Assembly: GCA_017438305.1 (NCBI GenBank)
Contig: JAFRVX010000106.1
Coordinates: 1-40,495, forward strand
Source of the DNA: Lachnospiraceae bacterium
GTDB lineage: Bacteria; Bacillota; Clostridia; Lachnospirales; Lachnospiraceae
Direction: 5' to 3'
DNA length: 40,495 nucleotides
Notes under the pieces: model-generated
Database searches by the model: none
What the model saw: the letters and a program-made list of their open reading frames with translations, nothing else
Told to the model about the DNA's origin: nothing
Shown here: positions 1 through 40,495 of the stretch, in pieces
Layout: each line of letters begins with the position of its first letter
How positions within the stretch are numbered: position 1 is the first letter of the stretch
Program-made: the position numbers and the translations under genes

Positions 1-365
1 GTATTATTTGAGTGTGATTTTCACACTTCAAGAAGTATCGTCCATAACAATACCCGCAACTCATTTTGAGATAATAGGCAACAAAAAACGGACTGCTGTA
101 AAACAACAATCCGCTTTTGTTTGTCAACCCGCTCAGACAGATGCCAAAGTCGTTTTGATACAAAACTTTCTTATGAGCACCCGCCATTCCCGGTCTCTTT
201 TTTAAGACCTCCGGTAAAGTGTCGCTTCCCGCGCGACCACATGCCTGCCGGAATGCAGTATGATGATCATGCAGGAGTTGAGGAGCCCTTGCGAAGAGTA
301 AAGAGCCGGAATGCGGCACAGGCTTTTCGGATGAGATCACAAGGTGATTCGGAGGGAGGTCATTG
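1..365. other. Left-edge region without a convincing gene
   Basis: Open frames exist here but none has a ribosome site or a recognisable product. The only structure I see is the hairpin at 89-113. The GGAGG near 355-359 belongs to the small gene that starts at 366. Confidence 0.5.
83..122. terminator. Possible bidirectional terminator
   Basis: Eleven-base arms at 89-99 and 103-113 around an AAA loop, with an A-run before and a T-rich run after. Read on the minus strand the two imperfect positions become G-U pairs, so the minus-strand RNA hairpin is the better one and would be followed by a U-run. It could end a transcript from either side. The gene to the left is outside the window. Confidence 0.45.
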
Positions 366-596
366 ATGAGAGCTTTTGAAACTTTTACTTACAGGGACTG
401 GTGTTGTTATTACGAAAGCCTTAATCAGGGTTTGTCAGCAGAGGAATGCACCGTCAAACTGAATGATGAAGAGAAGGAAGCTTACAGGAAAGAGGCGGAG
501 AAACTTGCGGAAGACAGAAAAAAACATCCGGATTTGCCGTTTTTTACGAAATGCCGAAATCAAGCTGGTTTGACTGACCGGCGGGATAAGGGATAA
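366..596 (+). CDS. Small hypothetical protein (76 aa)
   Basis: I do not recognise this protein. A strong GGAGGGAGG at 351-359 sits six bases before ATG 366, which makes that start more likely than the in-frame TTG at 363. The product is highly charged: an aromatic and Cys-containing N-terminal part (about residues 1-20) is followed by a Glu/Lys-rich helical stretch (about 28-52) and a basic tail. No signal peptide or membrane segment is visible. It lies 113 bp upstream of the ADP-ribosylglycohydrolase gene in the same direction, so co-transcription is possible. The ribosome site and charged composition support a real gene, but function is unknown. Confidence 0.55.
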   Translation: MRAFETFTYRDWCCYYESLNQGLSAEECTVKLNDEEKEAYRKEAEKLAEDRKKHPDLPFFTKCRNQAGLTDRRDKG

Positions 597-641
597 CCTC
601 GTCAATTGTATAGAAGGACCGGCGGCCAATTCCTTTGAGAA

Positions 642-677
642 GGGATATGACCGGAGATATGATCAGGGATATGATCA
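642..677 (+). repeat. Short tandem repeat, about 12 bp x3
   Basis: Three imperfect copies of a GGGATATGATCA-like unit lie just upstream of the ribosome site of the next gene. They are too short to assign a role; local slippage is a simple explanation. Confidence 0.5.
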
Positions 678-709
678 AAAAAGTTTAGCCGAATAAGGAG
701 GAGAACGAT

Positions 710-1495
710 ATGATCGGAGCAGTTTTAGGCGATATCATCGGATCAAGACATGAATTCCATAACATTAAAACAAAAGATTTTGAACTGTTCACATCAGACT
801 GCTGTTTCACCGATGATACGGTAATGACCTGCGCTGTGGCGTCTGCTCTTCTGGCATGCCGCGGTGATTATACAGAACTTGAAAAGAAAACGGTGGAAGA
901 AATGCATCGTATCGGCCGTCAGTACCCGGGCTGCGGTTATGGCGGGATGTTCTGGCGGTGGATGTTTTCCGACGATCCGAAGCCGTACAACAGTTTCGGA
1001 AACGGCGCCGCCATGCGTGTCAGTCCGGTCGGATTCATTGCGGAGGATATCGGGCAGGCGAAAGAACTTGCTTACAAGGTGACCGCCATTACTCATAATC
1101 ATCCGGAAGGGCTGAAAGGCGCTGAAGCCGCGGCGGTCGCCATAGTCATGGCACGGCAGGGCTGCAGTAAAGAAGAGATCCGGGAAGCAATGGAACGGGA
1201 TTACTACAAAGCGGAATACACCGTCGATGAGTACAGGGATATCATCAGAGGCCATGGCGACGAGACCTGCCAGGTCAGTATGCCGGAAGCGCTCCAGTGC
1301 TTTTATGAAGGAGAAAGCTATGAGGACGTGATCAGAAACTGTATTTCCATCGGAGGGGACAGTGATACCCTGGCAGCTATTGCCGGCGGGATAGCGGAAG
1401 CCTTTTACGGTGTTCCGGAAGAACTGAAGCAGCAGCTTCCGAAGTACCTGGACGAGAGGCTTATGAACATCGTGGAAGCATTTACCAATCGTTAA
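710..1495 (+). CDS. ADP-ribosylglycohydrolase family protein
   Basis: This is a 261-residue protein of the ADP-ribosyl-glycohydrolase (DraG/ARH) family, cytoplasmic enzymes that remove ADP-ribose from proteins or related adducts using a two-metal (Mg or Mn) site. The N-terminus MIGAVLGDIIGSRHE and the FTDDTVMT motif (about residues 28-35) match the first metal-binding block. The HNHPEG segment (about 127-132) and the GGDSDTLAAIAGGIAEA segment near residues 218-234 supply the remaining Asp ligands. Length is normal for a single-domain member. AAGGAGGAG upstream fixes ATG 710. A strong terminator follows, so it looks like the last gene of its unit. The substrate cannot be told from sequence; no ADP-ribosyltransferase is visible nearby. 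Confidence 0.92.
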   Translation: MIGAVLGDIIGSRHEFHNIKTKDFELFTSDCCFTDDTVMTCAVASALLACRGDYTELEKKTVEEMHRIGRQYPGCGYGGMFWRWMFSDDPKPYNSFGNGAAMRVSPVGFIAEDIGQAKELAYKVTAITHNHPEGLKGAEAAAVAIVMARQGCSKEEIREAMERDYYKAEYTVDEYRDIIRGHGDETCQVSMPEALQCFYEGESYEDVIRNCISIGGDSDTLAAIAGGIAEAFYGVPEELKQQLPKYLDERLMNIVEAFTNR

Positions 1496-1526
1496 CATAT
1501 AACAGCCATCTTAAATCCTTTCTGAA

Positions 1527-1560
1527 GGAGACCGGGACTGTTCCCGGTCTCCTGTTTTAT
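1527..1560 (+). terminator. Intrinsic terminator
   Basis: Perfect 11-bp stem (1527-1537 with 1542-1552), CTGT loop, then a T-rich run. It ends the ADP-ribosylglycohydrolase transcript. Confidence 0.85.
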
Positions 1561-1672
1561 AGTTCCTTTCAGGCTGTCTCAGGTTCACAGATTCTGGAGG
1601 TTAAAGGTTCAGACTGGCGCAGGTTCCGGAGGTCATGGCTTCCGGATGTTACAGGTCCGGGATGCCGTGGAT

Positions 1673-2605
1673 TCACGACCTCATGGATGCCGGCGGATAT
1701 ATCCCGGGGAGGGCGGTGTCCTTTCCGCTGATCTCCCGTTCTTCTTCGATCCAGGGCAGGATCCTTTTGAAATCGATTTTCAGACTTCCGCCGTAGATAC
1801 GGACCGCGACGGGCTCCGTCATATCAAACATGACAGGCTCTTCGGAAAAACCGTAGGGCCGTACGTCCAGCACTCCGGCCAGCGGATCCAGGATCCAGTA
1901 CTCCCGAACGCCCGCCCGGCGGTACTTTTCGCTTTTGGTGTAGAAATCTTTTTTCGACGTTGTGGGGGAGAGAACTTCCAGTACAAAGTCCGGCGCTCCA
2001 AAAACGTCCCGGCCTCTGACTTTTTCCGGATCGCAGACCACCAGAACATCCGGTTCCACCATAGTCTTTTCATCGCAGTCCAGCTGTACGCCCATAGGAG
2101 CGATTCCCGGCATACAATCTCCATCGTTATCATAGATGAAATTCGCGATCTGGCGGTGTATTTCCCCGGCAATGAGCTGATGGATCCTGGTGGGGGTTTC
2201 CATATAGATAAGCTGTCCGTCGATCAGCTCGGCCCGCTCCCCGTCGGGAAGGTGATGATAGTCATCAATGGTAAAAGGCCCTGGATTCTGTAAAGCTGAA
2301 GTGCCGTAATTCCAGGCAGGCTCAGCCACCGTCTGGATGTCCATAGGCCGGAAGCTGTAGTGGTCTTTTTTGACAGCAGCGTTGTCTTCTCCGTACCAGG
2401 GGAGGGGCGTATCCTCTTCCAGGATCTTTATGTCCAGGGCTCGGAAAACCGTTTCCAGAGCAGACAGGGTTTCATAACGGGGATGCTTTGTTTCCCCGGA
2501 AAAGATCTTCTGAACGGTTCTTAAGGGAAGCTCGGCCATTTCAGCGATCATGGCATTGGTCAGGCTGCGCTCCTTTTTAAGTTTTCTCATATCCTCTATG
2601 TTCAT
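1673..2605 (-). CDS. HTH-Uma2 (PD-(D/E)XK nuclease-fold) fusion
   Basis: A 310-residue protein joining an XRE-like helix-turn-helix (about residues 1-55) to a Uma2/DUF820 domain (about 105-285). The Uma2 part shows the PD-(D/E)XK-like set: E126 in RAELIDG, D186 in EPDVLVV, E210 in FVLEVLSPTT, and lysines K224/K228. Uma2 proteins are predicted nucleases of largely unknown biological role, common in multiple copies in cyanobacteria and in Clostridia. The HTH suggests DNA binding, possibly autoregulation, because paired 18-bp repeats overlap its promoter. Start: AAAGGAGG a few bases before the ATG. Nothing looks truncated. Confidence 0.88.
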   Translation of the reverse strand: MNIEDMRKLKKERSLTNAMIAEMAELPLRTVQKIFSGETKHPRYETLSALETVFRALDIKILEEDTPLPWYGEDNAAVKKDHYSFRPMDIQTVAEPAWNYGTSALQNPGPFTIDDYHHLPDGERAELIDGQLIYMETPTRIHQLIAGEIHRQIANFIYDNDGDCMPGIAPMGVQLDCDEKTMVEPDVLVVCDPEKVRGRDVFGAPDFVLEVLSPTTSKKDFYTKSEKYRRAGVREYWILDPLAGVLDVRPYGFSEEPVMFDMTEPVAVRIYGGSLKIDFKRILPWIEEEREISGKDTALPGIYPPASMRS

Positions 2606-2626
2606 GGCAGACCTCCTTTTGAGAAT

Positions 2627-2655
2627 AGAATACCCTTAAAATACCCAATAGTCAA
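2627..2655 (-). promoter_or_regulatory. Sigma-A-type promoter of the HTH-Uma2 gene
   Basis: On the minus strand, TTGACT (2650-2655), a 17-bp spacer and TATTCT (2627-2632). The spacer contains both AATACCC motifs of the first 18-bp repeat, so a bound regulator would cover the promoter. Confidence 0.7.
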
Positions 2656-2698
2656 GAAAAAAATAATAAATCAGTCATTAAATACCCGAAAAATGCCC
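2629..2698 (+). repeat. Two 18-bp repeats, candidate operators
   Basis: AATACCCTTAAAATACCC (2629-2646) and AATACCCGAAAAATGCCC (2681-2698) match at 15 of 18 positions. Inside each, the AATRCCC half-site recurs after 11 bp, about one helical turn. The two repeats start 52 bp apart, about five turns. The geometry suits cooperative binding by a dimeric HTH protein; the adjacent HTH-Uma2 protein is the obvious candidate. Binding is inference. Confidence 0.55.
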
Positions 2699-3132
2699 GC
2701 GATACTATCCACACATTACCGAAAAGCTCAATGTACCACTATAAATTTATGGAATGTATGGGTAAGAATTTTCAGCGGATCTGAGGAAAGATCCTTTCCG
2801 CCGGAATGGCCCGGCCTGATCGGAACAGACAATGCCGATAAGATCAACAGTATCTTCTGCAGGTCAGCGGTATCTTCTGCGAAACAACAGTCGGTACTGT
2901 TCCGGTTCAGGAACTGCAGATGCCTTTTATGTTCACGAGATACAAAGGCTTCTTTCCAGAAATATACGGACGTTTTTGCAGTCTCGCGGAATTTTGAGTT
3001 TTATGATATACTCAGAACAAGATGTACACGTAATATACAGTAAGCCGGTCAACGACAGCGGAAACAAATGCCGGAAAGAAAAACGGAAAGAAAAAAGCGG
3101 AAAGAAGAATTACAGGGAAAGGACAGACACGC

Positions 3133-4491
3133 ATGATTGAATCATATTATAACACACACAACCCGATCCTGCCCCCAGAGCATCATGTTCCGGACAGCGA
3201 GGCCCATGTGATGCCGGACGGAAAGCTCTATATCTACGGCAGTTATGACAACAGAGATGATGTATACTGCAGTGAGGAATACCATGTGGTATCCACGGCG
3301 GATATGCAGAACTGGCAGGTGCACGAGGTTTCTCTGCGGGGGGAGGACATTCCCTGGTTCAATGACCCCGACGCGCCTAAATTTCCCGGCATCGACTGGA
3401 CACATCCCACGCCCTTCATTCGGAAAATGCTTGCCGCTAAGGGAGCAGACGGCATGAAGGAGCAGTTCGAAAACCAGGAAAACACAGTAAAACCTCCGAT
3501 TTTGTTTGCACCGGACTGCGCATACAAGGACGGAAAATACTATCTTTACTTTTGCATGCCGGATGACAGTGAAGGGGTGGCAGTTTCCGATTCGCCCACC
3601 GGGCCGTTTACCGGCCCGGTCCAGCTCCCCGTCGGCGGCATCGATCCGGCTGTATTTATCGATGACGACGGCAGCGCCTATTATTATTGGGGTCAGCTTT
3701 TCTCCCATGGAGTAAAGCTGAATGAGGATATGGTCTCCTTCGATCCAGAGAACATCGTAGATGATCTGGTAACCGAAGAGGAGCACTTCTTCCATGAAGG
3801 CTCTTCCATGCGGAAGATCGGGGATACTTATTACTACGTTTACGCCAACATCGAGCACGGCAAGCCCACATCCCTGGGTTACGCCACGGGCAAGTCTCCC
3901 CTTGGCCCCTTCACGTATCGTGGCGTCATCATCGACAATGCTCCATGCGACGGCGCCAGCTGGAACAACCACGGCTCCATCGAATGCGTAAACGGCCGGT
4001 GGTATATCTTCTATCATCGCTGCAGCCGGGGACGGGAACTGTACCGGAGGCTCTGTATTGAGCCCATCACCATCCTGCCCGATGGCACGATCCCGGAGGT
4101 GAAGATGACTTCCCAGGGGCCCGGAAAGCCCTTCGGCAGCGCCGAAACCCTCTGGGGCTATCAGGCCTGCGAGGTTCACGGAAAACTGTTTATCGCGCCG
4201 GATGAGACGGGCAGCGAGTGTCTGACCAACATTCACGGCGGGGATGAGGCAGTGTTCCGTTATGTGAAGAGCGAAAAAGGCTTTCACCGTGCAGAGCTGG
4301 AATGCCGTGGAAAAGGCTTTGTGGAGCTTCTTCTGGATGATCAGAAGGTCGGCGAAGCCAGCATCCGTGACAGCGGAAAAACAACGATAGTCCTCACGGG
4401 TTCCGGTAATTTCAGTACTGAGCAGGAACTTCGGCTTCGCATGACAGAGAGCGATCAGCTGGAGATCATCAGCCTGACGCTGTTTGAATAA
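3133..4491 (+). CDS. Glycoside hydrolase family 43 protein
   Basis: A 452-residue five-bladed beta-propeller glycosidase of the GH43 type (beta-xylosidase/alpha-L-arabinofuranosidase group). The three expected carboxylates are visible: D21 (general base) in PDSEAHVM, D171 in GGIDPAVFIDDDG, and E222 (general acid) in HEGSS. The NNHGSIE segment near residue 280 is also typical. After about residue 320 there is a beta-rich C-terminal region that may be a carbohydrate-binding-like domain. There is no signal peptide, so it probably acts in the cytoplasm on imported oligosaccharides. The ribosome site (AGGGAAAGGA) is only moderate. It stands alone; exact substrate is not decidable. Confidence 0.88.
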   Translation: MIESYYNTHNPILPPEHHVPDSEAHVMPDGKLYIYGSYDNRDDVYCSEEYHVVSTADMQNWQVHEVSLRGEDIPWFNDPDAPKFPGIDWTHPTPFIRKMLAAKGADGMKEQFENQENTVKPPILFAPDCAYKDGKYYLYFCMPDDSEGVAVSDSPTGPFTGPVQLPVGGIDPAVFIDDDGSAYYYWGQLFSHGVKLNEDMVSFDPENIVDDLVTEEEHFFHEGSSMRKIGDTYYYVYANIEHGKPTSLGYATGKSPLGPFTYRGVIIDNAPCDGASWNNHGSIECVNGRWYIFYHRCSRGRELYRRLCIEPITILPDGTIPEVKMTSQGPGKPFGSAETLWGYQACEVHGKLFIAPDETGSECLTNIHGGDEAVFRYVKSEKGFHRAELECRGKGFVELLLDDQKVGEASIRDSGKTTIVLTGSGNFSTEQELRLRMTESDQLEIISLTLFE

Positions 4492-4566
4492 GGAAAAATC
4501 CGGGCATCAGCTTCATTACAAACGTATTTGCAGGAAATGTACGGAAAATATTCGGAATCTTTACGG

Positions 4567-4720
4567 ACAGGATATTCACGTACAGTCTCAGAACGTTTTT
4601 TTCGGGGATTATAACAGACAGGGTATTTACGTACAGTTTCAGAACGTTTTTTTTTGAGGGATTATAACAGACAGGGTATTTACGGACAGTTTCAGAATGA
4701 TTTTGGAGTATTTTGGAGGA
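4567..4720 (+). repeat. About 52-bp tandem repeat, 2.9 copies
   Basis: Copies start at 4567, 4618 and 4671 (lengths 51, 53 and about 50). Each has ACAGGRTATTYACG, then TCAGAACG and a T-run, then GGATTATAACAG. The third copy decays into the ribosome site of the next gene, so the array forms the upstream region of the MBL-fold gene. Unequal repeat lengths argue against a coding repeat. Confidence 0.75.
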
Positions 4721-4725
4721 TGAAA

Positions 4726-5544
4726 ATGGAATCTTTTGACAGAAGTTTTGGTTATTGGAGCGTGGCTGAGGGTATCACGGCTATTGAAACGCCGGGAAAA
4801 AGCTTCGGTCCGGGAAAAGTGCCCGGCACGGGCCATGTCATGGCGTATCTCATAGAGGGAGAAGAGAAGGCTGTCCTCTGGGATAATGGTTATGGAAACG
4901 GGAATATCAGGGCCCTGGTGCAGAAGCTGACGGATCTGCCGGTGATGGCGGTGAATTCCCACAACCATCTGGATCATAACGGCTGCAATCCGCTGTTTGA
5001 GGAAGTGTGGATCGGCGAGCATGAGGACGGCCTGGATAAACCGGCTTTTCCGGCGGATGAGCGGATCCCCGGCGGCGTTGATGAGGCCGTGAAAAACGGC
5101 GGGCCTTATATCTGGCGTCTTTTAAAGGACGGGGATGTGATCGACCTGGGCGGCCGGACGCTCAGGATCATCGAGGTTCCGGGACATACCCGGGGCAGCA
5201 TCACAGCGCTGGATTCAAAGACCGGCTGGCTGATCTCCGGCGATGCGGTCTTAAAACGGGTGCTGCTCAATCTGCCCCTGCGCGTTTACAGAGAAGCGCT
5301 GGAGCGGCTGGATACCTTTGATTTCACACGTATTCTGCCTGCGCACTATGACCGGCCCCTGGACCGGGGACAGGTCAGGCGGCTCATCAGCCTCATCGAC
5401 CGATTTGAACTCAGGAAGTGTGAAGAGGCCGTCTGGCATGGCGGCGGGAAAATGCTGGTCTTCCGCTCAGGAAACAGCTTTGACGATCCGGAATTTGCGG
5501 CGATCGGCTTTTTTGACCGGAATATTGAAACCGTTCTGTCTTAA
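4726..5544 (+). CDS. MBL-fold metallo-hydrolase
   Basis: A 272-residue metallo-beta-lactamase-fold protein. Zinc ligands are clear: H79-x-H81-x-D83-H84 in SHNHLDHNG, a later His in PGHTRGS (about 154), Asp in SGDAV (about 174) and His in LPAHYD (about 209). Family members hydrolyse thioesters, lactones, phosphodiesters and others; substrate cannot be read here. Start choice: GGAGG at 4715-4719 abuts ATG 4720 but lies six bases from ATG 4726, so 4726 is preferred over 4654 and 4720. It is followed 89 bp later by the Abhydrolase_10-type gene on the same strand, probably one transcript. Confidence 0.88.
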   Translation: MESFDRSFGYWSVAEGITAIETPGKSFGPGKVPGTGHVMAYLIEGEEKAVLWDNGYGNGNIRALVQKLTDLPVMAVNSHNHLDHNGCNPLFEEVWIGEHEDGLDKPAFPADERIPGGVDEAVKNGGPYIWRLLKDGDVIDLGGRTLRIIEVPGHTRGSITALDSKTGWLISGDAVLKRVLLNLPLRVYREALERLDTFDFTRILPAHYDRPLDRGQVRRLISLIDRFELRKCEEAVWHGGGKMLVFRSGNSFDDPEFAAIGFFDRNIETVLS

Positions 5545-5633
5545 CAGCAGAGCCTTCAAAGATCCGATCCTGACCGGTTCAAAGCTCACATCAAACAAAA
5601 AGACTATGACAATGCAAAACGAGGAGACACTGG

Positions 5634-7274
5634 ATGAACACCCCTAAAATTCTGAGTACGGCTTACCCGCCGGAAGCGTGCCGGTTCGTGCCCGAGACGG
5701 AGACGTCGCATATTCTGGGCGGTTCAAGGCATATGATGACCCCCATCGATCTGGAAGCCTATGGCTATGTGGAGGAAGAATACATCGTCAAAGGCCATGC
5801 CAACATTTATCATTGGGAGGATAATGAAAGATATCCTCATATCCTTTTCTCCCACGCGCCTTACTGCACGAGGATGATCGTGAGAAAGCCCCGGGATCCG
5901 AAGAAATTCAGCGGTATCATCCACTGTGAACTCATGAATCCCAACTCCGGCCTCGACCGGTCCAACGCCGGCTGGGCGCCGTGCCATGAATACCTGATGT
6001 CCAGGGGACACGGCAGCATAAGCTTTACCATGTCGGAGGTTTCCATGAAGGGGCTTCGGCGGTTTGATCCGGAAAGATACGGCGAACTGGGTTTTAAGAA
6101 TCCGATCCCGAAGGATCAGCGGATGCCGGCGTCCGTGTGGCTCGACGGCAATCCCATTGATGAAGAGACGGAAAACGGGCTTCAGTATGATTTTTACAGC
6201 CAGACGGCGGCGCTGATCAAGTCCGGCAGAGAGGATTCTCCCTTTGCGGGATATGATTTTAAGAAGATCATGCTTCAGGGCACCACCGGCGGGGATCTTT
6301 CGGCCTATGTGGCTGCCGTGCATCCCATTACGAAACTCCCGGACGGAACGCCCTGTTTTGACGGCTTCCTGATCTTCATGACCGGCGCCCCGGGATTCTT
6401 AAACAACTCCCGCTATATGCTGGATCCCTTTGATTTCCGGGATCTTTACTACAGCGAAGTGCCCTTCATCCATCTGAATACCGTAGCGGATCTTCTGGGA
6501 GATACGATGCATCCCTCCTGGTCGACATTGTGGCACCGGTATCAACCCAATGAGAAGGGACGGTATCTCAGGCTTATCGAAATTGCCGGCGCCGGCATCG
6601 GCAGGAAATATACGGCGCCCTACGGAAACTGTAAAGAGGATATGGAGAAAGCCCTCGGCGCGAAACACGGAAGCGGACCTGCCGGCCCCGGAGAGCGGCA
6701 GAGCGTTCCCGGCGGTCCCGAAGCACAGCCCGGTGGAACCGGAGCCTCGGGCAGTTCCGGAGAGCAGCCTGGCGGTGCTGAAGGACGGCAGAATGGCCCC
6801 GGAGGGCGGCCGCTTATCGACGGTACAGGAAGAATGGAAACCGGAACCCGCCCGCAAGGCCCGGGTCCTGTCCGGGGGGAGATGCTGGAATTTCCGGCGC
6901 ATCTTATCGTTTGCGCCATGATCGACAACCTGATCAAATGGATGCTGACAGGAGCTGCCCCGGAGATTGTTCCCTGGATAGAAATGGAGGGTGAGTATCC
7001 GGAAATGACCTTTGCCAGGGATGAATACGGAGCCTTCAAAGGCGGCGTAAGATCGCCCTATGCTGACTGCCCGCTGGTAGTCACGGACGCTTCCGGGATG
7101 ATCCTCCGGCACTTATCTTCAGAAGAACTGAAGACCCTCTATGGAAGCCGTGAGGGATATGTTGAGAAGGTAAAGGAATCGGTACAGCGAATGATCGCCC
7201 ACGGGCATCTGCTTCCGGAGCATGCACGAATTATGATAGAAGAAGCGATGTCCGGAACGTTTCCTCTTGAATAA
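5634..7274 (+). CDS. Alpha/beta-hydrolase domain protein (Abhydrolase_10 type) with low-complexity insert
   Basis: A 546-residue protein. Residues about 25-320 and 415-546 resemble the secreted/cytoplasmic alpha/beta-hydrolase family Abhydrolase_10: EYIVKGHANIYHW, APYCTRMIVRKPRDPKKFSG and a YVAAVHP segment. In remembered relatives the nucleophile elbow reads G-Y-S-Q-x-G-G; here the equivalent region is LQGTTGG (residues 214-220), with no Ser at the expected place. Between about residues 343 and 415 lies a Gly/Pro/Gln/Glu-rich, disordered-looking insert. No signal peptide is visible. It follows the MBL-fold gene. The family call is from memory of motifs; catalytic activity is doubtful. Confidence 0.75.
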   Translation: MNTPKILSTAYPPEACRFVPETETSHILGGSRHMMTPIDLEAYGYVEEEYIVKGHANIYHWEDNERYPHILFSHAPYCTRMIVRKPRDPKKFSGIIHCELMNPNSGLDRSNAGWAPCHEYLMSRGHGSISFTMSEVSMKGLRRFDPERYGELGFKNPIPKDQRMPASVWLDGNPIDEETENGLQYDFYSQTAALIKSGREDSPFAGYDFKKIMLQGTTGGDLSAYVAAVHPITKLPDGTPCFDGFLIFMTGAPGFLNNSRYMLDPFDFRDLYYSEVPFIHLNTVADLLGDTMHPSWSTLWHRYQPNEKGRYLRLIEIAGAGIGRKYTAPYGNCKEDMEKALGAKHGSGPAGPGERQSVPGGPEAQPGGTGASGSSGEQPGGAEGRQNGPGGRPLIDGTGRMETGTRPQGPGPVRGEMLEFPAHLIVCAMIDNLIKWMLTGAAPEIVPWIEMEGEYPEMTFARDEYGAFKGGVRSPYADCPLVVTDASGMILRHLSSEELKTLYGSREGYVEKVKESVQRMIAHGHLLPEHARIMIEEAMSGTFPLE

Positions 7275-7356
7275 GTCCCGGCACCAGGGACCGGTCGCAA
7301 CAGCTCCGGAGAGAAGCGGCCCCGGCAGGAATAAGTCCCGGCACCAGGGACCGGTC
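7269..7356 (+). repeat. 28-bp exact direct repeat, 60 bp apart, each with a hairpin
   Basis: Identical 28-bp copies at 7269-7296 and 7329-7356. The first copy includes the last codon and stop (GAATAA) of the preceding gene. Within each, GTCCC and GGGAC can pair around a 7-base loop. Together with the strong terminator at 7377 this makes a structured 3' end. Confidence 0.85.
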
Positions 7357-7376
7357 TGAGAAACATTGTTCAGACA

Positions 7377-7419
7377 GATCAGGCGCTGCAAGAACTGCAG
7401 CGCCTGATCCATTTTTATT
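7377..7419. terminator. Intrinsic terminator between convergent genes
   Basis: Perfect 14-bp stem (7377-7390 with 7396-7409), AGAAC loop, then C and ATTTTTATT. It ends the plus-strand MBL/hydrolase transcript; its T-run overlaps the stop codon of the convergent DegV gene. Confidence 0.88.
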
Positions 7420-8317
7420 GTTTCCCGTCCGGCGTACGTTCATCTCCCAGAAAGAAGACGGCCACCGTCCCCCAGCCGCTGTGGGAGGCGATGATAGTGC
7501 CGATCTCTGTGATCATGATCTTATCTTTCAGCTTCGGGAATCTTTCCTCAACGGCTGTTTTGAGTTCTTCCGCGATATCCCTGCAGCTGGAGTTGCAGAT
7601 AAAGCATTTGCCGTCATAGTCACTGCCGCCCCGGGCATGGGCTTCCATGGTATCCACCGTTCGTTTTATGGCGTTTTTCTTTCCGCGGACCTTATCATAG
7701 GCGATGATGCTGCCCTTATCGTCCAGCCTCATGATCGGACAGATATTCAGCACACTGGCTATGGCAGCCGTGGCCCCGGATACCCGTCCGCTCCGGTGAA
7801 ACATGGTCATGTCTGTGGAGAAAAACTGATGATGGATGGATCTTGCGTTGGCATTGCACCAGGATTCGATCTCCTCCATGGATCTGCCTTCATCCCGCAT
7901 ATCGGCGGCGTAATCGACCATCAGGCCGTAACCGGAAGAGCTGCAGAGCGAGTCAACGATCAGGAGTTTTCTGTCAGGGTATTTTTCCCTGAGGCGCTCC
8001 CGGGCCGTATAGGCATTGTTCACAGAGGGCGTCATCCCGGTTCCAAAGGCGATATGAAGGACGTCCCCTTTTTGGAGCAGGGCATCGAAATAGGCTTCAT
8101 AGGCGTAATCGTTGATCTGTGACGTAGAGGGCAGCTTCCCCTCGCGGATAAACTGATAGAAGCGGGGAAGCGCCTCCGGGTCCCTCTGCATATCATCGGT
8201 ATATTCTTTTCCGTCGATGATGTAAGAATAAAAAAGAACGGAAATATCCCTTCCGTTTACATAAGAATAAGGCAGATCTACCGTGGATTCGCAGGACAGC
8301 TGAAAAGACCGGTTCAT
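7415..8317 (-). CDS. DegV family fatty-acid-binding protein
   Basis: A 300-residue DegV/EDD-fold protein. DegV proteins bind a long-chain fatty acid; some act as FakB subunits that present fatty acid to the kinase FakA for phospholipid synthesis. Supporting motifs: CESTVDLP near the N-terminus, the GKLPSTSQIN segment (about residues 60-69), FGTGMTPS near 95, VDSLCSSSGYG near 123 and the FHRSGRVSG segment near 176. Length is at the usual value. Ribosome site AAAGGAG five bases before ATG. No FakA is visible in the window, so a lipid role is family inference. Confidence 0.93.
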   Translation of the reverse strand: MNRSFQLSCESTVDLPYSYVNGRDISVLFYSYIIDGKEYTDDMQRDPEALPRFYQFIREGKLPSTSQINDYAYEAYFDALLQKGDVLHIAFGTGMTPSVNNAYTARERLREKYPDRKLLIVDSLCSSSGYGLMVDYAADMRDEGRSMEEIESWCNANARSIHHQFFSTDMTMFHRSGRVSGATAAIASVLNICPIMRLDDKGSIIAYDKVRGKKNAIKRTVDTMEAHARGGSDYDGKCFICNSSCRDIAEELKTAVEERFPKLKDKIMITEIGTIIASHSGWGTVAVFFLGDERTPDGKQ

Positions 8318-8656
8318 AAAGTCTCCTTTTATTTTTCGGGAGCAAAAGAAATTCTGACCCCAGCTTATAATATAAAAGCAGCTTGGATGGAGCTGCTGTC
8401 TGTATCATATCGCGAAAACCGGCCGGTTTCAAGGTATATTGACGGAAGATATTAAACGATAAATCATCAGTAAAAGTATCAGGCGAAAAGTCATCGGCAG
8501 AAAAGCTGTCATCAGGCATATGAAGAAAAAAGCCGAAAAGAAAAAAGGAAAAGAAAAAGATCCGGCACACCGCTTTTCGGACGGGTGCCGGATCTTGTTA
8601 AACTACAGCAAACGACAAACTGATCTATATTTTTTGCTCGTGTGCTGCGACGGAGC
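8318..8656. other. Intergenic region with A-rich short repeat
   Basis: Between two minus-strand genes. 8458-8520 has a degenerate tandem pattern (AAAAGTCATCGGC-like units every 17-20 bp), followed by an A/G-rich run and the terminator at 8551-8595. A TATAAT-like box near 8366-8375 may belong to the DegV promoter, but I found no convincing -35. Confidence 0.5.
8551..8595 (-). terminator. Intrinsic terminator of the esterase gene
   Basis: Read on the minus strand: 11-bp perfect stem (8585-8595 with 8558-8568), 16-base loop, then a U-rich run (complement of the A-run 8551-8557). It lies 60 bp past the stop of the esterase gene. Confidence 0.85.
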
Positions 8657-9454
8657 TTACTCCTCGCCGGGGTAGATCACGCTGTGGCGGATGGGTAACC
8701 ATTCCTTGATGGCTTTCCTTAAGGTCAGATCCCAGAAGTCCCACTCATGGCCGTAGCCGGGGATCTCTTCAAAGTACACGTCGTAGCCCTGCTCTGTCAG
8801 GAAATCCCGGGCGAATTTAGCGCCTTCCAGGGCGAAGTCATCGCCGCCGCAGGTGACGAAGTATTTCGGTACCTTTTTGCCGGACTTGATGTTTTCGATA
8901 GCCAGGTTCCGAAGATTTTCCGGTCCCTTGGGATCCCGCGCGGGCATGGCCGGAGCGCCTGCCCTGGGACGGGGATCATTCAGGCCGCCGCCGGAGGACA
9001 TGATCAGTGCTGCCGCGTAGTTTTCCGGATAGTTGATGGAGATCTTGCCGGTGCCGCCGCCGCCCATGGAAAGGCCGGCGATGAAATTGTCTTCCCGTTT
9101 GTCGGAGAGGGGGAACAGCGCCCGGAGGACCTTGGGCAGTTCTTCTGCCACGAAGGTCCGGTATTTGGCCCGGCCCGAGGGATCATCGTCGTAGCTGGCG
9201 TTGTAATCCGCCGGCATGATGACCGCCAGTTTGTTGTCATCCGCGTAACGGGTGATGTTTGAGAAGTTTACGTAATCGCTGTCGTCGCCGGAGCCGCCGT
9301 GCAGAAGCCAGAGGACCTGGTATTTCATACCCGGGACATAGACTTCTTCCCGTCCGGCCAGACGATCCGCGAAGCTGTAGCTGGGAAGGCAGATGGTAAC
9401 ATTGGTCTGCATACCCAGAGCCTGTGACAAAAAGTTCATTTTGATAACTGCCAT
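8657..9454 (-). CDS. Esterase family protein (esterase D / feruloyl-acetyl esterase-like)
   Basis: A 265-residue alpha/beta-hydrolase of the Esterase (PF00756-type) family, which includes feruloyl and acetyl-xylan esterases, S-formylglutathione hydrolases and mycolyl transferases. Visible: oxyanion loop WLLHGGSGDDSD (about residues 49-60), nucleophile S129 in GLSMGG, Asp near CGGDDF and catalytic His in GYGHEWDFWD near the C-terminus. No signal peptide. AAAGGAG lies seven bases before the ATG. A close paralogue is at 25332, and a larger relative lies upstream on the same strand. With GH43 and GH3 nearby, trimming of acylated hemicellulose fragments is plausible, but unproven. Confidence 0.9.
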   Translation of the reverse strand: MAVIKMNFLSQALGMQTNVTICLPSYSFADRLAGREEVYVPGMKYQVLWLLHGGSGDDSDYVNFSNITRYADDNKLAVIMPADYNASYDDDPSGRAKYRTFVAEELPKVLRALFPLSDKREDNFIAGLSMGGGGTGKISINYPENYAAALIMSSGGGLNDPRPRAGAPAMPARDPKGPENLRNLAIENIKSGKKVPKYFVTCGGDDFALEGAKFARDFLTEQGYDVYFEEIPGYGHEWDFWDLTLRKAIKEWLPIRHSVIYPGEE

Positions 9455-9760
9455 AAGAATTCTCCTTTCATCTTAATGGTTCTTCGGGTTCAGTGTTGTG
9501 AGAGCACAGAATGTATCGCAGGAGCGCTGAAGGCGCTGCAGAAGCGCAGAACGCACAGCAGAAGTGCAGAGCGCCGCAGTGTCCGTTGCAGAATGTGATA
9601 TCTCGTCCGTTCATCACAACATTATATTTGATATGATTATATCAAACTGCCGGGAGTCCGTCAATTTAAAACACAGCGGCCGTCCTGCAAAACACAGCAG
9701 CTGTTCTCCCTCATTCAAAACACAGCGGCCGCTCTCATTCATAAGGGCAGCCGCTGCTGT
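9455..9760. other. Intergenic region with two short tandem arrays
   Basis: 9538-9576 holds two near-identical 20-bp units beginning GCAGAAG. 9668-9726 holds three exact copies of AAAACACAGC (9668, 9689, 9717). The latter lie just beyond the 3' end of the larger esterase gene and run into its terminator. Confidence 0.6.
9717..9756 (-). terminator. Probable terminator of the larger esterase gene
   Basis: On the minus strand, a CAGCGGC arm (9750-9756) pairs with GCCGCTG (9723-9729), followed by TGTTTTG. The stem is seven perfect base pairs with a 20-base loop, so it is moderate rather than strong. Confidence 0.55.
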
Positions 9761-10942
9761 TTACAGGGTATCTGTCACTTCCACCTCGATCTCCCGGTTC
9801 TGACCGAAGAGATATCGTACGTAATGGGGCAGTTCCTTACGGACAAAGACGCCGAAGGGCCGGCCGTGGACCTGGTCTTCTCCCAGGCTGTCGTAAAGCT
9901 GGGGACAGATGATGGCGATGTGTTCCTGCTCCGCAATCTCTTCCAGATCTTTCTTCCGCTGCCAGTAGGTGAAGTCGTCGTCTGCGGGATGGATCAGGAT
10001 CTTCACTTTTTTCCAGGGATCGTCCTTCGTTTCCTTCGGGAAGATGAATTCGCAGTCCAGGGAGCCGTGGGCGGCCATGGATTCCAGATCCGCCCGGACG
10101 TCCAGGCCCGGTACGGCTGACAGGCCGATGGAGGCGGGAAGTTCAAGGCCAGGCGCTTCACGGAACTGAAGCTTCTTAAGTCCCGTCCATTCCAGGAAAT
10201 GCTGAAGGGCAGCGTCCCAGAATTCCCAGTTGTGGGTGCCGGGGCGTTTCACATAGGTGATGTCGTAGCCGATATCCGTCAGGTTCTTATAACAGGCTTC
10301 GTTTAAGGGGAAGGTAAAGTCCTCCGTGCCGCATTCCTGATAGAAGCGGGGCATCGGTTTTTTGTTCTCCGCGATATCTCTGGCGATGGCCAGGGAGTCG
10401 TTGGGCCATTTTGACATGTATTCCAGGCTGCCGAAGCATTCATAGAAATCCTTGTCTGTGGAGGGATCGCCGTTATAGAACTGCTTGATGGTATCCACCA
10501 TGTCCACGGGACTGGAGAAGGAGCCGATGGCCCCGAAATAATCGTTCAGCACCAGGCCGAGCTTAAAGCCCATGTATCCGCCCAGGGAAAGGCCGGCAAC
10601 AAAATGATTCTCCCGGCCCGGGGCGATGGGGAAGACGTGGTCGATGAGCGGCACCAGTTCCTGGGAAAGATAGCTGAAATACTTCTTCCCATAATACATG
10701 TCCATGCCGAAGGAGGACCAGGTGGAGGTCATGACGGTGATCAGGCCGTATTCATCGGCGTAGCGTTCGGCGGAGGAATTTCTGAGCCAGGCGCTCCGGT
10801 CATCGGTATTTCCGTGGGTCAGATAAAGCACCGGAAAGGTGCGGGAAGCGTCATCCGTATTGACCAGTTTAGGGACGGTAACATTGACGGAAACGCGGCT
10901 TTTCAGGTTTTCTGAATAGAAGGTAAGGGTATAGATTCCCAT
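9761..10942 (-). CDS. Esterase family protein with an extra C-terminal half-domain
   Basis: A 393-residue protein. The N-terminal about 265 residues form a complete Esterase-family alpha/beta-hydrolase: LTHGNTDDRSAW (41-52), nucleophile S119 in GLSLGG, Asp in CGTEDF and His in GTHNWEFWD. Residues about 300-393 resemble the N-terminal half of the same fold again: ILIHPADDDFTYW matches LYLTHGNTDDRSAW, and ELPHYVRYLFG matches ELVPLIDHVFP. The copy ends before a nucleophile elbow, so it cannot be catalytic by itself. Start at 10942 is set by AAAGGAG; an upstream ATG at 10978 has none. It lies 59 bp downstream of the aminotransferase gene, probably one operon. Confidence 0.85.
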   Translation of the reverse strand: MGIYTLTFYSENLKSRVSVNVTVPKLVNTDDASRTFPVLYLTHGNTDDRSAWLRNSSAERYADEYGLITVMTSTWSSFGMDMYYGKKYFSYLSQELVPLIDHVFPIAPGRENHFVAGLSLGGYMGFKLGLVLNDYFGAIGSFSSPVDMVDTIKQFYNGDPSTDKDFYECFGSLEYMSKWPNDSLAIARDIAENKKPMPRFYQECGTEDFTFPLNEACYKNLTDIGYDITYVKRPGTHNWEFWDAALQHFLEWTGLKKLQFREAPGLELPASIGLSAVPGLDVRADLESMAAHGSLDCEFIFPKETKDDPWKKVKILIHPADDDFTYWQRKKDLEEIAEQEHIAIICPQLYDSLGEDQVHGRPFGVFVRKELPHYVRYLFGQNREIEVEVTDTL

Positions 10943-11001
10943 AAGGGCTCCTTTCGAAGATAGTCTGCAGATGATCAACTGAAGCGGATCAACAGTTCTA
11001 T

Positions 11002-12177
11002 TTATCCTTCAAAAGCTTCATAGATCCTCCGGCAGGCTTCCTTAATCACAGAGTGGGCGGAGGGCAGGCACATCCTGAGCCACTGGCCGCCGTTCTCCAC
11101 GTCAAAGCCCCTGCCGAAGGACATGACCATATGCTGGTCTTTGAACTTCTGCTCCAGATCTTCGTCGCTTAAGCCGTAGCCGGAAAAGTCCAGCCAGAGA
11201 ATATAGGTGCCTTCCGGCATCCGGACCTTTACTTTGGGCATCTTTTCATGGAAGAAGCTGACGACGTAATCCAGGCTTTCATCCAGATATTCGTTCAGGG
11301 CTTCCACCCAGGGGCCGCCTTTGGTGTAGGCCGAGATCACGGCCTGGATGCCGAAGGGCGACGGCAGGGAGAAGAAACGTCCGAAGCGCTCTTTCAGGAC
11401 AGGATCCGAGATCACCATGTTGGACATGGCGAGGCCCGCCAGGTTGAAGGTCTTGTTTACGGCCGTACAGCCGACCACGCCTTCCGGTCCCACCACTTCC
11501 ATCAGCGGATGGAATTCCACGCCTTTTCTGACGATGTCACAGTGCACCTCGTCGGAAACCACGATCACCCCGTGTTTCCGGCAGATCTCTGTCATCCGGG
11601 TCAGTTCTTCCGGAGTAAAGATACGCCCGGAAGGGTTGTGAGGATGGCACAGGACGAACATGGTGTTTTCCGGTACCGCACAGGCTTTTTCGAAAGCGTC
11701 GTAATCTACGGTATAATAATTCTCCTCATCCTTCAGCATGGGTACGCCTACGAAGACACGGCCGTTGGGTTCAATGTCCCCGTGATAGCTGTAGCAGGGC
11801 GTCGTGACGATCACGCCTTCACCGGGATTCGTGAGGCGTTTCACGCATTCCGCCACCGCCGTATGGGTCCCGGCGGTATAGACGATATCCTCTGCAGGGA
11901 AGTCCCAGCCGAAACGGTCATGGAACCAGCCTCTTACGGCATCGGTATACCGATCGTCCATCATGCTGTAGCCGAAGATTCCGTGTTCCGCGACCTTTTT
12001 CAGATCTTCAATGATCTCCGGAGCAGTCTTAAAATCCATGTCGGCCGTCTGCAGGCAGATGGCATCGTCCGGCAGCTTGTCCAGCCCCAGGGACCTGGCC
12101 GCCCAGTTTCCCCATTTCCCGGAAAAACTATAGGGATCATGAGCCCTGTCAATAACTTCATCAAACTGATAGTTCAT
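11002..12177 (-). CDS. MalY/PatB-type PLP-dependent aminotransferase / C-S lyase
   Basis: A 391-residue fold-type I PLP enzyme of the MalY/PatB group, which includes cystathionine beta-lyases that split C-S bonds. Evidence: N-terminal WADMDF-like QTADMDFKTAP (43-53), GTHTAVAECV in the cofactor phosphate region, HPHNPSGR (178-185), D209 in VSDEVHCD and the Schiff-base K242 in CTAVNKTFNLAG. Length fits the group. Ribosome site GGGAGG nine bases before ATG. It heads a minus-strand unit with the esterase gene. In some bacteria MalY homologues also act as regulators, but nothing here shows this. Confidence 0.92.
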   Translation of the reverse strand: MNYQFDEVIDRAHDPYSFSGKWGNWAARSLGLDKLPDDAICLQTADMDFKTAPEIIEDLKKVAEHGIFGYSMMDDRYTDAVRGWFHDRFGWDFPAEDIVYTAGTHTAVAECVKRLTNPGEGVIVTTPCYSYHGDIEPNGRVFVGVPMLKDEENYYTVDYDAFEKACAVPENTMFVLCHPHNPSGRIFTPEELTRMTEICRKHGVIVVSDEVHCDIVRKGVEFHPLMEVVGPEGVVGCTAVNKTFNLAGLAMSNMVISDPVLKERFGRFFSLPSPFGIQAVISAYTKGGPWVEALNEYLDESLDYVVSFFHEKMPKVKVRMPEGTYILWLDFSGYGLSDEDLEQKFKDQHMVMSFGRGFDVENGGQWLRMCLPSAHSVIKEACRRIYEAFEG

Positions 12178-12254
12178 TTCTGAAATCCTCCCTTATTTCT
12201 GCAAGATTCCTGCGAAAACCTTGCAAAGATTTAATTTCTCACTTCATACATTTT

Positions 12255-12288
12255 ACTATATCTTAAAATCGTCCCGGTGTAAACCGGG
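12255..12288 (-). promoter_or_regulatory. Promoter of the aminotransferase-esterase unit
   Basis: Minus strand: TTTACA (12278-12283), 17-bp spacer, TATAGT (12255-12260). The -35 lies inside a palindrome CCCGGTGTAAACCGGG (12273-12288), a possible operator. Confidence 0.6.
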
Positions 12289-12352
12289 TTTGCGGGAACT
12301 TTTGTTTTCATATGCAGGAGTATCTGTTTTCAGGCATATTCAGTTCTCTCAA

Positions 12353-12640
12353 TTCCTCAGGCGCGGGGATTCCCGACAAAGAAAAAAGAAAAGCAAATTA
12401 GGTTGGAGTATTTCAGTTATATTTAATTCCCCTGGCGGCGGAGGCTTCCGACTAAGAAAAGAGAAAAGCAAGTTAGGGCGGAGTATTACGTCGTATTTAT
12501 TCCTTCAGATCTGGAAAAACCCCGACACGGACAGGGAAAAGACGCACAGGGTCGGAGAATGCAGGAAAAATCCACCCTCCCGGAGCCGAAAACCTCCGAC
12601 CATAAGAAAAGAAAAGCTAGACAGGTCGGGGCTCTGCAGA
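12353..12640 (+). repeat. Four-copy 74-bp array of potential hairpins with 24-nt purine-rich loops
   Basis: Left arms (YYCCGAC) start at 12371, 12446, 12520 and 12594, spacing 75, 74, 74. Each is followed by exactly 24 bases rich in A/G (AAGAAAAG core, ending in AG), then a right arm: GTTGGAG, GGCGGAG, GTCGGAG, GTCGGGG. Arms can pair over 5-7 positions in each copy, copy 4 in all seven with one G-U. Each unit starts with TTCC (or ATCC) near 12353, 12427, 12500, 12570. Arms and loop length are conserved more than the linkers, unlike simple decay of a duplication. Function unknown. Confidence 0.7.
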
Positions 12641-12934
12641 TCTGTGAAATGGGAGCTCATGATTTACTAATTCTTTAAATTGTGGTATATCATGTATATT
12701 GCTGCACCTGGAATTCCGATATGATTCGATAGTATACAGCTTCAGAATTCATGGGCGCTTCAGAGGGCTTTTGAGTCCGGGAAGTACAGAGGCAGGCTGT
12801 CCGGCAGCTGCTTTACTGACCGTGCAGCGTCAAAGGCAGGCAGACAGCGGCAGGATTTGTTCCGGAAACGGTAAATGCTGTATCGGCCGGGAAGCATAAA
12901 AGTATCAGGGTAAAAACACGAAAGGAGAGCGCAC

Positions 12935-13405
12935 ATGAAACGGGTGATGGTGAGATCTGTTTTTGATGCATTTGAATATGTGATGGATCATTACTATCCT
13001 GCAGGACTGGAGGATGAGGCGGTGCGTTCCGATACCTATGCTGTCATTTCCATCCAGGATACCCACACCGGCGGATTCGGAATTGCCTTCACGCCCAATC
13101 AGCACTGCCGGGACGTACTGACACTTTATTTTGATGATATTGTCCGTGAAGTGGAAGGCGCCGTTCTTTTTACGGAAGAGATGGCGAAGCAGATCATAGA
13201 CTTTATAAAAAAGAACAGAGAAGCCGATACGCTGCTGATCCATTGCTATGCCGGGCAGTCACGGTCCAGGGCGGTGGGCGCTTTTGCCCTGAAGATGCTG
13301 GGCGGGGATAATTCCAGATATTTCACTCAGGCGAATCCGAATATGCATGTGTATGAAACACTGGAGAAAGTGTGGAGGCAAGACTCTGTACAGGGTGACG
13401 AATAG
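12935..13405 (+). CDS. PTP/dual-specificity phosphatase-like protein
   Basis: A 156-residue Cys-based phosphatase-like protein. The signature is HCYAGQSRSRAVG: C104 and R110 give the CX5R P-loop that holds phosphate, and H103 precedes it as usual. The fold is short, as in bacterial dual-specificity-like phosphatases often annotated in Clostridia. A general-acid Asp cannot be placed firmly; candidates lie around the IQDTHTGGFG segment (residues 40-49). AAAGGAG lies upstream of ATG 12935. It is separate from the second phosphatase at 22954, which belongs to another PTP subfamily. Substrate unknown. Confidence 0.82.
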   Translation: MKRVMVRSVFDAFEYVMDHYYPAGLEDEAVRSDTYAVISIQDTHTGGFGIAFTPNQHCRDVLTLYFDDIVREVEGAVLFTEEMAKQIIDFIKKNREADTLLIHCYAGQSRSRAVGAFALKMLGGDNSRYFTQANPNMHVYETLEKVWRQDSVQGDE

Positions 13406-13437
13406 GCGCATCAGCAGGAAACATTGCCGGCTATAAC

Positions 13438-13545
13438 ATATCGACGCAAAACACAGGCTGCAGTAATATATCAGCGTAAAAACACAGGCTGCAGTAATAT
13501 ATCAGCGTAAAAACACAGGCTGATTTAATACATCAGGAAACAGCG
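13438..13545 (+). repeat. 31-bp tandem repeat, about 3.3 copies
   Basis: Copies start at 13438, 13468, 13499 and (partial) 13530. The unit is ATATCAGCGTAAAAACACAG plus GCTGCAGTAAT. It fills the gap between the phosphatase and MazG-like genes. Confidence 0.85.
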
Positions 13546-13564
13546 GATCAAAGAAAGGATTCAG

Positions 13565-13891
13565 ATGGATGATTTTACGATAAACGAGATGCAGGAAATG
13601 CAAAAAACCCTGCAGGAAAAGTATAAAAACAAATGGGAGCCCATCGGCCCGGAGACCGGGAAAAACAAACTTCTCTGGATGATCGGAGAGATCGGAGAGG
13701 TCGTTGATATCGTAAAGAAAAACGGAGACGTAAAAGCCTGCACGGACGCGGAGATCAGAAAAAGCCTGGTGGAGGAACTGGCGGATGTTCTCATGTACTA
13801 CAACGACGTGCTGCTCTGTTACGGGATCTCCGCCGACGAACTGAAAAAGTCCTATTCCGAAAAGTTTAAAAGGAATATGGAGAGATGGTAA
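13565..13891 (+). CDS. MazG-like nucleotide pyrophosphohydrolase
   Basis: A 108-residue all-alpha NTP pyrophosphohydrolase of the MazG superfamily. The metal-binding pattern is visible: E42 and E45 in GEIGEVVDIV, then E71 and D74 in VEELADVLMYYND. Such small members hydrolyse (d)NTPs to NMP and pyrophosphate, often for nucleotide-pool cleaning. Length fits a single-domain dimer-forming form. AAAGGA lies six bases before the ATG. The nucleotide preferred cannot be told. It follows the phosphatase gene by 159 bp filled with tandem repeats, so the two may or may not share a transcript. Confidence 0.85.
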   Translation: MDDFTINEMQEMQKTLQEKYKNKWEPIGPETGKNKLLWMIGEIGEVVDIVKKNGDVKACTDAEIRKSLVEELADVLMYYNDVLLCYGISADELKKSYSEKFKRNMERW

Positions 13892-14040
13892 GCCGGAGAC
13901 GTCGGACTATGCTGAGGCAGGCTGCCGTGATAATGATATGCAGAAATTTGCGTTGCAGAGATTTTGCAGAGATTTTCAGCCCCTGCGTACAGAAAACGCT
14001 CCCCGGACTGCCGTTTTTATGATATGATTGATATAACTGA

Positions 14041-14337
14041 GCGGAAGGATGCACTTCCCGAAGTATTTTACGGAAAGCACTTCCTGAAGTATCTTACGGA
14101 ACGCGGGACAAAGGCGCGCAGGCGGAACAAAGGCGCGCAAGCGGGACAAAGGCGCTCAGGCTTGGGCAGGCGTTTTCCCTGCATCTTCTGGAGATCGCTT
14201 TCGGGATCGAAGAAAGCATCCGGACCGGTTCCATTTATGCAATGACCACCTCCATGGAGCGGCCCGCGCCTCTAGAAGAAGGCTTTATTGGAGACGGGTT
14301 CTGGGTTGCCCAGGAGGAGACGGTCCTGGCAGAGTAA
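14041..14337 (+). pseudogene. Possible gene remnant without a start codon
   Basis: One frame is open from just after a TGA (14038-14040) to TAA 14335-14337. Its last 60 or so codons read like real protein (LGQAFSLHLLEIAFGIEES and on to GFIGDGFWVAQEE), with natural composition, while the upstream part is made of the ACAAAGGCGC repeats. There is no ATG with a ribosome site until deep inside. It may be the surviving 3' end of a gene whose front was replaced by repeats. I do not recognise the family. Confidence 0.35.
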
Positions 14338-14339
14338 AA

Positions 14340-14437
14340 CACCGGGAACAGACAGTCCCGGCAGAAAAAACACCGGAGCAGACAGTCCCGGCAGAAAAAA
14401 CACCGGAGCAGACAGCCCCGGCAGAAAAAACACCGGA
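14340..14437 (+). repeat. 30-bp tandem repeat, 3.2 copies
   Basis: Copies at 14340-14370 (31 bp), 14371-14400, 14401-14430 and a partial one. Each reads CACCGGAGCAGACAGTCCCG followed by GCAGAAAAAA. In copy 1 CCGGGA and TCCCGG pair around eight bases. On the minus strand each unit is a hairpin followed by a U-run, so the array resembles serial minus-strand terminators. It begins right after the remnant's stop codon. Confidence 0.85.
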
Positions 14438-14494
14438 CACAAGAGGATGACCGGTTGAAAAAGATCATAGATGCCATAAGGAGGAAAGCATTTT

Positions 14495-16825
14495 ATGTGG
14501 AAAGAGAAAGAAACAGCCTATCGTTTCAATATCATTGAAAACGAAGGCGGAAAGACCCTGGGCTATAGCCCGGAATCCGGCGTGAAGATCATCGAAAAAG
14601 ATGGTTTTGCCTTTAAGGATTTCCTGGGCACCGGCAAGCTGGAGCCCTACGAAGACTGGCGTCTTCCCGCGGAAGAGCGGGCCGATGACCTTGCTAAACG
14701 GCTGTCCGTTGAACAGGTGGCGGGACTCATGTGCTTTTCCGCTCATCAGTTCAATATCACCGCCGAGGTGAACGAGGAGCAGAAGACGTTTTTGAACAAG
14801 CATCTGAGAAGCGTCCTGAATTCCGCCGGCGGCACTGCCCCCGACGAAGTGCAGATCGCCTGGTCCAACAACATGCAGCGCTATGTTGAAGGCAAGGATT
14901 TCGGTATTCCCTGCTACTTTTCTTCGGACCCCCGGAACGGCCGCGGCGTGTCCGACTGGCCGGGCAACTTAGGCCTGGCGGCGACCTTTGATCCGGAGCT
15001 GGCGCTGGAATCCGCCAAATGCCAGGCGAAGGAACTTCGTGATCTGGGCGTGGCCTGCTTCCTGGCGCCTCAGGTGGATATTTCTTCCGATCCGCGCTGG
15101 TTCCGGAACAACGGCACCTTCGGCGAGGATCCGGCCCTTTCCCGGGATATGGTGCGGGCTTTCTGCGACGGCCTGCAGTCCACCTATGACGAAGACGGCA
15201 ACGATTTAGGCTGGGGCAAGGATTCCCTGACCGCCATGGCCAAGCACTGGACCGGTGAAGGCTCCTGTGAAGGCGGCCGCGAAGCCCATGTGGACGGCGG
15301 CAAGTACGGCGTTTATCCCAACAACAACTTCGAAGCGCTGATGATCCCCTTTGTGGACGGCGCCTTTAAGTTAAAAGGCAAGACCGGATCGGCCCAGGCC
15401 ATCATGTCCAGCTATTCCGCAGCCTATACCGACGACGGTTCCCTGGGCGAGGTCGTGGGCTCCAGCTTCTCCGAATACAAGATCAAGGAGCTCTTAAGGA
15501 AGCGTTACGGCTTTACCGGCGTGGTCTGCACCGACTGGATGGTCTTAAACGAAGGCATCAAGGAAGGCAGACGTTCCTGCGGCTGGGGCGCTCATATCGA
15601 GGATCCCGAAGTGGAGCCCGGTGAGAGAGCTTTCATCGCCATCATGGCCGGCGTGGACCAGATGGGCGGCTGCTCCGATCCGGACGTCCTGATGGACGCC
15701 TATCGTTTCGGCTGTGAAAAAGTCGGCAAAGAAGTGATGGACAAGGCCTTTGCCCAGTCCGCCCAGAGACTTCTGCAGGGTTACTTCCTGACCGGACTCT
15801 TCGAGAATCCCTATCTGGATGAAGCGGCAGCCCTGGCGGACGTCAATTCCGCCGACAAGCAGGCGGCCGCCCTGGAAGCCCAGGTCAAGGCCGTTGTCAT
15901 GCTGAAGAATGAACACGGCGCTGTGAAGAAGGCCGAGAAGCGGCTGAAAGTCTATATTCCCGCCCTTTACGAAGCGCCTCACTACATGGTTTCCGCTTTC
16001 CAGCCCGCCAAGACCACGGAACCCCTGGTAAGCTATCCCCTCAGCCTGGAAGTTGCCGGAAAGTACTTTGACGTGGTGACGGATAAGGTGGACGGAACCA
16101 ATATCACCCGGCTTACGGAAGAGGAGCTTAAGGATATCGACCTGGTGCTGATCCCAGCCCAGGATCCCGGAAACTCCAGCCCCCAGGACGGCAGAAAATC
16201 CGCCCAGGGCTACGAGCCCAATTCCAACGTGACAAAAACCTCCGATGAGCAGCGGGCTGAAGCCCAGGATACGGCTTTCCGGCCGCTGACCAGGCAGTAT
16301 CGTCCTTATACCGCGGACGGTCCCTATGTACGGAAGGTTTCCATCGCCGGCGATATCCTGCCGGACGGCACGAAGGAGAACCGGTCCTACTTCGGACAGA
16401 CAGCCCTGACCACCAATGAAGAGCAGCTGGATCAGATCCTGGAAGCCGCGGAAATGGCCAAGAAGGTGGGCGTTCCCTCCGTCGTCGCCATGTTCACCGG
16501 AAAACCCCTGTGCTTCCATGAATTTGAACCCGCCGTGGACGGCATCCTGGTAACCTTCTCCGGTTCCTCCGAAGCCCTGGCCCGCATCGTGGCAGGCTGC
16601 GACGAACCCAGCGCCCTGCTGCCCATGCAGATGCCTAAAGACATGGATGACGTAGAGCGGCAGATGGAGGATACTCCCCGGGATATGGAATGCTATACCG
16701 ATTCCGTCGGCCATAAGTACGACTTTGCCTACGGCATGAATTACAGCGGCGTGATCAATGACGAGCGCGTCAGGAAATATTCCGCAGCGCCTCTTACCAC
16801 ACCGGAAAACAAAGGCGTCTGCTGA
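14495..16825 (+). CDS. Glycoside hydrolase family 3 protein (beta-glucosidase/xylosidase type)
   Basis: A 776-residue GH3 enzyme. The (beta/alpha)8-like N-terminal domain spans about residues 60-400: FSSDPRNGRG (about 149-158), APQVDISSDPRWFRNNGTFGEDP with the typical GEDP, AKHWTGEG (the KHF-like block near 250) and the nucleophile D347 in GVVCTDWMV. The alpha/beta-sandwich C-terminal domain begins around residue 470 (VVMLKNE). No signal peptide, so probably intracellular. The fibronectin-type third domain seen in many GH3 enzymes seems absent. AAGGAGG lies about ten bases before ATG. Codon use is strongly C/G-ending, suggesting high expression. Retaining glycosidase; sugar specificity undecided. 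Confidence 0.93.
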   Translation: MWKEKETAYRFNIIENEGGKTLGYSPESGVKIIEKDGFAFKDFLGTGKLEPYEDWRLPAEERADDLAKRLSVEQVAGLMCFSAHQFNITAEVNEEQKTFLNKHLRSVLNSAGGTAPDEVQIAWSNNMQRYVEGKDFGIPCYFSSDPRNGRGVSDWPGNLGLAATFDPELALESAKCQAKELRDLGVACFLAPQVDISSDPRWFRNNGTFGEDPALSRDMVRAFCDGLQSTYDEDGNDLGWGKDSLTAMAKHWTGEGSCEGGREAHVDGGKYGVYPNNNFEALMIPFVDGAFKLKGKTGSAQAIMSSYSAAYTDDGSLGEVVGSSFSEYKIKELLRKRYGFTGVVCTDWMVLNEGIKEGRRSCGWGAHIEDPEVEPGERAFIAIMAGVDQMGGCSDPDVLMDAYRFGCEKVGKEVMDKAFAQSAQRLLQGYFLTGLFENPYLDEAAALADVNSADKQAAALEAQVKAVVMLKNEHGAVKKAEKRLKVYIPALYEAPHYMVSAFQPAKTTEPLVSYPLSLEVAGKYFDVVTDKVDGTNITRLTEEELKDIDLVLIPAQDPGNSSPQDGRKSAQGYEPNSNVTKTSDEQRAEAQDTAFRPLTRQYRPYTADGPYVRKVSIAGDILPDGTKENRSYFGQTALTTNEEQLDQILEAAEMAKKVGVPSVVAMFTGKPLCFHEFEPAVDGILVTFSGSSEALARIVAGCDEPSALLPMQMPKDMDDVERQMEDTPRDMECYTDSVGHKYDFAYGMNYSGVINDERVRKYSAAPLTTPENKGVC

Positions 16826-16851
16826 AAACGCGGCCCGGGTAGACAGAACAC

Positions 16852-17331
16852 ATGGAAAAAACGATCAGACTTAACGAAAAACTGACCCTTACCTTTCCGG
16901 AAGGGTTTCATGTGATGGATGAGGAGGAAAAGAAAACCCTTCGTTTTCTTGAGAACGGACCGGGAGAAGCGCTGGCTGACCCGGAACATCACATCATCGT
17001 TACCATCGGCTGGAAGAGCGTGGGAGGCCTGGCCTCCCTGCTCCTGAAGGCCCGGGACGCGGCAAAGGCTTCCGAAAACAATGTCCGGAAGGCCATGGAG
17101 TCACTGGGGTACCAAAGCGAAGGCTTCGGAACCAGACAGGCGGGGCCGCTGAAGGCGGAAAGCTTCGGTTATACCTATGAAGCCCAGGGGACCGGGATGT
17201 ACGGGGAAACCTGCTGCGTCAAACAGGGCAGAACGTTTTATTACTTCAACTGCTATATCCGGGAAGCAGCCAGGCAGGAAGGCCTTAAGATCTGGGAAGG
17301 GATCCTGGCATCGGCCGGATGGACTGACTGA
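16852..17331 (+). CDS. Hypothetical protein (159 aa)
   Basis: I do not recognise this protein. It starts 26 bp after the GH3 stop codon with no clear ribosome site, so it may depend on translation coupling. Composition is that of a soluble alpha/beta protein. Features: a TLTFPEGFHVMDEEEKK segment near the N-terminus, HHIIVTIGWKS in the middle, and a later FGYTYEAQGTGMYGET and CVKQGRTFYYFNCY stretch. The pattern (strand-rich, fungal-TMA-like YxFxCY) recalls small stress-associated proteins of the DcrB/PsbP-like fold, but that is a guess. No membrane segment or signal peptide. Confidence 0.7.
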   Translation: MEKTIRLNEKLTLTFPEGFHVMDEEEKKTLRFLENGPGEALADPEHHIIVTIGWKSVGGLASLLLKARDAAKASENNVRKAMESLGYQSEGFGTRQAGPLKAESFGYTYEAQGTGMYGETCCVKQGRTFYYFNCYIREAARQEGLKIWEGILASAGWTD

Positions 17332-17480
17332 CCCGACAGGACAACGTAAAAAAGAACTAAGGAACAAAATGATACAAGCCTGATCCCGGCCGGAAGAACA
17401 TGGGAAGCCCTGACCCACTTCTTCAAAGGCCGGGACACGGTTCAGGCCAGGGATGCAGGACTTAACGGGAGGAACTGACG

Positions 17481-18056
17481 ATGGATCTGACACTGGAAAA
17501 AGCAAAGGAACTGAATAAGGAAATGGTGACGGAGGAGCATCTGATCGTTCACTCCCTGAATGTCTGCTATGCCATGGAAGCCATGGCGAACCATTTCGGT
17601 GAAGACGCGGAGCACTGGAAAGCAGTGGGATATCTTCACGACTTCGATTATGAAAAATACCCCGAAGAGCATCTGCAGCATACGGAAAAGGAGCTGCTGG
17701 CTCTGGGCGTTTCTCCGGAAGACGTCCGGGCGATCATGAGCCATGGCTTTGAGATCTGCACCGACGTAAAGCCCGAGACCAACATGGAAAAGAGCCTGTT
17801 CACAGTGGATGAACTCACCGGCATCATCCAGGCCTGTGCCCGGATGCGTCCCAACGGCATATCGGACCTGGAGCTGAAAAGCTTCATGAAGAAGTATAAA
17901 GATAAGCGGTTCGCCGCGAAATGCAATCGTGAGACCATTCAGAAGGGCTGCGATATGCTGGGAATGGAGGTTTCGGAAGTAGCCGCCATCTGCATCGACG
18001 GGATGAGAGAGCATGCGGAGGAGATCGGTCTTCTGGGGACGGCTCATACTGCCTGA
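17481..18056 (+). CDS. HD-domain hydrolase
   Basis: A 191-residue HD-superfamily metal-dependent phosphohydrolase. The H...HD...D pattern is present: H24 in VHSLNV, H53-D54 in YLHDFDYEK, H88 in MSHGFE and D110 in TVDELTG. Similar small HD proteins hydrolyse nucleotides or other phosphates; many are uncharacterised. GGAGGA lies seven bases before ATG 17481. Its last 13 bases overlap the convergent AraC-type gene (18044-18997), so the two transcripts collide and have no room for a terminator between them. Confidence 0.85.
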   Translation: MDLTLEKAKELNKEMVTEEHLIVHSLNVCYAMEAMANHFGEDAEHWKAVGYLHDFDYEKYPEEHLQHTEKELLALGVSPEDVRAIMSHGFEICTDVKPETNMEKSLFTVDELTGIIQACARMRPNGISDLELKSFMKKYKDKRFAAKCNRETIQKGCDMLGMEVSEVAAICIDGMREHAEEIGLLGTAHTA

Positions 18057-18997
18057 AATTCCCTTGGCGTCTTTCCGTAGAATTTCCGAAAGGCTTTGAA
18101 AAAGCTGCTTTTATCGTTATAGCCCAGTATCAGGGCGATCTCTTCTGTGGAGAGGGCGGTTCCGTTAAGGAGCATGACGGCCCTCTCCATTTTCATTTCC
18201 AGAACGATTTCGGAAAAGGTCTTTCCGGTTTCTTTTTTCAGCAGGCCGGAAAGGTAATTGGGATGATAGGAAAACTGCCGGGAAAGATCGTTCAGGGATA
18301 CGGTTTCCGGGTGAGCGGCAATATAGCGGAGGATCTTTTCGGAAAGGCTGAACTCCCCGGTCTCTTTCCGGATGCGTGCCCGGTAGAGTCTGGCGATGTT
18401 TAAGAACAGCGCGCTTACCAGCGGCCGCAAGACCAGCTGCGTATCGGCCGTTTTATGGGCGTATTCCATGACCATGATCTCCAGAAGATCCCGGACAGCA
18501 GAATGAGGGTCCAGGTAGAAATGGATGAAGTCTTCGGAAAACATGTTGGTACGGGGTTCAAGGAAAAACCGGAAAATGGCAGGGTCCGAGGCGATAATGG
18601 GAAGAAACTCCCGGTAGAACATGTTTTTCCGGACCAGTACGCCTATCACAACGGCAGGATCTTCTTTATGCTGCCGGAGACCGTAGCCGGTAAAGGGCTG
18701 GCCGATATAGCATTCCCCTTCCCGGATCGATATGATGTTGTCTGTCTGCTCGGTTTCCGCTTCGTAATCGTTTTTATAGGCATAATTGAAAAAGAAGAAA
18801 TCGTGGCGGTGCAGATCCTCCATAAAGTCCTGGTCTTTCAGCACGCAGATCATGATATCTTCCTCCGGGTCTCCCGGCCAGTACAGGATCTTCTCGGATC
18901 CTGACGGCACGGTGAATTCGGGGTAGTCCCACTGAAGATGCCTGAAGGCTTCCGCCAGTATGTCCATGGATTCGTTCAAAGTCTGTTCTCTTGTCAT
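18044..18997 (-). CDS. AraC family transcriptional regulator
   Basis: A 317-residue regulator. The C-terminal about 100 residues are a typical double-HTH AraC domain: ILRYIAAHPETVSLNDLSRQ, FSYHPNYLSGLLKKETGKTF and the second helix pair IALILGYNDKSSFFKAFRKF, then YGKTPREFQ. The N-terminal part contains a cupin-like sensor segment (LHRHDFFFFNYAY, IREGECYIGQP). Such proteins usually sense a sugar or metabolite and activate nearby genes. ATG 18997 follows GGGAG closely; a start at 19117 would add 40 residues with poor support. It is divergent from the sugar O-acetyltransferase gene; shared ATCTTAA boxes lie between them. Confidence 0.88.
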   Translation of the reverse strand: MTREQTLNESMDILAEAFRHLQWDYPEFTVPSGSEKILYWPGDPEEDIMICVLKDQDFMEDLHRHDFFFFNYAYKNDYEAETEQTDNIISIREGECYIGQPFTGYGLRQHKEDPAVVIGVLVRKNMFYREFLPIIASDPAIFRFFLEPRTNMFSEDFIHFYLDPHSAVRDLLEIMVMEYAHKTADTQLVLRPLVSALFLNIARLYRARIRKETGEFSLSEKILRYIAAHPETVSLNDLSRQFSYHPNYLSGLLKKETGKTFSEIVLEMKMERAVMLLNGTALSTEEIALILGYNDKSSFFKAFRKFYGKTPREFQAV

Positions 18998-19355
18998 AGC
19001 TGCTCCCGGTTTTTCGATATTATTAAGAATACGGCAGCGATCCCTGCTTGCCGTTATTAGGTGCGGCGCTGATTCCATCCTACCGTTATGGTGGGCGGTG
19101 CCGGTCCTGTTCTTCAAGTTATTATGGGCGGTGCTGATCTCATCCTTTCCATATCAGGGCAGCGCCGATCCGTTCATATGCAGGGGTCTGCCGGCTTTAT
19201 TATAGGCCGGAATCTTAAAAAATGCCACTGTTATTCTTAAGATAAACGACTGTGTTTTGCCGGAACAGAACGTATAATCTTAAGCAGACAGGTGGACGTC
19301 CGGGTCTGCAGGGTCACAGAGGAAATACCGTAGCCCGGAACCAAAGGAGGAGAAG
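18998..19355. other. Divergent intergenic region with repeats and putative operators
   Basis: 19060-19165 contains three degenerate copies of a GGGCGGTGCTGATCTCATCC-like unit. 19212-19283 has three ATCTTAA boxes and a TATAAT. No gene seen. Confidence 0.55.
19212..19283 (+). promoter_or_regulatory. Putative promoter and three ATCTTAA operator boxes
   Basis: ATCTTAA occurs at 19212-19218 (+), 19237-19243 (-) and 19277-19283 (+). The third overlaps a TATAAT at 19273-19278 that could be the -10 of the acetyltransferase gene. No good -35 lies 16-18 bp upstream, which fits an activator-dependent promoter. The divergent AraC protein is the natural candidate; binding is inference. Confidence 0.45.
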
Positions 19356-19940
19356 ATGACAGAACTGGAAAAACTGAAAGCCGGACTTGAATACTGTTAT
19401 GATGATCCCGAGGTGGATGCCCTGAAGGAACAGGCCATTCTCTGGTGCCGGGAATATAACGCGCTGGACCCGCTGGATTATGAAGCTCAGCGGAAGATGC
19501 TTAAGGAGCATCTGGGAAAAGCCGGGGAAAAGATCTGGATCGGGAAGACCTTTAACTGTGATAACGGAAAAAATATTTTCATCGGTGATAATTTTACCGG
19601 AAATTATAATATCACCATGCTGGATATCCGTGATATAATCATAGGGGACAATGTCATGATCGGCCCGAACACCCTGATCACAACGGTCAATCATCCCCTG
19701 TCTCCCATGGGAAGAAGAAAGCATCTGGGCATTGCGAAGCCGGTGACCATCGGCAACGACGTCTGGATCGGCGGAAATGTGACGATACTCCCGGGCATTA
19801 CCATCGGCAGCAACGTCATTGTGGGAGCCGGCGCAGTGGTGACCCACGACGTTCCGGACAACTGTGTTGTGGCAGGCGTGCCGGCCAGGAAGATCCGGGA
19901 TATAGAAGATGACACGGAAGAGACCGATGCTGAAGGCTGA
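19356..19940 (+). CDS. Sugar O-acetyltransferase (maltose/galactoside acetyltransferase type)
   Basis: A 194-residue left-handed beta-helix acetyltransferase of the LacA/Maa/NodL group, which moves acetyl from acetyl-CoA to a sugar hydroxyl. Hexapeptide repeats run from about residue 60 to 180 (IFIGDN, IIIGDNV, VTIGNDVWIGGNVTILPG, IGSNVIVGAGAVVT). The catalytic His is H113 in TTVNHPLSP, and the CoA-binding end VVAGVPARKIR is complete. The N-terminal helical cap (EKLKAGLEYCYDDPEV) is also typical. AGGAGG precedes ATG. It is divergent from the AraC gene, suggesting control by it. Physiological substrate unknown; detoxification of excess sugar is one family proposal. Confidence 0.93.
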   Translation: MTELEKLKAGLEYCYDDPEVDALKEQAILWCREYNALDPLDYEAQRKMLKEHLGKAGEKIWIGKTFNCDNGKNIFIGDNFTGNYNITMLDIRDIIIGDNVMIGPNTLITTVNHPLSPMGRRKHLGIAKPVTIGNDVWIGGNVTILPGITIGSNVIVGAGAVVTHDVPDNCVVAGVPARKIRDIEDDTEETDAEG

Positions 19941-19992
19941 AAACACAGCAGAAAGCCGAATAAACACAGCGGAAGCTGAATAAGACACAGCA
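19940..19992 (+). repeat. 21-bp tandem repeat, three copies at a gene end
   Basis: ACACAGC recurs at 19943, 19964 and 19985, exactly 21 bp apart, within AACACAGCRGAAGCYGAATA units. The first AAAACACAGC overlaps the last base of the acetyltransferase stop codon. Confidence 0.7.
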
Positions 19993-20052
19993 GGAAGGAA
20001 CGCTTGAGGAAAGAAGCAAAGCACAGAAGGCTCGGAACAGGGAGGAAAGCCA

Positions 20053-20376
20053 ATGAATGACAGAGAACAGGAGGCCAGGGCACTTCATCGGAAAGGATAC
20101 AGCTGCGCCGGCGCCGTGTATAAAGCCTATGCTGATCTAAACACGAAGGGAAGCGGGGCGCCGGTCCCCAGAAGCGAAGGGGGCAAATGCGGCGCGGTCC
20201 TGTCGGCAGAAAAGATCCTGAAAGAACTCGGATTATCCGAAAAGACAGCAGAGTTTGACCAGGCATTCCTTCAGGAATTCGGTTCGTTAAAATGCAGAGA
20301 TCTCCTGAAAGGAAGCCGCACCTGCAATGACTGCGTAGGATGCGCGGCAGGGATCCTCAAGGCATTGACGGAATGA
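20053..20376 (+). CDS. C_GCAxxG_C_C family protein
   Basis: A 107-residue protein of the C_GCAxxG_C_C family, small redox or Fe-S-like proteins of unknown reaction. Cysteines fit the family pattern: C18 in GYSCAGAV, C46 in GGKCGAVLSA, C81 in LKCRDL and C91/C94/C97 in CNDCVGCAAG. The canonical GCA in the first motif reads CAGAVY here, so position conservation is good but not perfect. GGGAGG precedes the ATG. Family members frequently neighbour redox or DUF362-type genes, as here (DUF362 lies 108 bp downstream). Likely cytoplasmic metal- or cluster-binding; function unknown. Confidence 0.85.
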   Translation: MNDREQEARALHRKGYSCAGAVYKAYADLNTKGSGAPVPRSEGGKCGAVLSAEKILKELGLSEKTAEFDQAFLQEFGSLKCRDLLKGSRTCNDCVGCAAGILKALTE

Positions 20377-20483
20377 TCGGAAAAGGATTGACAGAATAAA
20401 GGTTTCAAAAAGCTATAGAAAAACATCCGCAAAAAACACGGATCGCATGAAACGATCCTTAAAAAATCCAAGGAGGAAAGAAT

Positions 20484-21476
20484 ATGCCGCAGGCAGGAAA
20501 AAACGGAAACAAGTACGTGCCTTACGAAGAGCGTAAGGGCAATGAGTCCATCGTCTACTTTACCAGAGATATCTCTCCGGAAGGGATGATGAAAGCCTAT
20601 GAAAAGGTTAAGGAAAAAATGACCGGGAAGGTAGCTGTCAAGCTGCATACCGGAGAACAGAACGGCCCGAACTTTACGCCGGCTTCCTGGGTAAAGGAAT
20701 TTATGGAGAAAGAACTGCCGGATGCGACGATCGTTGAGACCAATACCTATTATGTCGGCGACCGGGACACCACGGAAAAGCACAGAAAGACCCTGGAAGT
20801 GAACGGCTGGACTTTCTGCCCCGTGGATATCATGGATGAAGAGGGCACCGTAAATCTGCCGGTCAAGGGCGGAAAATGGTTTACGGAAATGTCCCACGGT
20901 TCCCATATGGTGAATTATGATTCCTTATTCGTGCTCACCCACTTTAAGGGCCACGCCATGGGCGGCTTTGGCGGCGCGAACAAGAACATCGGCATCGGCT
21001 GCGCGGACGGGAAGATCGGCAAGAAATGGATCCATGCGAGCGAGACAAATGCCTGGGGCACTGTGGAAGAAGAGCTGGGCGAGAAATTCACCGAGTCCAC
21101 GAAGGCCACCATCGACTATTTCGGGGAGAACGTCACTTGTGTCACGTTGATGCGGAACATGTCCGTTTCCTGTGACTGTGAAGGCGTGGCAGCGGCCCCG
21201 GTAGTGACGCCGAACGTCGGTATCTTAGCCTCCACGGATATCCTGGCCATCGATTCGGCTGCGGTCGATATGATCTACGCCATGACGGAAGCGGAACACC
21301 ATGACCTGGTGGAGCGGATCGAAAGCCGCCACGGGTTAAGACAGCTTTCCTATATGAAGGAGCTGGGCATGGGCAACGACCGTTATGTGCTGATCGATCT
21401 GGATAACGATGAAAAACGGATCGTGGCAAAGGACGCGGTCAAGGATCTGAAACCCTTTGTCAGGATCAAACCCTGA
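20484..21476 (+). CDS. DUF362 domain-containing protein
   Basis: A 330-residue DUF362 protein. Typical segments are KVAVKLHTGE (about 49-58), FTEMSHGSHMVNYDSLFVLTHFKGHAMGGFGG (about 137-168, in pieces) and IGIGCADGKIGKKWIH (about 172-187). The conserved NxxGxxGG-like glycine cluster is present. Some family members carry a C-terminal ferredoxin domain; this one does not show Cys clusters. Biochemical role is unknown for most members; links to metal or redox metabolism are only genomic. Ribosome site AAGGAGG. A strong terminator follows at 21633, so the acetyltransferase-C_GCAxxG-DUF362 set may be one transcript. Confidence 0.88.
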   Translation: MPQAGKNGNKYVPYEERKGNESIVYFTRDISPEGMMKAYEKVKEKMTGKVAVKLHTGEQNGPNFTPASWVKEFMEKELPDATIVETNTYYVGDRDTTEKHRKTLEVNGWTFCPVDIMDEEGTVNLPVKGGKWFTEMSHGSHMVNYDSLFVLTHFKGHAMGGFGGANKNIGIGCADGKIGKKWIHASETNAWGTVEEELGEKFTESTKATIDYFGENVTCVTLMRNMSVSCDCEGVAAAPVVTPNVGILASTDILAIDSAAVDMIYAMTEAEHHDLVERIESRHGLRQLSYMKELGMGNDRYVLIDLDNDEKRIVAKDAVKDLKPFVRIKP

Positions 21477-21808
21477 GAAGGAAAAGCCGGACAGCAGTTT
21501 CAGGTAAAAGCTGACCGGCTTTGAAAAATAGACGGCAGCCTGAAGAAAGCAGACGGCATCATCGAAAAAGCAAACTGCGGTCTGATGAAAAAAGAAGAAT
21601 TACAGGCTATTCTTGAAAACGTCTGTTTATGAAAGGACACCGGGCCGCGAAGCCCGGTGTCCTTTTATAAGCTCAAGGCCGCAGATTTCCGATAATTGAA
21701 AGTACGGATACACTCTGCGGCGCAAGTTTCTAAGGGGTAAAGGTCCGGAGTTCTCGGTCTATAGAGAGAAAACTCAGGTCAGATGTTCTTATCTTTCCGT
21801 CCGAGCTC
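21477..21808. other. Convergent intergenic region
   Basis: Contains a long-loop inverted repeat (AAAGCCGG/CCGGCTTT, about 21483-21524), a loose repeat of AGACGGCAGCCTGA-like units (21530-21600) and the terminator at 21633. The final 140 bp before the minus-strand hydrolase gene show nothing definite. Confidence 0.5.
21633..21667. terminator. Strong intrinsic terminator
   Basis: Perfect 13-bp stem (21633-21645 with 21652-21664), CGCGAA loop, then a TTTT run. It ends the DUF362 transcript and, read the other way, could also serve the minus-strand unit. Confidence 0.85.
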
Positions 21809-22882
21809 TCATCCTTCCAGCTTCGGATCGTAGCCGGTAAAGAGATCTCTCAGGAAAACGTCGGCGTGGGTGACCCAGAGGTCAAAGTTGTAATCGCCTT
21901 TGCCGTCTATGATCTTCCAGCCGGCATAGCCGTGGGGATGTCCGGCAAAGGTGTGGATCTCCACGGGGACCTGCTTTTCAAGAAGCCAGGGGACAAGGCC
22001 GTTCATATTGGCGATGTAGCCGAAATCCTTCCGGCCGATGGCAAAGAAAACCGGCGGATAATAAAAATCCTCCCGGGAAAGCTCGGTGCCCAGATGCCTG
22101 GCTCCGTAAACGCAGAGAAAGGCGTTCGGCGCGCCGTAAAAGCTGTCCGTCTCATCTTCCTTGTATTCCGGGAAATAGTCGGAGATCTTCTGGTTTTCCG
22201 AATAGAATTCGATGCAGGCATCGCCGGTCACACCGCCGTTGCTGAAGCCGGCGTAGGCCAGATGATTGGGATCCAGCCGGTATTTTTCGCAGCAGGACCG
22301 GATAAGGCGGAAGCATCTGGCGGCATCCGCGGCGGTTTCTTTCCGGCTCCAGGGTCCCATGTTGGGCCGGCACTGGAGAATGAAGCACTGATACCCGAGC
22401 GCATTGAATTCTTTTCCGATCTGCCAGCATTCGTTGATGGTGCCTGCCCCGTGGGTGCCGCCCGCCACCAGCACGATCCCGCCGACGGGGTTCTGATCTT
22501 CGGGGATCAGCATTTCCAGATAATAGGGCCGGAAATCCGGGTCATGATCGTATTCAAAGCGGCTGTTGTCGGTATAATCGGTTTCTTCAGGGATATTGTC
22601 TTCAGTGAACAGATAGATCCTGTCCGGCGCATCGGGAAGCGGACAGATCGCGTCCCGAAGTTCGGAAAACCGCTGTTTCAATTGCTCTTTTTCTTCATCC
22701 GTGAGCCCCGGCCTGCGGAATTTCATCTGGAAGCGGAAAAGGTTTACCAGATCTTCCACCGGATAACGGGTCGGATCTTCGTAAAGCGGAATGGCCTTGT
22801 TGATCTCCGGCCCGAATTCCCTGCGGAATTCCAGCTGGGCTTTTCTCATTTCTTCATACTTTCTGGTCACATCATCTGCCAT
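21809..22882 (-). CDS. Alpha/beta-hydrolase with N-terminal helical extension
   Basis: A 357-residue protein. Residues about 1-80 are charged and helical (TRKYEEMRKAQLEFRREFG). The alpha/beta-hydrolase follows: VLVAGGTHGAG (138-147, oxyanion region), nucleophile S214 in AGFSNGG, and a likely catalytic His in FAGHPHGYAGW near residue 318. It resembles prolyl-oligopeptidase-like or acyl esterases, but I cannot name the subfamily. No signal peptide. AGGAGG precedes the ATG. It lies 71 bp downstream of the phosphatase gene, separated by a hairpin that may terminate or attenuate. Confidence 0.82.
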   Translation of the reverse strand: MADDVTRKYEEMRKAQLEFRREFGPEINKAIPLYEDPTRYPVEDLVNLFRFQMKFRRPGLTDEEKEQLKQRFSELRDAICPLPDAPDRIYLFTEDNIPEETDYTDNSRFEYDHDPDFRPYYLEMLIPEDQNPVGGIVLVAGGTHGAGTINECWQIGKEFNALGYQCFILQCRPNMGPWSRKETAADAARCFRLIRSCCEKYRLDPNHLAYAGFSNGGVTGDACIEFYSENQKISDYFPEYKEDETDSFYGAPNAFLCVYGARHLGTELSREDFYYPPVFFAIGRKDFGYIANMNGLVPWLLEKQVPVEIHTFAGHPHGYAGWKIIDGKGDYNFDLWVTHADVFLRDLFTGYDPKLEG

Positions 22883-22902
22883 GGGGATCCTCCTTTAAAA
22901 TA

Positions 22903-22938
22903 CCCCTCCGGCAGCGGGACAACCGTCGCGCGGAGGGG
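22903..22938 (-). terminator. Terminator-like hairpin between two minus-strand genes
   Basis: CCCCTCCG (22903-22910) pairs with CGGAGGGG (22931-22938). Read on the minus strand it is followed by TATTTTAAA and then the ribosome site of the hydrolase gene. It could terminate or attenuate. Confidence 0.6.
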
Positions 22939-22953
22939 CAGTCAGATTTTGTA

Positions 22954-23733
22954 TCAGTATTCTACGAACTTGTCTTTGATGCGCTTCATGATGTCGTCGG
23001 TAACACCGCAGGCCTTCAGATAGGGGATCATGCCGCCGTAGTGTTCGTCCAGATATTCAAGCATCTTCTGCATATAGGTGGGCAGGGTGGCAAAGAAGCC
23101 TCCCGCCAGGTTCGGCCTTCCGTCCTCTTCCTTCGGGAAGAAGGGGATCCTTTCGGCCATGGCTTTATAGCGCCGGCCCAGATAGGCCATGCTTAAAGTG
23201 TAGTCCGCGCAGATGTCTTCCCGGGAAACGCCGGCAATGGTAAAGAGCATTGCGGAGGCGATGCCGGTGCGGTCCTTTCCGGTAAAACAGTTAAAGTGCA
23301 CGCAGCCATCGGCCGTGGATAAGGGTTCCAGGATCTGCAGGGCCCAGTGCTTGTGATCCTCCAGCATGCGGATGTAGGTCACGTCCCAGTCGGGCATCTT
23401 GAAATCCTTGGGCGGCTCCGGGCGTTTTCTTCTTTCGCTTTCAGAACCGGCAGCGGCAGCGGTGTCGAACATGGGGATATTCATATATTCTATGCCCTCC
23501 ACGTTGGAAAGCGCGCTGGGTTCCGTCACCGTTTCGGAGGCGCCTCTTAAGTCCAGAGAACGGACCACGTGATAATCCTTCAGGATCTGAATGTCTTTTT
23601 CGGTCAGGTTTTCCGGCAGTTCGCTCCGTAAATAAACGCCATACCGGGTCACACCGCCGTCTTTGGTTGCATAACCGCCCAGATCCCGGGCGTTTTCCAG
23701 TCCTTCCAGGGGAAGATGCCGAAGAGGGGTCAT
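22954..23733 (-). CDS. Tyrosine-protein phosphatase (Y_phosphatase3 type)
   Basis: A 259-residue Cys-based phosphatase. The N-terminal ENARDLGGY motif and the P-loop HFNCFTGKDRTG (C149, R155) are hallmarks of the bacterial PTP family with the Y_phosphatase3 domain, which includes lipid and protein phosphatases such as the LipA/MptpB relatives. A C-terminal helical region follows. Start: GAGG is only two bases from ATG 23739 but eight from ATG 23733, so the second is preferred. A promoter lies upstream (23767-23795). With the hydrolase downstream it may form a two-gene unit. Substrate unknown. Confidence 0.9.
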   Translation of the reverse strand: MTPLRHLPLEGLENARDLGGYATKDGGVTRYGVYLRSELPENLTEKDIQILKDYHVVRSLDLRGASETVTEPSALSNVEGIEYMNIPMFDTAAAAGSESERRKRPEPPKDFKMPDWDVTYIRMLEDHKHWALQILEPLSTADGCVHFNCFTGKDRTGIASAMLFTIAGVSREDICADYTLSMAYLGRRYKAMAERIPFFPKEEDGRPNLAGGFFATLPTYMQKMLEYLDEHYGGMIPYLKACGVTDDIMKRIKDKFVEY

Positions 23734-23766
23734 GATCATTTCCTCACTTTCACCTTAGTTGTCAAT

Positions 23767-23795
23767 AGTTTAGCATATTGGGAGCAGGCCGTCAA
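23767..23795 (-). promoter_or_regulatory. Promoter of the phosphatase gene
   Basis: Minus strand: TTGACG (23790-23795), 17-bp spacer, TAAACT (23767-23772), about 34 bp before the start codon. Confidence 0.55.
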
Positions 23796-23840
23796 AAGGA
23801 TTCAACAGCTTGTTCAGAACTGCCATTCCCTGTTATTAAG

Positions 23841-23925
23841 CCTTTCCTGAGGGCCGGAAAGGTTCTATCATCAGGCCGTGTCAGCGCCCAGGTGTTAAAG
23901 CCTTGCCTGCGGACAGGGAAAGGAC
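23841..23925. repeat. Two related imperfect hairpins
   Basis: CCTTTCC/GGAAAGG (23841-23847 with 23856-23862) and a diverged second copy near 23898-23925, both preceded by GTTATTAAG/GTTAAAG. They lie just past the 3' end of the FMN enzyme gene and may help end its transcript. Confidence 0.4.
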
Positions 23926-23940
23926 AGGGTTTATAAAGTA

Positions 23941-24828
23941 TTACAGCCACCAGGCCTCATGAATGACCGTCGGATCGATGGTCTTAAGGTCTTTGGTCCC
24001 GGTCCGGACCATGGCCGCCTTCAGCTCTTTTGTAAACTGCAGCAGTGTGTCCCTTACCCCTTCCGCACCGGTTTCATTGTAAGGCCCCATGAGGGGGCGG
24101 GCGATGCTGACAAGATCTGCGCCGAGGGCCAGGGCTTTGAAGGCATCGAAGCCATCCTCAATGCCGCCGTCGGCAATCACAATAAAGTCTTCTCCCACAG
24201 CTTTCCGGATATCTTTAAGAAGAGCAAAAGGCGGAATAGCCCAGCTCATGATGCTGTTGTGATGGCTTAAGATGATGCCTGCCGCTCCGAGTCTTTTGGC
24301 TTTCAGTGCATCCTGTACGCTTAAGACGCCCTTTATAAAGAAGGGAAGAGGCGTAGACTGGATCATGGTCTTCAGTTCATCGGCCGAGGGCAGAAGAAGC
24401 GGCATGCCGGCGCAGACGGAGGACAGATTTCCCTCTCCGTCCGGCGCATGTTCGATATCCATGCCGACGCCGAAGGCTCCGTGGCTTTCCGCGTAATAGA
24501 TCCGGGAATAGATCTCCTTACGGTCTTCATAGGGTTTGATGACCTTGATCACTTTGGCGCCGCTCTTCAGGGCATCGCCGAAGCTGTCATTATCCCCCAT
24601 GCCGATGGAGCAGAGGGCGTTGGCCAGGGCAGCTCCTTTGGCATAGGCGCCCATACCGTTTTTCAGGTGGCTTAAAGCGCCGGTCATAACGGGGGTGTCA
24701 AAGGTGGTCCCCAGGATCTCCACGGAGGTGTCCGGGACGCCTGCGGATAACAGCCGGCTCTCCAGCACCAGGGAATCCAGATATTTCCGGGCGATTTTTA
24801 TGGAATCCGCATTGGGATTTTTCGGCAT
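23941..24828 (-). CDS. FMN-dependent alpha-hydroxy-acid dehydrogenase family protein
   Basis: A 295-residue (beta/alpha)8 FMN enzyme related to lactate/glycolate oxidases and isopentenyl-diphosphate isomerase type 2. Matching blocks: TPVMTGALSH (45-54), K166 in FFIKGVLS, IADGGIEDG (218-226) and ALGADLVSIARPL (234-246) for the flavin phosphate. At the active-site block, where oxidases have S-N-H-G-G-R-Q-L-D, this protein reads LSHHNSIMSWA (188-198): a His is present but the GGR is gone. It is also shorter than typical oxidases (about 350-380). So FMN binding is likely but lactate-type oxidation is doubtful. AAAGGAG precedes ATG. Confidence 0.82.
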   Translation of the reverse strand: MPKNPNADSIKIARKYLDSLVLESRLLSAGVPDTSVEILGTTFDTPVMTGALSHLKNGMGAYAKGAALANALCSIGMGDNDSFGDALKSGAKVIKVIKPYEDRKEIYSRIYYAESHGAFGVGMDIEHAPDGEGNLSSVCAGMPLLLPSADELKTMIQSTPLPFFIKGVLSVQDALKAKRLGAAGIILSHHNSIMSWAIPPFALLKDIRKAVGEDFIVIADGGIEDGFDAFKALALGADLVSIARPLMGPYNETGAEGVRDTLLQFTKELKAAMVRTGTKDLKTIDPTVIHEAWWL

Positions 24829-24857
24829 AATGATCTCCTTTACAGTCTTTTTCCGTA

Positions 24858-24902
24858 CCGGACAGAAGAAGCTGTCCGGCTGATCGTCTTCTGTTCATTA
24901 TA
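24858..24902 (-). promoter_or_regulatory. -10 box and leader hairpin of the FMN enzyme gene
   Basis: TATAAT on the minus strand at 24897-24902, without a good -35. Downstream in the transcript, an 8-bp perfect hairpin (24872-24879 with 24858-24865) lies just ahead of the ribosome site. It has no U-run, so it may stabilise or regulate the leader rather than terminate. Confidence 0.4.
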
Positions 24903-25003
24903 TTACACAACTTTTTCCGGGTTTTCAATATCCTTTCCCGGGATGAAGAAAGACCCTTGACTTTTTTCCGGGTTCCGGCGGTATGTTTATTCGGGTTGTG
25001 TGT

Positions 25004-25190
25004 CTTACGCTTTGACGAGCTGTGTGTTTTGCGTTTTTCAGCGTGGAGTGCCTTATGCTTTTCTCCCTGTGTGCCTTGCACTTTTCCGCGCGGCAGCCTT
25101 ATGCCTTTCCGTACGGCAGCCTTATACTTTTCCTCACGTTTGCCCTATGCTTTTCCTCACGTTAGCCCTGTGCTTTTTCCCGAGGATGCT
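25004..25190 (+). repeat. 23-bp tandem array, about eight copies
   Basis: Six units start at 25052, 25075, 25098, 25121, 25144 and 25167, exactly 23 bp apart; two diverged ones precede at 25004 and 25026. Unit: CTTATGCTTTTCCTCACGTT plus AGC. On the minus strand it is purine-rich. No spacers, so not a CRISPR. Confidence 0.85.
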
Positions 25191-25331
25191 TTACACTTCA
25201 GCGGAAGTATTATACAATAAGAGCATATTCTGATATAAACAGAATTCATGAGCAAACTCATGAAAAAAGGGTTGTTTATATTGGACTCGACAGCAGACCG
25301 ATCTGAGAAAAAGAAAAATAAGGAGAACGAA

Positions 25332-26156
25332 ATGGCAAAATTCGAGGTGAACTTTTTTTCCTACGTATTGAAGCGGGCGGTGGATATCACGGTGGTGATC
25401 CCCTCCATGACTTTCCCGGAGGCCATGACCACGGTACCGGATCACACGCCCAAGGCGCCGTATCCGGTGATGTACCTTCTTCACGGCACCGGCAACAACC
25501 ACGGTATCTGGCCCGATTATACCAAGGCGGTGCTGTATGCTGAGGAATACCAGGTGGCCATTGTCTGCATGTCGGCGGAAAACCGGGACTATGTGGACAA
25601 CGGGGATGATGATTACATGACCTTTATTGAAGAAGAGCTTCCGAACTTCCTCCAGGGCATGTTCCCCATCTCAAAGCGCCCCGAGGACACGTACATCGCC
25701 GGTCTTTCCATGGGCGGCTTCGGTACCCTGGTCCATGGCCTGCGCTTCCCGGAAAAATACAATGCCATCGGCGCTTTTTCCGCCGGCATCAATCCGGAGC
25801 AGTGCCCGGTGGATCCGGAGGGCCTCCAGGAGTACTATATGCCGAATCCGAAAGGCATGCGGCCGTATCCCAGAGGATACCGGAAGGATATCAACCCCTA
25901 CGCCCTTATGGATAAGGTGAAGGCGGACGGAAAGGCCTATCCGAAGATCTATATGAGCTGCGGAACGAAGGACGGGCTGTACGGGCCGGACAAGGCCTTC
26001 TGCGAAATGCTTAAGGAGCGGGGCGCTGATGTGACCTGGAACGAGCGGGAAGGCTACGGCCATGAATGGCGCTTCTGGGATCTGGAGCTGGAAAGCTTCA
26101 TGAAGTGGCTTCCCAGGACCGACGCTTATAAGGACAACGTTCCCCGGAATGCGTGA
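25332..26156 (+). CDS. Esterase family protein (esterase D / feruloyl-acetyl esterase-like)
   Basis: A 274-residue Esterase-family alpha/beta-hydrolase and a paralogue of the gene at 8657. Visible: YLLHGTGNNHGIW (48-60), nucleophile S126 in AGLSMGGFG, Asp in CGTKDGLYG and His in GYGHEWRFWDLE. The shared C-terminal signature GYGHEW-FWDL with the 8657 product shows common descent. Start at 25332 is set by AAGGAG seven bases upstream; an upstream ATG at 25248 has none and would add a basic, unrelated 28 residues. No signal peptide. Deacylation of plant-derived sugars is plausible from context only. Confidence 0.9.
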   Translation: MAKFEVNFFSYVLKRAVDITVVIPSMTFPEAMTTVPDHTPKAPYPVMYLLHGTGNNHGIWPDYTKAVLYAEEYQVAIVCMSAENRDYVDNGDDDYMTFIEEELPNFLQGMFPISKRPEDTYIAGLSMGGFGTLVHGLRFPEKYNAIGAFSAGINPEQCPVDPEGLQEYYMPNPKGMRPYPRGYRKDINPYALMDKVKADGKAYPKIYMSCGTKDGLYGPDKAFCEMLKERGADVTWNEREGYGHEWRFWDLELESFMKWLPRTDAYKDNVPRNA

Positions 26157-26230
26157 TGATAAACATCAGCCGGATTTCCGGAAAGGGCGTCTGAAAAGGA
26201 GCCGGCTCGGGAAATTTGTCAACAGCCGGC

Positions 26231-26304
26231 AGCATGGCAGTGCTTCAGCAGAGCAGTGACTTAGCAGGATAGTGATTTAGCAGGGCAGCAACTTCTGCCC
26301 TGCT
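26231..26304 (+). repeat. 16-bp tandem repeat (four copies) ending in a hairpin
   Basis: Units at 26231, 26247, 26263 and 26279, exactly 16 bp each (AGCAGRGCAGTGACTT-like). The last one pairs with the following sequence: AGCAGGGCAG (26279-26288) with CTGCCCTGCT (26295-26304). No U-run follows, so termination is uncertain. Confidence 0.75.
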
Positions 26305-26404
26305 GATATAGCCTTTCTGAAGCCACGCAATGTGGCGGAGAACCATCTGCCGGGCGGCGGACCCGGCGAGATCAACAGTTAATACGAGAAAAAAAGGAGC
26401 AGGA

Positions 26405-28033
26405 ATGTATTACGGAATTCAGCTTTTTGGCTTAAGAGACAGGATCAGGGAAAACACGGAGGAACTTTACCGGGCTTTTCAGGAAGCCGGGTTCAGTCAT
26501 GTGGAGCCGGTGGTGGCTTTCGGAGAACTGGGCGGCTTTGAAAAGGTCCTCTGGAATGCGGAGGAGTGTGTCCGCGAATATGAAAAAATGAAAGCCTTCG
26601 GACTGGAGATCAAGTCCTTCCATGCCTTTGCGGCGGATGTACTTGCTGCCATACCTCAGATCCGCGCCATGCACGAAGTCATTCCCTTCACCCAGGTGGT
26701 GCTGGGCGTCCCTCAGGATCTTTCCCGGAAAAACCTGACGGAGACCGCCTTCAAATACATGGCGGCAGCGGAGGCGCTTCAGGACCTTGGCATAACGGTG
26801 GCGGTTCATAATAATGCAGCGGAGATCGAAACGAAGATCAACGGCATGACCGCTTATGAATGGCTGGTCAAAGCCTGCCTCGGAAAAGTGAAGATGCAGG
26901 TGGACGTGGGCTGGGTGCTGAACGGAAAAGAAGATCCGGAAGCCTTCCTGTGGCGGAACCAGGCCATCATCTCCTCCGTTCACTATAAGGATATGACGGA
27001 CGCTGCGGACGCCGCGACCCAGTGTGTTTACGGAAAAGGCGCCATCGATGCGCTGGCGTGCCTCCAGTTTGCCCGGGCCAACGGTCTTTCCCAGATCTTT
27101 GACCAGGATGTTTATACGGATGCTTTTGCCGAGCTTAAGGAAATGATGCGCATCGCCTCCGGGCTGCAGAACGGCCGGGATCCCAGCATCAGCTATTTGA
27201 ATACGGTAGATATTGAAACCGGCGAGATCAAGGTCCTTCATGTGTTTGAAGGCGCCATCGAAGCCCCGAACTGGCTGAAGGGCGAGAATGCGATGATCTA
27301 TAACGCCAACGGCCATCTGTATAAATATTATATCGATACCGATACGAGCGAGGAGATCTTTACCGGCAGGTGCGTGCGGATCAATAATGACCATGTGCTT
27401 TCCCCCGATGAGAAGTACATCGGCATCAGCTGCGGCGAAGGCACCGGATTCAGTTCCTATATTTATACCCTGCCGATAGAGGGCGGAGAACCGAAGAAGA
27501 TTACGGAAAAATCGCCCAGTTTTCTCCACGGCTGGTCGCCGGACGGCGAAAAACTGGCCTACTGCGCCTTCCGGCCGGAGAGCGGGGCAAATGTGGCGGA
27601 TATTTATGAGATCTCCAAAGACGGCGGGGAAGAGACCCCGGTGACTCATGACATCGGCTTCTGCGACGGGTCAGAATACGCTCCGGATAACGGCGAGCTC
27701 TGGTTCCATTCCACTAGAGACGGACTGATGCAGGCCTTTTACCTGAACGATAAGGGCGAGGCGGTCCGGATGACGGACACCAACAACAACTGGTTCCCCC
27801 ATGTCTCCCCCGACGGGAAGAAGGTCGCCTATATCACTTTCATGGAAGGCCATCTGAAACCCACCGAGCACCTGGCCAATATGACCGTGGAGATCTGGGT
27901 CATGGACCGGGACGGCTCGAATAAGAAGAAACTCACTACCCTGTTCGGCGGCCAGGGGACCATCAATGTCAACTCCTGGGCAAAAGACAGCAGGCATCTG
28001 GCTTTCGTGAGCTACGAACTGCTGCACAAATAA
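26405..28033 (+). CDS. Fusion: sugar isomerase/epimerase-like TIM barrel + TolB-like beta-propeller
   Basis: A 542-residue two-part protein. Residues 1 to about 255 form an AP-endonuclease-2/xylose-isomerase-like TIM barrel, as in sugar-phosphate isomerases/epimerases. Likely metal ligands are E34 (HVEPV), D167 (QVDVGW), H193 (SVHYKD) and perhaps D235. From about 262 the sequence changes to repeated PD40/TolB-type blades: LSPDEKYIGIS, WSPDGEKLAYC, YAPDNGELWF, VSPDGKKVAYI and WAKDSRHLAFV. There is no frameshift at the joint and one good ribosome site (AAGGAG before ATG 26405). The propeller could bind a sugar or protein partner. Such a fusion is not one I recognise as standard. Confidence 0.85.
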   Translation: MYYGIQLFGLRDRIRENTEELYRAFQEAGFSHVEPVVAFGELGGFEKVLWNAEECVREYEKMKAFGLEIKSFHAFAADVLAAIPQIRAMHEVIPFTQVVLGVPQDLSRKNLTETAFKYMAAAEALQDLGITVAVHNNAAEIETKINGMTAYEWLVKACLGKVKMQVDVGWVLNGKEDPEAFLWRNQAIISSVHYKDMTDAADAATQCVYGKGAIDALACLQFARANGLSQIFDQDVYTDAFAELKEMMRIASGLQNGRDPSISYLNTVDIETGEIKVLHVFEGAIEAPNWLKGENAMIYNANGHLYKYYIDTDTSEEIFTGRCVRINNDHVLSPDEKYIGISCGEGTGFSSYIYTLPIEGGEPKKITEKSPSFLHGWSPDGEKLAYCAFRPESGANVADIYEISKDGGEETPVTHDIGFCDGSEYAPDNGELWFHSTRDGLMQAFYLNDKGEAVRMTDTNNNWFPHVSPDGKKVAYITFMEGHLKPTEHLANMTVEIWVMDRDGSNKKKLTTLFGGQGTINVNSWAKDSRHLAFVSYELLHK

Positions 28034-28035
28034 CC

Positions 28036-28262
28036 CAAGGCTTCCCCTCTGGGGAAGCTGTCACCGCAGGTGACTGATGAGGCCCTCAAGGCTTCCCCTC
28101 TGGTACAAGTAACCCCAAGGCTTCCCCTCTGGGGAAGCTGTCTGCCGCAGGCAGACTGATGAGGCCCTCATCCACCACCTTCGGTGGTCCCCCTTCCCCA
28201 AAGGGGAAGGCTTGCCTCATCCGTCATGCTTCGCATGACACCTTCCCCAGAGGGGAAGGCTT
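28036..28262. repeat. Cluster of five REP-like paired-hairpin elements
   Basis: Each full element is a conserved hairpin (CTTCCCC/GGGGAAG) followed by a second hairpin with variable stem and GNA loop, then GATGAGG. Plus orientation: 28037-28080, a truncated one at 28088-28103, and 28117-28163. Minus orientation: about 28165-28214 and 28213-28262. Second stems: GTCACC/GGTGAC, GTCTGCC/GGCAGAC, ACCACC/GGTGGT, GTCATGC/GCATGAC. Similar elements are common in gut Clostridia, from memory. The first begins right after the stop codon of the fusion gene; that stop region (CAA-R-TAACCC) is itself duplicated before the third element. Confidence 0.85.
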
Positions 28263-28268
28263 ATAGGA

Positions 28269-28302
28269 CGGCAGCTGATCCGGCTGCCGCCTATTTTCTT
28301 CT
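28269..28302 (+). terminator. Intrinsic terminator
   Basis: CGGCAGC (28269-28275) pairs with GCTGCCG (28283-28289) around a 7-base loop, followed by a T-rich run. It ends the fusion-gene transcript. Confidence 0.7.
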
Positions 28303-28330
28303 TGCCAAATGGTAAATTATCCATTATAGT
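28302..28330 (+). promoter_or_regulatory. Promoter of the 28383 gene
   Basis: TTGCCA (28302-28307), 17-bp spacer, TATAGT (28325-28330), about 50 bp before the ATG. Confidence 0.65.
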
Positions 28331-28382
28331 AGGTTATAACTGAAATAATCGTGCAGAAAAATGAACAGAAAGGAGAAGTACC

Positions 28383-29009
28383 ATGGGATTATTGGATAAA
28401 CTGTTCAGTAAGGAAGCTCAGAAGAAAATGAATGAGCTGGTTAAGGATGCGACGAAAAAGATCAATGACACCATAGATGAACTGAAGAGCGGTATTGAGG
28501 AGGGCAAGAAGGGGACCAGCGCGGACTCCATTAAAGAGTCCCTGAACGGCCAGGCTCAGGAGCTGCAGGAGACTGCGGACGCAGCCGGGGAAGCCCTGGA
28601 AGCCGGCTTTAAAGAGCCCCAGGCAGTCGTATTAAATCACAAACGGAATGAGCAGTTTTCCTTAAGGGAAGATGCCGTTCCCAGTGATATTGAGGATAAA
28701 GGCAGCAATGCCTACTTCCGGGAGCTTATCGAAAAGAATCTGCCGGGAGTTTCCGTTCAGGAAGAGGTTCCGCTTGCGGAGATCACTTCAGAAGTTCCTG
28801 CTAAAAACAGGAATATCAGCCTGCTTCTGACATCCGCCGGCGGCAAAAAACTGGCGGTCATGCTGGTCGCCAAAAACCAGTACCGGCTGGCAGCGGTAGT
28901 GAATACCATGAATATCTGTGAAGATCAGGGAATTCCGGCGATCCGCTTTATGCAGGAATTTGAAAACGCTCCGGCCTATGTGGTGGGACGTATTGCGGCG
29001 TATTTATAA
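28383..29009 (+). CDS. Hypothetical coiled-coil protein with a C-terminal alpha/beta domain
   Basis: A 208-residue protein I cannot name. Residues about 1-85 are charged and helical, probably coiled coil (KEAQKKMNELVKDATKKIND, then QAQELQETADAAGEALEAG). Residues about 110-208 look like a compact alpha/beta domain: AYFRELIEKNLPGV, then strand NISLLLTSAGGKKLAVMLV, then IPAIRFMQEFENAPAYVVGR. That order recalls restriction-endonuclease-like folds, but I see no clear catalytic D/E-x-K. AAAGGAG seven bases before ATG. It has its own promoter and lies 225 bp before the reverse-transcriptase gene; whether the two are linked is open. Confidence 0.75.
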   Translation: MGLLDKLFSKEAQKKMNELVKDATKKINDTIDELKSGIEEGKKGTSADSIKESLNGQAQELQETADAAGEALEAGFKEPQAVVLNHKRNEQFSLREDAVPSDIEDKGSNAYFRELIEKNLPGVSVQEEVPLAEITSEVPAKNRNISLLLTSAGGKKLAVMLVAKNQYRLAAVVNTMNICEDQGIPAIRFMQEFENAPAYVVGRIAAYL

Positions 29010-29060
29010 AGTTTAAGCAGAACGCTTTTCTGATGCCGCAGGACCTGTTTAAGGACAACT

Positions 29061-29188
29061 GCTGAAGGAACGCTTTATGCCCTGTGAAGAACCCAGCGGA
29101 AACGATAAGTCACAGACCGTTTTGCAGGAGCGGTTTCCGTACGGTTCCGTAAAACCGGATACCGGTTTTCAAACCCGATTCCTTCAGC
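29061..29188 (+). ncRNA. Candidate structured RNA bounded by a 10-bp inverted repeat, upstream of the RT
   Basis: GCTGAAGGAA (29061-29070) and TTCCTTCAGC (29179-29188) are perfect complements enclosing 108 nt. Inside: CTGTGA/TCACAG (29082-29087 with 29110-29115), and AAAACCGG-ATA-CCGGTTTT (29151-29169), an 8-bp hairpin. A rival pairing CGGTTT/AAACCG (29131-29136 with 29152-29157) excludes that hairpin. The region is non-coding and ends 47 nt before the RT start. An RNA bracketed by a closing inverted repeat next to an RT resembles retron and defence-RT layouts. Function and expression are inference. Confidence 0.45.
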
Positions 29189-29192
29189 TTTT

Positions 29193-29220
29193 GCCCCGCC
29201 TTTTTGGCGGGGCCTTTCTG
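29193..29220 (+). terminator. GC-rich terminator-like hairpin just before the RT start
   Basis: GCCCCGCC (29193-29200), TTTTT loop, GGCGGGGC (29206-29213), then CTTTCTG. The stem is strong and the U-run poor. It ends 21 nt before the RT ATG, so it may terminate the upstream transcript, or partly shut off the RT. Confidence 0.65.
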
Positions 29221-29234
29221 ATAAAAACCTGAAC

Positions 29235-30455
29235 ATGGGTATTCTTGATCAACTGAAAAAAGAAGAAACCTGGGAGGCTTATTTTACCTGTAAAACGGAA
29301 AAGCAGCATCTTTCCCGGAAAGAGACGGAAGCTTTAAGATCGTTTATTGATGAAAAGGCCTGGCTTCCGGTTATGAACAGCCTTGAGACCGGAGCCGGTT
29401 TTTCGGTTCCCGAACTGAAGAAGATCCGGAAAAGCGGCACGGAAAAGAAACGAACGGTTTTTCTGTTCCCGCCGGAAGAAAACTATGTTCTGAAGCTGAT
29501 GACGTGGCTTCTGGAAAGGCAATACGATTCCCTTTTTTCAGAGGACCTGTATTCCTTCCGGATCGGACAGAGCGCGGGAAAGGCCGTCAAGAAACTGATC
29601 CGTGTGCCGGGCATCCGGGAAAGGTATGTCTACAAGGCTGATATCAGCGACTACTTTAACTCGATCCCCATACCCGGCCTGCTTCCCCTTATGGAGAAAA
29701 CTATTTCGGAGGAACCGGAATGCCTGAAGCTTCTTACAGACGTCCTGACAGATCCCCGGGTGCTGGATGAAGGCACGGTCCGGGAAATGGATAAGGGCGT
29801 GATGGCAGGATCGCCGTTTTCCGTTTTCCTGGCCAATCTGTATCTGGACCCTCTGGATAAGGAAATGGAGAAGCATCCGGTGCTGTATGCCCGGTATTCG
29901 GATGATATCATCCTCTTTGCCGAAACCGAAGAACAGCGGGACAGGGAGGCCGCCTTTATCGAAAAGACCATACAGGAAGCGGGACTTCTCTTAAATCCCG
30001 GGAAGGTGGTCAGGACCGGTCCCGGGGAAAAATGGAGCTTTCTGGGCTTTTCCTATGAGAACGGCGCGGTGGATATATCACCGGTTTCCCTGAAAAAGAT
30101 CAAAGACCGGATCCGGCGGCGCGCAAGAGCCATAAAGCGCTGGCAGATCAGGAAAGGCGCTGCGGACGAGCAGGCGGTAAAAGGCCTGATCCGGGCCATG
30201 AACCGCAAGTTTTTTGCGGCAGACAACGAAAATGATCTGACCTGGTGCCGCTGGTACTTTCCCCTGATCACCACGGATACAAGCCTCCATGAGATCGATG
30301 CCTGTCTCCAGTACTGGATCCGGGCAGTGTATTCGGGGCATCATCGGAAAAAGAACTATGAACTGCCCTATGAAAGACTGAAGGACTGGGGCTATGAAAG
30401 CCTGGTGCACGCCTGGTATCTGTTTAAGAAAGGGAAGGAATTGCCTTCTGTATGA
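29235..30455 (+). CDS. Stand-alone reverse transcriptase (RNA-directed DNA polymerase)
   Basis: A 406-residue RT. Finger/palm motifs run in order: KKRTVFLFPPEEN (71-83), LYSFR (105-109), motif A YKADISDYFNS (133-143, D136), motif B-like KGVMAGSPFSVFLANLYL (187-204), catalytic YSDD (221-224) and FLGFSY (269-274). A basic RRRARAIKRW (294-303) and a thumb-like C-terminus (WCRWYFPLITTDTSLHEID, then NYELPYERLKDWGYESLV) follow. No HNH endonuclease or clear maturase domain, and no retron NAxxH/VTG signature, so it is group-II-like or of an unassigned class. No ribosome site precedes ATG 29235. A structured stretch and a strong hairpin lie directly upstream. Function unknown; a defence role is only analogy. 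Confidence 0.88.
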   Translation: MGILDQLKKEETWEAYFTCKTEKQHLSRKETEALRSFIDEKAWLPVMNSLETGAGFSVPELKKIRKSGTEKKRTVFLFPPEENYVLKLMTWLLERQYDSLFSEDLYSFRIGQSAGKAVKKLIRVPGIRERYVYKADISDYFNSIPIPGLLPLMEKTISEEPECLKLLTDVLTDPRVLDEGTVREMDKGVMAGSPFSVFLANLYLDPLDKEMEKHPVLYARYSDDIILFAETEEQRDREAAFIEKTIQEAGLLLNPGKVVRTGPGEKWSFLGFSYENGAVDISPVSLKKIKDRIRRRARAIKRWQIRKGAADEQAVKGLIRAMNRKFFAADNENDLTWCRWYFPLITTDTSLHEIDACLQYWIRAVYSGHHRKKNYELPYERLKDWGYESLVHAWYLFKKGKELPSV

Positions 30456-30547
30456 GCCGAAGGTTTTTATGCAGATCCGGGAAAAAACTGAAAGTCTGAA
30501 AGGGCACTGATGTTGAATAATAATACATGTAAAGGAAGGAGAACAAA

Positions 30548-30961
30548 ATGGCAGATCTTAACGACAACTTAAATGACACTCTGAATGACACGCTGAACCA
30601 GCTGACGAATACAGCGGATACGACGGACGTCTATGATCCCGCGGATATCGAATCCAATAAGATCATGGCGCTTTTATCCTATATCGGCATCCTGGTGCTG
30701 ATCCCGCTGTTTTCGTCACGGCAGTCACCGTTCACCCGTTTCCACGTGAACCAGGGCGCGGTCTTATGTGTTCTTGAGATCATCGTGTGGGCCGTATTCG
30801 GCTTTCTTGGCGCGATCCCTGTTATCGGCCTGATCTTCCGGATCATCCGGTACGTGCTGCAGGCCATATGCCTGGTCTTTGCGGTCCTCGGCATTTATAA
30901 TGTTGTCCAGGGGAAAGCAAAGGAGCTTCCGTTTATCGGCGGCATCCGGCTGGTAAAGTAA
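30548..30961 (+). CDS. DUF4870/Tic20-like small membrane protein
   Basis: A 137-residue membrane protein. The N-terminal about 35 residues are soluble and repetitive (DLNDNLNDTLNDTLNQLTNT). The core has about three hydrophobic segments (about 41-58, 73-95, 98-122), with the family-like FTRFHVNQGAVL between the first two and ending in the basic LPFIGGIRLVK. This matches the DUF4870/Tic20-like family of small bacterial membrane proteins of unknown function. GGAAGGAG precedes the ATG. It lies 93 bp after the RT gene on the same strand. Members of this family occur in many unrelated contexts, so a link to the RT is weak. Confidence 0.8.
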   Translation: MADLNDNLNDTLNDTLNQLTNTADTTDVYDPADIESNKIMALLSYIGILVLIPLFSSRQSPFTRFHVNQGAVLCVLEIIVWAVFGFLGAIPVIGLIFRIIRYVLQAICLVFAVLGIYNVVQGKAKELPFIGGIRLVK

Positions 30962-31133
30962 ATCACCGTGAAGAATTCTGAAAAAACAGCAGGAAAGCCT
31001 GACTGATAATCAGATAGCTGCCGGAACCATGATAAGAAAAGCAGCGCAAACCATTTCCGGACCGGGAAATAAAGAAAGCAACTGACCCTGGCCCAATTCC
31101 GGGGACGGTAAAAACACAGAACTAAAGAGATTA

Positions 31134-31152
31134 TTAAGGGACTTAACCTTAA
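31134..31152 (+). promoter_or_regulatory. Inverted repeat ahead of the esterase gene
   Basis: TTAAGG (31134-31139) and CCTTAA (31147-31152) around seven bases, just before AAAGGAG. It could be an operator or a small leader hairpin. Confidence 0.35.
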
Positions 31153-31174
31153 AATAAAATAAAGGAGAACAGTT

Positions 31175-32452
31175 ATGGCAAGAGGCTATATCGCCGTGGT
31201 CCGTGTAACAGACAACGGGCCTTATGTAACCGAGTTCATCCTGCCCGTCGGCAGGACGTTGAAACAGGGGGCTGTGGACAAGGATACCTTTACGGTCTAT
31301 GTGGAAAAATATGACATGGAAGGCAATCCGGTCATGGTCAACAAGCGCCGTCCCAAATTTATGGGAGAGCAGGTGGAGAAGGCTGCCCGGAAAGGCTATA
31401 TCGAGATCCGGGACGCTTACGTTTCCGACCTTCAGGGCGAGAAAAAGGAAGAGGGCGAGTACATCACCCTGAAGACCGCTTTCGGTCCGGTCTATTCCCT
31501 GACCGCGGAAGTGGAATACCGCAGATTCAACGAATATGTGGCCACCTTCCATACCATCGCCCAGAAGAAAGAGATCGTGGACGGCGATGATGTGATCGTG
31601 GGCCTGGTCTATGACAAGAAGATCGAGAACCGTCAGCCGGATCTTTACGGCTGGATCGATTCCGTTTCCACCTATGAAGAGCTGCCGCTGAAATACGGCT
31701 ATTTTGTTCCCCAGGAAAAGGGCGGCCTGCATCCCCTGGTCATCTGGCTCCACGGCGCAGGCGAAGGCGGCCAGGACCCCAAGGCGGCTTACTCCGCAAA
31801 CCGTGTGGTGGCTCTTTCCCAGAAGCATGCCCAGGATCTTTTCGGCGGCGCCTATGTGCTGGCGCCCCAGTGCCCGACTTACTGGATGGATTCCGGTTCC
31901 GGCGGCATCGAATTTAACGGGAAGACCAAATATACGCCCTCCCTTCTGGCCCTTATCGACGAGTTCATCGAAAAGAACCCCGGGATCGATAAGAACCGCA
32001 TCTACATCGGCGGCGATTCCAACGGCGGCTTCATGACCCTCCGTCTGGTCCTGGATTTCCCGGAGAGATGGACGGCGGCTTTCCCGGTCTGCGAAGCGGT
32101 TCCGGACGACACCATTACCGATGAGCAGATCGAAAACATCAAAAACGTCCCCATCTGGTTCGTGACCTGCGAAGAAGACACCACGGTTCCGCCGGAGAAA
32201 TGCCCGGTGGCCACCTACCGCCGCTTAAAGGCAGCCGGCGCGCCGGACGTGCACTGCACCATGTGGGACGTCATTGAAGACATCCACGGCAATTTCGAGC
32301 CGGTGGACGGAAAGCCCTATAAATACTACGGCCACTTCTCCTGGGTCCCCACGCTGAACGACGACTGCCGCCTGGATCTGGACAAGAAGCCCGTGGTTTA
32401 TAACGGCAAGGAAGTTTCCATCCTCGAATGGCTGTCCCTGCACAGCAAATAA
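31175..32452 (+). CDS. Prolyl-oligopeptidase/PHB-depolymerase-like esterase
   Basis: A 425-residue alpha/beta-hydrolase with an N-terminal beta-rich domain (about residues 1-165, VAVVRVTDNGPYVTEFILPV-like strands) seen in bacterial esterases annotated as prolyl-oligopeptidase family or PHB depolymerase-like. Catalytic set: oxyanion HG in WLHGAGEGG (about 191-199), nucleophile S282 in GGDSNGGF, Asp in CEEDTTVPPE and His in YGHFSW near residue 390. No signal peptide. AAAGGAG precedes the ATG. Codon use is biased like that of the GH3 gene, suggesting good expression. Substrate unknown; glucuronoyl, acetyl and feruloyl ester cleavage are all possible. Confidence 0.87.
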   Translation: MARGYIAVVRVTDNGPYVTEFILPVGRTLKQGAVDKDTFTVYVEKYDMEGNPVMVNKRRPKFMGEQVEKAARKGYIEIRDAYVSDLQGEKKEEGEYITLKTAFGPVYSLTAEVEYRRFNEYVATFHTIAQKKEIVDGDDVIVGLVYDKKIENRQPDLYGWIDSVSTYEELPLKYGYFVPQEKGGLHPLVIWLHGAGEGGQDPKAAYSANRVVALSQKHAQDLFGGAYVLAPQCPTYWMDSGSGGIEFNGKTKYTPSLLALIDEFIEKNPGIDKNRIYIGGDSNGGFMTLRLVLDFPERWTAAFPVCEAVPDDTITDEQIENIKNVPIWFVTCEEDTTVPPEKCPVATYRRLKAAGAPDVHCTMWDVIEDIHGNFEPVDGKPYKYYGHFSWVPTLNDDCRLDLDKKPVVYNGKEVSILEWLSLHSK

Positions 32453-32457
32453 GGTTC

Positions 32458-32493
32458 AAAAACATCATGACCACCGGTTTTGCCGGTGGTCAT
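32458..32493. terminator. Terminator shared by convergent genes
   Basis: 11-bp perfect stem (32467-32477 with 32483-32493). On the minus strand it is followed within five bases by a TTTTT run, so it suits the kinase/HTH operon best; it also lies 14 bp after the plus-strand esterase stop. Confidence 0.7.
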
Positions 32494-32557
32494 GGTTGAG
32501 CAGCTATAGTCTTCAGAATCCAAATGCCCATTAATGACGGGCAGCAGATCCGAATGG

Positions 32558-33025
32558 TTACTCTTCTATACTTTTTACCGGACAGACCGGTTCCAGATGG
32601 TTTTCCTGAAGGAGCCGGTCTATTTCGTGGATGTCATAGATCCCGTTGTTAATGGCGATGATCAGAAGGGCATCCCGATCGATCTTCGCGTACAGCGGCG
32701 AAAAACCGTAGAGTTTCAGCGCCGTCTGGGTCTCCTTAAGATCAAACCGGCCGCCCAGACAGAGCCGCAGGATCACGTCCCGTTTTTTGGTATGCTTTTC
32801 TCCGGAGATCAGTTTATAGCCGTAACCTTCGGAAATATCTCCGGTAAGAAAGACATCCTGCTGTTTCAGGCCCTTGCTTTTAATGGTTTCCCTCATAAAG
32901 GAAGAAAAAGGCTGCTCGCCGTTTATCAGGCTATCCCGGTTTTCTTCCTGGAATTTCGAAAAATCCGAAGGCCGGGTGCCGGACAGAATATCTGTCAGAG
33001 TCCCGGTGGTCTTTATTTCTTTCAT
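32558..33025 (-). CDS. Small HTH-like protein coupled to the kinase gene
   Basis: A 155-residue protein. The segment from about 40 to 110 reads like a diverged XRE-type helix-turn-helix (MRETIKSKGLKQQDVFLTGD, then SEGYGYKLISGEKHTKKRD and LRLCLGGRFDLKETQ), followed by a helical tail. ATG 33025 overlaps the kinase stop codon by one base (TGATG), and AAAGGAG sits inside the end of the kinase gene, so translation is probably coupled. This start is preferred over GTG 33028. A regulator or kinase substrate is the natural guess; I recall similar pairs in Clostridia, but no experiment is known to me. Confidence 0.75.
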   Translation of the reverse strand: MKEIKTTGTLTDILSGTRPSDFSKFQEENRDSLINGEQPFSSFMRETIKSKGLKQQDVFLTGDISEGYGYKLISGEKHTKKRDVILRLCLGGRFDLKETQTALKLYGFSPLYAKIDRDALLIIAINNGIYDIHEIDRLLQENHLEPVCPVKSIEE

Positions 33026-34122
33026 CACGTCTCCTTTACAAATATCGCGCTTAATAAAACGATGACCATAACCCAGGCCAGGATCAGAGCGGCGTCCGCC
33101 AGGACGACCAGGACGATCCGGAGCGCCGGATGCTTTACACGGTTAAGATGCAGCTTTTCCTGAATGCTCAGATAGTTCCCGGAAAAGAAAGCAATGGAAA
33201 GAAACATGCCGAGACAGCCGATCCGGTTGATAATATGCACCGTTTTCGAGGCCCCTTCCTGGCGCCAGCTCAGGGCGACGATGAATATGACAACATAACC
33301 CAGAACGCCCAGGATCATCTTCCAGATCTTCCCGGTCCTGAATCCCGGAGGAAGAAACCGCCTCCAGCCCGGCGGAGTCCTGGTCTGAGCAGCTGCCGGA
33401 GATCCGTTTACTGCAGCGAGAAGCGCCCGGGCCAGGGCATCGGTATCCCGGTAACGTTCTTCGGGATCCATTTTCGTACAGGTTTCCACAATGGTCTTCA
33501 GCGGTTCAGGCGCCATAAGATCCTGGGGGAACCGCCCCGTTAAAAGAACATTTAAAAGTACCCCCAGGGCGTAAATATCCGTTTCCGGACCGGAAGGGCG
33601 GAAGCCGTACTGCTCCGGCGCGGCATAACCCTGTGTCCCTAAAAGATGCGTATCCCGGGACTGTTCATCCTTCGCATACTTGGCGGCATCCATATCGATG
33701 AGCGTCAGCTTGCCGTCTTCCGAAACGATAACATTCGAAGGCTTGATGTCCCGGTGAATGATGGGCGGCCGGAAGTGATGAAGATCAAAAAGGATGCGGC
33801 AGAGCTGCAGCACATAATTCACGGAGATTTCCCGGCCGGGAAGGCCGGAGGTATCCAGAAGATCCTGGAGGGACGTGCCGTTGATGTATTCTTCGATGAG
33901 GATCAGGGTCCCGTCCTCCTGAAACAGATCATAGATCCGGGGGATATGAGGAACAGGATTTTCCTTCAGGTGAGTCAGCACCGGCAGATCATAAACCTGC
34001 AGGGTCTTTTTGACAAATATACGGCCGCTCTCCGTATGCTGAACCAGAAAGACCCGGTGGGGTCCGTTCAGAACGGAGATTTCTTTATAGTAGGATAAAC
34101 GGCTTCTTTCTTCCAGTGTCAC
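33025..34122 (-). CDS. Serine/threonine protein kinase with C-terminal membrane segments
   Basis: A 365-residue Hanks-type kinase. Catalytic domain about residues 10-250: ATP lysine at K38/K39 (FVKK), HRDIKPSN (123-130, D125), the DFG motif replaced by DMD (143-145, as in related Clostridial kinases), GTQGYAAPEQYG (162-173) and SGPETDIYALGVLL. The C-terminal about 100 residues hold three hydrophobic segments (about 270-290, 300-320, 335-362), with no PASTA domain, so the kinase is cytoplasmic and membrane-anchored. Start is GTG (34120-34122), with a weak, long-spaced GAGGA. It heads a two-gene unit with the HTH-like gene. Confidence 0.9.
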   Translation of the reverse strand: MTLEERSRLSYYKEISVLNGPHRVFLVQHTESGRIFVKKTLQVYDLPVLTHLKENPVPHIPRIYDLFQEDGTLILIEEYINGTSLQDLLDTSGLPGREISVNYVLQLCRILFDLHHFRPPIIHRDIKPSNVIVSEDGKLTLIDMDAAKYAKDEQSRDTHLLGTQGYAAPEQYGFRPSGPETDIYALGVLLNVLLTGRFPQDLMAPEPLKTIVETCTKMDPEERYRDTDALARALLAAVNGSPAAAQTRTPPGWRRFLPPGFRTGKIWKMILGVLGYVVIFIVALSWRQEGASKTVHIINRIGCLGMFLSIAFFSGNYLSIQEKLHLNRVKHPALRIVLVVLADAALILAWVMVIVLLSAIFVKET

Positions 34123-34492
34123 GGCTTTTTTAATTCCTCTGATTCATATTTTACTGAGGCCGGAAAGGACATCCTTCCAGATCTCAGTAAGTCAGGTGAG
34201 TTTTCGTAAGGTAATCCAAGCTATCGTAAAGTATCTGTTTTACCCCGCGGCGGACAGACAGCCGGGCAGCGTTAAAGCGGAGTTATTTCAAGGCGTGAGC
34301 TCGATGTTTCCGTATATAGCTCCGGGTAAAGTTTCTAATATTGTTCCGAAGATCTTTCGGATATAGTTTATAGCAAAAATCCCTGATTGACCAGTACTTT
34401 CAGGATCGAAGCCGAAATTCCCCCTGTTTGGTGGGAACGGGACAGAGGCGCAGATGATAGAATAAGCTGACTAAATCTCATAGGAGGCGAAA
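34123..34492. other. Divergent intergenic region
   Basis: Contains two CGTAAGGTAATC/CGTAAAGTATC-like copies 22-23 bp apart (34208-34242) and a possible -10 (TAGAAT, 34459-34464) with no matching -35. No gene seen. Confidence 0.45.
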
Positions 34493-35449
34493 ATGAAAAA
34501 GATCGCTGTGATATTTCTTGCCATGATTCTTGCCGCGGCATGTACGGCCTGCACGGGAAGTTCTGCTCCGTCGGGAAGATCGGCAGAATCCCGGACGGCA
34601 GAGAACGGAAAAGAATCCAAAACAGAAGCTGCGGGAACGGAAAAGGCCGAAGTGACTTCCGAAGCGGAGGCATCGAAGGAAGAGAAGACTTCAGAACAGG
34701 CAGCAGAGGAGAGCATAGAGGAAACCGTGCTTCTTGATGAGTCAGGGGTGGTCATTACCGCCAGGAGTCTGGATAAAAAGGCCCTGTTTGGTCCGGAACT
34801 GAAGCTTCTGATCGAAAATAATTCCGGAAAATCCTTAACCTTCCAGTGCAGCAATACCTGCATCAACGGCTATATGGCAGGAAACATGCTGTCGGAGACG
34901 GTGGCGGACGGAAAAAAGGTTAATGCGGATCTGACCTTTATGTCAACTGTCCTTAAGCGCTGCGGGATAGATACCATAGCAGAGATCGAGATGGCTTTTC
35001 ACATCTTCGATTCGGAGAGCTGGGACAACTATCTGGATACAGAGCTGATTTCCCTGAAGACTGCTGCTTTTGACACCTATAAACAGCAGTTCGACGATTC
35101 CGGAGAAGTGGTCTACGAAGGAAATGAGGTAAAAATAGTCTCTAAGGGTATTTCTGAAGATTCCATTCTGGGAACAGGGCTTGGTATGTATATTGAAAAT
35201 AACACTTCAGCCCCCCTTACCGCTTCCGCCAGGAATGTGTCGGTGAACGGCTTCATGCTGGACGCTGTGTTCGCGGCGACGGTTCTTCCGGGAAAACATG
35301 ACGTCAGCGATATGACATTCTTAAGTTCATCGCTTAAGGATAATGATATCGAAAAAATAGAAACCGTAGAGATGTCATTCCATATCTACAATTCAGAAAG
35401 CTGGGATACGCTGGTCGATACGGATCCGGTAACCCTGGAATTTAACTAA
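34493..35449 (+). CDS. Lipoprotein with two copies of a beta-rich domain
   Basis: A 318-residue predicted lipoprotein: MKKIAVIFLAMILAAAC with C17 (or C20) as lipid-attached Cys, then a Ser/Glu/Lys-rich linker to about residue 78. The rest is a tandem duplication. Copy 1 (about 79-190) has SGVVITARSL, LLIENNSGKSL, CINGYM, FHIFDSESWDNY. Copy 2 (about 205-318) has EVKIVSKGIS, MYIENNTSAPL, SVNGFM, FHIYNSESWDTL. Each ends with a strand before DxE/DPV. The domain resembles small extracellular beta-sandwich repeats; I do not know the family name. GGAGG precedes the ATG. The membrane-protein gene follows 34 bp later. Confidence 0.82.
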   Translation: MKKIAVIFLAMILAAACTACTGSSAPSGRSAESRTAENGKESKTEAAGTEKAEVTSEAEASKEEKTSEQAAEESIEETVLLDESGVVITARSLDKKALFGPELKLLIENNSGKSLTFQCSNTCINGYMAGNMLSETVADGKKVNADLTFMSTVLKRCGIDTIAEIEMAFHIFDSESWDNYLDTELISLKTAAFDTYKQQFDDSGEVVYEGNEVKIVSKGISEDSILGTGLGMYIENNTSAPLTASARNVSVNGFMLDAVFAATVLPGKHDVSDMTFLSSSLKDNDIEKIETVEMSFHIYNSESWDTLVDTDPVTLEFN

Positions 35450-35483
35450 GAGATACAGATCTGAAAACTGTCAGGAGGAGATC

Positions 35484-35846
35484 ATGAAAGTATTTAAACT
35501 TGTTGCAGGCATTTTATGTATTATCCTTTCGGCGTTCGTCGTTTTCCAGTCATGCGCTGCCGGATTATCCAATACGCTTTCCGAAAACGGAGAGGTGAGC
35601 GGAAGCGCGGGTGTGATCGTGGCCGTCTTCCTGCTGGTCGGCGGGATCGTCATGATCGCCACACGGACAAAGGAAGGAAAAGGCGGCTCCATTGCAGCGG
35701 CGGTTCTCTTTGTTCTGGCCGCCCTGGTCGGCTTTATGATGGCAGGAAGCTATTCGGATCTTAAGATCTGGTCCGGACTCTGCGCTGTTCTGGCGGTAGT
35801 GAATATCGTATCGGCGGTGATGGCAAAGAGGGGAAGTAAGGTCTGA
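35484..35846 (+). CDS. Small membrane protein (about four helices)
   Basis: A 120-residue protein with four hydrophobic segments (about 5-27, 42-60, 68-88, 93-113) separated by short loops, the first loop carrying SNTLSENGEVSGS. I do not recognise the family beyond a small predicted integral membrane protein. GGAGG before ATG; only 34 bp after the lipoprotein stop, so the two form an operon. The terminator at 35911 closes the unit. The first segment has a Cys (QSCAAG), but it is not a good lipobox. Confidence 0.75.
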   Translation: MKVFKLVAGILCIILSAFVVFQSCAAGLSNTLSENGEVSGSAGVIVAVFLLVGGIVMIATRTKEGKGGSIAAAVLFVLAALVGFMMAGSYSDLKIWSGLCAVLAVVNIVSAVMAKRGSKV

Positions 35847-35910
35847 GACGGCTTTTCGGAAAAGCCCCGGGGAAATAAGAAATAAGAAAAAACAGAAGAA
35901 CAGTAAAAGG

Positions 35911-35945
35911 ACGCAGCTGTCAGGATAAAGGCAGCTGCGTTTTGT
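35911..35945 (+). terminator. Intrinsic terminator
   Basis: Perfect 9-bp stem ACGCAGCTG (35911-35919) with CAGCTGCGT (35932-35940), then TTTTG. It closes the lipoprotein/membrane-protein operon. Confidence 0.8.
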
Positions 35946-36075
35946 TATGCAGAAAAGGGAAAAATAAAGGACCTCTGACTTTTTTCGATTGAGCAGCAGG
36001 AGTCTGAGTGATACAGTAAGAACAGCTGAGATTTTCCGAAACCCATGAAAGCGGCCGAGACCTCCGGGAGGACCG

Positions 36076-36112
36076 TTATGAAAACCCGAAAAAAATCTTA
36101 TTGAAAACCCGA
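36076..36112 (+). repeat. Direct repeat ahead of the ECF sigma operon
   Basis: TTATGAAAACCCGA (36076-36089) and TTATTGAAAACCCGA (36098-36112), about 23 bp apart. AAAAC-type -35 elements are common for ECF sigma factors, so autoregulation is possible, but no matching -10 was identified. Confidence 0.4.
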
Positions 36113-36191
36113 TCCCCATCTAACCTCAGGACGTGATTTACGAGCTATAGGGTAGAGGCGCCTGGAATGCATCAGGAAAGGAGGAGATCAG

Positions 36192-36752
36192 ATGAGCGAT
36201 TCCGAAATTGTGGCCTTGTTCTGCAATAAGGACGAAAACGCCGTGCGCGCGGCAGAAAGAGAATACGGCCGGTATCTTACGACCATAGCGGAGCATATTC
36301 TGGGAGACCCGGAAGATGCCCGGGAAGCCGTCAATGACACGTACCTGGCGGCCTGGCGGTCAGTGCCTGAAGTGAAGCCGGAAAGGCTTTCCCTGTTTCT
36401 TGCCAGACTGGTAAGGAGCATCTCCATCGACAAGGTGAGAAAACGCTCCAGCCTGAAGCGAAAAACATCGGAATATACCGTATGTCTGTCGGAAATAGAA
36501 GAGACCCTTCCCGGAGGAGTCGATCCCCAGGAAGTGGTGGAATACAAACTGCTGACGGAATCCATACAGGCTTTTCTGAACACGCTTTCCGTCACGAACA
36601 GAGATCTGTTCATCAGCCGGTACTTTTTCTTTGAGACACTGAAAGATGCCGCCTCCTGTCTGGAAATGACGGAGGATCAGGCAAAGAACCGGCTGTTCCA
36701 GATCCGCAGGAAACTGAAAGCATATCTTGAAAAGGAGGGCTATCAACTATGA
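36192..36752 (+). CDS. ECF-type RNA polymerase sigma factor
   Basis: A 186-residue sigma-70 family protein with regions 2 and 4 only. Region 2 spans about 8-85 (AEREYGRYLTTIAEHILGDP, EDAREAVNDTYLAAWRSVP, LARLVRSISIDKVRKR). Region 4 spans about 118-175 (LSVTNRDLFISRYFFFETLK, MTEDQAKNRLFQIRRKLKAY). AAAGGAGG precedes the ATG. Its last four bases overlap the start of the anti-sigma gene (ATGA), the classic coupled layout. It probably responds to an envelope signal relayed by its partner. Target promoters are unknown; see the direct repeat upstream. Confidence 0.9.
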   Translation: MSDSEIVALFCNKDENAVRAAEREYGRYLTTIAEHILGDPEDAREAVNDTYLAAWRSVPEVKPERLSLFLARLVRSISIDKVRKRSSLKRKTSEYTVCLSEIEETLPGGVDPQEVVEYKLLTESIQAFLNTLSVTNRDLFISRYFFFETLKDAASCLEMTEDQAKNRLFQIRRKLKAYLEKEGYQL

Positions 36753-37876
36753 AAGCTGACGATATTCTGGAAACCATGGGAAACCTGGATGATACCCTGC
36801 TCAGCCATACGGAAGACATGATCCTTCAAAGACAGACCGCCCCTGCCGGGAAGGAAGCCCTGCATACGGTGGGAGAGCCCCGGCATTCCGGAAACCGGAA
36901 GAAAGTCCTGTGGGCAGTCCTCGGCATTGCGGCAGCATTCCTGCTTCTGGCCGCCGCGATCCGTTTCCTGCCGAAAAACCATGGGCAGGAGAATACGACC
37001 ACCTCTCCCGGAGGCGCGCAGATGGCTGCCGGCAGCGAATGGATTATACTGGACGTTTTTCCGGGAGTTTATTATTATCCGGCCGGAGTTGACGCCCTTT
37101 CCCTTTATAATTTCCCCTATTCCACCGACGGCACGGGTGGGATCCGGTTCGAGATTACGAAGGAAGACCTGGGGGAAGCGCTGGGAAAGGTCAAAGACGC
37201 CGACGACAAACAGGCGGTAGGGCTGTCCGTCTACCAGTGCAGCAAAACCCCCGGCAGAAAGAATTTCTGTGTGCTGGATCAGAACGGCAGCCTGAAACTC
37301 TACCATGCCTACGGCTATATCAGCCATCTTACCGACGGAGGCACACTGGAAGAAACTTTTCGCACCTACGGTTTTCCGGACAGCTGCAAGGCCATGTCCA
37401 TCTGGGAAGAGCGGGAGGAGAATATCCTCTATCAGATAGAAGATAAGGAAACGCAGAAAAAGGTCTTTGAACTGCTGCTTTCCGGCGTCAATATCGGACT
37501 TGGCGAGGTGAACCGGCGGATGGTCAATCTGTGGAAAGAAACCTACGGAAATGACCAGATACAGTTTGACGAGGCAAGCCAGACCATCAAATTTTATCCG
37601 GGTACAGAAGCGCAGACAATCATTCACAATGGAACAGATTCCGATGATACCGGTGCCTGGGAGGAATTCAACTGGCCGGAGATGAATGAGCTGGAGGAAG
37701 CAGCCTATGCGCTCTGGGATAAGGACAGTAAAAACCTGCTGCTGGAAAATACCGACGGCTTCCGCCTGAGTATGAGCATCTACCCGCAGGTCAATTGTAT
37801 CAGCACCCTGGACAGCGGTCTTGATGTACCGGAAGATAAAATGATAGAGCTGATCAGCCTGCTGCAAAAGCCGTAA
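36749..37876 (+). CDS. Membrane-anchored anti-sigma factor-like protein
   Basis: A 375-residue single-pass protein. A short cytoplasmic N-terminus (about 1-50, DDILETMGNLDDTLL) precedes one membrane helix (53-74), then a large extracytoplasmic domain of about 300 residues without strong similarity I can name (FPGVYYYPAGVDALSLYNF, then MSIYPQVNCISTLDSGLD). It overlaps the ECF sigma gene by four bases and has AGGAGG upstream, so the two are co-translated. That context makes an anti-sigma role likely; the cytoplasmic part is short and lacks a zinc-type HxxxCxxC motif, so it is not a ZAS protein. Confidence 0.82.
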   Translation: MKADDILETMGNLDDTLLSHTEDMILQRQTAPAGKEALHTVGEPRHSGNRKKVLWAVLGIAAAFLLLAAAIRFLPKNHGQENTTTSPGGAQMAAGSEWIILDVFPGVYYYPAGVDALSLYNFPYSTDGTGGIRFEITKEDLGEALGKVKDADDKQAVGLSVYQCSKTPGRKNFCVLDQNGSLKLYHAYGYISHLTDGGTLEETFRTYGFPDSCKAMSIWEEREENILYQIEDKETQKKVFELLLSGVNIGLGEVNRRMVNLWKETYGNDQIQFDEASQTIKFYPGTEAQTIIHNGTDSDDTGAWEEFNWPEMNELEEAAYALWDKDSKNLLLENTDGFRLSMSIYPQVNCISTLDSGLDVPEDKMIELISLLQKP

Positions 37877-37933
37877 GGCTCTGTAAAGAAAGGGGCTCAG
37901 AAGACAGAGCTTTAAGACCGAGAATAGTAAACA

Positions 37934-37975
37934 GCCCCGCCTTACCGGTTATCCGTTAAGGCGGGGCCGATTTTT
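37934..37975 (+). terminator. Intrinsic terminator
   Basis: GCCCCGCCTTA (37934-37944) pairs with TAAGGCGGGGC (37957-37967), loop of 12, then GATTTTT. It closes the sigma/anti-sigma operon; the convergent Fe-S protein gene ends just beyond. Confidence 0.8.
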
Positions 37976-37980
37976 ATGGA

Positions 37981-39126
37981 TCATGCGCCGAAGAGTTCGG
38001 CGGTCTTTACCATTCTGTCGGCGATCTTTATGCCGAAGGGACATCTTTCTTCACAGGACCGGCAGCCCAGGCAGTCCCCGGCCTTGACCTCCAGCACCTC
38101 GTAATGAGAGCGGACAGAGTCCGGAACTTCCTCCCGGATGGTGGCCAGGTCATAGAGCTTGTTCACCATGGCGATGTCGATATTCACCGGGCAGGGTTTG
38201 CAGTGGCCGCAGTAGGTGCACTCGGCAGTATAAGCGTGCTTTGGCGCACTGGCCAGGACGGAAGCATAATCTTTTTCTTCATCGGAAGCGGTTTCGTAAG
38301 AGACGGCTTCTTCTATCTGCGCTTCGGAATCAAAGCCTGCCAGGACGGAAGCCACCGCCGGTCGGGTAAGGCAGTAATGCAGGCACTGAACCGGGGTCAG
38401 CTTTACGCCGAAGGGCGAGCGGGCCGGATCAAAGAGACGGCCGCCGGCAAAGCCTTTCATAACGGTAATGCCCACGTCGTTCGCTTCGCAAAGAGCGTAC
38501 AGCTCCGCCCTTTCCTTATTGATGCCGCCTAAGGAGGCGTCATATTCTTCCGCGAAGGCGACGCCCAGATCTTCATTGGGCGGCAGAAGGTCAAAGGCCG
38601 GATTCACGGAGAAGAGGATCATTTCGATGAAACCGGTCTCCACAGCCTTTTTTGCAATGACCGGGTTGTGGGTGGAAAGACCGATATGTTTTATGGTGCC
38701 GTTTTCTTTCAGAGACTTTACATAGCTGATATATTCCGTATTCATAACGGTTTCCCAGTCGGCTTCCGCATCCACGTAGTGGATCATGCCCAGATCGATA
38801 TAGTCTGTCTGAAGGAGGTCAAGAAGGTCCTGAAAAGCCTTCCTGACTTTATCGATCTCCCGGGTGCGGACATACTGCCCGTCCTGCCAGGTGGAGCCGA
38901 TATGGCCCTGGATGATCCAGTTTTCCCGATGGCCCTTCAGGGCGCTGCCGATGTTTTTCCGGATGCCGGGATCGGACATCCAGCAGTCTAAGATATTGAT
39001 ACCCTTTGCTTCAGCAAAGGAAAGCAGTTTTTCGGCATGGGAAGGATCCGTCGGACTGATCCATTCGCCGCCAAAACCTACTTCCGAGACCATAAGGCCT
39101 GTTTTTCCCAAACGTCTGTAATTCAT
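37981..39126 (-). CDS. Aldo/keto reductase-fold protein with two [4Fe-4S] clusters
   Basis: A 381-residue protein: TIM-barrel AKR domain (about 1-290), then a ferredoxin-like tail with CTYCGHCKPCPVNID and CLGCRSCEERCPFG for two [4Fe-4S] clusters. Of the AKR tetrad, D47 (ILDCW) and H116 (GMIHYVD) are kept, but the Tyr position reads D52 (DCWMSD) and the Lys position H75 (QGHIGS). Cluster-bearing AKR relatives are widespread in anaerobes. The losses argue against simple NAD(P)H carbonyl reduction. Start 39126 is set by GGAGG five bases upstream; ATG/GTG at 39150 is less good. Confidence 0.88.
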   Translation of the reverse strand: MNYRRLGKTGLMVSEVGFGGEWISPTDPSHAEKLLSFAEAKGINILDCWMSDPGIRKNIGSALKGHRENWIIQGHIGSTWQDGQYVRTREIDKVRKAFQDLLDLLQTDYIDLGMIHYVDAEADWETVMNTEYISYVKSLKENGTIKHIGLSTHNPVIAKKAVETGFIEMILFSVNPAFDLLPPNEDLGVAFAEEYDASLGGINKERAELYALCEANDVGITVMKGFAGGRLFDPARSPFGVKLTPVQCLHYCLTRPAVASVLAGFDSEAQIEEAVSYETASDEEKDYASVLASAPKHAYTAECTYCGHCKPCPVNIDIAMVNKLYDLATIREEVPDSVRSHYEVLEVKAGDCLGCRSCEERCPFGIKIADRMVKTAELFGA

Positions 39127-39276
39127 AGAAACCTCCGTATCAACTTTCATAGATTGATTTAAGCCGCATCATGCAGGCTGTATTTCTTCTTCAACAATAT
39201 CATACCCGGAGAGTGAAGCAGGGTCAAGCTTTACCCTGTCGTTTAGGCTGAATTCCTGCCGTTCGAGTCAGAGCAG

Positions 39277-39304
39277 TTGATTTAAAATACGGATGTGGTA
39301 TAGT
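39277..39304 (+). promoter_or_regulatory. Possible promoter 1 upstream of the DUF1349 remnant
   Basis: TTGATT (39277-39282), 16-bp spacer, TATAGT (39299-39304). Confidence 0.5.
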
Positions 39305-39346
39305 CAGGCTGCGGGGGAAAAGAGACCGCGAATAGGGCAAATTGCT

Positions 39347-39375
39347 TTGATATTCGGAAATCTTCGTGATAGAAT
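39347..39375 (+). promoter_or_regulatory. Possible promoter 2 upstream of the DUF1349 remnant
   Basis: TTGATA (39347-39352), 17-bp spacer, TAGAAT (39370-39375). Confidence 0.6.
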
Positions 39376-39462
39376 TCTTTCATGCTTCACCGGGGGGACA
39401 GGTCAGAAAAAACCTGGCAGCCCGGCATCCGGCAGTAAATCAGTGAACAGGAGAATGGCGAA

Positions 39463-39792
39463 ATGAATATGACTGAAATGAAATGGACAAGAGAACCCCT
39501 CAGCTTCGAGATCGGTCCTGACAGGGTCGAGATCACCACAAGACCCCATACGGACCTCTGGCAGAGAACGTATTATCATTTCCGCAATGACAATGCCCCG
39601 GTTCTGCAGATGGAAACGTTCTGTAGTGACCAATAACGGCTGGTCCGACTGGGCGACCACGGCCATTTCGGCGGATGTGAAGATCATGTGGTATCGCTTC
39701 AGCCGGAGGAATCCAGCTTTAAGGCGGTATTTACCGACATGCGTATCTCCGAATGCGCCTGGAAGGCACATGACGGCCAGCAGCCGGACTGA
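39463..39792 (+). pseudogene. Decayed DUF1349-type gene
   Basis: ATG 39463 follows AGGAG and encodes MKWTREPLSFEIG and ITTRPHTDLWQRTYYHFRND, the N-terminus of the DUF1349 family (beta-sandwich, lectin/glucanase-like fold). That frame stops at 39634-39636. Shifted pieces continue the same family: SVVTNNGWSDWATT and VKIMWYRFSRR (from 39620), then EESSFKAVFTDMRISECAWK and KAHDGQQPD to TGA 39790-39792. The central part of the domain is missing, about 250 bp by comparison with a usual length near 190-200 residues. So the gene carries at least one internal deletion and two frame changes. Promoters and ribosome site remain, suggesting recent loss. Confidence 0.78.
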
Positions 39793-40007
39793 GAATTCCG
39801 AACAGAAGAAGATGTCATGATTTACATGGTCAAATTGTTAAAATATTACTAAAATAATGACAAAATAATTAATTTTTTCAGGAATCTAGACAAGCAAACT
39901 CACACATGCTAACATTAGTTTGGGTTATTGGCAAGTGTCTCCCGGGCAGTGGAAGAAAGAGATATACGAATACAGTTGTATAGCACAGTGAAGAGAAGGG
40001 AGAGATA
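39793..40007. other. AT-rich stretch before the right-edge lipoprotein gene
   Basis: 39827-39886 is much richer in A/T than the rest of the window. A GGGAG precedes the next gene. No clear promoter pair or gene seen. Confidence 0.45.
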
Positions 40008-40495
40008 ATGAGAAAAATAACGGTGATCCTGCTGATTGCGGCACTGTTTTCCCTTTTCCCGGCCTGTCAGCAGAAACAGGAAAGAGAAACTGCTGCCGAA
40101 AAGCAAAAATCCGGCGTAGCAGAGTATTTTCTGCATTATTACAAAGATTTGGATATCGCTGCTGTTGCTGTCCCCGCGTATATTCATGTGGGCAGCAGGA
40201 TGGCGGTTTATGTAAAGGAGGCTTATGCTGTTCCGGAAATCCCGGATAAATATACAGGAGAGTTGCTGGTGGAAACGGATAAGGAGCTGACGGTATCGGA
40301 CCTTTTCGATGAGTGGCCCGTTAAGGTTACGCCGGAGGAAGAAAACAGCAGCTGCTGCCGATGGTACAGCATTAAAGGGGTGGAAGACATCGAGTATCTT
40401 CTTCTGAAGCGTGAGGGCAGTATAAGCTTGTGGAAATTCAGCCGCTTTATGACTGTGCCCGGAGGGAAGTCGGATCCATATTATAAGGACAGGGA
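40008..40495 (+). CDS. Predicted lipoprotein, cut by the window edge
   Basis: Open from ATG 40008 to the end of the window (162 codons, no stop). The N-terminus MRKITVILLIAALFSLFPAC is a signal peptide with lipid-attached Cys C20. A charged Gln/Glu/Lys linker follows, then a beta-rich region (AVYVKEAYAVPEIPDKY, TDKELTVSDLFDEWPV, CCRWYSIKGVEDIEYLLL). GGGAG lies a few bases upstream of ATG. I do not recognise the family; neighbours give no hint. It may be a sensor or binding lipoprotein, and its C-terminus is unknown. Confidence 0.8.
   Translation, partial: MRKITVILLIAALFSLFPACQQKQERETAAEKQKSGVAEYFLHYYKDLDIAAVAVPAYIHVGSRMAVYVKEAYAVPEIPDKYTGELLVETDKELTVSDLFDEWPVKVTPEEENSSCCRWYSIKGVEDIEYLLLKREGSISLWKFSRFMTVPGGKSDPYYKDR

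Follow-up and report, generated by a model that had tools for sequence, protein, structure and literature searches.

A three-part cassette of a helper protein gene, a pseudoknotted RNA and a UG26 reverse transcriptase

Results and Discussion

The window, by which we mean the whole stretch of 40,495 nucleotides of Lachnospiraceae DNA that was analysed, contains a cassette of three parts: a helper protein gene, a pseudoknotted ncRNA and a reverse transcriptase (RT). Comparison with related loci, which occurred here mostly in gut and rumen bacteria, showed that the RNA is a conserved, pseudoknotted structure closed by a helix (P1) and tied to RTs of group UG26, and that the partner gene goes with RNA and RT alike. 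Each part has been catalogued by itself; the combined three-part system, the full RNA fold and the pseudoknot were not found described. As an explanation of the whole we consider it rather probable that this tripartite cassette produces an RT-RNA complex, that the partner reads its product, and that the system probably acts in phage defence. The parts of the cassette are the following.

28302..28330, + strand: promoter-like site, TTGCCA-17-TATAGT, ahead of the partner gene (10 of 12 positions agree in a consensus scan)
28383..29009, + strand: partner gene, 208 aa, PADLOC RTasCOG2852 (profile match)
29061..29188, + strand: structured ncRNA, Rfam RT-5 core (29077-29181) plus closing helix P1 (Rfam, own covariance model R1, pair counts)
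29061..29070, + strand: closing helix P1, 5' strand, pairing with 29179-29188
29072..29080, + strand: P2, small hairpin, two pairs in the window and longer in some relatives
29081..29086, + strand: pseudoknot strand 1, CCUGUG, pairing with 29123-29128
29089..29147, + strand: P3 (29089-29093/29143-29147, 29096-29103/29133-29140, apical 29118-29121/29129-29132)
29123..29128, + strand: pseudoknot strand 2, UGCAGG, within the apical loop of P3
29151..29169, + strand: P4 hairpin, 8 bp (29151-29158/29162-29169)
29169..29178, + strand: P4-P1 joint with near-invariant U-Y-A-A (29169-29172), candidate template as suggested by its position; 29169 is both the last base of P4 and the first of U-Y-A-A
29179..29188, + strand: closing helix P1, 3' strand
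29193..29218, + strand: intrinsic terminator between RNA and RT gene, 8-bp G+C stem (29193-29213) with T-rich tail
29235..30455, + strand: UG26 reverse transcriptase, 406 aa, YSDD at 29895-29906 (PADLOC RT_UG26, Pfam RVT_1)

The reverse transcriptase

The RT of 406 residues with a YSDD motif at 221-224, as claimed in a preliminary description of this DNA, is encoded by the open reading frame at 29235-30455. It matched the PADLOC profile RT_UG26 over positions 1-397 of 398 with an E-value of 2.7e-150 (498.6 bits), whereas the next-best PADLOC profile gave 1.1e-32 (111.5 bits); Pfam RVT_1 was matched as well. The YSDD motif is present in the window RT and in all 94 UG26 relatives. After generic RT, the nearest PADLOC profiles were UG4, UG27 and UG17 (DRT10), followed by Drt9 (E 4.3e-25) and Drt3a; Drt2 also matched, and the score of the RT-Cas1 profile was in the same range as those of the nearest UG groups. 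These profile ranks suggest that UG26 formally falls within class 2 of the UG RTs. The UG groups are reportedly those of Mestre (2022).

A sequence search of the PDB with the RT gave group II intron RTs (E 1.1e-33) and a Cas6-RT-Cas1 protein as best matches. The best UG-type match was 9ioa (499 residues, E 7.1e-23), which we take to be DRT9, and DRT2, retron RTs, Drt3a and telomerase RT followed at lower similarity. Two tyrosines towards the C-terminus of the RT (356 and 378 in the numbering of locus L095, the latter being Y379 of the window RT) are conserved in 98% and 100% of the 94 UG26 RTs. A regular expression aimed at C-terminal priming tyrosines like those of DRT9 caught places other than the tail, and its result was not used. 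UG26 RTs have been reported from cold-seep viruses (PMC10504277).

The preliminary description had proposed an RT-ncRNA system of an undescribed class that lacks retron signatures. Retron RTs carry NAxxH and VTG motifs. Among the 94 UG26 RTs NAxxH occurred in two and VTG in three, and the window protein has neither; its score with NCBIfam retron_St85 was 50.9 bits against a cut-off of 235 and the 498.6 bits obtained with the UG26 profile, and no retron RNA family was matched in Rfam. It is thus extremely improbable that the RNA is an msr-msd from which the RT makes branched msDNA, even if a retron, too, would have its RT next to a structured RNA that an inverted repeat closes, and retron RTs do appear in the PDB search as weaker matches (best E 4.3e-13). 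The proposal of an RT with an adjacent structured RNA that is not a retron is therefore supported. The word undescribed applies in part: RT group UG26, RNA family RT-5 and partner family RTasCOG2852 are each catalogued, and it is the joint system that was not found described.

Fold and conservation of the RNA

Positions 29077-29181 matched Rfam family RT-5 (RF03026) over model positions 1-104 of 104 with 53.5 bits, the gathering score being 45.7. Nothing else in the window matched an Rfam family at its gathering threshold. The structure line of RF03026 contains neither closing helix P1 nor the pseudoknot, both of which are present here. We built a covariance model including P1, termed R1, from 55 trimmed RNAs. 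It matched the window at exactly 29061-29188 with 64.3 bits, which is not an independent discovery since the window's own RNA was one of the 55 used in building. Of the 88 unique RNAs, the seed alignment omitted 26 in which P1 had been detected wrongly or at excessive length or which contained long inserts or runs of N, and 7 more for similarity; all 33 were later searched with R1, with L032 and L034 represented by their duplicate records L104 and L084. R1 found a match in 91 of 100 sources. The nine sources without a match comprised four distant RT loci (L012, L014, L024, L030) and five UG26 loci (L001, L006, L059, L082, L121).

Base pairing was counted in an alignment of 91 rows, representing 90 distinct RNAs (A4). 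Since A4 was fitted to the model, counts are also given for a sequence-only alignment of 55 rows, which were chosen partly by P1 (A3). Standard pairs filled 94.5% of the cells in A4 and 43 of the 46 pairs changed on both sides, which none of 500 shuffles reached; when the partner was slid by one column, pairing fell to 39.5-43.6%. The corresponding values in A3 were 87.4% and 42 of 46. For P1, changes on both sides were found in all 12 model pairs in A4 and in 11 of 12 in A3.

The pseudoknot joins a 5' strand, CCUGYG, to the apical loop of P3, and it lay outside the structure of model R1. Considered alone, 99.3% of its cells are paired and five of its six pairs change on both sides (0 of 500 shuffles), with 21 cells showing such changes compared to 4.2 in shuffles. 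The pseudoknot, like the partner gene upstream, had been missed in the preliminary description.

The window RNA has standard bases at 40 of the 46 model pairs. Of those that fail, one is a bulge position of P1, one belongs to P2 and four belong to P4, which the model alignment placed out of register with the perfect 8-bp hairpin. The best-conserved unpaired model positions are U-Y-A-A directly after P4 (29169-29172; U in 97%, then U in 79% or C in 12%, A in 99% and A in 99%) and G-U at 29149-29150 (98%). The stretch 29053-29218, with the terminator hairpin included, had a folding z of −4.59 and none of 200 shuffles was as stable.

The elements noticed in the preliminary description can now be assigned. 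The perfect 10-bp inverted repeat (29061-29070 with 29179-29188) is present and is the conserved helix P1. The 8-bp hairpin lies at 29151-29158/29162-29169, and a possible rival pairing for its left arm was found between 29147-29158 and 29395-29406, which are 92% complementary. The internal stem probably corresponds to 29089-29103/29133-29147. From a single sequence it could not be excluded that the repeat had arisen by chance in an ordinary intergenic region. The Rfam match, the exact interval found with R1, the covariation in 90 distinct RNAs and the co-occurrence of RNA and RT in whole genomes described below rule this out and leave it practically no probability.

Association of the RNA with UG26 RTs

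A search of 295 genomes of the order gave RF03026 in 14. In all 14, a tblastn search with the window RT located the start of a UG26 RT within about 330 bases behind the RNA. Conversely, when UG26 loci were found via the RT alone, RF03026 scored over the cut-off in eight of ten and was below it or absent in L001 and L006. Further UG26 loci were taken from genome contigs (the best 80 of 551, a few of them near-duplicates). Homologous RTs with unrelated upstream sequences and no covariation would have spoken against an RT-ncRNA system according to the preliminary description; the opposite was found, with 43 of 46 pairs covarying and nhmmer detecting the RNA upstream and on the same strand in 97 of 104 loci, the window's own included (88 distinct cores). 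One RNA missed by nhmmer, in locus L124, was found by R1.

Across whole genomes of the order, R1 matched in 11 of 246 and a UG26 RT (E ≤ 1e-80) in 12 of 246, the 11 all being among the 12; this count tests specificity rather than reach, since RNAs from these genomes made up part of the training set of R1. The additional RT match without RNA, in G144, covers profile positions 1-304 only. At the phylum level RNA and RT occurred in the same 2 of 299 genomes. The window's own genome has one copy.

The distance from RNA to RT start had a median of 24 nt (73 loci) and reached 582 nt. A run of at least four U follows P1 within 14 nt in 73 of 91 RNAs, and the window has a separate terminator behind P1, at 29193-29213, between RNA and RT. 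This arrangement and the short median distance would fit an RNA that is only a cis-acting leader, in which P1 and the U-tract attenuate RT expression and the RT binds its own leader. We regard this as decidedly improbable, since RNA-RT distances can be long and a pseudoknot and a fold of 127 positions exceed a simple attenuator. Systems of UG17, UG28 and UG3 moreover use such an RNA as template (PMC12632851, PMC12483538, PMC13174585). Another argument comes from locus L099, where partner and RNA (9353-10122) lie about 4 kb from the UG26 RT, with no RT in the 1.1 kb of sequence available behind them and no RNA in front of the RT itself; this displaced pair argues that the RNA can act in trans.

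Promoter-like sites, including 28302-28330, were not found above chance (two against a shuffled mean of 2.0). Still, this site possibly marks the start of one transcript running through partner and RNA. A promoter of the RNA's own was sought and found in 3 of 91 loci compared to one in a single shuffled set. Because such a promoter is unsupported, co-transcription of the RNA with the partner is preferred.

For four UG26 RTs (L001, L006, L059, L121) the stretch examined yielded no RNA and no partner, and in L001 a tRNA gene lies directly upstream of the RT. RNA and RT were also present in metagenome-assembled genomes labelled Propionibacteriaceae (L124, with partner) and Bacteroidaceae (L113, no partner found), which suggests either transfer across phyla or a binning error.

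The partner protein

The partner gene accompanies 67 of 80 UG26 loci, and in each of the 67 the RNA is present too. It was the sole widely recurrent neighbour in a clustering that lost seven loci, in which a greedy ORF filter had dropped the RT frame; a later profile search covers these. PADLOC RTasCOG2852 was matched by 48 of 51 partners (best E 2.4e-84), the window partner giving a weak match of 2.7e-6. A PDB sequence search with the partner gave one match of E 0.39, which was disregarded.

The window partner has a helical N-terminus, a linker of low confidence and a C-terminal PD-(D/E)XK-like domain at about residues 102-208. The alpha-beta-beta-beta-alpha-beta core of this fold is present in the C-terminal domain, the same fold as in Vsr-like and COG2852 nucleases, and COG2852 is part of the PADLOC name. 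What differs is the catalytic set, no conserved form of which was found in the C-terminal columns of the 51 partners: two acidic columns reach 70%, none is acidic in all rows, and no conserved lysine occurs just after glutamate. The window partner has M in the column where 36 of 51 have E.

The N-terminus of the partner varies between a helix, a zinc ribbon and, once, a TIR domain. The latter occurs in L117 (2160-4787), whose partner has 876 aa, with the TIR domain at residues 158-281 and the conserved C-terminal domain following it. A second protein of the partner cluster, with a TIR-like stretch as judged by eye, is encoded in L117 three genes downstream of the RT. An amphipathic membrane helix at the partner N-terminus was considered and is not supported, the hydrophobic moment exceeding that of shuffles in just 9 of 51. 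Counts of N-terminal motifs are biased because partner starts were picked by a script favouring MG[LF]-like starts.

Comparison with DRT systems and proposed mechanism

RT_UG26 and Rfam RT-5 are the same RT group and RNA family as found here, and we found no joining of the two. RT-5 was reportedly described by Weinberg (2017) as an RT-linked motif. No description of UG26, RT-5 and the COG2852 partner as one system, or of its product or function, was found among the openly licensed PubMed Central papers searched, and the founding UG and RT-5 papers could mention the association. A UG-type RT with a conserved adjacent ncRNA, by which class 2 UG or DRT systems are recognized, is what the UG26 loci contain.

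DRT10 (UG17) consists of an RT, a SLATT protein and a 137-nt ncRNA with the template just downstream of a stem-loop (PMC12632851). The UG26 cassette resembles this system in having three parts and a large closed RNA with smaller stem-loops, and UG17 is among its nearest RT groups. It differs in that its partner is PD-(D/E)XK-like and not SLATT, and in that its RNA is located between partner and RT, whereas the DRT10 RNA lies upstream of the SLATT gene. An A-B-A' repeat as in DRT10 was not above control: an RNA's own segment recurred downstream in 54 of 91 cases compared to 55.7% with segments of other RNAs.

In DRT9 (UG28) the ncRNA is scaffold and template and contains a conserved uridine-rich stretch (PMC12483538). 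The relationship to DRT9 lies in the RT. The conserved open stretch is U-Y-A-A here and poly-U there, and the UG26 cassette has a pseudoknot and a partner gene; the word pseudoknot is absent from the main text of the DRT9 paper (PMC12483538). The RTs of both DRT9 and DRT10 are described as binding the ncRNA, templating from it and priming on a residue of their own (PMC12483538, PMC12632851). DRT3a and DRT2 are likewise class 2 UG RTs with an ncRNA template (PMC13174585, PMC13213688). Their similarity to the window RT is lower, and DRT3 carries its ncRNA downstream and includes a second RT, two features not seen here.

These comparisons point to a likely class-2-type, DRT-like ribonucleoprotein composed of an RT, a scaffold or template RNA and a nucleic-acid-binding partner. 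Partner and RNA would be made as one transcript that ends after the RNA. After trimming to about 130 nt, the RNA would serve the RT that binds it as both scaffold and template, in the manner of DRT9 and DRT10. By analogy with these two systems the joint after P4 is the likeliest to be copied; the copied stretch would most likely be 29169-29178, which corresponds in position to the DRT10 template loop downstream of the stem-loop. The cDNA, or the loaded RT-RNA complex, might then be read by the degenerate nuclease domain of the partner, whose variable N-terminal part could be the effector, probably in phage defence. Our confidence differs between these steps. RT and RNA very probably form a ribonucleoprotein, and there is a good chance that the RNA is the template. 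Locating the template in the P4-P1 joint is a tentative assignment made by analogy. That the partner reads the product is evenly poised between true and false, and we are equally divided about an antiphage role.

A more specific and speculative version also starts from the RNA fold. Telomerase RNA cores contain a pseudoknot and a closing helix. UG26 might be a telomerase-like RT that copies the post-P4 joint repeatedly while pseudoknot and closing helix hold the RNA, and a nuclease domain that is catalytically dead and carries swappable effectors would sense the product; we give this little credence. In the window the template would, on the same slender chance, be UUCAAACCCGA at 29168-29178 and the cDNA repeat TCGGGTTTGAA. 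The spacing from UUC to UUC is 11 nt in 7 of 10 UUCAA-type RNAs, and over all 91 RNAs the pattern was not above control; the two UUC copies lie partly within P4 and P1.

With this cassette, Rfam RT-5, a catalogued RNA of unassigned role, gains an enzyme and a partner gene, and helix P1 and the pseudoknot, both strongly covarying, are added to its fold. A previously uncharacterised RT group becomes a defined three-part system with RNA boundaries, a likely template site and a partner. If it is true that a dead nuclease domain with swappable effectors senses cDNA, bacterial RT products would have another signalling route.

Genomic context

The RT-RNA-partner complex may be real while its cDNA serves a cell function or stress signalling and not phage defence, which we consider unlikely, if still a serious candidate. 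To examine the surroundings of the cassettes, 92 of the 276 listed neighbour proteins were scanned. PADLOC families matched at 1e-15 numbered 74, each in one protein only, and may represent few proteins matched by many families; they included a DpdF-like helicase, a type II restriction enzyme and methyltransferase, and PsyrT-like and GajB-like helicases. Pfam assigned the scanned neighbours chiefly to ordinary metabolism and the scanned flanks are mostly not defence genes, which leans towards a function other than defence. The same holds for the lack of close RT relatives on mobile elements: none was found on viral contigs (18 relatives, 22-29% identity), on phages among the 8 of 20 matches listed (23-29%) or on plasmids among the 8 of 4969 matches listed (25-28%, all under 60%). 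Furthermore, when 14 other genomes of the genus were searched, 8 gave a UG26 match (E ≤ 1e-140), which in one case was limited to positions 90-396. On the other hand, the distribution becomes patchy across more distant genomes (12 of 246, 2 of 299) and there are no other fixed neighbours, consistent with gain and loss of the cassette. The nearest RT groups include defence systems, and one partner carries a TIR domain.

Two further features of the window flank the cassette. A small protein is encoded at 30548-30961, 92 bases behind the RT, with likely membrane segments as judged by eye; it gave no match in Pfam, PADLOC or NCBIfam and did not recur in other loci. A dispersed palindromic repeat, GGCTTCCCCTCTGGGGAAGCTGTC, closely precedes the cassette at 28037-28262, in two direct copies and one inverted copy. 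In the window's own genome this repeat has 49 matches with at most two mismatches, compared to none for the reversed control.
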